A DNA stretch of 64,000 nucleotides, taken from assembly GCF_003171515.1 (NCBI RefSeq), contig NC_089394.1, positions 3,162,001 through 3,226,000 on the forward strand, in the 5' to 3' direction. The stretch comes from Pyrenophora tritici-repentis. Its lineage: Eukaryota > Ascomycota > Dothideomycetes > Pleosporales > Pleosporaceae. Below are positions 1-64,000 of this stretch, piece by piece. Each line of letters begins with the position of its first letter. Within the stretch, counting starts at the first letter, position 1. Below the pieces are notes generated by a model. It was given only the letters and a program-made list of their open reading frames with translations. It was not told the origin of the DNA and ran no database searches. Both the position numbers and the translations under genes were made by a program.

Positions 1-2
1 TT

Positions 3-209
3 GATCTTTATCGCCATTCTGGACTGCCAAGCAAGCTGGGAGGTGCGATGAGCAAAGTCTCTTACAATCCTGATCATGCTCGCAGAAGGCTCGATGAGAT
101 ACTAAGACCGTTTGTGGAAGCGAACAAAAACATGTTTCCGGACTTGCCAGAGAGGACATTCAAGAAACAGCGTGAAGAAGGCGGAAGACCGCAGGCGAAT
201 TGGCCGTAG
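3..209 (+). CDS. 3' end of an unrecognised gene (partial)
   Basis: An open frame of 68 codons enters from the left edge and stops at TAG 207-209. The peptide is basic and rich in Arg, Lys and Pro, and it ends in Asn-Trp-Pro. I do not recognise a family. The stop lies about 130 bp before the Copia insertion at 341, so the element inserted in the downstream flank and did not cut this frame. Only the C-terminus is visible. A coincidental open frame of this length is possible. Confidence 0.35.
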   Translation, partial: DLYRHSGLPSKLGGAMSKVSYNPDHARRRLDEILRPFVEANKNMFPDLPERTFKKQREEGGRPQANWP

Positions 210-340
210 AAGATCTCTACCGAGAAGTTTTGACGCCCTGCAATAAAATAAGTTTCGCAGTTGCGGATCTAAACGGTTGATTTGGCCGGAGATGCGTTTT
301 TATTGTTGCGATAAATGTAAATTTTAGATCTTGTAGTTTG

Positions 341-528
341 TGTTGGTAGGCCTTGTACGATCGTACGGGTGAATAACAACAACGAGGTTCTTCTGGTGAC
401 TGGTATTGGTATTGATCTTCTACGAACATAGCTGCTACGAAGGTACACCTAAGCTCTGCGCAAGGTGGGCCGAAGTCGGGCCGAAGTGTCAAGCAGCCGA
501 CGTCTCTACCGATACTCACGATTCGACA
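341..528 (-). repeat. 3' LTR of Copia-A
   Basis: 188 bp, matched base for base by eye at 6081-6268, with TG...CA termini. Reading along the element, a purine-rich tract (about 529-546 on the minus strand) precedes it. Confidence 0.93.
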
Positions 529-595
529 TTGGAAGTCTTTTCTTTCTGGATAGCTAGTAACTCTGCTTGTATCGGTAGTGACAGTGTGTGTAGCA

Positions 596-3500
596 TCAAA
601 CATCAAAGCTTGTCGGCCTCTGCACCCATCCATCTACTCGGACTGTCAGCTTGTTGCCGTCAATAAAGCGTTCAAGAGCGCGGTTTGGCGATGCCTTCGT
701 GAAGGCGTCAGCAGGATTATCGTCACCATTGATCCAGCGGATCTCAGTGATCTCGCGACGCTCATATGATTGACGCAGCGCCATGATGTCGATCATAAGA
801 CGCTTCTCCTTCGTTGTTCCAAGCTTAACGAGGCACTCGTACAAGGAGTACGAGTCTGTACAGACAACCAAGGGAACCTCAGGTATTCTAAGTCGTTCTG
901 TGACTATTCTTAAGGTAGTGGCAATAGCGATGCCTATATCAAAGCCGTTGACCATGCCATAAATCTCAGAGGCTAGTACGCTCCTTGTGACGCGCTTACA
1001 TTTTGTAGAGCTGTAGTGGATTATGTTGCCTTGGATTGTGAAGGTGTTAGCGTCAATAGACTCGTTGACGAGCATGAGGACAAAGCCGAGCTGTGAGCTG
1101 AGGTCCTTGTTGTTGGCAAAGGAGCCGTCTACGAAGACCATCAACTTAGCCTCCGTGAGATTGACAGTGATGTAACGGAGGCCACGATCGAGGTTCTCTA
1201 TCTGCCACTTCAGGCGCTTGTTGAGTGCCTTGATGTCCTCATCTGATGGTTGCTGCGCCTGAGCGGCGACGGACAGATCGAATGACGCCTCTGGTTGGCA
1301 TGTTGATGCGATGTACGCTCCGCGGGCGCGCTGCTCTGTGTACTGTTGCGCGCGGTCGGGTGCCCTAACGTCCACAAGTTTGATCTTTCCTCCTTGTCCT
1401 TTCTGCCTAAGGTTCAGAATTGGTTTGCTAGCGTCGATCGTGAGTGTACATCCATTAAAATCCAATTGAATTTCTGGTGTAAGGACAGACTTTGGTTTCG
1501 ATCTAAACTCTGCCTTCTGGATCTTTTTCTCTTCAAGTAACGAGAACGCGGGTGTCCCAAGCATGAGAGTGTCATCTGTTTGCATGCCAACGATGCCGAA
1601 GATGCTGGTGTCGCTGTTTGTGATTAACAGGCATGGGTCGTACGTAGATGTTGCCATGTCCAGTTCCTTGCAATGGTGCCCATGATAGGTTGTCCACCAG
1701 TGGACTCCTGCCTCTGCGATTCCATACAGTGGCTTGATCACATGGAGTAGCGTGCCCCTCGGATATCGTGGTACCAGCTCAGTAGGAAGATGTGCGAGTA
1801 TCGTCCTCTTCAGGGTTGTCTGCGCCTGGGGATACGCCTGCGTGATATCACGGAGCTCTATGTTCATTCCGCGTTGTACCATCTCGGGCGCCAGCGACAT
1901 GATCAGGCGCTGGCTGCATCGCTGGATGGTTGGAGATTGCGTCAAGATAGCCTCTTTGCCGTGGTCCTGGTAGCCTTGGATAACCAGGCGGGATTTCTCA
2001 TAGGGCTTGGTTGTCTTTCCCTTGACCTCACGTACCAGGCGTGACTTGAAGATCCGGATCTTGCTGTGTAGCCTCTCGTCGTATTGCTCAAACTTGAAGA
2101 CTCCACGACCTACGAGGTCGCTGATCTCTTGGTCATCAGATGCTTCAAAGGGTGCGCCTGGTGTTGTGATAACTCCATCGTTACGTAGCTTGATAGCTAG
2201 CTCAAGATCGTCCTGCTCCTTCTTGGTGATGTACGCGTGCCCCTTCCGCTTGTTCTTTGATCCTGGAGGGCGGCCTCTCTTGCGTGGTTGCACTGCCGGT
2301 GGTACTGCTACCGGCTCATGCGGCTCATTCAGCGCGTGTGGCGCATCGGGGTCGCTCCAAAGATGGTCCGGTCTGTAGTATGGCTTGACGACAGTAGATC
2401 TGAATGTTGTTGGACCATTGACCATATCGACAGTAACGTTGTGGCCGTCTATACTGGCGATCTTGTACGGGCCATTCCAGCCATCACTCTCTCTCCATAC
2501 TAAGACTTCACTCTGGAGTGGGAGCGCGAGCATGTCTGCAGTGGCTGGTCCATTGCGGGTGTTCAAGGCGTCTGCAACTTGGCGCTCTGCAGTAAGCTTG
2601 CGCAGGGCTTTCGTCGCCTTTTGAATAGCCTCGCTGCGCCTAACCATTGAAGGTGCCGGCGGCGACTCTGTAGTCATTCGTGGGTATGCTCCAAAGACTA
2701 GTAGAGTCGGGACTAGACCATCGGGTCCAGCGGTGTCATTGACAGCTTTCACGGCCATTTGAAGGATCGCTTCATCAGACATATCGTCTTGGAGCTCGTC
2801 ATGGAGTATATCCCATGCTCGGCGAAGTGGTGCGTGGTATCTCTCAGTCTTGCCCACCGACCAGTGAGCCTCTGTAGGCACCTGCTTGCATGTAACTCCC
2901 ATGATCTTTGCCTCAGCACGGAACTCTGCGCTTGCAAAGTTGGTGCCTGCATCATGTGTGATGATGTCTGGTGGTCCTTGATACGTGTCGATCCATAGCA
3001 TCCGCAGTGCCTGCCATGTCTCCTTAGCTGAGATAGCGCTGAGGAATTTTGCGCCTTGGAAAGCAGTTGAAGAATCAACCACATGTAATACTGGCTTGCC
3101 GCTGAGATACATCACATCCACCAGGATCTCATAGTTGAAGTGGTGATCATCCTTCAGAGTGAATTTGAATCGGCGCGGCGCGGAGCTGTGGAGCTGGCAG
3201 TGGTGGCAGAATTTAGTGACCTCCTCTAGGGTTCTCTCTTCAAAGTCGTTATGGCCAGCGTCCTTTAAGAGTTTAACTAGTCGCGTGACAGCTGGGTGTC
3301 CAAACCGGCGATGGAGCCGTCTCAGCTCTGTCTCAGTGAGAAACACCGTTGCTCTCTCTCTCTTGTTGAGATGGAACCATGGGTGTCCCCATTTGCGTAG
3401 AACAGGGATGCGTATCTTGTCCTGAACAAGCTCATCTGTAGTGTTATTGAAGTAGACTTTTAAGCGGTCCATATCTGCAAGGCACAGCAAGAACGGTGTA

Positions 3501-5848
3501 GGCGCCTCGAGCACTTCGAAGTTGATCTTCCCAATCTCTGTAGAGACCTGCACTGTTCCAATAGACGCTGTAGCCTCGCCTTTTCCGAATTTGATAGATG
3601 CTTTCCCAGCTGTAGATGTGTCTATCTTAACTGTTGGATCTTCTCGTGTGAGTGCAAGATACTGCTCTTTGCCAACTGTAGATACGTTGGCAGCGCCTGT
3701 ATCCGGGAGGATACCTTGGTACAGAGATCGTGTATAGCGGTCCTCGAGCAGAAACTGCGACGCTGGTGCTGACGGCGCGCCTCGACCGTATATGTCGTCG
3801 CCAGAAATGTGATGCAAGAACGCCTGGTCTGCAAGGCATTGCTCCTTGAAGAACTGCTGCTCAAAGTATTGTTGTTCGCCAGTGCCGTCGTCATTGTCGT
3901 CATCCTCGCAGTCTTCCTCCTCTTTCCAGCCTCTCTGGTTATACTGGCTGGTGTGCTCAATTCCTTCGTACTCTGCAAGGTGTACTGAGAAGTCCTTGGG
4001 TGGTGGCGCACCTGTAAAATACAGCATAGAGAAGAACTGCGCACGGGCAGTCTTGCGCTCTTCGTCTGTGTGGTTTGTGGACCAGCATCCTTCCTTCTGG
4101 CAGACAAAGCACTTCTTCTTCCAGCGTGGCTTGAATCCACGGCTACTGTCAAAGCTTTGTTCGCCTTTTTGAAATGCGCCTCTAGTTCCGCCTCGGGACC
4201 CACCTCGGTTTCTTCCATTGCTGTTGTACCGGCGGTCTAAGTAGTACTGGTTACCTTGGTCTACCTCTGTGAAGTTGACAGAGGTAGTCATAGCGAGTGA
4301 GTTTTCAATCGAAGATCGTAGATCTCCAAATAGGACCTCGCATTCTAGAGACGGCCTGTAGAGCGCCATTGCGAACTCTTTAACGCCTCGACATGCTGTG
4401 ATTACTGTGGTCCGGAGCGCATATTCTCCCATATACTGCTGCCCAAGCGCCCTCTGGCATAACTGGAGTTTGTCTAGCATAATGTCAAGGACCTCATGGA
4501 GTGTCTTGTCAGGATTCTCCCTATGGACTTTAGCAAAGGATGTCGTCGTCCAGTCTGCATAGTAGTGACTGTGGTTGACGTCCGTGTCGAAGTGGTTCTT
4601 AAGCTTCGTGTATACAGTCAAGAATGTATCTGTCCGCTGATCAACGAAGTGGAGGTAGTAGTCTTGCGCACGGCCTTCCAGGATCCGTGGAAAGACTGCA
4701 TGGAATTGGTCTGGCTGGATGTCTGCGTGATAGCAGATGCTGTAGAAGATCTTCAATTTGTCGTCTAGGAGGTCGTACGGCTTCCCTGTGTATTTCTTCT
4801 CACGATCCCACATCTTTGTAAAGACATTGATTGTCTTCGGATCTAGTTTCCCATTATTAAACTCGATTGGGGGAACTGCCTTGTATGGGTCTGTATCCCC
4901 TGAAGGTATAATTGGAGGGACGCTCGGTCCCTTTGGGCGTTGTGGGTATGCTGGCGTGTATTCGCGGAATCTGTCAAAGTTGTTGTACGTTAAGCGAGGT
5001 TGATGACTTTGCTGTCGCTGGTCCGCCTGGTGTCGCCCGTCTGCCTGTGGTGTCTGTTCAATTGTCTCTACAAGCGGATCTGCTAGTTGTTGGCTGACCT
5101 GGGTACGGGTGCGGGTCTCGTCTTGGACATCGGTTTGTTGATCCTCTGCGTCTTGGTCTCTTGCCCTTGCAGAGGTTTGGCTCTGCGCTCGACTCGCTGT
5201 CCCTACGTTTGTAGGTTGTACCGATCCCGTAGTGTGTCGTCCTAGTAGCCTCCGCTGTTGCAGCATATACGCCGCTGACCGCTCGTCGAAGGCAGTAGAT
5301 TGGAACTGATCGTCCGGCCACTTCGGACAATCCTCCTTGTGCAGTAGCTTGGCCACAGCTTCGCTTGGCGGCATGTTAACACGGCCAGTGTACACGCCCT
5401 TAAAGCGGAGGATCCGCTTTAGTTCCCTAGTATACGTTGCATGCGCGCGCATAAACATAGCTTCAGTCCAGCCTTCAAAGTCCTGACAGAACTCACCAAA
5501 GAGCTCTGCGTCTGCTGTTGGCCGGTCTGTGTAGTCTGCGATCGCACGCGCAATGTACGTTGTTGCTGCAGTTCCGTCTACCTCGTCGTCTGGGGCTTCG
5601 ATCTCATCGTCCCAGATCTTTGGATCAATGTGACGCCACTCTCTTGCCTTTAGGTTTGTGGTCCCTAGCAACTCCTCTCGTGTGAGTGTACAGCCTCCAT
5701 TACTGCTTGCTGTTTCGCTCGCCATTTGTTGTTGACGCGTGCCGTGCTGGCTGCGTTCGCCAGGGATACGTCGGTTGTCGTAGATTGTTGACGTGTGCCT
5801 TGCTGGCTGCGTTCGCCAGGGACTCGTCGGTAGTCGTGGGTTGTACAC
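596..5848 (-). CDS. Copia gag-pol polyprotein (1750 aa)
   Basis: A single frame encodes all retrotransposon functions. There is a gag region with a cysteine-rich CFVCQKEGC motif near residue 580. An aspartic protease has DTGA near 715. The integrase has an HHCC zinc domain (HRRFGHP near 843, CHHCQ downstream) and an rve core. The reverse transcriptase has its active-site motif near 1420, and RNase H (VFVDGSF near 1570) lies near the end. The RT motif reads QTDD where Copia RTs usually have YVDD; both aspartates are kept. The native start may be the Met at 5725 (MASE...), because the first 41 codons overlap a tandem duplication. No gag-pol frameshift or stop is present, so product ratio must be set another way. 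The frame is intact and probably functional. Confidence 0.93.
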   Translation of the reverse strand: MYNPRLPTSPWRTQPARHTSTIYDNRRIPGERSQHGTRQQQMASETASSNGGCTLTREELLGTTNLKAREWRHIDPKIWDDEIEAPDDEVDGTAATTYIARAIADYTDRPTADAELFGEFCQDFEGWTEAMFMRAHATYTRELKRILRFKGVYTGRVNMPPSEAVAKLLHKEDCPKWPDDQFQSTAFDERSAAYMLQQRRLLGRHTTGSVQPTNVGTASRAQSQTSARARDQDAEDQQTDVQDETRTRTQVSQQLADPLVETIEQTPQADGRHQADQRQQSHQPRLTYNNFDRFREYTPAYPQRPKGPSVPPIIPSGDTDPYKAVPPIEFNNGKLDPKTINVFTKMWDREKKYTGKPYDLLDDKLKIFYSICYHADIQPDQFHAVFPRILEGRAQDYYLHFVDQRTDTFLTVYTKLKNHFDTDVNHSHYYADWTTTSFAKVHRENPDKTLHEVLDIMLDKLQLCQRALGQQYMGEYALRTTVITACRGVKEFAMALYRPSLECEVLFGDLRSSIENSLAMTTSVNFTEVDQGNQYYLDRRYNSNGRNRGGSRGGTRGAFQKGEQSFDSSRGFKPRWKKKCFVCQKEGCWSTNHTDEERKTARAQFFSMLYFTGAPPPKDFSVHLAEYEGIEHTSQYNQRGWKEEEDCEDDDNDDGTGEQQYFEQQFFKEQCLADQAFLHHISGDDIYGRGAPSAPASQFLLEDRYTRSLYQGILPDTGAANVSTVGKEQYLALTREDPTVKIDTSTAGKASIKFGKGEATASIGTVQVSTEIGKINFEVLEAPTPFLLCLADMDRLKVYFNNTTDELVQDKIRIPVLRKWGHPWFHLNKRERATVFLTETELRRLHRRFGHPAVTRLVKLLKDAGHNDFEERTLEEVTKFCHHCQLHSSAPRRFKFTLKDDHHFNYEILVDVMYLSGKPVLHVVDSSTAFQGAKFLSAISAKETWQALRMLWIDTYQGPPDIITHDAGTNFASAEFRAEAKIMGVTCKQVPTEAHWSVGKTERYHAPLRRAWDILHDELQDDMSDEAILQMAVKAVNDTAGPDGLVPTLLVFGAYPRMTTESPPAPSMVRRSEAIQKATKALRKLTAERQVADALNTRNGPATADMLALPLQSEVLVWRESDGWNGPYKIASIDGHNVTVDMVNGPTTFRSTVVKPYYRPDHLWSDPDAPHALNEPHEPVAVPPAVQPRKRGRPPGSKNKRKGHAYITKKEQDDLELAIKLRNDGVITTPGAPFEASDDQEISDLVGRGVFKFEQYDERLHSKIRIFKSRLVREVKGKTTKPYEKSRLVIQGYQDHGKEAILTQSPTIQRCSQRLIMSLAPEMVQRGMNIELRDITQAYPQAQTTLKRTILAHLPTELVPRYPRGTLLHVIKPLYGIAEAGVHWWTTYHGHHCKELDMATSTYDPCLLITNSDTSIFGIVGMQTDDTLMLGTPAFSLLEEKKIQKAEFRSKPKSVLTPEIQLDFNGCTLTIDASKPILNLRQKGQGGKIKLVDVRAPDRAQQYTEQRARGAYIASTCQPEASFDLSVAAQAQQPSDEDIKALNKRLKWQIENLDRGLRYITVNLTEAKLMVFVDGSFANNKDLSSQLGFVLMLVNESIDANTFTIQGNIIHYSSTKCKRVTRSVLASEIYGMVNGFDIGIAIATTLRIVTERLRIPEVPLVVCTDSYSLYECLVKLGTTKEKRLMIDIMALRQSYERREITEIRWINGDDNPADAFTKASPNRALERFIDGNKLTVRVDGWVQRPTSFDV
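5727..5838. repeat. Tandem duplication of about 56 bp at the 5' end of the Copia-A frame
   Basis: Two adjacent diverged copies of a unit containing CTGGCTGCGTTCGCCAGGGA lie over the leader and first codons of the polyprotein. Confidence 0.7.
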
Positions 5849-6080
5849 GGGTCAATGGCGCGACCAAGTGGGGGTCGGTGCGTGTATGGACTGCGTCTGG
5901 GAACGCTCTGATACGGCTGGAACGGTCGGTCTCAAGCCGGATGAGACGCCTGATACAGCTAACAGTGAACTTAGCACAGATAACTCCGCCGCTGATATAG
6001 GCGATCTAGGGAACGCGCGGGTTATAGGATCTGTCTCTTCTAACCTAACTGTCTGTGACTGCCATGCAATCACTGATCAG

Positions 6081-6268
6081 TGTTGGTAGGCCTTGTACGA
6101 TCGTACGGGTGAATAACAACAACGAGGTTCTTCTGGTGACTGGTATTGGTATTGATCTTCTACGAACATAGCTGCTACGAAGGTACACCTAAGCTCTGCG
6201 CAAGGTGGGCCGAAGTCGGGCCGAAGTGTCAAGCAGCCGACGTCTCTACCGATACTCACGATTCGACA
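6081..6268 (-). repeat. 5' LTR of Copia-A
   Basis: 188-bp copy of 341-528. It should contain the promoter for the minus-strand gag-pol frame. It abuts GTTTG at 6269-6273, which also serves as the left target copy of the next element. Confidence 0.93.
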
Positions 6269-6273
6269 GTTTG

Positions 6274-6410
6274 TGTTGAGAATATTCCGGTCACCTGTCA
6301 CGAGGACGCTAAGTCACATGACCCACACCGCTCTATATTAGCCGAGCTTTGTATAGTTAGCAATTGACACACTTACATGCCATGACTGAGAGAGTCATTC
6401 TTTCTCAACA
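6274..6410 (+). repeat. 5' LTR of the TRIM element
   Basis: 137 bp, TGTTGAG...CTCAACA, identical by eye to 7690-7826. The terminal inverted repeat is 7 bp. Confidence 0.92.
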
Positions 6411-6424
6411 GGTTATGAGCCCGG
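6411..6424 (+). promoter_or_regulatory. Primer-binding site, half-tRNA-iMet type
   Basis: GGTTATGAGCCC directly after the LTR is complementary to the anticodon stem-loop of initiator tRNA-Met (GGGCTCATAACC), not to a tRNA 3' end. Drosophila copia primes this way from a cut tRNA half. The same motif abuts the LTR of Copia-B at 28728-28739. Confidence 0.75.
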
Positions 6425-6539
6425 CTTACGCGCTTGCGTGTGCATTGTGAGTGTCCGGAGTGTCGTTTCTTCGATATGGGCAGCAAGCTGGTATATGCGT
6501 GTCTACGCCAGAACAACCCAGGAGGTCGTCGCCTTCTAT

Positions 6540-6640
6540 ATTCTAAGACACTGGGTCGTCGCCCTGGCTGCCGCGAAGGGTATTAAGTCCTGAAGACACT
6601 GGGCCGTCGCCCTGGCTACCGCGAAGGGTATTAAGTCCGA
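6540..6640. repeat. Two tandem copies of about 48 bp in the TRIM interior
   Basis: The unit contains GACACTGGGYCGTCGCCCTGG and CGCGAAGGGTATTAAGTCC and occurs twice in a row with few differences. Confidence 0.85.
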
Positions 6641-7154
6641 AGAAAAATGGACTATCGTCCGGAGAAGCTGGGAGCGTCTCGAAGATACCTTGGGCGAGTT
6701 ATACCCAATTCCGACGCGCGAGTCGAAGAGAGCAATGGTTGCTCTATCCCTTTTCAACCAACCTTTTGACAACGATTCGAATACCTACCTACCGACGGTA
6801 ACCATCGATTCTTCCGAAAACAACTCGAATTGCCTGCCTATCGATAGTAACCTTTCGAGACCTTCTTTTTAAACTAGTAGCTACAGTTCGACAGCTACTT
6901 TCAATTCCTTAAACTCGAAAACCTACCGTTTGACGGTGCTCGAAGTTTTTTTACTCTCTCGAACGCTACCCACCTACCCCCACCCGATTTCTCGATCGAT
7001 TTTTATCTTCTTTCCAAAGGATTTCGTTAAATAAACGCAAAGAAGCAAAGGCTTATATAACGATGGGGGAGAATAAGGGTGTTAGGGTCTGGAGCCCTGA
7101 ATAGGACACAGACAAGGAGGCAGGAGCGGAGGAACGGAGCGGGGACAACAAGAG

Positions 7155-7320
7155 AGGAGAGCGTACATAGCTAGAGTACTGGGAGTACTAAGCTAGGGGA
7201 GCGCTAGGATAGAGGAGAGCGTACACAGCTAGAGTACTGGGAGTACCAAGCTGGGGGAGCGCTGGGACAGAGGAGAGCGTACACAGCTAGAGTACTGGGA
7301 GTACCAAGCTGAGGGAGCGC
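7155..7320. repeat. Three tandem copies of about 58 bp in the TRIM interior
   Basis: The unit contains GAGGAGAGCGTACAYAGCTA and GTACTGGGAGTAC, the latter a short palindrome. Three copies differ at a few bases. Confidence 0.88.
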
Positions 7321-7396
7321 TGACTCTCACGTAGGAGTCGAGGGAGAGTCGGTATGTTGGTGATATCGATTCTACCTTGATTTTCAAACGCGAAAA

Positions 7397-7466
7397 TTCT
7401 CTCGACCTTCTTTCTCGACCTTCTTTCTCGACCTTCTCTCTCGACCTTCTTTCTCGACCTTCTTTC
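7397..7466. repeat. TCTCGACCTTCTT satellite in the TRIM interior
   Basis: Five or six copies of a 13-bp pyrimidine-rich unit. The open frame on the opposite strand here only translates these repeats. Confidence 0.85.
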
Positions 7467-7689
7467 CTCAACTCTTCACTCGGCCGATACCTCACTTTAC
7501 TTGAGGGACTCGCAACGTAACGGCCACTATAGGGTGACAGGGAGGTTTCATTCTTGTTGACAAGGCACTTCTGGGGGAGTGTTGGAAAGTGCATGCAAGG
7601 CGTTCAGTGGAAGCATATAAAGGGAGAAGAAGCTTCGACTGCAAGACCTATACAAAGTAGTGGGTACAGCTGATCGGCTTATGGGGGAG

Positions 7690-7826
7690 TGTTGAGAATA
7701 TTCCGGTCACCTGTCACGAGGACGCTAAGTCACATGACCCACACCGCTCTATATTAGCCGAGCTTTGTATAGTTAGCAATTGACACACTTACATGCCATG
7801 ACTGAGAGAGTCATTCTTTCTCAACA
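7690..7826 (+). repeat. 3' LTR of the TRIM element
   Basis: 137-bp copy preceded by a polypurine tract and followed by GTTTG at 7827-7831. A PPT-plus-TGTTG look-alike also lies about 110 bp upstream (7571-7586). Confidence 0.92.
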
Positions 7827-7831
7827 GTTTG

Positions 7832-8586
7832 TCTAATTATTAGCAGCAATGTGCACTATTGATTTCTAGCCAGTCCCAGGCCCTCGGTACACTTCAAGAT
7901 TGAACTATGTCTGGACAAGGAGAGATAAGCCCTGTCGTCTGGAAGCCTGCCTGGATGTTCTGCTGTGTGAGTACAGTCAGCCGGATTTGTGTATAAATCG
8001 TGAGGAGGTCTACCTTGTCAACCTGGTTGTGCACTACAACCAGTGAATGCGCCATCATACTTGCCACCGAACAAGCCAAGCTGAGCCATACAAATTTGTT
8101 AGCAAGCCAAGCCAGAGGTCATTGTTGGCTTGGTTGGCTTGATCGGCTTGACGCTATATACTAGGCAACCTGTTTTCATGTTAGCGATACTTTTTAGTGT
8201 TGAGTTTTGGATTTTCAACCTTAGTCAGCACCAAAACTGATCTAACACCTCGCCTCGCCCGCCTTAACGCGTCAACAACGCGTTAACAACGCGTCTAGCA
8301 ATCCTATATATGTATCATTTTTATTGGAACAAGGTCCCTCTAGTAGTATGACTACTATGGATAACCGAGTGGGAGGAGGGATAAGGCGGGGTGGCTGCAA
8401 CGTATTGTATTGACTATCGTGTTGAGTGTCTCTAGGACTTTTGCTGTTGTGGTGGGTGCTATTGCCCACCGGGCAGTGCCTGCCACACCAGCACATCACG
8501 TGACTCTCAATCACCTTCTACCCTGGACTGAACCCAGATATTCTCAACAATTTTTAGTGTTACAGTCTTTTTTCTTTGCCTCTGCG
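7832..8586. other. Gene-free stretch before the hAT relic
   Basis: No coding frame that I can support. It contains a GGCTTG-rich stretch (about 8098-8152) and a GCGTTAACAACGCG-like palindrome near 8270-8290. The last 30 bp before the hAT start resemble the leader of the related frame at 35.0 kb. Confidence 0.5.
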
Positions 8587-9563
8587 ATGAAGCGCGCGCA
8601 TAAATCCCACGCGGCTCTTAGCCGTAAACGCGTTAAAACAAGCCTAGCTACTAAGGCAGCCGTTACCTCCCAATCCGCTGTATCGTCGTCAACCTTTGAG
8701 TCGCAGTTTCGAGACTCATAACCTAAATCCACGATCGTTGCGCCCACCGTTAATAGCAGCCAAGCCGCTACAGAAGCCTTAGTAGATAACGATAGAGCTA
8801 AATTAGATACGAGTCTGGACGCCCGCTTGGAGGACGACTATACTGGGTTAGACTGGGCGCGTATCCCAAAGTATATGGTACTGTTAGATCCGCCGTCAAA
8901 TCGCAGAAGTTGGGTGTTTGATTACGGCTATCGTGTTGCTCTCCGCCGCAATCCTAGCCAGATATATTGGGTCTGTCATGATTGCTATCGACGCAAGAAG
9001 GTCGACATTAATAGCAGAGGAGTGTACCTTGTTACAGACGCTGTATCCGCAGCAGCTCGTCACCTTAAAACCCACTCAGTCTGGGCAGCTGGCAAGCAAC
9101 CAGAACTAGCTAAATTATCGCGTCTCCGCTAGGTAATCGTTAACGGTAAACTTAGCCTCACTTAGGAGCTCGCCAACCACCTATCGGGCTTTAATATCTA
9201 TGCTTTTCGAGCTGCTGCTGTTACATAGCTTCTTGAAAACAATTACCTACTCCGCGAGCTTGAAACACCAGCTTTTCGCCTCATGCTTGAGGCTGCCAAT
9301 CCCGACGCAGCCCGCGCGATCTGGACGTCGCGGACAAGCGTTGCGCGATACGTTTTCCGGGTATACGACCACCTTAAGCCGCGGATTATTATGGCTTTGT
9401 CGCAGTCGCTAAGCAAGATACATATAAGCTTTGACTCGTGGACGACAAAAGGTAGCAAGCGCGGCTTTCTCGGCGTTGTCGCCCACTTTGTAAATACGGA
9501 CGGCAAGCTTGTTGATCTGCCTATTGCGCTGCCTCAGTTAACAGGCGCTCACAGCGGTGCAAA
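8587..9563 (+). pseudogene. hAT-family transposase, 5' half, with nonsense codons
   Basis: One frame starts at ATG 8587 with a Lys/Arg-rich N-terminus. It continues through a BED-type zinc finger (WVCHDC...HLKTH, about 8960-9080) into the hAT catalytic region (SFDSWTTKGSKRGFLGV, about 9430-9475). At least four in-frame stops break it: 8719, 9130, about 9160 and about 9223. Three are TAG codons that CAG (C to T) would explain. The frame ends at the conserved GAHSG motif, where an LTR-like repeat begins at 9564, so the RNase-H-like and dimerisation parts are missing. The N-terminus resembles the relic at 35078-35395, which belongs to the same family. Confidence 0.85.
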
Positions 9564-9787
9564 TGTCACAGTGAATGCAGTCAATTAAAGTGTAACCGCG
9601 CGAGGCAGTAATCAGAGTATATTGTATATGTTGTAGTATTGTGTCTGCTCGCCTTTTTACGAAGGCAGCAGCAGGGTCTGTTTACATGACGTATCTATAA
9701 TCCAGCTGAAGTAAGAGGTGCTCAATAAAGTGAGGAAGCAGCACCAGACCACCAACACGTGATCTGCTTCTCCTCATAACCGTCACA
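9564..9787 (+). repeat. Solo-LTR-like repeat, copy 1
   Basis: TGTCACAG...CCGTCACA, related over its length to 16292-16476 and 51109-51300. It truncates the hAT frame. I see no clear target duplication here (GCAAA versus TATAT), so the copy may be rearranged. Confidence 0.65.
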
Positions 9788-9894
9788 TATATGCTAGCGC
9801 TAAGTGGAGTTTTTGTTGTATATATTTATGTTAATTAGTAAATAGATCTAGTATTTCACGCTGCTGATAGAGGCAACTAATGGCAAAGGGCATT

Positions 9895-10015
9895 GGTTGT
9901 CGAAACCCGCCTCTGCACAGCGCTAGTACCTGTCAGGTAGGTATTCTAGAGAACGACCGTACGCTGTGAACAAACGATGTGCAAGGACCGGAAACAGATT
10001 TCGCTCAGTACTGTA
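9895..10015 (+). repeat. Dispersed repeat R2, copy 1
   Basis: It shares GCGCTAGTACCTGTCAGG, ATGATGTGC-like and ACCGGAAAC blocks with 11529-11655 and, inverted, 15441-15756. A TGTCGRAACCC start suggests an old LTR. It overlaps the 3' end of the reductase pseudogene. Confidence 0.65.
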
Positions 10016-11242
10016 TCTGGCTTTGCTACTGCGCGGTAGGTCCGAACTCAGCGCTCGGATATGCCACAGAACAGAATCCAACGTGGCCCTCATGTCATGT
10101 CTACGCCTGCCAAATGTGCTGTGTGGTTGGACTCGAGCTATATTGATCGGCCAAGTGGACTCTTGCAAGAGGGAGTTCTGTATGTGCGGCTCCACAGATT
10201 CGGTAGGCAAAACAATATCTTGTACCAACCTAACACAATCTTGGATTACTGAGCTGTCTCTGCGGCCGCCAGAGCGTCTTTTTATTCGCGTTGGCGCTGC
10301 AAGACAGTCAGAATACCGGAAAAGATAGATTTCCAGTGGAACCGTTTCAACGTATGATTCATGTTTGTACCGTAGTGCGCTACAAATCGACTTGGCATGT
10401 TGCACAAATGTGTGCTTCTTCCTAAAGCGGCTGTGGATACGATCTGCTGCGGGCGTGAGCCGCCCAGTGACAACAACACCCGAGGACTAGTCGAACATGA
10501 CACTGTCCACGAAGTCGGTGGATTCATCCACCGCCGCTCTATCGAGAATTAGCGAGTTGGGTCCTTTAGGCTCCATTCGGAGCCTTGCGCCCGATACCGA
10601 AGAGACGGGCCAGTAGGTCATCTCGACATAACCCCACGCTGGGGTGAGCGCAATTTCTAGTAGTGTGATTAGGGCAGGGCTGTCCGGCGCGCCTAAAATT
10701 TCGAACAGCCGATCTGCATCATCACCATCACCGAGCTTTGCCATGACGTACTGTCCATCAGGAAGGACAGCCTCAAGAGACAAAACTGCGCAATCAAAAG
10801 TCCCGAACTGGAAAGACGAAGATCCGAAAGTCGCAGTGGCAAAAGCGTCCGCTACAGTTGTGGCCCTCGAAGGAGCAATTACGGTGGGGATCAGCCCCTC
10901 TATCTTCGTCAATTGAACTAGCGCCTCCATGGTGACATTTGGCTCGACCGAAGCGATGAATCTGTCTCGATCAATCTCTACTACCTGGTTGAGGCCCAAG
11001 AGCTGACTGGGGGCACTACAGGGTACTTTCTGCGCAAGACTGAGGCCTACTTGATCCCGAGTAGCCTGCCTCATACTCTCACATCTCGCGTGAACGGCTC
11101 GTCGATGCCTTCCCCATAGCTCGTCATTGTACTCCATTGTAGTAAGGGATAGCATCTGTGATGGCTGGGCTTGTACGAGTAAGGAAGCGACGAACCTGAG
11201 CACGCGTGCAGTGAGTGCGCGGCGAGAGCAAGATAAGAACAC
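9923..11242 (-). pseudogene. FAD-linked (Delta24-sterol reductase-like) oxidoreductase with one nonsense codon
   Basis: The protein resembles the FAD-binding PCMH-type family that includes DHCR24-like reductases. It has a VEPNVTMEALV segment, then SSSFQFGTFDCAV, VLPDGQYV and ITLLEIALTP, then DFVDSVMFD. A TAG at 10487-10489 interrupts exactly the conserved stretch that normally reads ..MF-x-x-GVVVTGRL. The same frame continues as SSGVVVTGRL, then PLEIYLFRYSD, then LVQDIVLP, so the downstream half is homologous too. CAG to TAG would explain the stop. The glycine-rich FAD loop is poorly conserved and the last part runs into repeat R2. I infer a dead host gene; a truncated active protein is unlikely. 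Confidence 0.8.
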
Positions 11243-11528
11243 AGTCAGTAAACGAGGACATGATCACCTACGGATCTTCTCGCTCATGCCATTAGCCCTG
11301 GGTAAGCTCCATCAAGGTTTTGGCAGGACTTTGGATCGCTCGTTCATTGTGACCGTGAGGGAAGGAGACGACGTGGTCACACAGCCAGCATCTATCCCAT
11401 CGCGTGTACTGAATGCTAGTCGCACGGCAGGCCTGTCTTATCGACTCCTTTCCGCTACGCATATACCGGCCATTCGACATTCCTCAGCAGGTTCATTGGC
11501 GATGAGAAAGTCCAGGACTGCTTATAGT

Positions 11529-11655
11529 GAGAACCATTCATAACCGTACATCCCCTGCACGGCGCTAGTACCTGTCAGGGAAGTAACGACTATGCGCTTT
11601 GAACAAATGATGTGCGCGAACCGGAAACCAATTTTGGTCAGCACTGTACCACTGT
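11529..11655 (+). repeat. Dispersed repeat R2, copy 2 (carries the empty MITE site)
   Basis: Matches 15441-15756 inverted over about 120 bp. It includes TGCACGGC at 11556-11563, the unoccupied counterpart of the 8-bp site taken by the MITE at 15545-15703. Confidence 0.75.
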
Positions 11656-12331
11656 AGGTATCGCGGGCTTATCCACAAAAACATGATTTTCCACTGCTTC
11701 ACGCATGGTCTCTCTCCCGAGTGCTCGGCTTCAGTGGATGCGCTGGCCTACAATCATTAGCGATTGCGGCTTCACCCCTCCACGCAGATGCGCAACGGTT
11801 TTGCATAGCCCCACCTTCTGTATATGGCTTAGCGCTAGATGTTCGCTGCAGAGTAGTCTATGTGATTGGTCATTCTCCATCTAATGATGACTGCACTTTA
11901 GAATACACTCTCATGCAGTTTCCGCTTTTTGCATGCTGCCTGGCTTTCATCCCACACGATCTACCGTCTCGATTCGTGAGTGCTTGCCCAAAACATCTTA
12001 GATTCTGTAAGCGTCTGATTTCAATTGGCTAGGAGATACTGTTGTCTCTACAAAAGGAACTGCTGACAAGAGCTAGCGCTCTTCGGTCATTAGGCGAGAG
12101 TGGGATGAAAGATTGATTGCTTGCAAGAACCGGAAACTGCAAGTGCATGAGAGTTTACGGAGTCATTGCACAGTTCCATGCAAGGTCTAATCTCTCCTTG
12201 TCATTATCACTCTAACTATGCGACAGAACATACTGTGTGTGCGGAAGCAGTCGTCTCCACTTGCTTCTGTTACCGTGATCGTTGTTTGGAAACCCCCAGA
12301 GTAGCTGTGTAATTGTGCGTTGAATCCATTC
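11656..12331. other. Gene-free stretch with dispersed repeat pieces
   Basis: About 11786-11848 is an inverted relative of 49750-49800 (CATCTAGCGCTAAGC and GGTGGGGCT blocks). About 11900-12025 resembles 15850-15975 (TTCCGCTTTTTGCATGC block). I see no coding frame. Confidence 0.5.
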
Positions 12332-13599
12332 TTAGAGCCGTCCCTGCACCTGCAGCCTCTTTCGCAGCGCATGATGGACGAGTCGATGAACATTGAGTGC
12401 TGACTCAGCAGGTCGCCCGGTGGCGAACACATACCTGTCAAGTACTTTGATGGCATCTTCACTGGCCCGTGGCGAAGCTGCCTTTAGAAGATCGAGCGGG
12501 ATGTCATTTAGATCTACGCATGCAGCAAGCAAGAAATAGTCTGCAGCGATCGCATTAACATGGCGGACTTGGCTGATAGAGAGAAATAGTGTAGCAGTCA
12601 CAGTGATTTCCAGACCAGATCCCCGCAGCTTGCCTTCAGACGAGTCATCGCTGTACTCGAGAGCTGCTTTTTTGTGCTCAGGTAGCTGTGCTTGGTGCTG
12701 CTGCAACGTCATACTACTAGCGTTCATGCACGCTGCCGCTTGCACGACTATTGATAGCGTAGTAGTGGTCTGGTCGTAGCTAAAAAGCTTTGCTTCGAGT
12801 TCGGCGAGCTGTGATTCACAAACCACGAAAGACTCGTTTTGTGAGAATGGAATGACTGATGGTGCGCTGCCGCTTGCCTCTATCCCGGCCTGCAGTCTCC
12901 TTCGTGCAGTCTCCTGTCCGTCGCCATACGTAAAGGGCATCGAGATGCCAAGAACTCCAAGCAGGCAGTACACGATGTCTTCTTCTTCTGTTGTTATGCG
13001 ATTCTCAACCCACCGCCTTGTTCACATGTGCTGAACTGGTCTAAAGGACAGTTTCACAGTGCCGCGAACGGAATGCTGGTAACATCGTGTAGTAGTCGAT
13101 CAAGTGATACTTTGTCACCTACTTGCTGTCCTTCGCGCAAGAGGAACTCGACTAACACTGGCGGGATCAGCTCCTGGAGCCTCCAACTTCTAGTGAACCA
13201 ATCGCTCCCCCAAAAAGATGCCTCCTAGCTGCTGCGCTGGAACACCTCTGTCGCAGAAGATACTGAGACATCTGACAGAAACACGTAGCATCGGACCGCA
13301 TTCCGGTACCACTGAAACATCGAGTTGATCGCCTTCGAGCACTCGTTGTAGACCCACCTGTCAATGCAGCATATGTCGATCTAGAAGTACTGCAGCCCGT
13401 CCCGAGCCGCCTGTTCGGCGCAGAACCTGAGCTTCCAGTAGCCTTCTTCTTTCTCTCTGTAGTTTCCATTTGATATGTCTTCGAGAAGAGTTTCGAAGGC
13501 GCTCCATCGGTGCGATAGGATAGCGTAGGGCGGGATCGGCTTGCCGCGAAAGTCTGTCAAGATCAGTCTGCCCAGCGCGTCAAAATGGAGAAGCCGCAT
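12332..13599 (-). pseudogene. HET-domain incompatibility gene fused to an NLR-like tail, degraded
   Basis: The N-terminus reads MRLLHFDALGRL...YAILSHRW, the canonical start of fungal HET domains. AINSMFQWYRNA, CYVFLSDV, SWRLQELIPP and YCLLGVLGISMPFTYGDG follow in order. Three stops interrupt it: TAG 13381-13383, where the family has Trp (TGG to TAG); TAG 13225-13227; and TGA 13054-13056. A frameshift near 13000 precedes YCLLG. From about 12640 down the protein resembles the helical region after the NB-ARC of the neighbouring NLR (ALNVHRLVHHAL versus ALNVHPLVHLAM), but the nucleotide-binding motifs are missing. I infer an old HET-NLR gene with an internal deletion. Confidence 0.85.
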
Positions 13600-13611
13600 G
13601 GCGCTTGCAGC

Positions 13612-14461
13612 TTGGGGTTTGTCCTTGGGTAATTAGAGGCGCAAACGACTTTTGTGGTAGTGAGATTAGAATAATATAGTTGCGACAAGGCAGTGAAGGC
13701 AGCCTGGCGAGGCAGTGCATGCAACCAGGCAGAAGGTGCTGCTGGCTACATCAAGCGCCCAGCATCCTGTGCCGCCTCGCCTCACCATCTGCGCTGAGGC
13801 AGTGTTTGCCTTGTGAACTCAAGTTAGAGGAGTGCACAAGTGGGCAAGGTGCCAGCAGATAGAACAGATTTACAAAGGTTGTCGTTGTAGCGTCTCGCAT
13901 GGTTCTTTGCGACGGGGACGAGCAGGACTAGGGAAATGGCTGCCTGCACAGCCGGATATAAGAGCTGTCTAAGGCCTGGCAATTAGTGGGGGCCGTCCCA
14001 GCCACGGCGCACAGTGCGGCTCTTAGACATCTCAGCACTCGAGGAATACGAACCTCTTTGACACCGAGCGCTGACCCAACCTGCTATTGCATCCTTATCC
14101 AACAAAAGCATCTGCACATCTAATCCATTCGGCGATGCCTGAACGTTAAGAAACATGTCTAAGTCATATTTAGCGGTTCGGAGAAAGATGAGGCCTGCGA
14201 CTGAGGGCGAGTCATCAGCGTAGCTTGTCGGCAAGATCTATCACTAGCCTGGTGATCTGAACGAAATTCGTAAGCTGTGAAAATGCAGATAAGAGCATCA
14301 CGCGCAGAGTGTAGTGTGCCTTCCAAACCTACCCCAACTGCAAATCACTGAACTGGGAAATGTAGACGGAGTAACTACTATTGTTATGAAATTCATAATT
14401 GATATTTTCTTAGATCTCGCCGTTCATTATCTGCGTTGTAGCCAGCCACAACGTATCACGT
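13612..14461. other. Stretch without a supported gene
   Basis: An 83-codon minus-strand frame (13983-14234) begins MPTSYADDSPSVAG. I cannot assign it and it may be chance. The rest shows CAGGCAG-rich sequence near 13690-13810 and no clear element. Confidence 0.4.
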
Positions 14462-15037
14462 TCAGCGGTTACGGTTGTGCAATCCATCTATCTTTCTCGT
14501 AACCAGCCCGGGTTGAATGGAGTCGGCGCACTGTGTGCTGAGGAACCAAGCCGCGATCCTAAAACTCTTCTCGTCGTTGCCGTTGGCCAACTCCAGAAGC
14601 GCGTCCAGGCCCGTGTCCCCTCCGGCGGCTTCCGCCTTCGCGACAGCGACGGCACCAGCGACGCTTTCCGCATAGGGCTTGACAAAAGAGGGCATCGCCA
14701 TCATCCCTGTGCCATGCCCCGGCCTGCCTGGATAGTGGTTCTTGTTGTACTTGAAGTTGCCCGATTCGAAAAGTATGTCGGCCACTAAGCTAACCCTTTC
14801 CCTGAGCGAGGAGATTCCATACGTTTCGAAGGCCGCGTTGATAGCTCTTGCTGCTTGCGTCGCATCTGTGCACTCCTCGAGGAACTCTGCGCCAGCGCAA
14901 GAGGCTGTTGTTGGTGCTATGTGAACGAGGACCTTATCCGTCAGGGCTGTGTATCAGCTGTTGTCTTCGGTATGGGGCGTGGAGTCGGCGCACAGTGTGA
15001 AGTCACTGAGAAGAAGGGTAAGTACACCATACTTCAT
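14462..15037 (-). pseudogene. Secreted fungal protein of unknown function, one nonsense codon
   Basis: The frame starts at ATG 15037 with a signal-peptide-like MKYGVLTLLLSDFTLCA. After a TGA at 14954-14956 the same frame continues unbroken through CAGAEFLEEC and FETYGISSLRERVSL. FESGNFKYNKNHYPGRPGHGTG, AWFLSTQC and the end at 14462 follow. I recall the FESGxFKY..H.PGRPG block from small secreted ascomycete proteins without known activity. Four cysteines could form two disulphides. The TGA could come from CGA by C to T. An unseen intron over the stop is the alternative, but I see no good splice pair. Confidence 0.65.
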
Positions 15038-15183
15038 GGTGAAGAAAGTACGTAAAGGAGTGTGTGGAGAACGCTTGTGTCGCTCACGTAAAAGTAAGGA
15101 TTGTAGAAAAGAGTGTCGTGAAGTCTGGGTATGAAGGAGCGACTGCGGGTTAGTCCTCTCTGTCTAGCAGAGATACCCGTATA

Positions 15184-15234
15184 CAGACTTGTCAATAATC
15201 AAGCCGATCGGTGGCTTGATTGTTGACAAGTCTG
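15184..15234. repeat. Hairpin: 22-bp arms, 7-bp loop, one mismatch
   Basis: CAGACTTGTCAATAATCAAG.. is followed by its near-perfect inverse, with CCTATATAAGG directly downstream. It may be a small foldback element or the stem of a lost MITE. I see no flanking duplication. Confidence 0.7.
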
Positions 15235-15440
15235 CCTATATAAGGTTTCTAGAGGCTATCGGAGCGACCTTAATAGAACTGTCCTCCCAAAGTGATTTGG
15301 CGACGCATCAACTAATGTGATGTTAGCGGAAGCACATCGTGGGCGGATTCCCTTTCGCATATGGCCCCATTCCTGCTTTTAAGCAGACGCTCCACTGCTG
15401 CCCCACTTTCTTAGCATTGTCATGGCGGTACCTGCAAACG

Positions 15441-15756
15441 CCTACAGTGCTGACCGAAATCGGTTTCCGGTTCTTACACATGATTTATTCACAGCGCACA
15501 GTCGTTGTTCAGGATACTTACCTAACAAGTACTAGCGCCGTGTACACAGTCCGCAATAAGCAAGTCAAGCCGGCTTAATTGTTATTGATAGTGGCAAACA
15601 AATCTAATAAATATCCGTGCATGGAGACACGTCCCAGAAAGTGATCCGATTCCTTATTAATAGAGGCTTAATTAAGGCTTTGACTTGCTTGTTGCGGACT
15701 ATAGCCGTGTAGGGGCTGTACGGTTATGAATAGTTCTGAGCGCGGGTTCCGACAAC
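15441..15756 (-). repeat. Dispersed repeat R2, copy 3 (inverted, interrupted by a MITE)
   Basis: Reading the minus strand it follows copy 2 (11529-11655) through GAACYATTCATAACCGTACA and GGCGCTAGTACYTGT. The MITE at 15545-15703 sits in the middle. Confidence 0.75.
15545..15703. mobile_element. hAT-type MITE, 159 bp, with 8-bp duplication
   Basis: Terminal inverted repeats of about 27 bp (CACAGTCCGCAATAAGCAAG.. and TATAGTCCGCAACAAGCAAG.. on opposite strands) enclose about 100 bp of AT-rich DNA. GCCGTGTA at 15537-15544 and 15704-15711 is a perfect 8-bp target duplication, the hAT signature. A paralogous empty site exists at 11556-11563. Confidence 0.9.
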
Positions 15757-15959
15757 TAACTCTCTTTGCGATTAGCTACTTCTACCACTATTGTGAGATG
15801 TTGGATCTATCAACTAATTAGGATGTTTGAATACAACGAAGAATCTACGTACACTCACATGCACTTGCAGCTTCCGCTTTTTGCATGCCGCTCGCCTTTA
15901 ATCCCACGCAGCACATTGGCCCACTTAGTATGCGCTTGTTCAGGAGGGGTTAGGCTCTG

Positions 15960-16105
15960 CAAACGTTGGACCATTTGGCAGAATTACGCGTCTAATGTCG
16001 CTGCACAGCCTGTCTCCGAAAGCTGGGTTACACGCTTCCTCTACCGACACGAAGACAGGCTCACATCCAAGTGGAGTACTTCTATGGACCGTTGTGGGGA
16101 TAGTG
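15960..16105 (+). pseudogene. Fragment of a pogo/Fot1 transposase (CENP-B-type helix-turn-helix)
   Basis: The short frame contains QPVSESWVTRFLYRHEDRL and SKWSTSMDR. It matches the SESWVTRF.NRHE block of the Fot1 transposases at 45 and 60 kb. Nothing recognisable remains on either side. Confidence 0.75.
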
Positions 16106-16273
16106 GGTGCTTGAAGAATTGAGGATTGAACTGAGGTGGTATTGTGTGAGGCTACGAACTGTATATGTAGGTGGGTGACCATCAACAGCACTAGCCCTTA
16201 ATAGGCATCGCGCCTTTACCATAAGTGAGTTGCGACTGCAGAAGCAGAACAGGAGAGACCCCAAACCGTGACA
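16106..16273 (-). repeat. 5' terminal fragment of an old pogo-like element
   Basis: Related to 52256-52422 and weakly to 31640-31950. Read on the minus strand it starts with a TGTCACGGTTTGGGG-type terminus and ends near a TTCAATCCT block. It is in the opposite sense to the transposase fragment next to it, so the two pieces were joined secondarily. Confidence 0.65.
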
Positions 16274-16291
16274 GTTACTACTATCGATCAG

Positions 16292-16476
16292 TGTTGTAGT
16301 GAATACAGTCAATCAAAGCGTGTCCGCGCGAGGCAGTAATCAGAGTATATTTTTTATATTGTGTCTTCTCGTGTTCTGTCTGCTCGCTTTTCTACGAAGG
16401 CAGCAGCAGGGTCTGTTTACACGATGTATCACCATCACGTGGCACACGTGATCCGCTTCTCCTCATAACCGCCACA
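16292..16476 (+). repeat. Solo LTR, 185 bp, with ATCAG target duplication
   Basis: TGTTGTAG...CCGCCACA, flanked by ATCAG at 16287-16291 and 16477-16481. It is the best-defined copy of the family that also occurs at 9564-9787 and 51109-51300. No internal retroelement sequence is present. Confidence 0.85.
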
Positions 16477-16481
16477 ATCAG

Positions 16482-17080
16482 CCTCCTTTAGATACTCCTG
16501 TCCACGCGCGACGAACCGTCTCAGTTAACCGCTTGGAGGTCTAGAAAGAAAGCCTATATCTTGAAAATCAGGATCGCAGGCTCTAGGGACCAACTTAAGG
16601 TGTGGAATGTGGCTTCTAGCAGTTTCTCTATACGGGCAGCAAGATCGCTAAAACTCGTCTACACGGGCATGGCGTTATGGATGCTCTCGGCATGCAGTAG
16701 CGTGCTCAGATATCTGCGTATCGTACCATACTGAAATACGCGCTTTGCTTGCCTTGGGCAAGCTCGCAGAATAGATCGCAGAATCTCGTTAGTGAACATA
16801 AGAGACACAATATTACTAACATCTCTTGTAGGTAGACAAGGGGTCAAATGCTCAGTAGGTGTAACTAGTATTAAGGAGCGAGTATGCTACGCCACGAAAG
16901 ATTAAAGCAACACTAAAGGAAGACAAAGTGCACTACTTAGTAGAGGTCTGTAAGGGGTTTTTGTTGCTTAATTATAGAGAGAGGGACGGGTCTGCAACCC
17001 TGCAGTTTAAAGCAGGTAACATAGAAGCGACATTAAGGGGGAAAAGTAATTAGACATGCAATCCTTTGGCGCACTGAAAC
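16482..17080. other. Gene-free stretch downstream of the NLR gene
   Basis: I see no coding frame or repeat that I can name. It presumably includes the 3' UTR and terminator of the minus-strand NLR, without a clear poly(A) signal. Confidence 0.4.
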
Positions 17081-20000
17081 TTAATGTTTCAAACTTTTAA
17101 TGCCAATCTTGGCTAGACCACGTGACAGTCTTGATCTCTTGCTTGTAGATGTTACTGCACCACTATCTAACGTGCTAGGAGAACAGGCAGGTCGACGCTG
17201 CTCTTGTGTCGCGCACAGATCAGCATAATGTTGGTCGCACACCAAGACAGTCGGATGGCCCTTTCTAAGGGCGGTGTCGTACCCAGCGGATGCCCTTTGG
17301 TAAAGAAGTAAAGACTCATCGACGCGATGCTGTTTCGCAAGAAGATGAGCTAGGTAGTACACGCTCGTCAAGGTGTCTGGATGCTCAGGCCCCAGCACAT
17401 TCTCTCGCCGCGCCAGCGTCTGTCGGTTCATCGCCTCGGCCTCTTCGTACTTGCCCTGCTTGTCCAGCACTAGCGCCAAGTTGCTCATGCTCGCCAGGGT
17501 GTCTGGATGCTCATGCCCGAGCACCTTCTCCCTTAGTGCCAGCGTCTCTCGATGCATCGCCTCGGCCTCTGCGTACTTTCCCTGGCCGCCAAGTGCTTGT
17601 GCCAGGTGGGTCATGCTCGTTATCGTGTCTGGATGCTCTTTTCCTGACACCTTCTCCCTTAGTGCCAGCGTCTCTCGATCTATCACCTCTGCCTCTGCGT
17701 ACTTTCCCTGGCCGCATAGTGTATGTGCCAGCATGCTCATGCTCGCCAGCGTCTCCACGTGCTCCTTTCCTAACGTAGATTCTTGTCTTTTCAGCACGTG
17801 CCGGTGAGCTTTCTCTGCTGCTCGATCCCGTCCCAGCACATGCTCCCAACGTCCCACCTGTTTCAGCAGTGTTAATCTACCTTCCGACTCTAAGATTTCA
17901 TGGATATCCGCGACACATGTAGCGTGTGGCAAATATGGCATCCAGGACTTTCTTAATCTAATTTCGCCAAGAGAGAGAACCTCTACTAGCCGCATCATTG
18001 TCCTCTCGGCCCAGCCAAACCACTGGTCATGAGCCTTTAGCCAACCCTGCATTGCTAGGTGCACTAGGGGGTGGACGTTTAATGCCGCAGTTGATTTCAG
18101 TGAGTGTTCCTGCTGTTCTTGCGCTTTGTGCCTATCTGCTTGAGGCTGTCGCTCAGTGATGAAGGTATATGCTTTCAACGTCCCTATCGCCTCAATCTGT
18201 TCCACTTCCGATCCCTCGATTGGTAACATGGAGAGAGGTATGTTGTTGTTTGTTGTACATGCCATAAACGACAAGTAGCCTGCAGCTACTTTGTCATGCT
18301 TCTGAATCTGTTCAAAAGAGATGTACCACGTTGTAGCGATAGCGTTCTCAATCTCTTCATATCTGCTTTGGTCCTTGAATTCTTTACTAAGAAGCTTGCC
18401 TGCCTCTTCCTCGCTCGCTCGGTATAGTCGAATATAGCCAGAAAGCGTACTATCGTTTCGGTTGATAAACGCTACTGCCTGGACGATCGCAAGAGCAAGG
18501 AAGGCGAGCATGCCCAGAAACTCGCGGACCGTCACTTCATCCTCAACTTGATATTGTTGTTCGAGAATCAGGCGTGTTCTTACCATTTCCAATGCTTCTC
18601 TCTCGCTCAGCTCACCCAGCACTATAACATTATTCTCAGCCAGGTCGATTGCAGCCTTGCGGGTCCGGGTAGTAAACACGATGGAGCCTTTGCGGCTGTG
18701 CGGGAGGTAGTCAATTAGCCGGTCTCCGCTGCGTCCTTCCCCGACTACTTCGAAAAGAACGTCGACGTCGTCTGCGTTGTCGACAACCATCAGCCACTGC
18801 CCAAAGCCTTCGTCGCTCAGTCTCGCCTTGACGAGCTGCTTCACGTCAGCCTTGGCGCCGGTGATGCCCGGTATGCGCAGCAGCCGTCCTATCTCTCGGT
18901 ACGCTTGCTCGAAGCTCTCTCGGCTGACCGCTGGTACCCAGAAGATGGCATGCGCAGGCTGCTGCTCTCCCGCCCGATAAGCCGCCTCGAGAGCAAGGGC
19001 TGTCTTCCCGCAGCCGCCGAGGCCATATATAGCGAGTCGGTGGCAGCCTTGTAACGATATGTGTGTACTAAGCTGGGCAAGCTGAGTCGTGCGGCCGACA
19101 AAGGACTGTGGTCTAGGTAATGGGACGAGCCATAGCACTGTTCTACATTAGCACACTGCGCAACGTGTCAACTGCTAACAAAGGACTACATTAATCCACT
19201 GCTATGCTATAGAAAACACAATCTGCAACTAGATAGAGCTACTACTGACCTTCAGGTTCCATCTTCTTTACTTCTCATGGCTGAATTTTGCATAGCAGCT
19301 CTCTCGTAAACGCAGCCGCGTTGCCAGCCGCGTATGACCTCCACATGTCGCTCTTGTGCGAGTCCGCATAGTTGGAGATGCCGCGGATGACTAGGCATCG
19401 TCTGTTCGCGTCGACGCCTGCCGCCTCCATCTCCACACAGAGCGCCCCGTCGCATCGAGCCCTGATCTGGTCCCGCAGCTCGCCATCGTGGATAACCGCA
19501 TTGCCAGTGGCAATCCTCCCTCGATGGAACACGAGCGTGTGCTGCTCTTCCTCGCTGCGTTGGGGTCGCTGGACGAGCTCGCTCGGGTCGCACGTTGTGC
19601 AATTCGATCTATAGTCGCCGGCATGACGGTACGTCGTCTTGAAGAGTTTGTCGTGTTTGAGTCTAGGGCGTGTGAACTTCTTCTTTGATTTGGACCGCTG
19701 TAGTCTCGCAAGCTGATCTTCAAACGTCGTTTTGCCCATTTCGTAGTCCACCGCAAGGAAGCCGAGCGCGTTGGTCAGCCTCCAGTCTGGGTTTCCCATC
19801 GTGCCCACCATCTCAAACTGTCCGTCGACTTTCCATCTGCCTCGCTCATGGTAGACACACGCGGGCTTGCCGTCGCCCGGCCATCCTACCACCACGTCTC
19901 CAAGGTGGACGTTCTCGAGGGAGTCTTCCGACACAGCCAGGCCAGGAATTCCGCCTCCAATGCCCACAAGCACTGCCATGCGGATGTTGGGAAACGTCTT

Positions 20001-20249
20001 GAACATCGACCCCGTCAAGCGCCCGGCGTTGACGTTGCCCGTCTCGCCTGGTGGACAGGTTGCGACGACGACTGCATGGCCGCTGATAGTGCCGCAGACG
20101 TAGGTGTTCTCATCGTAGTGCGTGTCGTACAGCGGGGTGGGGTACTCCTCGTCAAGCATCAGGCGCGCAGGCAGAAGCTCAATGTCGGCGACAGGGCAGA
20201 TCCATGCTACGTGGTAGTCGGCGCAGCTAGTAGGCTTAGTGCCGGCCAT
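17081..20249 (-). CDS. NLR-type protein: PNP/UDP phosphorylase + NB-ARC + TPR, split by one TGA
   Basis: The first part starts at ATG 20249. It is a nucleoside-phosphorylase-like domain (VGIGGGIPG, HLGDVVV, EMEAAGVDANR) ending LLCKIQP before TGA 19275-19277. After a probable intron (about 19142-19250) the second part has FVGR and the P-loop GLGGCGKTALA. Walker B WLMVVDNADD and the RNBS-like GSIVFTTRTRKAA follow, then a helical region and four 42-residue TPR units (HPDTLASM..LA..L..QGKY.EAE). Fungal NLRs of this build act in non-self recognition and programmed cell death. The TGA falls inside the usual interdomain linker; CGA to TGA would explain it. So this is either a recent pseudogene or two expressed proteins, a PNP protein and an NB-ARC-TPR protein. 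Confidence 0.85.
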
Positions 20250-20337
20250 GTTTGTGTAACTGCAACTGAACACAGCAGAAACAGGAGGCGATGGCAGGCT
20301 GCTCCAGCAAAGATAAGTGCAGCAGGAAGGCATGGTC

Positions 20338-20412
20338 GCCTCAGCCTGGTCGCCTCAGCCTGGCCATCTCGGTCTGGCCGTGTTAGCCTGGCCGTCTCAG
20401 CCTGCTGCGCAT
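20338..20412. repeat. GCCTGGYCGYCTCA minisatellite upstream of the NLR
   Basis: About five imperfect copies of a 13-15-bp unit (CAGCCTGGCCGTCT) lie 90 bp upstream of the NLR start, where they may vary promoter spacing. Confidence 0.75.
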
Positions 20413-20832
20413 ATTGTGCTATAATGCTGCAGTGCTATATGGCGGCCTATGAGAGACGCTGTCTGGCGGGCTGCGAGGGCCGTTCTGGCGCGACGCTGGG
20501 GGCGGCTACGCGTGATGAGGCGGTTACGCGAAACTGGGCGTAGGGGACGGGATCTAACTTATGGTACCGCAACGCGCACTTTGCTTTCGCATAAGGTTGG
20601 TTAGCTATCTAGGAAACCTACTACAAGCGTATCTTAAGCGCGACCTCGTACTCCCAGTTTAGAATTAAGTCGCGACATCGTCTACGTCTGCTCATCTCGG
20701 CGCATTCCCTCCAAGGTCCTCCTTAATGCGTCGAACCACGGGAGGCGTACTCGGTCAAAACAAGTCGTAACCATCCGAGACTCTGACGACAGCAGCGCCT
20801 CCTCTGCTTCCTCCGAGTCTGAATCTGAGTCA

Positions 20833-21935
20833 TTGCAAAACAAAAGGATCCAGCCCGTCGACCTGCATGACGTCAAGATGGACGACGCCTCACCGGCAAC
20901 AGTGCCCGAAAAAGAGGATGTAGATGCGTCCGATGGTCGGGGCAATAAACTCGACTCAATTAACCACGACGACGACAAAAATGGCCTTCGTCCGGGTAGT
21001 AGTTTCTTATTCCCCATTCTCGTCGAAGACGACAGCATTCCACACAGTGGCCCGTCTCTCTCCTAGAACAATCCTTCATTACGGGAAATTGTTCAAGACA
21101 AGAACAAGATTGTCTTTATAACGGGTGCTGGGATCTCTACAAGTGCTGGAGGTGAGTCACTAAGAGATTGTGGTACGTTCGTCTGTTAACCCTCCTGGTA
21201 GTGGACGACTTCCAGAGTCGCTCTAGGACCACAATGTCCAGTCGTAATATGTTAGACATCTCTGCTATCTGGTCCGAGGAATTTCTTAGTTGGAGTCGTG
21301 CTCTCTACAATATATGCTCGAAAGCACAGCCCACTCCCTTCCACCACTTTCTGGATGAGCTTGCCAGTACTTCCCGTCTTCTTCGCCACTACACCCAAAA
21401 TATCGACTGTCTAGATACCTCCCTACATAAGTTATCTAGTCGGACCATCTCGCTGCACGGACGGTTGGATACGTTCATCTACACAATATGTCACAAAACG
21501 AAGCACGTACCATTCGCGGTTTACGATGACACTTTTGGGTTTCCTTGCGAAGAGTGTCGTCTTAAGAGCGAAAGGCGCAAATCGGGAGGCAAGAGGGGCC
21601 TGCCTGTTGGCGTTTTGCGGCCCAAGATCCTACTCTATGGAGAGGTAAGCCCAGATGCTGAGGAAATCGCGGCGACATGGGAACAAGATGCTTTAGACAA
21701 TGTGGATGCAGTTGTGTTGGTCGGAACCCGGCTCAAGATACCACATACAAGAAAACTTGCGTATAGTCTGTGTCGGAGCTCCAAGTCACGAGGAGGAACG
21801 GTAATATGGATGAATAGGGTCCCCCTAGAGTCGGAACCCACTACGGAGCAGCCTCCGGAAGTATTCGGAATTGATCATGTAACGAGGGGCACCCAAGTTG
21901 AGCAGTCACGGCCGCCCTATCCGCCTCCCACGTAG
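20833..21935 (+). pseudogene. Sirtuin (Sir2-family NAD-dependent deacylase) with nonsense codon and lost zinc cysteine
   Basis: An acidic, Ser-rich leader is open from about 20640 with no clear ATG. It runs into TAG 21064-21066, then in the same frame NPSLREIVQDKNKIVFITGAG, the sirtuin NAD-binding start. A 50-bp intron (21152-21201, GTGAGT...GTAG) joins it to the next exon, which has PTPFHHFL, YTQNIDCLD and LHGRLDTF (catalytic His). GVLRPKILLYGE, VVLVGTRLKIP and VIWMNR follow. The first zinc pair reads IYTICH where the family has a Cys-x-x-Cys, so one zinc ligand is a Tyr (TGC to TAC); the second pair, PCEEC, is intact. CAG to TAG explains the stop. I infer a mutated host deacetylase gene, not a transposon part. 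Confidence 0.85.
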
Positions 21936-22120
21936 ATACAATTAGTACAAAGTGGTTGCAAGCCTGATAAAAATGACTCTGTTAAAAAAATCTTAGGATA
22001 ATACCTATTGCACGCGTTACAACAACCTTATGTTTGTGGTGGTGAGCAAGTTGGGGGCATCACGGTGGCTTACTCCCGTTGCCGCTAGAGAAGGAAACCA
22101 TCTGTACCAGCAACTGGGTT

Positions 22121-22252
22121 TTAACTGGTGCTCGGTGGCACAGCCTGATAAATAAGCCATAGCGCAACGCCACCAGCATCGATGCTATGCTGCAGTTCTT
22201 TTGCATAAGACAGCGACGACTTACCCCCGCCGATGTCTCCTCTGATAGCCAT
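22121..22252 (-). pseudogene. Fragment with a P-loop (Walker A) motif
   Basis: A 43-codon frame MAIRGDIGGGKSSLSYAKEL.. contains GxxGGGKSS, then stops. It could be the remnant of a P-loop NTPase. It is too short to assign and may be coincidental. Confidence 0.3.
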
Positions 22253-22435
22253 TGCAAATGTACCGTGCGTTACGAGTGCGACTCATCGCTGGGACCTTCA
22301 CACGGATGACGGCAGCCGGCGTAGCCGGCTTGGGAATGACACGAACACATTAGAACTGAGCTTCGTTGTGAGGCTGTTCCCAATACGTGCAGGAGCCCTG
22401 TGGCTGAGGTCATGGCTGAGGTATTGGCTGGGGTA

Positions 22436-22468
22436 CGAAGGAGCTCGTTTTTAGTGTGTCCCCACCCA
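22436..22468 (+). repeat. Left terminal inverted repeat of the Tc1-like element
   Basis: 33 bp, inverse of 29302-29334 with one mismatch; target TA at 22434-22435. Confidence 0.9.
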
Positions 22469-23665
22469 TGTAGGAACTTCACTTTTTTGGCTGCACAGCC
22501 ATACAAAACAATGAAGCAACAACACAACGCGCTCATTTTTACAGCTGAAAAAGATAAGGTTATTCGATTGTATTAGAGCTATTAATATAGCGATTTTCTA
22601 GAGTTGCGCCTCACCCATGGAAGTTGTTGTTGCTCTCATTTTGAATGATCCTACGCACCACCTTAGGAATCCCCATCACCCACCTATTGATTATTTCTTG
22701 AGGCAGAGCTTCCCACTCAGCCTCCCATTGTTGTTGACACTGTTGTGGAGTACATGAGGGTGTGAATTGCCTTGTCACATGACGCCGCAGCCATGACCAG
22801 GCATGTTCAGATGCGTTCCCATCTGGACTGTGACCTGGCCAAGCCATCTTCTCAATCTTCTGAACTTGTAGGTAGTCATTTGCAATACGAGACTTGTGAG
22901 GAGGAGCTCCATCTTCAAGTAAGTAACATGCAACTCCTCGACTTTTGAGGGAGTTAATCCATGGAGCGACCTTCTTAAGAGCTCCTTCGCGGTGGCGATA
23001 CCCATCCACCCCTCCTCTTGACCTAATACCGCGGTGATAGTCATGTTTCTTGATATGCTCAAGCTTTCTAGTAGATGTACGAAGTTTATATCTACCTCAC
23101 CAAGCTCCTGGAGGGCTGCGCGGGCCCTTCGTTGGGCATGGTTGGAGGATGTTCGAGTGGCTGCATTCTCCAACTCTAGAAGCTCCTCCGCTACCTCTTT
23201 CTCCTCTTGAGTCTCATGAAAGTATAAATGACAAGGTCCTTTAAAGTTGTGTTTAAAAGCCCCAAAGAATTGTATACAACAGTCTCGACGATTGCGGTCG
23301 TGGCGTACGTCGTCGTTGTAAATTTCATCATCGCGCGCCCATGTACGGATCATGCCTCTCTCTTCTCCCACTCGAGCTGGTGTTTCGTCAGTAAATACCA
23401 CGCAGCGGAAGTCAAAGCCAAGTCCATCACCAACCTCGTATCGATCGGGGTTGTGCTCAAGGGCCCATCTCAATCGCTCTTGGCGTTGGGTAGATGAAAG
23501 TGGTGGTTTCCAGCCTGGCTTTCTGCGCTTGTAACCAGCTCTATACATGACATTCTCAAATGTAGAAATGCTCAGATTAGGCGCGATAGCATGAAGCTGG
23601 CGATGCTTTATTGGCTGCCATGGCTCCTCCTCGCGGTGGTTGCGATCTTGCGTTGTGATGCGGAC

Positions 23666-23837
23666 TGTCAAGCGTCAAGGTTGGGGAGAATCATCATGTC
23701 GTATTAGAGCTATCGGGAAGAGGTCTATATACGCAGTGGGAGGAGAGAAGGAGCTAGGCCGTAAAGGTACTAGCGGGTAAATAGGTGGCTGCCTGGTTGC
23801 CCAAAGAGGAGCCAAGGGATAAGCCCTATGGCCGACA
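23666..23837 (-). repeat. 3' LTR of Copia-B
   Basis: 172 bp, identical by eye to 28740-28911. On the element's strand it begins TGTCGGCC and ends CTTGACA. Confidence 0.94.
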
Positions 23838-23926
23838 CACCCCCCGGAACCAGGTGGCAAGCCATCTGAGTGAATGAAATGTATAGGAAATCGTAAAGAG
23901 ACGTTCGCTGGAGGTGCCTTGAGAGA

Positions 23927-26900
23927 CTACATGCGGGGAACGTTCACCATATCGATGAGGCCAATGAACTTAGCGTGCTCTTGTTTGTCGAGAGGCTTCG
24001 TAAGGCCGTCGGCGGGCATCTCTACGCCGGGGAGATAGTCGAGCTTGAGGTTGCCGTCTTTGTACTGCTGCTTTGTATACTTGAAGTACGCGTCGATGTG
24101 CTTTGTACGCTCGTGATGGCCGTCCTTGCGGATCATATTAAGCGCTGGCTGATTATCGGTGTACAGCTTGAAGGGCTTGAGGTCGTTACCGACGTATCCA
24201 ACCTGAGAGAGTAGGCGTTGAAGCCAATTGATCTCTTTGGCAGCATACGTCATGGCAATATATTCTGATTCTGTGGAGGAGAGAGTAACGAGGCGCTGGC
24301 GGTACGATTTGTATGAGACGACGCCTCTAGCCATCTTGATGACGTAGCCGGAGGACGACTTGCGCTCGTTGTTGTCGCCATGGGCGGAGTCACTGTAGGC
24401 CTTAAGGCCTATCATGTGATCTGGGTCGTCCATATTAGCGTCTTTAAGGTCACCTTGGTACTTGATGCCGAGAGTTGCCGTGCCGTTGTAGTAGCGGAGC
24501 ATGTGCTTTAGCAGTGACAGTTGCTCTAACGTAGGGTTGTTTGCAAAGCGTGCCATGAAGTTCACGTGCCAAGCTAGGTCACAGCGAATAATGGAGGTAG
24601 GATAGAGTAGCTTCGCGACGAGCGATTGGTACTGCTGTATAAGGTTGTTGTCGGCGATGTCATCACGCTTGATGAGGGTGAGGGCCGACTTTGGGAGGGG
24701 GTTGTCTGCCTTTGGAGCGTTGGCGAGGTGATACTCATCGACAATGCGATCAACGTAGCTATCCATCGTCATAGAGAGAGAGCGGTTGGGACGATCGCGG
24801 AGGATTCGAATTCCCAAGTAGAAACCAATTGGGCCAAGGTCACGAGCCTTGTATCGATTGAGGAGTTGTGACTTAAGTGCCTTCATAGAGGTCACGTCAC
24901 GTGTAATAAGGATAAGGTCGTCAACGTACACGACTATGATGGCCTTTGTTGTTGGGTTGACGAAGACGCAGGGATCTGCTTCGATGGGCTCGAAGCCGAG
25001 ATCTTTGAGAGAGTCCTTGAGGTCGTTGTACCACAATAGGGCTGACTGACGGAGGCCGTACATGCCGCGGCGAAGGCGAACAATATTCCCAAAGCCAGTA
25101 CAGCCTGCGGGCAGGCGAAGGAGGACAACGTCATCGTCGTCGAGGTGAGCGTTGAGGTAAGCAGTAATCATGTCGATCTGCTCACACTCTAGATCGAAGT
25201 AAGCCACAAGGGCGAGGAGGATGCGGAGCGTAGAAGTTCGGACGACGTAGGAGTAAACCTCGCGGTACCAAATTGATTCTTGTTGCTTGTTGCCGCAAGC
25301 CACCATGCGAGCCTTGTCTTTCACGTGATAGCCTTGAGCGTTGCCTTTATACGTCCACACCCATTGACCTGGGATGATCTCATACTTGGCAATCTCCTCT
25401 GCCGTAGCAGGGCGCCAAGTACCGTTGGCGATAAGAGCGTTGTACTCATCGTCCATTGCGAGTTGTAGATCATCGCGGCGAGGATGTTTGAGAAACTGAC
25501 GATAGTTGCGAGGCTCCGGTGGAAGTTCTGAAAGCTTTGAGCCGAGAGTGGGCTTGACGAGAGCCATGGCGAAGCAGCGATCAAAAGTAGATGAAGTGAA
25601 GAAAGCACGTGCCCGGCGATTGCGAGGGCCGTGTATGATATGAGCTGGGTTGAGGTCCGCGTTAATCTCATGTCGACGCGCTGCCTTGTTGTTACCACGG
25701 GTTGGAGGAGCTGGTGGAGCTTCATCATCATCCTCGAAACCATCAAAGCCATCTCCGCCATCAGCACGAGGTAGCTGATGATTGTCCAAATCGCCGCCAT
25801 CACCATCTTGCGGAGGAGCGGGTGGAGTTGTAGCGGCGTCGGCGAGGCGGTTGATGAGAGGTTTAAATGGGAGCACCTTCGGTGATGGTGAAGGGCCGAT
25901 GATGGGAGACAATGGAGGAGTGGAGGGTGAGTCGTAGCTATCAAACCGCACGGAGGCGGTGGTAACGATCTCATCAGTCTCTGGGATCCACATCTGGTAG
26001 ATGTTCTCGCCGATCATACCGACGAGGTGGCCCTTGTGAGCACGAGGTGCAAATTTGTCACCTTTAACGCGCTTCTGGGCGGGTATATGGGCGTATCCAA
26101 CATGGCCGAAAGCGTGCATCTTGGCGACGTTTGGGACTGGGTTTGGGTAGCCTATAGAGCGATTCCAGGCCTCTAAAGGAGTGATCTTTCCTGGGAGGTT
26201 GCTGTTGGAGACGAGGTTGTGAATGCGGGCCATATATTTGGCTGCGTAGGGCCACAGCTTTATAGGAAGCTTGGCTGCAATAAGAGCTCCGCGAGTTCGA
26301 TCCTCTGTGATACCGTTGGCGCGCTCTGCAATACCATTGCGAGTGGCATCATAAGGTGGTGACGTAACTACCTCGATGCCCACGCTATCGAAGTACTGCT
26401 TGTTGCTGGCGTTAATAAACTCGCGAGCGTTGTCGGTATGGATAGTGATGGTAAAGCCTTTGGCCTTCATAGCTTTGCACCAATTAATAAGCTGTTGGCC
26501 TAGTACAGCGCGGCTGTCTGATGTGAATAGCCACTGTCGGCGTGACTTGCCATCCGTGATAGGCATGAAGTAACGCTCTCCATCTTTTCCAGGTATAGTG
26601 ATGGGGCCGACGACATCGACATGGACCTTGCCAAGCGCTGTATTGGGTGGAGTTTGTTGAATTCGAGAGATATTTCGCTTTGATTTGGAGAGGCCGCAGG
26701 GCTCGCAGTTGGTGACGGTAGAAGTAGTGAGCTTCATCCCATGTACAACTTTTGCAGTGTCCTTAATAGCGTCTATTCCAGCGTGTCCCATGATATGATG
26801 CCAGTCGGTGGCTGGCCGTGAGGATGAGGGCTCATCGGCAGAGCTTCGATAGCAAACAAGAGAGGCGTATGAGAGAGCGGCCGGCGCCTTGGAGGATTCT

Positions 26901-28585
26901 GTAACTACGAGAAAGTTGGGTATACCGTCGATCTCTGGTAAGTAAGCTAGCTCCTCATCTGAGGCAGTGTACAATTTGTCCTTGCCCGAGTGATACCACA
27001 CTCCCGCGCGCTTGAATGGAGCTTGGGAGATGACGTTGGTGGCGAAATCGGGGCAGTAGAGGACGTTTTGGAGTGAGATCTTCTCTGTTGTTCCGTCGGC
27101 TTTGACGACTTCAAGGCGTACAGTGCCAACGCCGGCGGCGGTGGTTGATCCGGTAGAGCCGTGTACGTCATTGTCGATTGGAGCGTATTCGTAAAATTTC
27201 GAGCGGTTATTGAAGACGTGCCGGTTAGCGGCAGTGTCGTAGCAGTACCGCTGTTGATAGTCGTGATTGGAGACTGCCTTCTTGAGGAGAGTCGGAGAGA
27301 CGAAGGTGGCGACTGTCACGTATGAGTGAGCATCGTACTGATCAGCATCGTCGTCGTTGCTGTTCTTGGCCACTGTAACGTTTGTACGAGCTGCTGCAGC
27401 TGCGGCCTTCTTAGCGGCATTGTCTGCGGTGCGCTTCTTAACATTATCTGGGGTGAGAGAAGGGTGAAGTTTCCAGCAAAGCTCATTAGGTCCTGGGTGC
27501 TCTCGCTTGCAGTGATCGCACATTCCAACAGGCTGAGGAGTACGCTTCTGTTGGTTGTTATTGCGCGTCGGCAGAGACGAAGGAGTAGGAGTAGAGTTCT
27601 GGTTGCTGTTGTTGCCATTGCCGCGGCCATTTAGGCGTGTGAGAACGCGCTTCTCCTCCGCTTGTTTAGAGACGGAGAGGAAAGTCTTCACGGGCTCATC
27701 TGGGGCATGGCGTAGGTGATCCTCGAGTGACGCGACGAGCGTGTCGATAGACCATGTATGGCCTTGGCGGAGGTCGTTATTGCGAGCTTCTACCCACTGT
27801 GGGAGTACACGAGCTAAGCCGTGAAGGAAGTGGATGATGAGCAGGTCTTCGATGTCGCGGTCGGCGGATGTACCAGGTACTGCTGAAGGCTTCTTCCATC
27901 CAAGTGTGATGCCTTGTACCGTGATGTCATTAATTGTCTCGCGAAACTTTCCAATATAGCTGCGGACTGTGGGTTGGGTCTCAGCGCGGAGGTCGATGAA
28001 GGCAGTCCACGCGAGAGCAGCATTGGCGTAGTCACCGTTGCTGTTTAGGTCCTTGAGAGCCTTGTACATATCGTGGGCGGTGGGGCAAGTGCGCACCTGA
28101 GCTACGAGAGGCTTGTCAATGGATGAGAGTATGGTGTTTTGGAGTCGGGCATCTCGGGCGACCCATGAGTCAAGCGCAAGCTTGTCCTCTTTAAGTAGCT
28201 GTCGAGCCTCATTGTTGAACGGTCCTATAGTCTTGTTGAGTTTGCCGACACGGTCAAGCTCGGCTTGGATAACGTCTGTTGAGGTGCCTAATGGATGAGT
28301 GATCGGGCGCTGCATGGCGGTAATGCGATATTTGTCGTCTGTAGCGTCAAATTCTGGGCGCGGAGCGCCATCTAGGACGGCTACAGCGCCATCGGCGGCT
28401 GCGTAATTGATGAGTTGTTTAATCCAGTCCTTCCAGTTTTTGCCGTCGGCTGCAAGGCGCGCTGTGACAGCTGTGGAGGAGGTGTAAGTTGCCATCGCGG
28501 CGGACGTCGAAGACCGTTCGGCTAGCGATTTTTGGCGGTGAGCAGCGAGGAGCTCGTCGTCGTCCAAGCGATCGATGAGCTGCAA
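23927..28585 (-). CDS. Copia gag-pol polyprotein (1552 aa), intact
   Basis: A UBN2-like gag is followed by a zinc knuckle (CDHCKREHPGPNELCW, about residue 355). The protease is near 448 (YDTAANRHVF, a D-T-A variant). The integrase HHCC domain starts near 593 (HHIMGHAG...CEPC), with catalytic HVDVVGP, HTDNAREF and RNGIAERANG. The reverse transcriptase has YVDDLILI near 1218, and RNase H (SDSAHGDNNERKSSSGY) starts near 1397. The C-terminus DGLTKPLDKQEH is the usual Copia end. All catalytic residues I can name are present and there is no frameshift. It cuts the Tc1 transposase and lies in the same direction. Confidence 0.95.
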   Translation of the reverse strand: MQLIDRLDDDELLAAHRQKSLAERSSTSAAMATYTSSTAVTARLAADGKNWKDWIKQLINYAAADGAVAVLDGAPRPEFDATDDKYRITAMQRPITHPLGTSTDVIQAELDRVGKLNKTIGPFNNEARQLLKEDKLALDSWVARDARLQNTILSSIDKPLVAQVRTCPTAHDMYKALKDLNSNGDYANAALAWTAFIDLRAETQPTVRSYIGKFRETINDITVQGITLGWKKPSAVPGTSADRDIEDLLIIHFLHGLARVLPQWVEARNNDLRQGHTWSIDTLVASLEDHLRHAPDEPVKTFLSVSKQAEEKRVLTRLNGRGNGNNSNQNSTPTPSSLPTRNNNQQKRTPQPVGMCDHCKREHPGPNELCWKLHPSLTPDNVKKRTADNAAKKAAAAAARTNVTVAKNSNDDDADQYDAHSYVTVATFVSPTLLKKAVSNHDYQQRYCYDTAANRHVFNNRSKFYEYAPIDNDVHGSTGSTTAAGVGTVRLEVVKADGTTEKISLQNVLYCPDFATNVISQAPFKRAGVWYHSGKDKLYTASDEELAYLPEIDGIPNFLVVTESSKAPAALSYASLVCYRSSADEPSSSRPATDWHHIMGHAGIDAIKDTAKVVHGMKLTTSTVTNCEPCGLSKSKRNISRIQQTPPNTALGKVHVDVVGPITIPGKDGERYFMPITDGKSRRQWLFTSDSRAVLGQQLINWCKAMKAKGFTITIHTDNAREFINASNKQYFDSVGIEVVTSPPYDATRNGIAERANGITEDRTRGALIAAKLPIKLWPYAAKYMARIHNLVSNSNLPGKITPLEAWNRSIGYPNPVPNVAKMHAFGHVGYAHIPAQKRVKGDKFAPRAHKGHLVGMIGENIYQMWIPETDEIVTTASVRFDSYDSPSTPPLSPIIGPSPSPKVLPFKPLINRLADAATTPPAPPQDGDGGDLDNHQLPRADGGDGFDGFEDDDEAPPAPPTRGNNKAARRHEINADLNPAHIIHGPRNRRARAFFTSSTFDRCFAMALVKPTLGSKLSELPPEPRNYRQFLKHPRRDDLQLAMDDEYNALIANGTWRPATAEEIAKYEIIPGQWVWTYKGNAQGYHVKDKARMVACGNKQQESIWYREVYSYVVRTSTLRILLALVAYFDLECEQIDMITAYLNAHLDDDDVVLLRLPAGCTGFGNIVRLRRGMYGLRQSALLWYNDLKDSLKDLGFEPIEADPCVFVNPTTKAIIVVYVDDLILITRDVTSMKALKSQLLNRYKARDLGPIGFYLGIRILRDRPNRSLSMTMDSYVDRIVDEYHLANAPKADNPLPKSALTLIKRDDIADNNLIQQYQSLVAKLLYPTSIIRCDLAWHVNFMARFANNPTLEQLSLLKHMLRYYNGTATLGIKYQGDLKDANMDDPDHMIGLKAYSDSAHGDNNERKSSSGYVIKMARGVVSYKSYRQRLVTLSSTESEYIAMTYAAKEINWLQRLLSQVGYVGNDLKPFKLYTDNQPALNMIRKDGHHERTKHIDAYFKYTKQQYKDGNLKLDYLPGVEMPADGLTKPLDKQEHAKFIGLIDMVNVPRM

Positions 28586-28727
28586 GTTGCGGGGTCGCGA
28601 TTGCTAAAGTGGCGCGCGATTGCGACGTCACCGAGCTGTTTTGCGGGGAGGGTGATGATCGTGATGAGGCGCGCGGGTCGTCAAAATATCTAATAGAATT
28701 ATCGTGAGCGACTACGGGAGCGGGTGA

Positions 28728-28739
28728 GGGCTCATAACC
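28728..28739 (-). promoter_or_regulatory. Primer-binding site of Copia-B (half-tRNA-iMet)
   Basis: Next to the 5' LTR on the element's strand stands GGTTATGAGCCC, complementary to the initiator tRNA-Met anticodon region and identical to the TRIM site at 6411. Confidence 0.78.
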
Positions 28740-28911
28740 TGTCAAGCGTCAAGGTTGGGGAGAATCATCATGTCGTATTAGAGCTATCGGGAAGAGGTCT
28801 ATATACGCAGTGGGAGGAGAGAAGGAGCTAGGCCGTAAAGGTACTAGCGGGTAAATAGGTGGCTGCCTGGTTGCCCAAAGAGGAGCCAAGGGATAAGCCC
28901 TATGGCCGACA
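28740..28911 (-). repeat. 5' LTR of Copia-B
   Basis: 172 bp, promoter-bearing LTR for the minus-strand polyprotein, followed by CGGAC 28912-28916. Confidence 0.94.
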
Positions 28912-29301
28912 CGGACGATCTCATCCTTCTGTTCCTGGCTCAGAACCTCGGGTCCCCCACGCCCAATGTCATCCTGAAATAGGACTGGGTCCCATAGATC
29001 GAAGCCCCCACTCTCTGCCTTGTCCTCTATCCTCTTCATAAGCTTTGATATACCCGAGCGGTCGCGGTGGAGGGCTGCGGCAATAGCGTGGTGGCTGACA
29101 TTCCCGAGTAATGCTGCACCAGCTATGAATGCACGCGTTTCTGGAGGGATTTCGGTACGAGAAGTTTTAGAAACTCGAAGAGTACGCGTAAGCTTGTATT
29201 TGAAAGGCTTTCTGCGGTTTAAACTCATGTTTCCAGAGTATTGTGGTGGGTATGTTGAGATTATTTTACAGGTTTGGGATGGAAGCCGGCATCTCGGTGT
29301 T

Positions 29302-29334
29302 TGGGTGGGGACACACTAAAAACGAGCTCTTTCG
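29302..29334 (-). repeat. Right terminal inverted repeat of the Tc1-like element
   Basis: 33 bp, inverse of 22436-22468, with TA at 29335-29336. Confidence 0.9.
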
Positions 29335-29603
29335 TATATGAGCTCAGCTAGAATGCTACAAACAATAGAAGATACACTCTCTCCTAGTTTTTCTGTCCAC
29401 AATACCCGCACCCAACCGTGCGACAGTCATGAGCCCGGTCAACCTTCCTTCTGCAGCACTATCAGCCTATGCAGACAGTACTATCTCTGTTAACTGCTCA
29501 TTGCAAGCACGCTGCTGGTTGCAATTGTCGGCGCGATCCCAACAAAAAGTGAGGGGTCGCATCCGCAACCCCGCATCCCCGCGATCGTCAGAACACTCGA
29601 GGG

Positions 29604-31325
29604 TTGAACAACGACAACCACCTTAAGTTAAAAGACGACAAGTATCAAGAAGCAATTAAATACGTGTCTATGATGTCGACGAGGGAACACAATCTACCGA
29701 TGCTCAACGCTCGCAGCGGTTGGATCGATTGGTACAACTCCATCGAAGACCTTGCTAAGCGGAACGAGGTTTGGAAGTACTGCGATCCGCTAGGCATCGA
29801 GAACCTTGTCTTCACATCAACAAAACCATTAGACTCAGCAAGCAAGGACACTATCCAGAAGTTCCAAAGCTTGCAAAGCATCTTCGACTCTGGGAAGAAG
29901 AAATACGACAAAGTATCTGATCGCATCGACTACACTGTCTGTCAAGAGTTCAAGCAACACTACCTTGGCAAACATGACGTGAGGAGCAAGCTTGTCGCAC
30001 TCTCAGAAAGCATTCAGCCGAACGCGAAAGACCAAAGGCAAGACATCCGAACCGAGTTTGAGAAGCTCAGGAAAGGACCTGGTAACACAAGCCTGGACAA
30101 GTGGCTTGGCCGATGGCCCTCACTCGTCAACAGTGCCAAACGGTACACGATCGAGAACCTCAGCGAGCCGCAGATATGCGAAGCTTTCGTTGAAGCGTGC
30201 CAATATATTAACCCACCATTTTACAACTACATGAAGTCAAAAGACGCGCAATCCGAAAGCCAAGCGTCTGTCATCAGCCAGACGGCAATGGTTATGAAGA
30301 GAGTCTCGGATGCACTTATCACAGCGCTGAACACAATCAGCCCAGAACAAGCAAGCAGTGGTTCTACCATAATGAGCGGTTCAAGTGATGCTAACTCTGA
30401 CGATGCGGTCGACGAAGTCGATGCTCCCGCGGTACAAAGAGCACAGCACACGATTGACAGGACCCTCAGATCCTTCCGTAGGCTGAAGCCAACACTCTCT
30501 AATAATAGGATTACGATAAGCTTCTGCATCAAGCAATTTCGGAGCATGGCACCTCCGAGCGATAAAGTGTGTAACGGTTTGGGCCTTGCCCAGATCCACT
30601 CTAATACGAGTTGGGATAGCTCATGTACGGTCATCTATATATGTAGCTCACCCCACCTCAGATAGTCAATTCAGCGCAGTCCTCCCCCTCTCTCCACACC
30701 ATTACATAAAGCAGCAAGAGGTCGCGCAGCTCACGCTACGCTTCAGGGCAGAAAGCACGGTCGTGATCCGAAGACGTCAGATGAGGAGGATGGACAGCCA
30801 CGGCGGAAGCGAGAGGTGATTGGATCGAGCTCGGTCTCTGCGACCCAGCCGAGCTGTCTTCGAGACTGTGTTTGCGGACAAGCACACAAGTACGCTGATT
30901 GTTGGTACCTTAACCCTGCAAAGGCTCCGGCCAAATGGAGACCACAAGTTCACGTACAATCGGAAGTAATCACGGCCATCTCAGGAAGCAATCGCCAGCG
31001 CGAGAAGATAGAGAAAAGATATTCTCGCAGCAAGATCGCACTGCCTGATTTCTGGAATAGCAACAACGCAGATGATCAGTCTGAGAAGGCGACAAGCCAA
31101 GCCAGTTCTGCCACATTGACAGGTACGCGGCAGACTAGGCCTAGGGCTTCCTTTGCCATTTCTAGACATGCGTTAAGTACCACACGAAAACGCGAAAACG
31201 ATAGCTACTTTCGTCTCGACAACTGCGCGGATACTCACATTTGCAACGACAAGTCGCGCTTTACCCACTACCGTAGCCTGCAGGAGCTACCCCGCCGCCA
31301 AGCTCTACCTAAGCCAAGAATGTGA
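29604..31325 (+). pseudogene. Copia gag plus start of protease, interrupted by a solo LTR
   Basis: One frame runs from about 29550 (no certain ATG; TTG at 29604) through a UBN2-like gag (WIDWYNSIEDLAKRNEVW, LDKWLGRWPSLV). A CCHC-like knuckle (CVCGQAHKYADCW) and a protease-like LDNCADTHICNDKSRF follow, and it stops at 31325. A 139-bp solo LTR plus its 5-bp duplication (144 bp, divisible by three) sits at 30568-30711. The LTR contains a stop, but the gag frame resumes in phase after it. Integrase, RT and RNase H are missing, so this is the 5' piece of a Copia element whose rest was lost, perhaps at the Tc1-terminus fragment at 31352. Confidence 0.83.
30568..30706 (+). repeat. Solo LTR, 139 bp, with TAAAG duplication
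   Basis: TGTGTAACGG...CCATTACA, flanked by TAAAG at 30563-30567 and 30707-30711. It lies inside the gag frame. It is a different family from the LTRs of Copia-A, Copia-B and the TRIM. Confidence 0.88.
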
Positions 31326-31351
31326 AGTTGGCGCACGGGCCGAATATTCCT

Positions 31352-31372
31352 CACTAAAAACGAGCTCCTTCG
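31352..31372 (-). repeat. Orphan Tc1-type terminus
   Basis: CACTAAAAACGAGCTCCTTCG followed by TA matches the outer 20 bp of the Tc1-like terminus at 29302-29334, in the same orientation. It marks an excised or deleted relative. Confidence 0.65.
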
Positions 31373-31375
31373 TAC

Positions 31376-32038
31376 CAGTAACCGATAACCATGCTTTGCC
31401 ACCCGATCCCGACATTGGGTGATCGCAGCATTCTGTTTGCTGGGAGGCACACATTCTGAAGCCGTTTGCATGCAACAGGACACCCTGCTTCCAGCCGTCA
31501 GAACGTAAGCAGAACCCTGTGCTTATGCATCATGATTTAACCACGACGTACTTCTCATGCGGTCACATCAAATCCTATTATAGTGTTGTCGCGGTGTGAA
31601 ATGTCGAACTACAAAAAGGCCGACCTTCCTGCAGTTGTAGCATGAAGGTATATATAGTGGATAGTCTGACATGAAAACTGCGCATATGCAGAAGGAATTG
31701 AAGGATCGAACTGCGTTTCTATTGTATGTTGCTATGAACAATGTATGTAGTAGGAAAGCGGTGATGTGTAGAGCAACGGTCAGGTGTACTACGTGATACG
31801 GCAGTGGAGACATGGAACTGTGATATGTACTTCGTAGGTGAAGCTACGGTGAGTTATCTAGTGGGGACTGTAAATAATGCTAGTCCAAAATAGGTATAGG
31901 TCCTTCTCTGGGCATAGTCACATAGTTGTACATACTAACACCGTGACAATTCGTCACTCAACTGGCCCGATTCTACACTGTCCTCATTCTCAATCCGTCT
32001 AGAGGCGCCACAGCCAATTCATACTATCTCGCCTCAAG
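31376..32038. other. Relic region with an old pogo-like terminus
   Basis: About 31640-31950 weakly follows the terminal sequence at 52256-52422 (GCGCATATGCAG, GAAGGATYGAACTG, CCGTGACA end at about 31950). No frame survives. The last 60 bp should hold the promoter of the zinc-finger gene. Confidence 0.5.
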
Positions 32039-32900
32039 ATGTATCCCGAATGCGGGCAATGCGACAGACGATTCAGCAGCTGGGCCGCGGCCCGACAGCA
32101 CATGAACGCAGTCGGCCACGTATTCGAGTGCGACTTTTGCGATCTTGCCTTCTACGACTCGAGAGACCTTGAAGATCACCAGCAGGACGAAGGACACTAC
32201 GGTCCCAGGTACGAGTGCGAAGCCTGCGATGAGTGGTATGACACATTTGCCCGCATCAAGCAGCACATGAACAGCCACGGCCACTGGCGCAACCACTACT
32301 GTAACGATTGCAACAAGGGTTTCGAGAACGAGAACAACCTGCACATTGTGAGTTTGGACCCCTCAGCCACATGCCGTTTCTGATCCCACGTAGCATCTCA
32401 ACAGCCGTATCCACCGCGGCTCTAACATCACATGTCCCTTCTGCAAACGCGGCTTCGCAACAGCCACAGGTGTAACGCACCACCTCGAAACCGGCTCGTG
32501 CTCAAAAGCTCGCCAGCTCAACCGCGACACCATCCTGGCCGAAGTCCGCCGCCGCGACCCGAACCAACTCATCACAAAGAAGCTCCTGACGTACCCCGAC
32601 TCCGGTTCGAGCATCACGGCTACTTCTGCATCCTACAATTGCGACACGCGCCTCTACGAATGCTACTTGTGCCACAAGGGCTTCAGGGAACTCAAGAGTC
32701 TGAACGCTCACGTCAATTCGCCGGTACATAAGGAGAAGGTGTATCACTGCCCGGGCAGGGCATGTGCTAGGGAGTTCCGGGCGCTTGCGGCGCTGTTCAA
32801 TCATCTTGAGAGCGAAAGCTGTGGTGCGGTGAGGTTCGATGCTGTGCAGAGGAACGTGTGTGGGTTTCTGAGTGGGAAGAGGATGATTGGGTTTCCCTGA
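32039..32900 (+). CDS. C2H2 zinc-finger protein (271 aa, two exons), intact
   Basis: Exon 1 (32039-32347) and exon 2 (32394-32900) are joined by a 46-bp intron (GTGAGT...CGTAG) that falls inside a finger. CNDCNKGFENENNLHI continues as HLNSRIH, which confirms the splice. About six C2H2 or C2HC fingers follow one another: CGQCDRRF..H, CDFCDLAF..H, CEACDEWY..H, CNDCNKGF..H, CPFCKRGF..H and CYLCHKGF..H. A further CPGRACAREF unit lies near the C-terminus, which ends MIGFP. Spaced fingers of this kind occur in ascomycete nucleic-acid-binding proteins of unknown target. No stop or frameshift is present. It is one of few intact host genes in this window. Confidence 0.88.
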
Positions 32901-33153
32901 ATGCCTGTTGTATTGTCGCTCTTGCGCTTCGATAGAGTTTCCATACATTTTAGCGTTTTCAAGAAGAAGACGACTTCGAGCATGCGCAACGGGTGTTTAT
33001 TGCTTCGATGTATAATTGTCAGCATCTACGCCTACCTAGGAGTAACGTATTGTATCAGTCATCGGCCAGCCCCAAAACCCACCAAAAAACACGAAAACCG
33101 CACCTTCAGATCTCAACAACAGCTTGGTAGAAACATTTGATAATTTAAACATA

Positions 33154-34979
33154 ACCTGTTTTATCAGTGAGCGCCCCACCTCAGTGAGCGCCCCACGAAC
33201 ACCAGCGAAGCGCATGCGCGACACTCAACACGTAATGTCTCAACAACCACAACCTCACAAGCCCTATACTGAAGCTGACGTGCAGCTTGCCCTCTCTGAC
33301 ATTAAATGCGACCAGATTACGAGCCTGCGACGTGCTGAGGCAGTCTACAGCGTTCCTCGTAGGACGATACAACGACGACGCGACGGGAAGCCCTCTAGAC
33401 GCGACTGCGAGCCCAGATCAAAGCGCCTGACGAAGCTAGAAGAGGAAGTGATTCTGCAGCGTATACTTGACGAGAACCTACGTGGAGTACCGCCCTCAAA
33501 GCTACACGTACAAGATATGGCTGATAGACTGCTGCGCGACCGCGGCGGTGAGCCTGTTGGTAAATGCTGGGTTGACAGGTTTATTAAGCGTACACCTGAG
33601 CTGCGCACGCGCTGGACTCGTCCATACGATCACCAGCGAGCTCTCTGTGAAGACCCAGCGATCATCGAGCCCTGGTTCACGCTGGTTCAGAACATGAAGG
33701 CGAAGTACGGTATTGTGGACGACGACATGTACAACTTTGACGAGTCTGGCTTCCTGATGGGCAAGATATCTTCACAACTTGTTGTGACAGGCATAGAGAA
33801 ACCTGGGAAAGCGAAGAAGCTTCAGCCTGGTGATCGCGAGTGGACTACGTAAATACAGGGCGTCAGCGCAACAGGGCGTGTTATCCCACCCTTCCTCATC
33901 TTTGCCGGCAAGGTTCTTATCTCTAACTGGTTTACTGAGGACCTCCCACGCAACTGGGTTATTCAAGTAAGCCCAACAGGCTGGACGAACAACAATCTAG
34001 CGCTCGCCTGGCTTGATCACTTTGATACGCATGCGAGGCCTGTAGGAGCGTATAGGCTGCTGATTATCGACGGCCACGAGAGCCATTGCTCGATAGATTT
34101 CCAGGATCGCTGCAAGGAGAAGAAGATTATTGCCCTCTGTATGCCTCCACACTCGTCGCACCTCCTGCAGCCGCTTGACGTCGCCTGTTTCTCGCCATTG
34201 AAGCGCGCGTACGGTGATCAGATCTCAGCCTTGGCACGCGATCGCATCAACCACATCAGCAAACAGACCTTCTTACCAGCCTTTGAAGTAGCTTTTGAGA
34301 AGGCGTTTACAAGAGAGAATGCTTGCGCAGGGTTTCGAGGCGCTGGATTGTCTCCACATGATCCACAGGCTGTGTTATCGAAGCTGGATGTGCAGCTGCG
34401 TACGCAAACTCCACCACAGCAAGTCGACGCCGCTTGGGAGGCGAAAACACCACGCAACGCCAAAGAAATGGAGGCGCAATTAACACTGGTTCGAAACAGG
34501 ATGAAAATCCATCGAGGGTCTCCAGCAAGTTCACTTGATGAGCAGGTGCGGCAGCTGACAAAAGGCGCGCAGCAGATGGCTCATGAGATGGTGTTGATGC
34601 GCGCAGAGATAGTGCGCCTTAATACTGCTACTGAAGCAGCAACAAAGCGTAAAAGTCGCAAGAGACGCTACGTACGGGCAGAGGAGACACTAACAGTCGG
34701 CGAGGTATTAGACTTAATTGCTGAAAGGGAGGGTGGCAGACGTGAGGAGAGTGAGGAGCCGGCGAAGAGGGTGCGCGCAGGGCGACGCTGCGGCCGTTGC
34801 GGTGAGATTGGGCACAACTCTCGCACCTGCAAGGTAGAAATTGAGGATATAAATAATAGTGACGCTTCTGAATAATACTATACTGTTGCAAGAGTACAAA
34901 ATTTGTGTTGTGGTGCTGAGCTACGTCGCTGCGCGTACGCCTCGCTGGTGTTCGTGGGGCACTCACTGATAAAACAGGT
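33154..34979 (+). mobile_element. Complete pogo-type (Tc5/CENP-B-like) transposon, 1826 bp
   Basis: Inverted ends of about 46 bp start ACCTGTTTTATCAGTGAG and are flanked by TA at 33152-33153 and 34980-34981. The left end carries an extra tandem copy of a 17-bp piece (CTCAGTGAGCGCCCCAC) that the right end lacks. One transposase frame fills the interior. Confidence 0.92.
33214..34875 (+). pseudogene. pogo-type transposase with one in-frame TAA
   Basis: It starts at ATG 33214 (MRDTQHVMSQQ). A psq-type helix-turn-helix (SLRRAEAVYSVPRRTIQRR) is followed by a CENP-B-type HTH (KLHVQDMADRLL...GKCWVDRFIKR). The DDE core has YNFDESGFLMG, IIDGHESHCS and MPPHSSHLLQPLDVACFSPLK. The C-terminus has a coiled region and a CCHC knuckle (CGRCGEIGHNSRTC). 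TAA at 33850-33852 separates EWTT from IQGVSATGR in the same frame. Everything else is open, so a single change inactivated it. A family relative on another locus could still act on its ends. Confidence 0.9.
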
Positions 34980-35077
34980 TAACCTTGATGTAATCATCTC
35001 CGTTTTGAAGCCGCTAAAGCCCACCTGTTCGCGTATACCAACGCGTTTTTGGTGTTACACTTGCCTCTATCGTCGCT

Positions 35078-35395
35078 ATGCCGCCTACTCGACCCCCTAA
35101 ACGTCCGCGCAGAGACGCGTTTGCACCAAACAAGCGCGCCAAGGTCGCTGCTCGCAGTATAGAGTCGCAGCCTATCCACATTAATAAGAGCTAACAGCCA
35201 GCTCAGCGTCTATCACCGCGCAAAGCCCTGGCGACTGTCGCGTCCCAGGCTACCGAGCCGCCCACCTTCGAATCGCAGTTGCGCGAGAGTCAGCCTAAAG
35301 CCGCTATCGTAGCGCTAACCGAGGGCAGCAGCGCCGCGACAGTTGCTATAATTAAGGACGACGAGGACGGCAACGAGGATCGTGTTACGAACCTA
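35078..35395 (+). pseudogene. 5' fragment of a hAT transposase (relative of 8587-9563)
   Basis: MPPTRPPKRPRRDAF..., Lys/Arg-rich, has one TAA (35192-35194) and then PTFESQLRESQPK, matching STFESQFRDS of the copy at 8.6 kb. The leaders before the ATGs also resemble each other. The frame loses similarity near 35395. Confidence 0.7.
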
Positions 35396-37519
35396 AGGAG
35401 AGGACACAGTGCAAGATATGAAGGGCAGAAGGATGGAGACCTTGTCGGAATCCCTTCTCAGACAAAGGCGTACAAAGGTGTACAAGGACCAATGACGTAA
35501 GCCTGCCCCGCATCCCATAACGTGTCTGTGCGCGTGATGCCCATAATCGCGTGCCGCACACCCCACCAATATCGCGACGACGGCAAAGTTGAGGCTGTGC
35601 AGCCACGTACAATAACTATTATCGCGAGATTTTCCGGTGTATTGATCTATAGACGTAGCTCTACAACTTTGTCTATCTATATTTTGCCGGAGTATTGACG
35701 GCCCGGCCGCGTCGGGTGGTTGTTGGTGGGGAGCCGGTGCAGCCACCTCAGCCAGAGTGCCACCGCCAGCACCACCCACGCGTCGTTTTTTTGGCTGTTG
35801 CTTTGCAGCGGGCTTTGAAGCCTTACGCTTGCCCGATTGGGGTTGTTGTATAGCCTTTGCAGCGTCGCGATCGCGTCGTTTGGCGTCAAGTTCGGCAGCC
35901 TTTACAGCCTTGGCTTCATCCCGCACCTTCTTTGCCTCCTCACGCGCCGCCCGCGCTGCCTCTTTGATCTTAAGTTGATAGATCCTGTTGTTCTCCTTTG
36001 CCTCTTTCAACTCTATCTTATCAAGTAGCTCTTTCTCCTTCTCCTTCTCCTTCACTAGCTGCCTGAAGCGGGCCTCTCGAAGCTTGCACGGCGACCACCA
36101 AACTGCCCCTGAATGGAACGCTTTTCGCTGCTGTAGATCTAGGGGAGGTTCGTGCCGATTGCGGGGCTTCTGGTGAACGTGTAGCGCCGCGCGCAGTGCG
36201 TCCTTCTCGTACTCGGCGATCTCTTTGGCAGCCTGGAGGCGGAGGAGTATTTCTGAGAGGTTGTTGGCCGCAATAGAGCTCGGATCGTAGGCCTGATTAA
36301 TGAGGTTCGTGATAGTAGCTCTACTCACGTTCACTAGTGGCGGCGGTGCTGTTAGTGTTGACTTTCGGAACTTTTTAAGTACTACTTCGGGATCTATAGG
36401 AGCTATCCCAGTGGCTTTAAATGCCTTCAACGCGTGCTTCTTAATGAAAGAGGAGTCCCAGGCAGGCTTGAAAAGACGGTAGAAGTCATCCTTCCTCACA
36501 GCTAAGAGACCGTGGCTCGCCTGGAGGTAGTGCTGCAAGCTGAGTGAGTACGCGGCTGCCAGAGGTTTGAACATTACCACATCGAGTGGCTGCAGCGTAT
36601 GGGTACTATGGGGGGGTAGTATGAGTAACATAATATTGTGGGCGATCGCATAGTCAATAAACTCCATAGTAACGTGACTCCCATGGCCGTCAAGGATGAG
36701 TAAGCGTGTGTGATTGCCGGCCTTCTCCTTCGTATGGCGATCAAACACCTGTTCGAGCCATGCCAGGCCTACCTGATCATTGGTCCACCCTGAGGGACTT
36801 GAGGTAACGTAGACTGGATCGTCAATTGCGATATCATCAACCCATCTGGCGTACATGTTGCCCGAAGTAGCTTCGTATATAATCGCGGGCGGTAACGTAC
36901 TCCCATCAGCACATATAGCAGCGATAACAGTGATCCAATCTCTGTTGCCGTCCTGTATCACTTTCTTAAAGCCCCCAGTCTCATATTTCTGCTTACTAAA
37001 CACTCTCTTACTCCTCCCCGTCACTCCAATAAGGAATCCCTTCTCATCCATATTATATACATCCTGCGCCCGAATATGGTGCTGAGCCATTTTAGTAGAT
37101 AGTAGATCAAAGTACGACTCGTACTTGTATACAGAATCAGCCCGGTGGCGATTGCGGTCCAAACCAGTTGACCAACGTGATATAATCGCGTCGGGATGAC
37201 GGTGAAAGAAGCGCGTCACCCAGCTTTGGGAGGTAGCCCTTCCGGCTATAGCACTAGCAAAGTTCTGGATCATAGTCCTCGTCGGTGGTAAGCCAGCCTC
37301 AGTAAGCTCGTCAATGTGCTCTAGAAGCTGTAGCTCCTGGTGTGGGTGAAGGAGTTGCTGATTACGTGATTTGGCTTCATTTGAGCCCCGGATCTGTTGA
37401 TGGCGTCGCGACAACGTAGAGCGATCAACACCAAAGCGGCGCGCAACCTCAGAGTATGTAAATTTATCTCCGGGATCACGCGATTCAATAGCTTCAATCG
37501 CAGCGTTGATACAACTCAT
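35393..37519 (-). CDS. Fot1/pogo-type transposase, intact, frame runs out through the TIR
   Basis: ATG 37519 (MSCINAAIEAIESRDPGDKF). Domain order: psq-like HTH (FGVDRSTLSRRHQ), then CENP-B HTH (SQSWVTRFFHRHPDAI). The DDE core has YNMDEKGFLIGVTGRSKR, LLILDGHGSHVTMEF and LPPHSTHTLQPLDVVMFKPL. A Lys/Glu-rich coiled coil and a basic tail (KRKASKPAAKQQPKKRR) follow. The frame has no stop inside the element; it passes through the terminal repeat and stops in flanking DNA at 35393. The last 40 or so residues are therefore host-encoded. The functional part probably ends near 35700. Confidence 0.9.
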   Translation of the reverse strand: MSCINAAIEAIESRDPGDKFTYSEVARRFGVDRSTLSRRHQQIRGSNEAKSRNQQLLHPHQELQLLEHIDELTEAGLPPTRTMIQNFASAIAGRATSQSWVTRFFHRHPDAIISRWSTGLDRNRHRADSVYKYESYFDLLSTKMAQHHIRAQDVYNMDEKGFLIGVTGRSKRVFSKQKYETGGFKKVIQDGNRDWITVIAAICADGSTLPPAIIYEATSGNMYARWVDDIAIDDPVYVTSSPSGWTNDQVGLAWLEQVFDRHTKEKAGNHTRLLILDGHGSHVTMEFIDYAIAHNIMLLILPPHSTHTLQPLDVVMFKPLAAAYSLSLQHYLQASHGLLAVRKDDFYRLFKPAWDSSFIKKHALKAFKATGIAPIDPEVVLKKFRKSTLTAPPPLVNVSRATITNLINQAYDPSSIAANNLSEILLRLQAAKEIAEYEKDALRAALHVHQKPRNRHEPPLDLQQRKAFHSGAVWWSPCKLREARFRQLVKEKEKEKELLDKIELKEAKENNRIYQLKIKEAARAAREEAKKVRDEAKAVKAAELDAKRRDRDAAKAIQQPQSGKRKASKPAAKQQPKKRRVGGAGGGTLAEVAAPAPHQQPPDAAGPSILRQNIDRQSCRATSIDQYTGKSRDNSYCTWLHSLNFAVVAILVGCAARDYGHHAHRHVMGCGAGLRHWSLYTFVRLCLRRDSDKVSILLPFISCTVSSP

Positions 37520-37619
37520 GGTTGTGGAGTTATGGGTGGTTGAAGTGGTAAGGGTGGATTGGTGTTGATGTTGCGGGGTGTGCGGCACGCGATTATGGGC
37601 ATCACGCGCACAGACACGT
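35520..37619 (-). mobile_element. Complete Fot1/pogo-type transposon, 2100 bp
   Basis: About 44-bp terminal inverted repeats (ACGTGTCTGTGCGCGTGATG...) match perfectly by eye. They are flanked by TA at 35518-35519 and 37620-37621. The transposase is uninterrupted. Perfect ends and an open frame suggest a recent, potentially active insertion. Confidence 0.93.
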
Positions 37620-37621
37620 TA

Positions 37622-38025
37622 AAGCTTGGCGGAACGCCACCATGGGACATGTCACGTGTGTCCCAAGGAATCCCACGATGTACCACGATGTCCCACGCAT
37701 GGGACAGTGTAGGACAACGTAGGACGTATAGGACATAGGACATTCGTTAGTATATAACAATAGGCAATGAGCCCTTACGGTTCATTGTGTTCAACTTTGA
37801 AATCTAAGGATTAGTACTTGATTCTCAACTCCCCGTATATTACATCGATCTACCAATCGTGCTATACACCCTCGTGTCCATCGCATCACTCTATCCCCGA
37901 GAACCAACCCAAGATCATCTTCGGACGACCTTCACAGATCGCGACAAGGGTCTTGATGATCGCTTTGCCGACAACTTTAACGGCATAGATTAGTCGCGTT
38001 TACCGCTATATTGCAAGCCTGTAGC
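37622..38025. other. Gene-free flank between Fot1 and the histone-bearing hAT
   Basis: 37640-37745 is dense in GGGAC/GTCCC and TAGGAC repeats. About 37888-37915 (CTATCCCCGAGAACCAACCC) recurs at 45951-45970. No coding frame. Confidence 0.5.
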
Positions 38026-38182
38026 TACGCTGGCAAATGGGTCGGGGTGTGGTTGGGGTTGGGTTAGAAATTTTGCGACCCCAACCCAGCCCCAACCCAT
38101 TTGTCAGCGCCAAGCTTAGGGTTGGGTTGGGGTTGGGTTGGGGTCGCACGGACCATGGGTTAGGGTTGGGTTATAGTAAAAA
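38026..38182 (+). repeat. Left GGGTT-rich terminus of the hAT, with foldback
   Basis: The outermost 85 bp form a foldback (TACGCTGGCAAATGGGTCGG ... CCCATTTGTCAGCGCC). The inner part matches the right end inverted. Confidence 0.78.
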
Positions 38183-38337
38183 AATTGCAAGATGTATAAT
38201 ATAGATTTCAATAAAAGAAAAGTTTATATAGTATCACAGTAGATTAACACAGTGTAGCATTAACTAGTTTCATTTATAATATACAGAGGCTTCGCCAGCT
38301 AGCATTTAAGCACGTGTATCTAGATATATCTTATAAT

Positions 38338-38909
38338 CTAGAGAAAAGCTAGTAACTCGCGCGCAAAGTAGCGCCTAGCCAATTGAGAATCCTTCTCTTG
38401 AATAGTAACCCTCTTTGCGTGAATAGCATTGATGTTGCAGTCTATAAAAGTTATTAAATGAAAAATAGTATAGGGTAGATAGACTATACCCTCAAAATAA
38501 CCAACTAAGAAAGCTTCTGTAGCTTCCTGAAGAGCTTCGATTGCAGATCGTTGAAAGCGGATATCGGCCTTGTGCACCTGTGCAAATTCGCGCACTACGC
38601 GGGAAAAGGGGAGTTTTCGCAAGAGTAGTTCAAAACCTCTCTGGTATCTCTTGATTTCCCGTAATGCGACAGCTAAGCTAAATTAGAAAATAGCTGTGAT
38701 AAACGACTGTGATAACCTACTGCCGGCCTTAAACTTGCGCTTCTTCTTAACAGCTACAGGTGCCTTTCGCGTAGACTTTCCTGCTACTTGACGTCTAGCC
38801 TTACTAGCAAGGGCCTTCTGAGCCGGCTTGCCGCCAGTAACTGTCTTGCCATCAGGACCACCCGGCCGGCTTTACCGGTGACCTTAGGCCGTGGTTTTGT
38901 CCTTGCCAT
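38338..38909 (-). pseudogene. Histone H3-like gene inside the hAT element (three exons, one frameshift)
   Basis: Exon 1 (38721-38909) starts MARTK, as H3 does. After one frameshift near 38861-38875 it gives a Lys-rich tail (KSTRKAP, KKKRKFKAG). A 48-bp intron (38673-38720) joins it to exon 2 (38490-38672): [50 protein letters not shown] second 48-bp intron (38442-38489) joins exon 3: [18 protein letters not shown] and QLARR, with a 9-residue C-terminal extension. The histone fold is complete; alpha-N, L1 and L2 residues diverge from canonical H3. Both splice joints restore H3 colinearity exactly. The H3K9-K14 part of the tail is not conserved. The frameshift may make this copy a pseudogene, or exon 1 may splice differently. 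It is a divergent H3 variant, not a copied canonical H3. Confidence 0.85.
38673..38720 (-). other. Intron 1 of the H3-like gene (TTATCACAG family)
   Basis: GTAGG-TTATCACAG-TCGT-TTATCACAG...CTAATTTAGCTTAG, 48 bp. It joins ..KAG(A) to (CT)VALREI. Confidence 0.8.
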
Positions 38910-39419
38910 TGCGTAGTAGAGTAGATGATGAACGTAGGCGACGTATGTGATTAATTACTGTGATAAATGTGGTCGACAATTAAGAAAGTAGTAGGCTGAA
39001 AGAGTTAGGTAGCTGGAAAGTTTGGGCGACGGCAATTTCCCGATTTCCGCACTAGTAAAGGCAGCAGCGCACGGACTGCATGACGTAATTTGCTGTTTCA
39101 CGATCGCATACAACCATTTCTGTTGCAAAATCAGTAGCGAGCATATCATACAAACGTGTTAAACTGCTGTGATAAACGCCGAGCTCGCGCATGCGTGCAG
39201 CCCAAAAATGAAGGAATCATCGATGTGTTGATCATTTTGGGTAATTTCCGCGTTTTCGCGCTAGCGCAGGCAGCAGCGCACGGACCATTTCTAGGTGAGC
39301 ATAATGCTGTCTACCCATTTCTCCAGCCCCTGACGCCCAGTAACTCCCAACACCTAATAACTCTCTTTACTACATTGAAAACACCCCATTTACAACAGCG
39401 CATTATCACAGTCCCCGCC
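38910..39419. promoter_or_regulatory. Divergent promoter region between H3-like and accessory gene
   Basis: 510 bp between two opposite starts. A block ending GGCAGCAGCGCACGGA occurs twice as a direct repeat (about 39040-39080 and 39243-39284). The TTATCACAG motif occurs three times (38958-38966 and 39167-39175 on the minus strand, 39403-39411 on the plus strand). Co-expression is an inference from the arrangement. Confidence 0.6.
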
Positions 39420-40623
39420 ATGCCTGTCGCGAAAGAGCAAGTCGGCGACGTACCTGAAGGCCTAGTTCCAGCCATCAAACTTGAACCTCCGCCTGGGTTC
39501 GAACAAGATGAGTGGGAGCAGCTTACCGATGTAATAATCACAGCCATTTATCACAGCTTATGCTAATATAAGCAGGGATTTGCGTGTGAAGCTGACGAGA
39601 TTGACGGTATCTTAGATCAAAGAGGTAGTGGGGGTTCACGAAAAGGCCGACCTATCAATTTGAGCGTCCCCTATACTGGCTCTCTGAGTGGTAGCGCCCG
39701 TGCTATTGCTCAACGTGAACGCAAAGCTCTTTTCGATAAAGAGGAGAAGGTACTTGAAAGCGTTAGAACAGCCGACCGCTCCGCGAAGTACCAACTGAAG
39801 AAATCGCTTTTGCAACAGCCTAAGTATAAATTAGCAAATAGTGCTAGACAGGCTAAGCTGCTAGAGAAAGAGTGGGATATACTTTCAAAGAAGCGGTTTA
39901 CCCAGAAAAAGTCTGGTAAGTTATCACAGCTGTTTATCATAGACATCTGCTAATAGACTATAGCTGAATGGCTAGAGACAAACCTAACTCATGTGCATCG
40001 TAAATGGGATGCGATCACTAAGCAGGTGGATATGAGAAAACACGAGATCACGATTGCGCAAGTGCTTAGCAAAGATGACAAGCCCACCCATGACATTAGT
40101 GGTAGAGGAATAGCAAGAATTTACGGCTCAGGTGGTGTTTTGCAAAAGATTCTTCGAAAGACCTATCAAGAAGGATTAGCAAAGCTTAACAACAACGACT
40201 TTGAGAGCAAGGAGGCTAAGAGAGAGTTTGAGAAGTTCGTGGAGGAACTTACACCTGATGAGATGAAAGTCGTAACTGATAATGACTGGCAGTAAGTTTA
40301 TCACATCCTTTTATCACAGAGATACTAATATAATAAGGCAACGGGAGCCACCTAGCATTCTCGACTTACTTGGTGACGCTGATATTGAGCTGGAGGGTGA
40401 TAAGCCGTACGTTAAAGGTGACGATAGCGATGAGTGTGAAGAAGAGGTTGACTATGACTCTGATCTTGAGGAGCATTTCAATTCACTTGAAGACGAGTAC
40501 GAGGATGACGACCAGTGGGCTGCTGTACAGAAGCAGGCAGCGCTTGAGGAGTCTGAGGAATCTGAGGACTCTGAGTTTGAGGGGTTTCCGGATTCTGATG
40601 CCGCTTCTGAGTCTGATAATTAG
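39420..40623 (+). CDS. Accessory gene of the hAT: Lys-rich protein with acidic tail (354 aa, four exons)
   Basis: Exons 39420-39530, 39576-39915, 39964-40291 and 40338-40623 join in phase into 354 residues with no stop. The N-terminal part is proline and acid rich (LEPPPGFEQDEWEQL). The middle is Lys/Arg-rich and helical (AQRERKALFDKEEKVL, AKLLEKEWDILSKKRF, WLETNLTHVHRKWDAI). The last 80 residues are very acidic (DDSDECEEEVDYDSDLEEHF, LEESEESEDSEFE). No family is recognised. Acidic tails occur in histone chaperones, and the gene lies head to head with an H3-like gene, so a histone-binding role is a testable guess only. All three introns carry the TTATCACA motif. It is intact, unlike its neighbours in the element. 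Confidence 0.78.
39531..39575 (+). other. Intron 1 of the accessory gene (TTATCACAG family)
   Basis: GTAATAATCACAG...TTTATCACAG...CTAATATAAGCAG, 45 bp, phase 0. The acceptor may alternatively be 3 bp upstream. Confidence 0.75.
39916..39963 (+). other. Intron 2 of the accessory gene (TTATCACAG family)
   Basis: GTAAG-TTATCACAG...TTTATCATAG...CTAATAGACTATAG, 48 bp, phase 1. Confidence 0.8.
40292..40337 (+). other. Intron 3 of the accessory gene (TTATCACAG family)
   Basis: GTAAG-TTTATCACA...TTTATCACAG...ACTAATATAATAAG, 46 bp, phase 2. Confidence 0.8.
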
Positions 40624-42171
40624 AGTTTTAGGCTAAGACACTTTCAAGCATTGAGGGATAGTAAGCAGTTATCACAACCAATTAACACGGATTATTGCGC
40701 CATATAATCTTAACTTAAGATTGTGATCTGTCATTTATGCAGATTAATATCCGTGCACTCCTGACGATCTCTGTGTTTACTATGAGGCATTAAAAATGAT
40801 ATTCCGCTAGTAATATGCCAAGGTTTCAAGTTAAATTACAGGCGTCATAGCGCAAGCAAAGCTGAGAGGAGCGTGAGAAGCCTTGAGTCCTACATCCAAA
40901 CTTAAACTTCTCAACTTTTTCCTATTGTGTGCTACTACTATTAATGCCTTATTCTACTACTTTCTAGAAGCGATGGACATAGCTGCACAGTCTATTGAGC
41001 TTATGCCTAATCCTACTAATATTGAATTTCCGGAGGACCTCAACTGTTTAAAAATCAATTCTCCACAGGTTACAAAGGGGGTGACAGGAGAACGATTGGA
41101 TTAGTGAAATATCCAAATAATCGTTTTCTGCAAGATTATAGTGTAAGTGAGATCTTAGGGACATGGACAGCGTGGTGGAGTAATACTAGCTGGGGTATAA
41201 ACCCTAAAAATGATAACCCACGATGGAACTCTCCTACTCGCTATGGCACAGTATGGTTACGATTTGGAGAAGCTGCTGAGCTTCGAACTGGCCACCCCTA
41301 CGTGTTCTGCTACAACTGTAGTCTTGCACTCCAGCATCCAAATCTAGGTGGTATTGGGACAAAGCACCTTATTACTCATCTTAAAACAAAAAGCTGTCGA
41401 AATGTCCTTACTCCTATTCATAATGAGGCAGACTTATCGGCCTCTACTCTATCCCAACGTCAACAAAGAAACAGTACTTCATCAATACCAGCTTACACTA
41501 CTACTACCTTTGAAAAGGAGCTTGTACGGGTAGTAATCGACAGCAACTGGTCATTCCGAACAGTTGAACGACCATCTTTCCATCGATTTCTTCGGTTCCT
41601 TCGACCAGATACTGTGATAATTAGTCGTTGTAAATTCAAGACGATATTCAAGAGTCAACATGAGGAAGCAAAAAGGTCTATCCTTCGAGATCTTGGAAAA
41701 TCAACAAAGATCTCAATCGCCTTAGATGCCTGGTCTGCAGCTAATCACCTCTGCTTTCTTGCGGTAAAGGGTTACTACATTAACAAAGACTGGAAACTTC
41801 AGGAAAAGCTACTTGACTTTCTCCCTATGCGCGGCAGGCACACCGGTACTTCTATGGCAGACGAGGTACTGCATATTCTTCTGGATACAAAGACCAAAAC
41901 CCAGCTTCTAGCTATTACTTGTGATAACGCTAGTAACAATAGCGTACTTGCTCGCACTCTCCAGTCTAAACTCCAAGAAGTCGACATTCAGTGGAGTGCC
42001 AGAGAAAACACTATCCCTTGCCTTGCCCATATTATCAACCTCGTTGTCCAGGATATTATCCAACACCTTCGGCTAGCAGCAACTACAGAGTTAGGAGCAA
42101 GGGATACCCTACAGAGACGTCATATACAGGACATTGAGACGCATATTTCAGTCCCAAATTCCCTTCGCAAG

Positions 42172-42220
42172 GTATTTCGCTTTTAACACATTCATTTATC
42201 ACATACTAATAATAGACTAG
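42172..42220 (+). other. Intron of the hAT transposase (TTATCACAG family)
   Basis: GTATTTCGC...ATTTATCACA..ACTAATAATAGACTAG, 49 bp, phase 0. Confidence 0.8.
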
Positions 42221-42844
42221 ATAAGGGCGATTTGTATCGCTATTGACGTATCACCTCAACGCTTTGAGCGGTTTATTGCGGTACAACAACATCTACCGCC
42301 AAAGGAGCGATTATCTGTTATCCGCGACGTGAAAACCCGATGGAACTCAACATACGACATGTTAGAGCGCGCGCTCAAAATCCAAAAATATATTGATGAA
42401 TGGCTTAAACAAGAAATCTTGCTAAGGCCAGGTAGTCACCTGGATAGCTCTCTAGACAACAATCAAATGGCTGAGATTGATTTCCGGGATCTTAAACGCC
42501 TCCGCTTATCTTCGACTGAGTGGCATCATCTCGAACTCGTTACTGAGATGCTTAAACGGTTTAAAACAGCAACTAGCTTCCTCAGCCAGAACGAGAAGCC
42601 CCAGATTCAGTATATTTGGTTAATGTACAATCGACTGTTTGATTTCTTGGACAAAATGTCAGAGGACCTAGATGAGGATGAAGAAAATCAAGATGATAGG
42701 GAATGGCTAGACGTAGTACGAGCTGCAGCTGACAGGGGTCGTCTAAAACTGAGCAAGTACTATTCGAAGACAGACGCAGAACGTGGGTTCTTGTTTAATT
42801 GTGCCACTATCCTTGATCCAACGCAGAAGCTTACAGCATATGAA

Positions 42845-42895
42845 GTATGATTATCACAGCTATTTATCACAGTCACGCTCTAATTACGCTTATAG
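42845..42895 (+). other. Intron of the hAT transposase (TTATCACAG family)
   Basis: GTATGA-TTATCACAG-CTAT-TTATCACAG...CTAATTACGCTTATAG, 51 bp, phase 0. Confidence 0.82.
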
Positions 42896-43689
42896 GACGA
42901 TTCATGGGAGCCACAGTACAAGCATCTCTACCGAGGCCAATTTCTTGCTTACCTTGATCGTTATGATAATACGGACGGGAGAGGTTCAACCCCAGGCTCT
43001 AGCATAGTCAAAAGGAGGTCACTTGGGAATGAGTGGTTCAGAAAGCCAGCTCCTCCCCTACATCAGCGTTAAACAGCTTTTCTTCCCAGAACTCTTCACT
43101 AGTAGAATCAGACAAGACAACTGGCCCAACCCGCCAAGAAGGAGAGTCCTACCTTAGTACTGCCTGTGTAATGACAGATGACTCTTTCGATATTCTAGAG
43201 TGGTGGAAGACGAACGAGCCTACCTACCCACGACTATCCCAAGTGGCGAAGGATATACTAGCAATACCAATTGCTCAGGTTGGGGTTGAAAGAGTTTTCA
43301 ATGTTGCTAAGGATGTTATTGGTAGTCGGAGGCACCGACTATCTGCCCGGACAATACAGCAGATAATGGTTCTTAAGGATACAATATCTCAAGAGGAAGA
43401 ACAGGGTCTAGACTACCTAGTTGCTCAATTAGGGGAGGATGGAGAGCCAATTGACGAGGTTAATGATCTTTTTGAGCTTCCAGCCTCGTTAGAGCATACC
43501 TTCGATATAGATGAGGAGAACCAGACTACAGAAGAAGAGTCGGAGGAAGAGGTCCAGGAGGAGCGTCAATTGCCACCTCGAAAGCGCCAGCGTCCTCAGC
43601 GCTACCGTGATAATTAGCTGTGTTAATATATCTCGTTTTATGTATCTACTATATCATCAACGTGTACACATTATCTTAATTAAGTGTTG

Positions 43690-43895
43690 TTCCGTTAAAG
43701 TACCCAAAAAATATAACCCAACCCCAACCCAACCCAACCCAACCCAAGCCCAACCCTACCACTTGGTCTGTGCGACCCCAGCCCAGCCCTAACCCATGGT
43801 CTGTGCGACCCCAACCCAACCCTAACCCATGGTCTGTGCGACCCCAACCCAACCCCAACCCAAGACTGGGTATACCCAACCCATTTGCCAGCGTA
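43690..43895 (-). repeat. Right GGGTT-rich terminus of the hAT
   Basis: Read inward it starts TACGCTGGCAAATGGGTTGG. It contains three tandem units of about 32 bp with TGGGGTCGCACAGACCATGG and ends in (GGGTT)n. It matches the left end inverted. Confidence 0.85.
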
Positions 43896-44044
43896 GTGGC
43901 ATCTAGGATGTCCTTACCTCATGAACCGTCACAAATTTGTTATCGGGGAGACGAATTTGCGCAGCAGGCCTTAAGGGTCGTTTTAATTCCTACACACTGT
44001 CCTTTAAACTAGGAAAGAAGACGATTATTAAAGTAACTATAGAC

Positions 44045-44178
44045 TACGCTGGTAAATGGGTCGGGGTTGGGTTGGGGTTGGGTTACCTTAATAGGTAATG
44101 ACTAGGCTAACTTGGAACTAGTCATTACCTATTAAGGTAACCCAACCCCAACCCAACCCCGACCCATTTACCAGCGTA
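44045..44178. mobile_element. 134-bp palindromic hAT MITE with 8-bp duplication
   Basis: Two near-perfect 59-60-bp inverted arms (TACGCTGGTAAATGGGTCGG, then GGGTT repeats, then an AATAGGTAATGACTA-like arm) surround a loop of about 14 bp. CTATAGAC at 44037-44044 and 44179-44186 is a perfect target duplication. Its ends match the large hAT at 38026-43895, so that family's transposase probably mobilised it. Confidence 0.93.
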
Positions 44179-44186
44179 CTATAGAC

Positions 44187-44711
44187 GATAGTCTCTACGT
44201 AGTGTCACACATTGCAGATAGATACTAAGAAACAGCATTTCTAGGCACAGAACTCGATGCACTAGCCTAAGATACAGAAGTCCTTCTGTCAGATTTTTAT
44301 GGATGGGATCAAGTGTGTATTGTTGTCAGATTTAAGGCCTGAAATCTGGTCGAGGTCAGACTAGTGCGACCCAGCATCTGTGAGAGCCAATCAGATCACA
44401 GGAAGGCTTGGCACCCCCTAGGTGTGCCCACAACCGTAGACAGAACCGACACACAATCAATAATGAACATCATCACGATCATCACCCATTTCATCAGTAT
44501 TCCAAATGAGAGTGAATATTTGACAATTGTCTGTCTCTGTCTACGGCTCTGTCTGTGGGAGGTGGCCTCGCCTCGGGCTTGGCAGTGCTAAGTCCCGGCG
44601 CTAGCCCTGGTTTGGGGGTCTCATGTCCTTCCCCAACCACCATCGGCTCGATCATGGAGCAAAACCTCGCCTCAATCTGACACCTAGCCACTTTACAGTG
44701 TCTTTGTGTTT
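44187..44711. other. Gene-free stretch truncating the next Fot1
   Basis: I see no supported gene. Several short palindromes (CAGATTTAAGGCCTGAAATCTG near 44327) are present. The Fot1 frame loses homology near 44712. Confidence 0.45.
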
Positions 44712-45355
44712 TGCTTCTGCCTATCAAGCCAATCAAGAAGCCCTTCTCGTCCATATTGTATATATCTCGAGCCTCAAGGTGGTATTCAGTGATCTTTCGA
44801 TGCAGTAGCTCGAAGTAGAGACGGTATTTAGACTCAGAATCAGCCAGGTGGCGCGTACGATCCATGGCGGTGGTCCACTTTGAGATAAGATGGATCTCGT
44901 GTCGGTTGATGAAGCGAGTAACCCAGCTCTCGCTGAGCTGCTGATGGGCTACTTCAGATGAGAAATTCCTAATCATCTCTCTTGTAGGAGGTAGGCCTTT
45001 GTTTGTAAGTCCTTCAATATATCGTACAAGCTCTGACTCTTGTTGTGGGTTGAGAGCTTGCCTGCTGGCATGCCCGGCATCCCTAGGCCCTGTCACGCCT
45101 CTCCATCGCCGCCCCAGAGTTGACCGGTCAACACCATGCTTTTCAGCAACTTCCTTCAATGTAAATTGTTCTTCTGAACCTCGCGATTTTAGATCTTCAA
45201 TTGCCTCATCAATTGGAGCCATGGCTGTAGAGTTATCGCGCGTTGGAGTTGTGGTGTTGAGACGCGCGTTGGTGTTCTGCGGGGCACACTGTGAATCCGG
45301 GCACACTGTGAATCCGGGCACACTGTGAATCCGGGCACACTGCGCACGGGCACGT
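44712..45355 (-). pseudogene. Truncated Fot1-type element, 5' end
   Basis: The outer end is ACGTGCCCGTGCGCAG.. (minus strand from 45355, TA at 45356-45357), followed by three to four tandem CCGGGCACACTGTGAAT units. The transposase starts at ATG 45222 (MAPIDEAIEDLKSRG). It keeps both HTH regions (HGVDRSTLGRRW, SESWVTRFINRHEIHL) and the first Asp block (YNMDEKGFLIGLIGRSK), then ends in unrelated sequence at about 44712. It belongs to the same subfamily as 59503-61440. Confidence 0.87.
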
Positions 45356-45357
45356 TA

Positions 45358-46450
45358 CTTGTGCGTCGGTAGTCATGGTGTACCTTGACGCCAGCTTTTT
45401 GTGACTGTAATTTCAGGATGCATGCACTAAGGAGCATCTAACTGCGCAAGCACCATGTCCCGTTTTTATGTGAAGGCTGCACGTCGATTCGTGGGAGGGG
45501 CACCAGTCCATTTCGATCCTTCTCAACAGTTTGCGCCAATCACATCATGGTGGCAACAATCTATCAGCTCACCAACCAAAAAGACCGTGCCGAAGCGTGT
45601 CTTGGGCAACGATTCCGGACTACGATATGGGCGCGTGTGCTGGCTGCTGTCTGTGTCCGTCTTCTCTCCACCTAGTGCAGCTGCGAACCGAGAAGATCAG
45701 GCTCGATACCAGCCCCTTCCACATCCTCCGCTGCAGCACGTACAGGGACCTATGCAACCGCATCTTCGCCATCCTACCTGCTGCACTGGGCATAGCTGCG
45801 CAAAACGCGGCTAAACCCGAGTAGGGGTTAATCAACGCTAACACTACGTGGCTTGAACATGACCGCGTATCTTGTGGTTACTTGTCTAACGATGTGCCGT
45901 TGTTACGATTCACGTCCTGAAGGATCAGTAGTCATTCATTGATATCGTTCTATCCCCGAGAACCAACCCTAAGCCCTCTCTAGACTTTATAGCTAGTACC
46001 TTCTCCTTTCTTAGTTATACGCGACAGTTCTTTTACAACGGCATCGGTGCTATAGATAGGTGCGCAGAGTACTACATTGTAGCTGTTACACGACTTGACC
46101 TACAGTATCTACGATCCTCCTTGTTCAAGCAGCGTAGTAATGAGCAGCTCGCGGAGAGTTGCATGTAGGATATGCCGGGACCGTAAAGTGAGATGTGATG
46201 GAGAGCACCCTTGTCAAAGGTAAGAGACATTCTTCCTGGTATGAATTGAAGCATCTGCTAATCGTAAGTCTTTCTGGATAGGTGTATTCGAGGAGCGGAG
46301 AAATGTGTCTATAGTTTGAACCACAACCTCACAAAAGCTGATCTTGTTTAGACGATTGAAGGGTTGAAAACGCGATTAGGTAGGTCAAGCATTTCTCGGA
46401 CTTATGTCCCTGTTCTCGGTCTTACACAAGGATCAACGCTGAAATCTTGC
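45358..46450. other. Region with fragments of unassigned frames
   Basis: About 45572-45620 (CAACCAAAAAGACCGTGCCG block) recurs at 46450-46500, where it leads into the hypothetical gene at 46.5 kb. Downstream, LRTEKIRLDTSPFHILRC-like coding potential (about 45670-45820) is open but unassigned. This may be an older, broken copy of a neighbouring gene. 45951-45970 repeats 37892-37911. Confidence 0.4.
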
Positions 46451-47300
46451 TAACCAAAAAGACCGTGCCGAAGCGCATCTCGGGCAACGACCCCGAACTA
46501 CCGTCAATGAAAACGAGGAAATCGCAGTTTCTGAAACTAGCATTGATATCGACGATTCAGACCTCACACCTATGTCCATGACCATGCAACCGGCGTTGGA
46601 CACCAATGGTCTCTTTCAGCCCTCAGCTTTGCAATCCTGGACCCAGTTCCTAGACCTATTCGAAGGTCACATATTCGACAGTCTTCAAGTTCCTCACCTT
46701 TCTAAACGAAGCGATCATCCACCGTCTCAGCTTGGGTGTACAACCTCACCAGACGGGACGAACGGACTTTCATTGGCCCGAGATTATGGGCATCGGCCCC
46801 GTATGCCAAGTCTTCGCGAAGTACGCGCACTGAACACGTCAGCTCAGACAGCGGTGTGCAGTCTTGTGTGTGAGAACAGCGAGCAGTTGGAAGAGTGCCT
46901 GAACATGGTTAGCCAACTTACGTCGCTTTGCTCGAATTTTCTCGTTACACAGATGGAGGTTGCAGGCATTTCGTCTGCTGTGGCCGAGTACCTAGTGTGG
47001 GTGCACAAGGGCCCTCAGGTGCCGCTTAGAGGAGCTACATTGGGCACAAGTAGTGCAGAAATATTGGAAATCCTGGAGGCACGGGTCCGCGAGCTTCAGA
47101 GCATGGCCGAAACATCACATCAAGCGGGTTGGGCACGGATGTTGAAGACGCTTGAGAGCCGACACTCGGCCATGCAACTCGATGCTTTGGAGGAAATGCT
47201 ACCAGTGCAGATGGAAAAAAGGCAGCGACTGTTCCAAGAGAACTACGAGATCGATAAGAACTTACCCGAACAACTTACTGCATGTCAGGAAGATGACTAG
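46450..47300 (+). CDS. Hypothetical protein, at least 242 aa
   Basis: ATG 46572 starts 242 residues. The same frame is open upstream to about 46445 (NQKDRAEAHLGQRPRTTVNE, then acidic SIDIDDSDL), so the true start or a 5' exon may lie earlier. The middle resembles the helical C-termini of fungal regulatory proteins (CSLVCENSEQLEECLNMVSQ, LEARVRELQSMAETSHQAGW), and the end is charged and probably coiled (MEKRQRLFQENYEIDK). No DNA-binding domain is visible and I cannot name a family. It could be the 3' part of a transcription-factor-like gene. Confidence 0.45.
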
Positions 47301-47562
47301 AGTATCTTATTGATGTTGCTACTCGGGCGTTATGAATAGAAGGTGGCTTCTCTCAACAACTACAATAACATGTGTTTTCTCCCATGCTACCACCGTGATA
47401 ATTTAAGAGCTCTCTCCAAAACATGCTACCCATGTATTCTGGGTGGGCTTCAACCAGTGAACAGAAGATCTTGAAATTCCTAACCGTCTTTCAGCTAGCG
47501 ACTGAGTACGTATATATGCGTTGGTGAAAACAGTATAGCGATAGATAATTGGGGCTCGTAGC

Positions 47563-48707
47563 TCAGTAAGAGAAGGTCTGTCCCACCAGTCCTTCACTCA
47601 GTTTCCACAACTTCTCGGCCTCAACACGGCTGGTCGCCCAGGGTTTAATGCGGTTGGAGTCATCGGCAACTATCTCACCCTTCTCCAAATAAGCGCCATT
47701 TCGCCCTGTCAACATCAGCATGATCATTACGACCTTAAACAACGTAATCAGCTGTACTTACCCGAGATTTCGGTATCGAATGCAGCAACTACATGGGTGG
47801 CTGAGCCCTCGTCGTGCGAGACGAAATCAAAGTTTGCGTTCCAGCCCTCCGCGTTGCCCATGAAACGGTCAACCTTTTCTAACAATAAATGAGCCTTCGC
47901 GTTGGATTTGATGTGAATATACCAAGGACTTACGCAAGGCCAGATATTCCACGTTCCAGTCAATGTGATCGCCCAGACCAGTTCCGATGACTCCGGGGTG
48001 AAGACTGAAAGACAGAAGATTATGCTTGGCGCCTAGCTTCTCTGCTAGTGCGATGGCCATGAGCATGTTTGCCGTCTTGGACTGGCCGTATGCTTGCCAC
48101 CTGTTATACGTCTCTCCGTGCTGAAAATTGTTCAAGCCTTAGTACAAGTCAGGGGATGATGCGGACCAGAGCTTACATGAAAGTTGTAGTCGTCAAAACG
48201 GAACGAACCGAGCCTATGACCGTCGCTGCTCACCATTACCACTCGAGGTGCAGCTGAGGCCTGCAATTTGCCCATAATAAGGTTCGTAAAGAGGAACGGC
48301 CCGAGATGGTTCGTTGCAAATTGACTCTCGTACCCCTCAGGAGAAAGTGCGTAGTCTGTAGCCATGATGCCCGCATTGTTGACAAGAACGTCGATGTGTG
48401 GAACATCAGACCAACTATTGACCGTGTTTGCAGCGGTCCGGACAGCTTCCAATGATGAAAGATCGAGTTGGAGAATGCGCGATTTGATCGAGATCGTTGG
48501 GTTTTCAGCGGCTAGTTGGCTTGCGGTCTCTTTGACCTTGGAAATGTTGCGGCCAGCCAAGATGAGTAGCGCTGGTTGTAAGGCTGCGATGGCTTTAAGG
48601 AAGGCGGCACCCAACCCTGAAGGCGAAACACCTGTGGTGAGAATGACCTTGCCTTGGATCACAGATGCATAGGACTTAGCTATGCCTTTAGCAGATAGGG
48701 AGGCCAT
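47563..48707 (-). CDS. Short-chain dehydrogenase/reductase (325 aa, four exons), intact
   Basis: Exons on the minus strand are 48177-48707, 47934-48120, 47762-47878 and 47563-47705. The introns are 56, 55 and 56 bp and splice in phase (total 978 coding bases). The cofactor site is TGVSPSGLGAAFL. NNAG is in DVLVNNAGIMA, the catalytic Ser in VVMVSSDGH, and Tyr-x-x-x-Lys in YGQSKTANML. The C-terminal DSNRIKPWATSRVEAEKLW is typical of fungal retinol-dehydrogenase/WWOX-like SDRs. It should be a cytosolic NAD(P)-dependent oxidoreductase; the substrate cannot be told. The boundaries may be off by a base at the last acceptor. Confidence 0.92.
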
Positions 48708-49628
48708 GTCTTGAATTGTAATGGTGTGTTATGTTCGGGGGTGTTGGCTCAGAAAGGATGGCGGGATCAGCTTGGAGCATGAAATTCGCAAAGTCAACAT
48801 TAGTTTGGGGAAAACAAGAGCATTTATGTCCATAGGGACTAATTAATCCACAAAACTGTGCCACATTCATTAGCACATGGATCATGTCTAACTGTAATGG
48901 TTCCAGCTAGAAGGTGAACTAAGAATGTGACAACCTATTCGAGCCATGTAAAAGCGCGGTAAAAGCGCACTAAATTCTTACCTCTCTTACAAACCATCAA
49001 TCCGAATGCTATACGCTGAGCTCCTTCAATCGCAAAGAGGATGGCTCTCGGCTCGGCTATGACTGCCCGAACCTCGGTGAGTGCGGACTGAGTGAGCCGA
49101 CCTTAGTATAAGATGCCTCGTGGTATCAACCACTGATTTTTCCTAGTCAGGTAATCGTGCATTTTGCCCCAAAAACGCGTTCGTGTAACGCGAATCAGGT
49201 GCTGACTTTCTCCTGTTGCAGTCTAGTGTGGCGCCACCCCCTAATCTACGTGCTTTGGGTCTAGCGTGGATCCCTTAAAATATCGCATGCTCCTGGTAGC
49301 AGGAGGCGCAGTAAAGCCAACTTTTCGTCATTGATCCCTTACAATAGCTGGTTGCAGTCCTGAGGAAGGCCACAGTTTACCAAGGATAATTTGGCGGCGC
49401 TTGCCAGCTTCTACATACGTTTCTTTGTCTGCTGGCTTTGTCTGATGCAGCTGCTTAAGCATATTTTTTGATCAAGCTGTGTGCCGATATCTCGGGCAGC
49501 CCTAACGCGACCACACCAATACAGTCCAGAATTGAGTCAACTTGTGAGACTTCACCTACACTGTCCTATCTGCTGGTCTGGTTGTTGACAAGCTAACCTC
49601 CCTCCCTGCGCGACGAATATCCTAGTGG
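48708..49628. other. Gene-free stretch upstream of the dehydrogenase
   Basis: This holds the dehydrogenase promoter. I see no coding frame, terminal repeats or named element. Confidence 0.45.
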
Positions 49629-49704
49629 GCCGATGTTGGCCAATGAAAGGTAGCGTAAGGTCTGGATATTTGCTACACTTGCGCTCTCATTGGGCAACAT
49701 CGGC
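49629..49704. repeat. Foldback of 76 bp
   Basis: GCCGATGTTGGCCAATGA and its inverse TCATTGGGCAACATCGGC (one mismatch) enclose about 40 bp that also pair partly (GTAGCGTAAG / CTTGCGCT). It may be a MITE remnant; no duplication was seen. Confidence 0.65.
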
Positions 49705-51108
49705 TCACAGGGTTGCTCTTCGCATAAGGAGGGACCAATTGCAGCGGTCATCTAGCGCTAAGCTATACACGGAAGGTGGGGCTGTGCAAAGCCCGCCGTG
49801 CCCACTACGCGCAATGTGGCGCCGCTCAAGGTATGGCACAGGCTTAAAATCAAGCCCGGCGTAATTGTCGCTGTCGTCGTTGTTACGGAAAAGTCCGCGT
49901 GTATGGTTACAAGTGTAGTAAGTAGCCTGTGCCTTTCTTGCAGTAATGCCAACAGTAGGCGCATCCAATGGTAGTAGGAGAGGAACCTGCAGCAATCGTG
50001 GCCGAGACAAAGCCAAAATAGTACAGCGGAAACCGTCGAAAGCGATGGGACATACGATGGAACGAAAAAACGTAACAATCGTGAGAGAGGTGGAGCGCCA
50101 CGGGTAGGAAGTGTCACTGTCACGATGTCTTTTAGCAGTAAATGTCGTGATTGGATACGTACCCACTTTATCAATGTAATCCTATCAATCTGGATTGTGT
50201 GCGTCTAAATTTAGGCCTGTTTATTGGACGCGATGCGCGACTGAACAGAACGGTGCAATATCAATTGTGGGTGTATCCGTGTGCGAAGGCGAGGCGGGAC
50301 GAGCTCGTGTCGGCGGCAGGGCGGGGGCAGCCACTTACGACAGGAACGGGTCGGTTATGTACGGTCCATACCACGCTCATATGCAAACTCTTGCTATATA
50401 GAGAGCTGCTATGCGGGCCTAACGGTGGAATACACATTAGAAGCGCTGCTGTCGCGGTCAGGGACATCTAAAATGGCTTTCGAAGCGGCGGTGGCGGCAC
50501 AACGGTTTTCTGCAGTGATCACAGCAGCTAGCAACCATCTAGCAGCGGCGGCGGGGCTTCAATAGCTATCTCTTCGTCGTTTCATATGAGGCTGGGCAAT
50601 CTCAAAAGAGATGGATGAGGGGAGCACTGTTCTTCAGCTTTCGCTTGCAGCATTTCGCGACCCTGTTGTCGACCGCTTGGCGGCGTTGTCTCGCCTCTAC
50701 GTGCCTGCCTACTCAGGATGAACGTGTTTCATCACAGATTAAGGTACTCTACAAGCGAGCTTTTGTGGCAGGGTAGCCGGCATTACGCAGCCCGCAAGTT
50801 TTAAGCATCTGACCCCCTTAACCCATCCGATTTATGAACATACTTCATGCCCTGGCTTGTAGTAAATTGTTTTGTGATTTTTCTCTCTGTGTAACTACCA
50901 GATCGACCTCACGACATTACCACTAGCTATCGGGGAACTGAGTGGGCGAAATCGTTGTTGTATTGAGAACAGTGAAGTGCTAGCTATATGGTGCGGGGTG
51001 CTGCCTAGAGGAGGCTAGCCCTTAAGCAGAAGGAGCTAGTCCTATAAGAGGAGAGCTAACTGGTGAGAAGTGAATGCATGGAGACTGGCTTGCCCGGCCG
51101 ACATATAT
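49705..51108. other. Long stretch without a supported gene
   Basis: Only short overlapping frames. About 49750-49800 is the inverse of a repeat at 11786-11848. GCGGCGG tracts near 50480-50560 are low complexity. Confidence 0.45.
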
Positions 51109-51300
51109 GCAGTCAATCAAAGTGTAACCGCGCGAGGCAGTCATCAGAGTATATTGTGTTCTGTTGTCTGTTGTGCTTTCATGGCCACCTTATATGTAGC
51201 CATAATCAGGGTCTATTTACATGACGTATCTCTGATGCTGGTGAGGGAAGAAGGTGCTCATGGAGGAGAGGGAGGAGCGCCAGGACAACGCACGTGACAT
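51109..51300 (+). repeat. Solo-LTR-like repeat, copy 3
   Basis: Shares GCAGTCAATCAAAGTGTAAC and CGCGCGAGGCAGTCATCAGA blocks with 9564-9787 and 16292-16476. The outer 5' bases are missing, and its middle is diverged. Confidence 0.65.
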
Positions 51301-51482
51301 GCGCAATACCCTTGCCTCACAAACCGCAACATTTTGTAAGTCTTGGAACGTAACAGCGCCCATCTCGCTCCAAAAAAACACCACGAATACTGATCGCAAA
51401 CGCTGACTGGCTGATAATCACGATAGTTACAGCCCCCCACTTCGAACTACTAGACGCGATGATCGAGAAATATAATCTTAAG

Positions 51483-52422
51483 CTAATCGTCTCCATTGAT
51501 TACAGTAGTTGAACTTCCATATAGACTTAATACCTCACAGAATCTTTTGAGTACAACTTCGGGGTTAGGTGGGTGTATCCGAGTTGCTTCAAGGGACTTC
51601 ATGATGGTTAAGGGCTTAAAAGTAGCACTCCAGGTACGCCAAAAGACCGGGGGGAAGTCTCTTTTCACTACTGGGAGAAGCCCCTGGCTTCTATGAAGGT
51701 GTGATGAAAGCTCAGTTGAATAGGCAGTTGAAAGAGACTTGAGCATTCCAACCTCAAGCGGCTGAATCGTATGGGATGCATGAGAAATACCGCTAACGGG
51801 ATCTTGTTGCAGTTGCAATAGATAATAAGATCCATGGCCGTCAGGGACTAGTAATCGGTATCCTGTGCGAGCTTTTGTCTGATCTCTCCCCTCAAACCCC
51901 CCTTAAGCCAAGCAGTACCTATATCGTTGTTCGTCCAACTAGAGGGAGATGAGCTGATGAATACTGATTTCCTTTCTGGATAGATTGTGTTCGCCCAGCT
52001 TGGTTGTCGAGCTCCAGCAGATGACTGAAAGATGAGAGCTGGGCTTAGAGCTGTGCCGTCCGAACAAACGCAAACTAAGATTGTTACTCACTATCTTGAG
52101 CCGTCCTGGACAGCTGCAGTAATACCTCTTCGATCAGAGATCACCTTGTAAGACACCAATTTTGACCAGCCAAGTACTCCAATGAAGAACCCTCTTCATC
52201 CTTATTAAAGATGTGGGAGGCTCCACATTGTACTACTTTATCTGTTGCGGTGGAGTGAACAGTGCGCATGTGCGGAGAATTGAAGGATTGAACTGAGGTT
52301 GTATTGTACAAGCTATGGAAAGTTTATGTAGATGGGTGACGTCAACCGTGCTAGTCCCAAATAGGCATCGTTCCATTACAAATGTGAGTTGCGACTGCAG
52401 GACAGACCCCAAACCGTGACAT
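51483..52422 (-). pseudogene. Degraded pogo-type transposon
   Basis: The outer end is TGTCACGGTTTGGGG (minus strand from 52422). After about 170 non-coding bases, broken frames give NKDEEGFFIG-like, VLVPDGHGSYY-like and HTIQPLEVGMLKSLSTAYS segments. These are the DDE core of a pogo transposase. The HTH part is missing, and several stops and frameshifts are present. The last block (51483-51818) is the best preserved. Confidence 0.8.
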
Positions 52423-52566
52423 TATCTGATCGTGTCACAGCTTAAATTATAAGCTTTACTTCGCTTATAAATTAGCTTTATGACGATCCCGGTTCATCGC
52501 TAACTGCCAGCGTGAGATGAGATGGGAGGATTTTTTGTTCGTGAAGCGTGCAACCTAGCTTTTTAA

Positions 52567-52683
52567 GGGAAAACTTTTTCGGACAACCCCACCTACTATT
52601 CGGACAACCCCAAAAGTTCAGATGAGACGAAAGATCAGACGACCAAAATAAGCCGTGAAAAACATCTACAGTAATCGACACCT
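52567..52683 (+). repeat. Left long terminal inverted repeat of the MULE
   Basis: About 117 bp, inverse of 56340-56456 with a handful of differences. Confidence 0.88.
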
Positions 52684-53438
52684 TTCGATAGTTGCCTAAT
52701 TGGGTTATTTGTTGTAGAAATAAGGTTTTGGGTAGGGGTCTCGACAGCTCCCGTAGGGGTCTCAACAGTGTCAATTTCTGGGTCTCCGAAATCAATATAC
52801 TATTCCCCAATTTTGAGTGGAAAATGTCGTATTTTGGTGACATTTGCCACCTAACCCACCCAAATCCTCCACCACCTCCGCGGCCACACCACACCTCCAC
52901 GTCACGGCGCAATTATACCAAAAGCTAGGAGCTGATTTCAATGGCATTGATTGTGATGTAGTAAAATTTCAAAAAAGATTGATCAAGGGGTGGTGGAGTT
53001 GTGCATGATCTTGGAGTAACCAGTATGCGGAAAGAAACTCAAAATGGAGCCCCCAACACCAACCTAGCCAATACAAAGCAAACCCAGGGTATATCGCGGT
53101 CGGGGATGCTTCTGGCAGCTTCTAATAACGTCCATGAACGCCGTAGAACGAAATCGCATGAAAAACAATGAACTTTTGGAGACTTTTGGATGAGATGAAC
53201 CCTTGGGTTGACCTAACAATGAATCGTACGAAGGCGTACGCAACCTAGGGCTTACAGTACCTGTAGCAATCGCTATTTGTACGCGTTTTAATTATAACGG
53301 AGGCCTCTCATTGGTCTAAATAGCTCCGGTATACCCAAATAATTGTGAGCTGCTCAAGCAAGCAAGCCCGACTGAGCATTAGTCTTCTTAACTACTATTT
53401 CGACGTCTTTTAGAGGGGTGAATTGAAGGTTTCTTGGG

Positions 53439-55799
53439 TTATGGAGCTTTGCGCTTCTTCCTGGGTTGTTTGGGGGGTGAATCCTGGTCAATATCGATGC
53501 TGTTAATGTTAATAAAGTCATCATAAACCTGTTGAGGCTTCTCTACAGCCTGGAGACGCTTGGAAAGCTCCGCCTGGTTTGCCAGAACCTTTTCAAGTAC
53601 ACCAAGGATACGATCATTAGCTGTTGGCTTCTTGGTAACCTTCCTGACGACCCTCTTGGCTGTACGGGTAACTAAAACCTCCTGGACGATTACCTCATCG
53701 TCAGAACTGCTTTCTTCGGCAGAGGATATCTCAACTGGGTCCTGCATGTTCTCCAGGACCTTCTGGGTTAGCTGACGACGTCGGTTGCCTCAGCGAGGCT
53801 CTATATCGTCGTCAGAAGCTTCCTCAGCTTGCTGGGTTTGCTGGGTAGCTTGTACGTGTTCGTTCCTCGTCTTTTCTCGGGGTTGACGTTGAGGTTGGCG
53901 TCCGCGGAGGCTTTGAGAGACTTGTGTTGAAGGCAAGGTGACTGTTGTGGAACCCTGTGGGCGTCCTTTAGGCCTTATCTTTTCAGGATCAAGTATATAT
54001 CGTTCGTCTTGCACCTCCTCACCGCGTGCGTGCGGCGGGTGATACCACCAGTGTTGGTGAACGTCTTTTGGATCAATAACGAGTCCCCCGGGTTCGTTGA
54101 GTTGACGGTGAAGTGTATGCTTACAAGGCAGCCCAAACTTCATAGAGAAAGCGCCTGAACACTCCTCAAGCTCGTCATAACGCTCATCCTTGGCTAGCAG
54201 TAACTGCTCCTTCAGCTTACGGAGGCCTTGGTGGCTTACCTTTCGATGAAGGCGTGCAAACTCGAGCAGGAGGCAGTCAGTTGCATGCCTGGCTTCATCC
54301 AGTTGTAGGTGTCCGTCATGCTCATTTCGCTGTACAAGCACCAATTGATGGATGTCCAAAACGACGTCGTAAATGTGGCCAGCTTTCCAGGAAGTAAGGG
54401 AAAGCTTCAGCTGGCGATGAGCTCCTTCAACGCGAGAGGTGGCTTTCTGGCCAAAGTCGGGAAAGAACTTACATATACACTCTGCCCATTCGTGGTAATG
54501 GGGCAACTGGTGAGCTTTTAGGTACTGCAGAAGCGCTGGAAAGCCAGCATAGCTCTCCCAAATCTGCTCCTTTAAAGCCCAAAAGGCATCTTCGGTAGGG
54601 CAGGATACTAAGCTCTGCCAAACCTGGATGAAATCAAGCCTGGCTTTCTCGATAACGTCCTTCTCCTCCGCTGTAGCAACCCTCCGAACGTCCCAAGCTT
54701 TCACAGCTTCAGTTTGGACGTTTTGATATATATGCCAAATGCAGCGACGCTGCGGGATGCCTAGAAAGATAACGGATAACCCAGCTTTAAGAGACCTATC
54801 GTGATCGGTCAAGAAACACTTTGGGGAGACGCTGAGGTAGTCGAAGAGCTCCTTCAGGTATTGTACGACCTCCAGGTAGGTCTCCGCGGCTTCATTTGGG
54901 ACAAAGGCGTACGCAATGTCGTACGTTGTTGCCCGGCAAGTGATACCCACGATATGAACCAGCGGCATGTTGAAGGCGTTCGTTTTGTACATAGCATCAA
55001 TCTCAACAACGTCTGGGTTACACTTGATAAGCTCAAAGGCGCGTGGGTGAGCAAAGAAAATGATACGGGCACGACCTTGATCATCCTGGGTTATCTTATG
55101 CCAGAACTTGGTATCCTCGTTACCGCTGTCATCACAAGAGTATGTTGAGAGGAACTCAGCCAGCGCTTGAATACGTGTACGGCCACCAAGCTCCTCGCGG
55201 CGGAGCTTCGCCAACTCATTTGATACATCTGAGCGTGTTATATTGGCTCCCGCCGAACGTTCCTTTCTCAGTATCTTCATGGCTGAGTCGCGATTGCTCT
55301 TCGCGCCCTTGATGCGCTCTAGTAAAGCTTCATCGCGCTTCCGGAACTGCGGCAAAGCAAGTACACCAGCAGCAGGATGGTTGTGACGCCCATCTTCCGA
55401 AGTGAATTGCCATCCAGAAGCTCCAGAAGCTCCTTCGGCTTCTACCCACCTCATGCGTCCTTTCCACTCACAGGCAGTCATTCTGGAGCTCTGTTTCCGC
55501 TTGTTGCTACCAGTCGAGCTATACGTTCTACCTTGTGCACACCGCAATACAGCTCCGCGAACTGTCCTCACCGGGTTTGCCCTTGAGGGCTTCGTGTAGA
55601 GCGGGGTCCTAATGCTGATGGCGAATCCTGTGTTCATCAAAAGGCGATTTGCTTCCTGAACAGCTTCAGTATGGGTTGGGAGGTTGATGAGGGCGGGAAG
55701 AGCAGCTCCGGGTGGTACCCAACGAAGATCTTCGCGGTCAGGATCCCATGTTGTCGCGTAGGCATCAATCTCACTGTCGGAAGGCTCGTTTTCGGTCAT
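53439..55799 (-). CDS. MULE transposase, with an in-frame TGA near the C-terminus
   Basis: 669 residues from ATG 55799 to TGA 53790-53792. An FLYWCH/FAR1-like DNA-binding region (CEWKGRMRWVEAEGASG..., DGRHNHP) is followed by the MULE DDE domain. That domain has VVEIDAMYKTNAFNMPLVHIVG near residue 265, CFLTDHDRSLKAG and RRCIWHIYQNV. A late zinc-binding block follows (GLPCKHTLHRQL). After the TGA the same frame stays open for another 117 codons to 53439, giving an acidic, then Lys-rich tail (SSAEESSSDDEVIVQEV, PPKQPRKKRKAP). CGA to TGA would explain the stop. The catalytic part is whole, so the element could be active even if the tail is lost. Confidence 0.9.
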
Positions 55800-56339
55800 T
55801 TTCGAGGTTTTGAATGGGTGGAGGGATCAACGCATTTGTTGTTGTTCGTGGGGTAGTCGCGATCGGAGAGCCGACCCCACCTGAGCGGGTGGGGAGAAGC
55901 CACAATATTGCGATGAATTGTTTCCACACAGCTACAAATTGGATCTAGGAGATTTTTGGTGTTTTGGAATCGCGGGATCCTGTTTCGTAATTACCGAACG
56001 ATAAAAGTGCTGCGACGGGTCGATGTTGGGGTTGCACCTGGGGCTCAAAACTTGGAGGTCTTAATAGATTTTGGTGTTCGGCTGTTGGACCCTGATCTTG
56101 GCACTTCCGCGGTGGTGCGCACGGACGCCGCAGCGTCCCCCATCAAAAAGCGACATCGTCAAAAGGAGACCTTGGAAAGCACCCAAACGACGAAAGATTT
56201 CAATATTAACAGTAGTTATCGACCTACAAAATACTAGGGTAGCGCCTCGCGTAACTCTCGCGTAAACGTTAGCTTCTGGCAGACACTGCAACCTCTGAGA
56301 ACTATTAGAAAGAAATTGCCTAATTGGGTAATAAATTTA

Positions 56340-56456
56340 CAGGTGTCGATTATGTAGATCTTTTTCACGGCTTATTTTGGTCGTCTGATCTTTCGTCTCA
56401 TCTGGACTTTTGGGGTTGTCCGAATAGTAGATGGGGTTGTCCGAAAAAGTTTTCCC
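56340..56456 (-). repeat. Right long terminal inverted repeat of the MULE
   Basis: About 117 bp; see the left repeat. Confidence 0.88.
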
Positions 56457-56464
56457 CTTTTTAA

Positions 56465-57281
56465 ACCCCCTATACTAACAAAAGAGGGCGCAAGATCGCG
56501 TATCGTTGCTCGTCTAGTCTAGGTGGTGTACATCTCACTGTGAGCATTTTAATGTCGCCATGATTCATCTTGTCTTGTCTTGCCCCCCCCACACGAAAAA
56601 CCGGTACGCTGCTCGACCCCTGATTGGCACAGTCACGTGACCCACACGGGTGTCTAGGATCGGATGCCCTAAGACCCGATGGCGTTTTTCGACTATCTTC
56701 CCGCACAATACCGGCCCAAGTACCCAAAATAGATCTTCCCTACTCAGAAGTAAGCCCTTTATCCTGTTTTTGCATAGGTAGCTACGGTCTAACATTAGAA
56801 GGCTCTTATCTGCTCAGCATGTTTCATCGCCGCCCAGGACAACGCCCTGCACCGTACCCAAGTGCTGCAACACCATATAGATCCTCAGTAACGACCACCA
56901 GTTCTAGTGTATTCGGATCTGGCAAGAGGCTACCGCTCAGCAAGAGAGTCTCTGCAGCTAGGCCCACCGCTACACCAATGCCTATCTCCGTCTTTCAGAA
57001 ATAAAAGGATATCACCAAGCTATTGGTAGACTATGGTATGGATAGAAGGAGCAGATAAAGAAAGACAGAGATCATGCCATACTGCAGAAGCAATTCGCAG
57101 AGCTGGAGGACACATCTTAACTTCAAAAATAAAGTCAGATTAAGCAGTACCCAGCATTAGATACAGCAAACGAGAAACGATATCAGATGAACCATGGCGT
57201 CAGCTTTGCCCAGAAGTATCGTATAAGCTGTATCTCGTGTTTTGGGCGGAAGGAAAGGTAGGTGTGCATGTGGGGCTGGCG
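56465..57281. other. Stretch without a supported gene
   Basis: A short frame (MFHRRPGQRPAPYPSAA, about 56820-57004) is Ser/Thr/Pro-rich and unassigned. It may be chance. Confidence 0.4.
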
Positions 57282-57497
57282 TTAGTCCTTATGCCTTCGA
57301 GCGAGCGTCGTCCGATCAACTCTATACTTTTTTGCCTTGTCGCGATAGCTAAGAAGATGCAGCATCTTTACGTGATTTGATACCTCGAATTGCGTTTTGA
57401 ATTGAATCCATCGGGGTGAAGTTATGATGTGTTTTGTGTATATGTGTTGATGTTGTGGGTGACTCATTACTCGAACCAGCTCATTTTGTGCAGACAC
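57282..57497 (-). pseudogene. N-terminal fragment of a pogo/Fot1 transposase
   Basis: Reads SYRDKAKKYRVDRTTLARRHKD, the psq-type helix-turn-helix seen at the start of the Fot1 transposases here. No other part of the protein or terminal repeat is present. Confidence 0.55.
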
Positions 57498-57779
57498 GGT
57501 AAGGCTAACGTTAAAGCGGGTGGTAGCTAGATGGAGTTTTGTTAGTCTTGTACCGACCTTTTATCATTACAGTGACTCTCATAACTCCAGCGGTAGAGCA
57601 CACGGGATTCACTTAAACCTATACTAGAAACACCGCCTTGATTTACAATACTGACTGCAATCATGGCTTGGCATAATTTAATAACTCCGTAAAACCGGAC
57701 CCTACTTATAAAAAGACCCTTGTTCTCTATAGGAGCACACCGGACTATCACAGGAGTCGCGTGCAGGAGTACAACATGA

Positions 57780-59354
57780 CTAGGATACGCACCCCGTACC
57801 AGAGTTAATAACCATGGCAAAGGCACCCGCAAACGCCTTGCATATTTGCGTCTTTGGTTCTGCGCAGATGTGATAAGAGAAGTAGTGTGCTCCGTACCAC
57901 CGTGTGATTTCGTTTACAAAGAAAGCCTTTTTAGCAGTCCTAGTGTTGGCAACGCCGATATCAAGACGCACGCCAACTTCGAGAGACTCAAAGAAGATCA
58001 TACTGTCTGGTCGCGCGCGTAGCCTCTCAAAGACAAAGAGGGCAAATCGAACGAGATCCAACCGGGTCAATGCGGGCTCTAAGTCTTCTGGAAGGAACTC
58101 TCGTACCGCGAGTGCTTGTGTATCACTATTAAAGGAAGTCTTCGCAATGGCAATAACCTGACCAATCCGACCTCGGATGCCTTTTTTGCTTGGTTCAGTG
58201 GCAATGAAGACTCGAAACTCACAGCTCTGTAGTGACGGGACGAACTCTTGGTGGAACCAATGTGCCGAATAATCAGCACTATGTGCTGGTGTCTTAGATG
58301 ACTTTGACGCCACTATCGGTTTCTTTTTCCGACCTCGGCTGTTCTGCGACGTAGTCTCCAGCATTTGCGCCTCTGGCTGACAGGTAAGTTCATAATGGTC
58401 CCCACGCTTCCGAACATGGACGTGCGTCGCGCAGCCACTCTGTGTCCTCTTGTGGACCGTTGTCTGGTAACCGCGGAGCTTGCATGGACCATGCCCATAG
58501 CATGTCCTGGGCCGGTAAGAAAACTCTTGCGGCGACGAAGAAGCGACTTCGTCTAAGGCCCGAATGTCCCCTAGCTTGTTCCTCTCTTGCTCGGCTTCAT
58601 TCTCGTTTGGGTAGACGCGAAACGATGCTGGGTGGATGTGTTTTAACAGGCGTACCGTGTTGTAGACCTTGTCTAGGGTGGGGTTCGTGGGCTCGTTGGT
58701 GGTCCAATGCAGGAATAGTATGCCGTGCAGCGCATTCCCATCTTTATCTGTGCAGGACCTGGACAGTAGGTTCCCTTGGAGTTGGGTTGCCAGCCAGTCC
58801 CATGTATGCACATCGACGGAAATTTGAGCCAGTGCTTTTGTGGCTAGTGCCGTGACTAGGCCTTGGTGTATGAAGCAGTCCTCGTTACCAGACGGTATGA
58901 CAGTGTTGTGCAATGTCATCGAACAGGCTTCTGCTAGCCAGGGATCGTGACCAAGGCTCTCGCGGTCCTCGGGGAAAAGCTGGATAGCGAGAGTGGCCGT
59001 CTCGTCGAGTCGCTTTGTGTCAGGGAAAGAAACCCAAAATAGTTTCTGCCACGATACGTTTGGCGCATGGACGGCGCGCGTGGGCAATGCTGCTTGTGCT
59101 TGTGGAGCCGATGGAGCTTGGCGCGTCACGTCGCGAGAATCTTCTAGACTAGTTGTCGATGCGTGCCTGTGGATATTCTCAGCGCGCTTTGCTCTTTGCT
59201 TAGTAGCTCGATGGCGACGGTGAAATTCACAATATGTGTGTTGTCCGGGTGCATCTGAACATGAAAGGCTGTAGCCACAGTGTCCTGCTCTGGTGCGCTC
59301 TTTTATTCTCTCACGATACTCTTTGTTCGAGTTCTTTTTGCTGATAGTAGACAT
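57780..59354 (-). CDS. Uncharacterised fungal protein (524 aa), intact
   Basis: A single uninterrupted frame. The N-terminus is basic with a Cys/His cluster (HCGYSLSC, HTYCEFHRRHR) that could bind zinc, followed by a disordered Ala/Gln/Pro region. The centre has a predicted globular part (FWVSFPDTKRLDET, LGHDPWLAEAC). A second Cys/His-rich segment reads CYGHGPCKLRG. The C-terminal domain contains CEFRVFIATEPSKKGIRGRIG and FFVNEITRWYGAHYFSYH. The FRVFI..FVNEITR pattern resembles the end of ATP-grasp-like folds, but the similarity is only by eye. I recall such proteins as hypothetical families in ascomycetes. No transposon features surround the frame closely. Confidence 0.65.
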   Translation of the reverse strand: MSTISKKNSNKEYRERIKERTRAGHCGYSLSCSDAPGQHTYCEFHRRHRATKQRAKRAENIHRHASTTSLEDSRDVTRQAPSAPQAQAALPTRAVHAPNVSWQKLFWVSFPDTKRLDETATLAIQLFPEDRESLGHDPWLAEACSMTLHNTVIPSGNEDCFIHQGLVTALATKALAQISVDVHTWDWLATQLQGNLLSRSCTDKDGNALHGILFLHWTTNEPTNPTLDKVYNTVRLLKHIHPASFRVYPNENEAEQERNKLGDIRALDEVASSSPQEFSYRPRTCYGHGPCKLRGYQTTVHKRTQSGCATHVHVRKRGDHYELTCQPEAQMLETTSQNSRGRKKKPIVASKSSKTPAHSADYSAHWFHQEFVPSLQSCEFRVFIATEPSKKGIRGRIGQVIAIAKTSFNSDTQALAVREFLPEDLEPALTRLDLVRFALFVFERLRARPDSMIFFESLEVGVRLDIGVANTRTAKKAFFVNEITRWYGAHYFSYHICAEPKTQICKAFAGAFAMVINSGTGCVS

Positions 59355-59392
59355 GGGGCCGGTGGAAGTCGGGCTTGAAGTGGATCCGAGGC

Positions 59393-59478
59393 GTTGAGGC
59401 AGGGCGTTGAGGCAGGGTGTTGAGGCAGGGTATTGAGGCAGGGTGTTGAGGCAGGGTGTTGAAGCGGGGTGTTGAGTA
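59393..59478. repeat. GTTGAGGCAGGGTGT minisatellite
   Basis: Five to six copies of a 15-bp unit lie 40 bp upstream of the 524-residue gene and next to the following Fot1. Confidence 0.88.
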
Positions 59479-59502
59479 GGTACCTAACTTAAGTTAACGT
59501 TA

Positions 59503-61440
59503 ACGTGCCCGTGCGCAGCGCGCACGGATTCGCAGCGCGCACGCCGAACACCAAAACACTGAAACACCTACAAACTTCAACGCGTCATAACTCAACCAGC
59601 ATGGCAGCTATTGACAAAGCGTTAGCAGCAATCGAATCGCGAGAGCTTGGAGATAAAATTGTATACCAGCAATATGCTGATAAGTACAACGTATCAAGGA
59701 GTGCGTTAAGCCGAAGACACCGAGGCGTTTCACGCTTGAGAGCCGACTATACAGCCGACAAACAATCCCTCGCGCCACATCAAGAGCTAGAGCTTGTATG
59801 GTATATCACTAAGCTTACCAAGTAAGGCCTACCCCCTATGAGGGAGATGATTAGGAATTTCTCATCAGAAGTAGCCCATCAGCAGCTCAGCGAGAGCTGG
59901 GTTACTCGCTTCATCAACCGACACGAGATCCATCTTATCTCAAAGTGGACCAGCGCCATGGATCGTACGCGCCACCTGGCTGATTCTAAGTCAAAGTATA
60001 GACTCTACTTCGAGCTGCTGCATAGAAAGATCACCCAATACCACCTAGAGGCTCGAGATATATACAATATAGATGAGAAGGGCTTCTTGATTAGCTTAGT
60101 AGGTAGAAGCAAGAGGATATTTAGCAGGCGTTAGTGGGAGAAGAAGGAGGTTCGAGCATCTCTCCAGGATGGATCACGCGAGTTTCTGACAGTCCTGGCC
60201 TGCTGCTGCGCTAATAGGAGCTCGCTGCCTCTAGCCCTTATCTACGCAGCTAAGAAAGGAGCTATACGATTAAGTTAGGTAGAGGATATTAAGGCAGGAG
60301 AGTATAAGGTCTTTGTCTCATCATCTCCAACAGGCTGGTCAAATGATAACGTAGGCCTAGCTTGGCTGGAGCAGGTGTTTGATCGCTCTACAAAGCAACG
60401 ATCAGGTAGATGGAGATTGCTCATCCTTGATGGCCATGGATCTCACCTCACGATGGAGTTTATTAAGTACTGCGATCGCCATAGGATCCTCCTCATGATC
60501 CTTCCTCCCCATTCGACCCATACGCTCCAGCCGCTAGATGTAGTGCTGTTCAAGCCACTCTCTCAAGCCTACTCTAACGAGCTCACTAACCATCTCCATA
60601 AGGCTCAAGGCCTTATTCCAATCAAGAAAGGGGACTTCTTCCCGCTCTTCTGGAGCGCCTGGATATCCTCCTTCACAGAGAGCCTCATATTGAAGGCCTT
60701 CGAAGCCACTGGGATCTGGCCGATGGATGCCAACGTTATCCTTCGTAGATTTGCTAGCACGCCAGAAGCTGAGAGAAGCTCATCGTCAGGGCTCTCTGAT
60801 CATGACTGGAGAAAGCTCGATCGGCTAGTACGAGCTGCTGTTAATGATAGCCATCAGTATGAGGCAAGAAAGCTGCGCTCAAGCGTTCACCATCTCTCTG
60901 TGCAGTATGAGCTTTTAAAGCATGAGAACGAGGGCTTAAAGGAGGCTCTTCAACATAAAAAGAAGCACAGGAAGAAGGGCAAAGCTCTTGACCTTCAACA
61001 GCGCCAGGAGTATCACGGTGGCTCTGTCTTCTGGTCTCCTCGCAAGCTGCGTGAGGCTCGAGCTAGAGAAGCAGTACGGGAGCGAGATGAGACGGAGGAG
61101 AAACTCCAAAAAGCACGGTCCAAGAAGCAGCGCGAGGAGGCTCGACTGCAGCGTCAAGATGAGCTCGAGGAGAGGCGTGTGGAGAGGCAGAGACTCAAGG
61201 AGATGAGGGAGCTTGAGCGAGCTGAGAAAGCAGCTGAACGCGCGCGCCAGAAGGAGGAGAGAGACGCTGCTAAAGCTATACAACTACCCCAAAAGGGAAA
61301 GAGGAGAGCTTCAGCAGCTACCTCATCGAACAACAAGCGTCAAAAACGCGTTGAGGCTGCTCGCGCTGGTGCTCAAGTTCAAGAAGAGCCTCCAGCTCCT
61401 CCATCAAAGCTCACATCACCGAACACCAACTTTTAAGGAA
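59503..61440 (+). pseudogene. Fot1-type element, 3' end truncated, transposase with three nonsense codons
   Basis: TA (59501-59502) and ACGTGCCCGTGCGCAGCG mark the left end, with a tandem CGCAGCGCGCACG unit. The transposase (ATG about 59600, MAAIDKALAAIESREL) is one frame to 61436. It has stops at 59823, about 60132 (TAG where CAG is likely) and about 60277 (TAG where relatives have Trp). All Fot1 regions are present: SESWVTRFINRHEIHL, YNIDEKGFLISLVGRSKR, LLILDGHGSHLTMEF, LPPHSTHTLQPLDVVLFKPL and a long Arg/Glu coiled coil. No right inverted repeat is found; the LINE begins within about 100 bp. Confidence 0.9.
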
Positions 61441-61548
61441 TTTGGGACCCTTATAAAATTATACGATTTTTACATCATTTTAACGGCACGGCGGCCTGTA
61501 ACTACCTCAGCTAAATAACCGCTTTCTGCTCTCGCGGAGGTGGTTAGA

Positions 61549-63216
61549 ATGGCTAATGTAGAAACTCCAGAGAGGGCGCCACGGAGTGCCCAACCCCCCA
61601 TACACGATCAGAGGAGCCTGAGAGCCCTATTAATACTGACCTGCGCGGCAACAAGAGGAGGCAGCGAGCACATACTCGTGCTGAACCTTCTATCGGTAGC
61701 ACTGCGCCCACCTCCTACAATCAAGCTGTCTCTGAAGCGGTCCGCCAGCGGATTCAGGCAGCCCAAAAAGCTACAAACCTCCACCACTCCATCATAACGG
61801 ATCTAGCGACAGCTGTCGACAGATGCCTTGGGAAGTACACCGACCCAGACGGAGCCCGTGTGGCTAAGGACCTTCAACAGAAGGTGCTAAGGGCTATTAA
61901 CACCTCCCTAATCACGCCCCTAATCACGCCCCAAACTCAGGGAGCGACTCTGACACTACGCACCGCTCCTGGGCGGACGTAGCTAGGACCCTGAAAAATC
62001 CAACCCCCCAGCAAGGGGGGCCGCTACGACGAAAGCGGCCACGGCTGCCCCAAAGCAGCTAGCTCAAACTCCTAGGCGACCTCTAAACACTGACAACCGT
62101 ATCCTTATAGCGGTTGGAGCGGAGGCTCGGCTCCAACGGGCATCACCATTTGCGGCCCGCATGGCTATTGTAAAGGCGATTAAGGAAATTACCCCCTCCG
62201 ACATACCTACGGCAAAACATATCAAGACTGGCTGGGCGATTACGCCCCGCAACGACAAAATCAAGGCCCTGCTTATGGGGCAGGAGAATCGCGAACTCAT
62301 GATCCGAGCGGTAGAGGGCGAGAGCGCAAGACTACCTGAACGATGGGTGAACTATGCAGTCCAGGGCGTAGAAAGCTCATACCGCACTATCACAGGGGAA
62401 AGTATACCCACCACAATAGACGATATAGTCAGCGAAGCTCTGTCCCAGACAGGGATCGAACCGGCGAGCTGCCGGCCCTCCAGACATGGACCCACGGAGG
62501 GAAGGACAACCTGGATTATATCTTTCACCAGACCCGTACGATCGTTTCGCCTATTTGGGACGGGCGACTACGCGCACGAGATAAAGAAGAACTCACCTGC
62601 AATGCTGCACGACCCAGGCTGCCTAGGGTACTGCAAAACCAGCCGCTGCACAAGGCCAGCCCGCTGCACGACATGCAGCAAAACAACGGCAACTCACCAG
62701 GGACCACACGGAGAACAATGCAAAGACACACCAAAGTGCGCCAACTGCCACGGCCCATTTCCAGCAACCCACGACAAGTGCCCAGCAGCCCCAACGAGGG
62801 CGAACGGCCGACTCATCCAACCCACAAAGGGGGAACTAAAAGTCATTAGGGAGGCGGGTGACCGTGCTTCTGAGGCAATGCAGCCAGCTAGAGGAAGACA
62901 GACAGGCAGCACGGTCGAAACCTCCATTGAAATCACGGACGGCGACATAGCTAATACTACTGAGCCTGTGGGAACACCTACGGACGCAAGTAAAAGAAGC
63001 CGACAAGACGTAAACAACCTAAACACAGCCACTGTTAGAGAGCCCGCAACCACCCTAGGGACTAGGAGGTCTAAGAGAACAGCTGCAACTACGCAAGACC
63101 TCAACCTAGCGCGAATGTCTGCTAGAAGCGTGCAGCCTAGCACCGCTGACCAAGACCCTAATACGTCATCGTCTGAGCACGCTGACACTGAAATGAGCCT
63201 CGGATCTAGTGCGTAA
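61549..63216 (+). pseudogene. LINE ORF1 (gag-like), frameshifted in its 5' half
   Basis: The 5' part (about 61598-61980, TSYNQAVSEAVRQRIQAAQK...) is in a different frame from the long 3' part. That part is open from about 62040 (RILIAVGAEARLQRASPF) to TAA 63214-63216, so one or two indels lie near 61930-62040. The 3' part has an RRM-like region and CCHC-type knuckles (CLGYCKTSRCTRPARC, CTTCSKTTATH, CANCHGPFPATHDKC), typical of Tad/I-type ORF1 nucleocapsids. A low-complexity Thr/Ser tail follows. Confidence 0.85.
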
Positions 63217-64000
63217 TGAGGGCACAACCCGCAAATTCACCCGGCGAAACCACGCCACACCGACACAGACAAATGCAGGTATGCTGGGTGAATGTGGCCA
63301 GAAGCTCGCCTTGCCACATTACAGCCTTAGAACGTGCATGGGAAGCAGACATAGACATAGTATGCATCCAAGAACCCTTTACTCTCACTGGAACCCGGAC
63401 CTCTACACACCCAGGATTCCATATGATATCGCCAGTGATAAGCTGGAACAACCCCACAACGTGGGGAACTGACCGACCACGGGTGCTCACCTATACCCGT
63501 AAGAGCCCAAATATAAGGGCTACTCTTATACACCCACGCATCAGCCGGGATGTGCTATGGATCGAGGCCAACGGCTACCGCATATTGAATGTTTATAGGC
63601 AGCCACAGAATGACTCGACATTTCAATACCTCACAGCTTTAACGCCACCCCGTAACTGCCTTATAGGGGGTGACTTAAACGCCCGCCATGAACTTTTTGA
63701 GCCCGGCTCCACGTCGGCCAATAGGGGGGCAGAGATCGCCCGCTGGGCCACTCAGAACGACATACCCTACATCGGCGAGGCAGGTAACCCAACACATCGG
63801 GCGGGACACGTGCTAGACGTATCCTTCTCAAATATACCCTTCGCTAGAACGACAGTCCGCGAAGATATGTATACAGGGTCAGACCATTTCACCCTAGTGA
63901 CTGTCCTTCCAAGCCGAGGGAGAGCGGTGCTAGAACAGCATCACTACCGGGTCCACGAGAGAAACATAGATAGGTTTGCCGGGCTAGTTCAACTCTACAC
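63216..64000 (+). CDS. LINE ORF2, endonuclease domain (partial, open to the edge)
   Basis: ATG 63216 overlaps the ORF1 stop as TAATG, a layout for termination-reinitiation. The frame is open for 261 codons to the window end. APE-type endonuclease motifs are visible in order: CIQEPF, GGDLNARH and GSDHFTLV (His/Asp end motif). Reverse transcriptase should follow beyond 64000. Confidence 0.9.
   Translation, partial: MRAQPANSPGETTPHRHRQMQVCWVNVARSSPCHITALERAWEADIDIVCIQEPFTLTGTRTSTHPGFHMISPVISWNNPTTWGTDRPRVLTYTRKSPNIRATLIHPRISRDVLWIEANGYRILNVYRQPQNDSTFQYLTALTPPRNCLIGGDLNARHELFEPGSTSANRGAEIARWATQNDIPYIGEAGNPTHRAGHVLDVSFSNIPFARTTVREDMYTGSDHFTLVTVLPSRGRAVLEQHHYRVHERNIDRFAGLVQLY

Follow-up and report, generated by a model that had tools for sequence, protein, structure and literature searches.

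A hAT element in the window (the whole 64,000-nucleotide stretch of Pyrenophora tritici-repentis DNA analyzed here) contains three genes, which encode the hAT transposase, a central protein, and a variant of histone H3 (H3L). While the H3L-bearing hAT element of this fungus is already known (PMC3538342, in its available text), sequence comparisons indicate that H3L is an old H3 lineage with relatives in other Pleosporales, and that it is the burst of copies that is recent and not the module. The boundaries of the element follow from an alignment of 30 fetched stretches, in which the ends are common to the copies:

38026..43895, plus strand (transposase orientation): hAT element, long form, 5,870 bp
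38026..38042, plus strand: left terminal inverted repeat, TACGCTGGCAAATGGGT, 17 bp
43879..43895, minus strand: right terminal inverted repeat, ACCCATTTGCCAGCGTA, 17 bp

Three features of the hAT superfamily are present, namely 17-bp inverted ends, a Dimer_Tnp_hAT domain, and 8-bp target duplications, the last in most copies and not in that of the window. Of the 28 elements for which the fetched sequence includes both ends, 23 are flanked by identical 8-bp duplications, whose sequence varies by site; leaving out L033, in which the L028 locus is assembled a second time, gives 22 of 26. The elements with non-matching flanks are the window copy, which is bordered by CCTGTAGC on the left (38018-38025) and GTGGCATC on the right (43896-43903), copies L012 and L035, and an element at the L028 locus that enters the count two times. 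In the window, L012, and L035, the flanks could have come to differ through recombination between elements or through a one-sided deletion. The unmatched flanks of the window copy are also what would be seen if the H3L copies were a family of host genes adjoining unrelated hAT insertions. This reading is refuted and retains practically no credence, as H3L always lies inside the common ends in 33 copies, and as the 8-bp duplications are exact and differ by site in 23/28. The same common ends and duplications exclude a host H3 locus with a nearby insertion, a possibility that had been raised in the preliminary description of this DNA together with the possibility that no other copy carries the histone gene; all 33 copies carry it.

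A scan of the 40.9-Mb genome with PF00125 produced 41 matches, and 33 of these belong to the H3L type. The 33 copies extracted comprise 30 with a 158-aa frame (the intact relatives that were thought worth seeking), two with a common frameshift, and one (L037) that has diverged. Twenty-seven of the 30 intact H3L proteins are identical, two carry one change, and one carries another. Eleven copies are long and 22 are internally deleted (by alignment; the two L018 copies by genome-wide matches), and in the short form (~2.6 kb) position 39961 is joined to 43232 at a 6-bp identity. As L028 and L033 are one locus on two contigs, the copies represent 31 separate loci. At L028 (G000 C7:1126500-1136400), two H3L elements of the short form lie ~755 bp from each other and are inverted relative to one another, and L033 (C18:4400-14399), which reads as the C7 locus in reverse, is probably an assembly duplicate. 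The long copies except L037 are mutually 99.7-99.95% identical. L037 contains 279 substitutions, 228 of which are C to T or G to A, and 183 of these are in CpA/TpG context; this pattern is the mark of RIP.

Across the 30 intact H3L frames, one silent site and two replacement sites vary, where the expected replacement-to-silent ratio is 2.7, and this variation within the genome gives no evidence for selection. The near identity of the long copies, the lack of any sign of constraint in the intact H3L copies, and the toleration of the same frameshift in two copies are compatible with H3L being a passenger, that is, a captured gene that drifts, is useless to the element, and survives only through the youth of the copies. 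Drift was likewise raised in the available text of Manning et al. (PMC3538342).

That report (Manning et al. 2013), in the same text, describes an 'H3L' transduplication in a hAT element of P. tritici-repentis with 26 copies, including two that are frameshifted, and ESTs representing H3L transcripts; H3L was compared with H3s from Candida, Culex, and other organisms, and drift was favored. The two elements have in common the species, the hAT dimerization domain, the central ORF, the insertion in the H3L tail, long and short forms, a 'gactat' junction, near-identical copies, and two frameshifted copies. They differ in end-to-end size (5.87 and ~2.6 kb here versus ~5.6 and 2.3 kb) and in number (33 copies in the present assembly versus 26). 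The window element is almost certainly the published one, since the protein match is 99% and the same three genes, two forms, and 'gactat' junction are found in both. A second report, Dhillon et al. 2019 (PMC6710886), describes in its available text a hAT element with an H3-like sequence in Pseudocercospora, Cercospora, and Sphaerulina (Mycosphaerellaceae), and calls the P. tritici-repentis case recent and independent. This element also has 8-bp duplications and many copies; in contrast to H3L, which has two introns, its H3 is an intronless retrocopy, and the element measures 9.5 kb and is present in hundreds of RIP-inactivated copies, whereas the H3L genes here are mostly intact. According to the same source, its sequence is not similar to that of the P. 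tritici-repentis element. Both reports, as far as their available text goes, contradict the preliminary description where it knew of no hAT element with a histone gene. Beyond what these texts contain, the present analysis adds the H3L clade with relatives in Pleosporales, the tag-adjacent gene pair in P. teres, the pattern of K14 and K18 versus K9, and the intron motif.

The H3L gene lies near the left end of the element and is read from the minus strand:

38338..38909, minus strand: H3L gene, three exons, ATG at 38909, stop ending at 38338
38721..38909, minus strand: exon 1 (tail; frameshift in the window copy)
38673..38720, minus strand: intron 1, 48 nt, with a paired TTATCACA motif
38490..38672, minus strand: exon 2 (ending GYFE)
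38442..38489, minus strand: intron 2, 48 nt, the sole intron of the element without the paired motif
38338..38441, minus strand: exon 3

The preliminary description had placed a three-exon, H3-like gene at 38338..38909 within a hAT element, and these coordinates are exact, with the 17-bp ends and the Dimer_Tnp_hAT domain confirming the element. It had also claimed that both introns splice back to colinearity with H3. This agrees with an alignment in which the spliced exons are colinear with H3 over the fold, and with matches to the PF00125 profile, which scores E 6.7e-23 with the exon-2 reading frame alone and E 1.5e-31 with a spliced 158-aa relative. The frameshift that it noted in exon 1 is real and leaves the window H3L with 41 aa followed by a stop; the same frameshift is present in copy L009, which is truncated besides. 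The H3L product is 22 residues longer than host H3, with an extended, YY-containing C-terminus, and the two proteins share ~60% identity over the fold. A host-gene origin of the H3L introns was rejected, as the position of neither coincides with that of the one intron located in host H3 or the one located in CenH3.

The best protein matches to H3L are annotated 'histone H3 [Pyrenophora tritici-repentis]' and are 99% identical (P0001, P0002). Among the 120 matches listed, at least seven proteins have a YY-type ending in place of the canonical RLRGER; these relatives are from P. teres (P0054, P0094), Paraphoma (P0058), Alternaria alternata (P0065), Massariosphaeria (P0066), and metagenomes (P0067, P0069). 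Two P. tritici-repentis proteins, P0032 and P0041, are H3L variants with replaced C-termini, perhaps as a result of gene-prediction effects or of insertions in the copies of other isolates. A histone-fold tree of 14 rows, which retained P0094 and excluded the P. tritici-repentis variants P0002, P0032, P0035, P0041, and P0053, places H3L and its relatives on one side of a branch with support of 99/98 and host H3, four other fungal H3s, and host CenH3 (the sole CenH3 row) on the other, without resolution of the branching order within the H3L clade. H3L has the histone fold in common with host H3 and CenH3 (L001, L002) and forms a separate clade. The earlier view that the gene is an H3 variant and not a fresh copy of host H3 is upheld. 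An identity of H3L as CenH3 was rejected because the 99/98 branch separates the H3L rows from host CenH3, with one CenH3 row in the tree. The loop-1 insertion of CenH3 was looked for as well; P. tritici-repentis H3L has none, and metagenomic P0069 has a two-residue insertion.

Conservation within the H3L family was assessed by counting residues in seven members, one per source, with the exclusion of P0094, a P. teres protein that nearly duplicates P0054 and has a gap within it. The side chains R49, R53, R69, R72, R83, R116, T118, and D123 are invariant in all seven. At the DNA-contact positions 116 of 140 cells are kept, compared to 285 of 434 at other globular positions, and at the H3-H3 contact positions 55 of 77 cells are kept. 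N110 and Y130 substitute the host residues in 7/7 members. In the tail, the lysines that are kept are K14 (7/7), K18 (7/7), K23 (6/7), K27 (6/7), K37 (6/7), and K4 (5/6), whereas K9 (2/7), S10 (1/7), and K36 (2/7) are mostly changed; P. tritici-repentis H3L is without K27 too. The members bearing K9 are the two metagenomic ones, in which the preceding residues include S or P. The R8-K9-S10 sequence matters for the methyltransferase KMT1/DIM-5. The tail pattern fits an avoidance of K9 methylation, but a rapidly evolving tail would show it too.

These residues bear on the possibility that H3L acts as a decoy or poison, which would compete with host H3 for H4 and chaperones, loosen chromatin genome-wide, and so raise transposition. 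The presence in a single genome of over 30 units that could be expressed, the divergent tail, and the extended, YY-containing C-terminus would suit such a role. However, a decoy would have no need to keep the DNA-contact and H3-H3 interface residues, and ~30 intact copies are tolerated by the host. Poisoning of nucleosomes is disfavored because the H3L family keeps the residues needed by a working H3, and the decoy reading is considered improbable.

The age of the module is suggested by P. teres. In P. teres f. teres 0-1, H3L (CFE70_001393) and the homologue of the central protein (CFE70_001394) have consecutive locus tags and are both recorded on a contig of 5,608,903 in length, and the identity between P. 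teres and P. tritici-repentis is 58% for H3L and 65% for the central protein. Because the tags are consecutive at these identities, H3L and the central gene must have long travelled together, and the module therefore predates the recent burst. A passenger gene would have to be retained beside the central gene over this long time. It would also have to keep the nucleosome residues of the H3L family and the derived N110 and Y130 found in 7/7 members. On balance, an H3L that merely rides with young copies is regarded as somewhat unlikely.

The remainder of the element is occupied by the central gene and the transposase gene, together with the region between H3L and the central gene:

38912..39419, no strand assigned: upstream region common to H3L and the central gene, with a paired motif at each of 38946 (minus), 39155 (minus), and 39390 (plus)
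39420..40623, plus strand: central gene, four exons, 354-aa product in intact copies, helical, acidic C-terminus
39531..39575, plus strand: central intron 1, with paired motif
39916..39963, plus strand: central intron 2, with paired motif; the left-hand breakpoint of the short-form deletion (39961) falls here
40292..40337, plus strand: central intron 3, with paired motif
40973..43617, plus strand: hAT transposase gene, three exons, interrupted in the window copy
42172..42220, plus strand: transposase intron 1, with paired motif
42845..42895, plus strand: transposase intron 2, with paired motif

The transposase of copy L029 matches Dimer_Tnp_hAT with E 2.4e-20, above the curated cut-off, and scores E 0.041 against hAT-like_RNase-H, below the cut-off. 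The central gene is transcribed divergently from H3L, and the last 85 residues of its product contain 30-40 acidic residues in 8/8 full-length homologues checked. An AlphaFold2 model of the central protein (11-row alignment; mean pLDDT 70.9, pTM 0.42) is helical with a disordered acidic end, and comparison of the central protein with PDB structures gave no match above noise. There are 22 relatives of the central protein at E 1e-4 or better, from P. tritici-repentis, P. teres, P. seminiperda, Boeremia, Exserohilum, Parastagonospora, and metagenomes. A second central protein from other P. tritici-repentis isolates (P0131, 43% identity) is translated through an intron at the same place, and this suggests that some isolates have a second lineage of the element. 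At G000 C7:2008581 there is the relic of a related element, with 59% identity over 79 residues of the central protein.

The neighborhood of the element includes further mobile sequences. At 44045-44178 of the window is a 134-bp MITE whose terminal repeats differ by one base from those of the H3L element and which is flanked by an exact 8-bp duplication, CTATAGAC. Searching the genome for this pattern found seven such pairs of MITE ends, 111 bp apart, plus one single end. This MITE was probably mobilized by the transposase of the H3L element. Frames at 33046-34875, 35393-37618, and 44494-45354 resemble Tc1/mariner-type DDE transposases with HTH starts, based on inspection of the translations by eye.

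The three genes of the element also have a sequence motif in common. The exact sequence TTATCACA occurs 15 times in the element versus 0.19 expected (maximum of 2 in 500 Markov simulations), and three times in the remaining 58 kb of the window. When one mismatch is allowed, same-strand neighbors within 60 bp are spaced 13 bp apart in 9/9 cases, giving the paired form TTATCACA-N5-TTATCACA. With four or fewer mismatches this pair is found 18 times in the element (some overlapping) versus a simulated mean of 0.8 and maximum of 4 (n=30), whereas the window outside the element has four. In twelve of the element pairs there are two or fewer mismatches. Six of the seven element introns contain one such pair each (two or fewer mismatches), directly 3' of the 5' splice site and sense to the gene. 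Four pairs are upstream of genes (38946 and 39155 on the minus strand, 39390 and 40669 on the plus strand), and two are downstream of genes and directed inward (38231 plus, 43606 minus). An RNA signal, for example in splicing, would account for the motif always being sense within introns, and a DNA-binding protein would account for the pairs that are inverted close to the two ends.

The translation of a metagenomic relative of the central protein, P0141 (52% identical), reads through the same intron and gives KLSQLFIT where the window gives KLSQLFII; at this intron P0142 reads KLSHYIIT. As the P0141 translation passes through the same intron, its position and the motif appear to be conserved across divergent elements. 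A genome pattern search for the paired motif gave 188 matches versus one for a reversed control. Among the matches listed, all but three are in element copies, the exceptions being in the truncated copy L047, in the Tc1/mariner-like gene L048, and in L049. An introner-type motif spread through host introns was rejected on this distribution of the listed matches. A literature search of limited scope returned nothing on the TTATCACA-N5-TTATCACA motif.

Taken as a proposal, H3L may be a working histone that serves the element. It would pair with host H4 and enter nucleosomes. Because its tail is without the usual ARKS context at lysine 9 and retains the acetylatable lysines 14, 18, and 23, these nucleosomes would be poor substrates for silencing by H3K9 methylation, and the element copies would stay transcribed. 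The acidic central protein, transcribed divergently from the upstream region that its gene has in common with H3L, may carry H3L, and acidic tails are characteristic of histone chaperones. The chances that H3L functions as a histone and is of some benefit to the element are judged to be evenly balanced. That this benefit comes specifically through escape from K9 methylation is put forward tentatively and is rather unlikely. The assignment of the central protein as a histone carrier is a guess from its charge and the common upstream region, and is doubtful. In the most extended form of the proposal, a Pleosporalean hAT lineage would possess a chromatin kit, in which a K9-evading H3 would be deposited on the element as an antisilencing device, together with an acidic-tailed partner and a shared motif; one factor, acting at the RNA or DNA level, would control all three genes via the paired motif. 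This combination is thought quite unlikely.

H3L is thus read no longer as captured by accident in recent times but as an H3 lineage that is old and borne by transposons, and such a lineage, in which a partner gene and an intron motif are also conserved, deserves follow-up. The paired intron motif would offer a second, independent handle on the regulation of the three genes as one unit. If this reading of an old lineage holds, heterochromatin evasion by transposon-supplied nucleosomes would become testable, with a natural H3 of altered lysine-9 context, in ~30 intact copies, in one crop pathogen as the test system.
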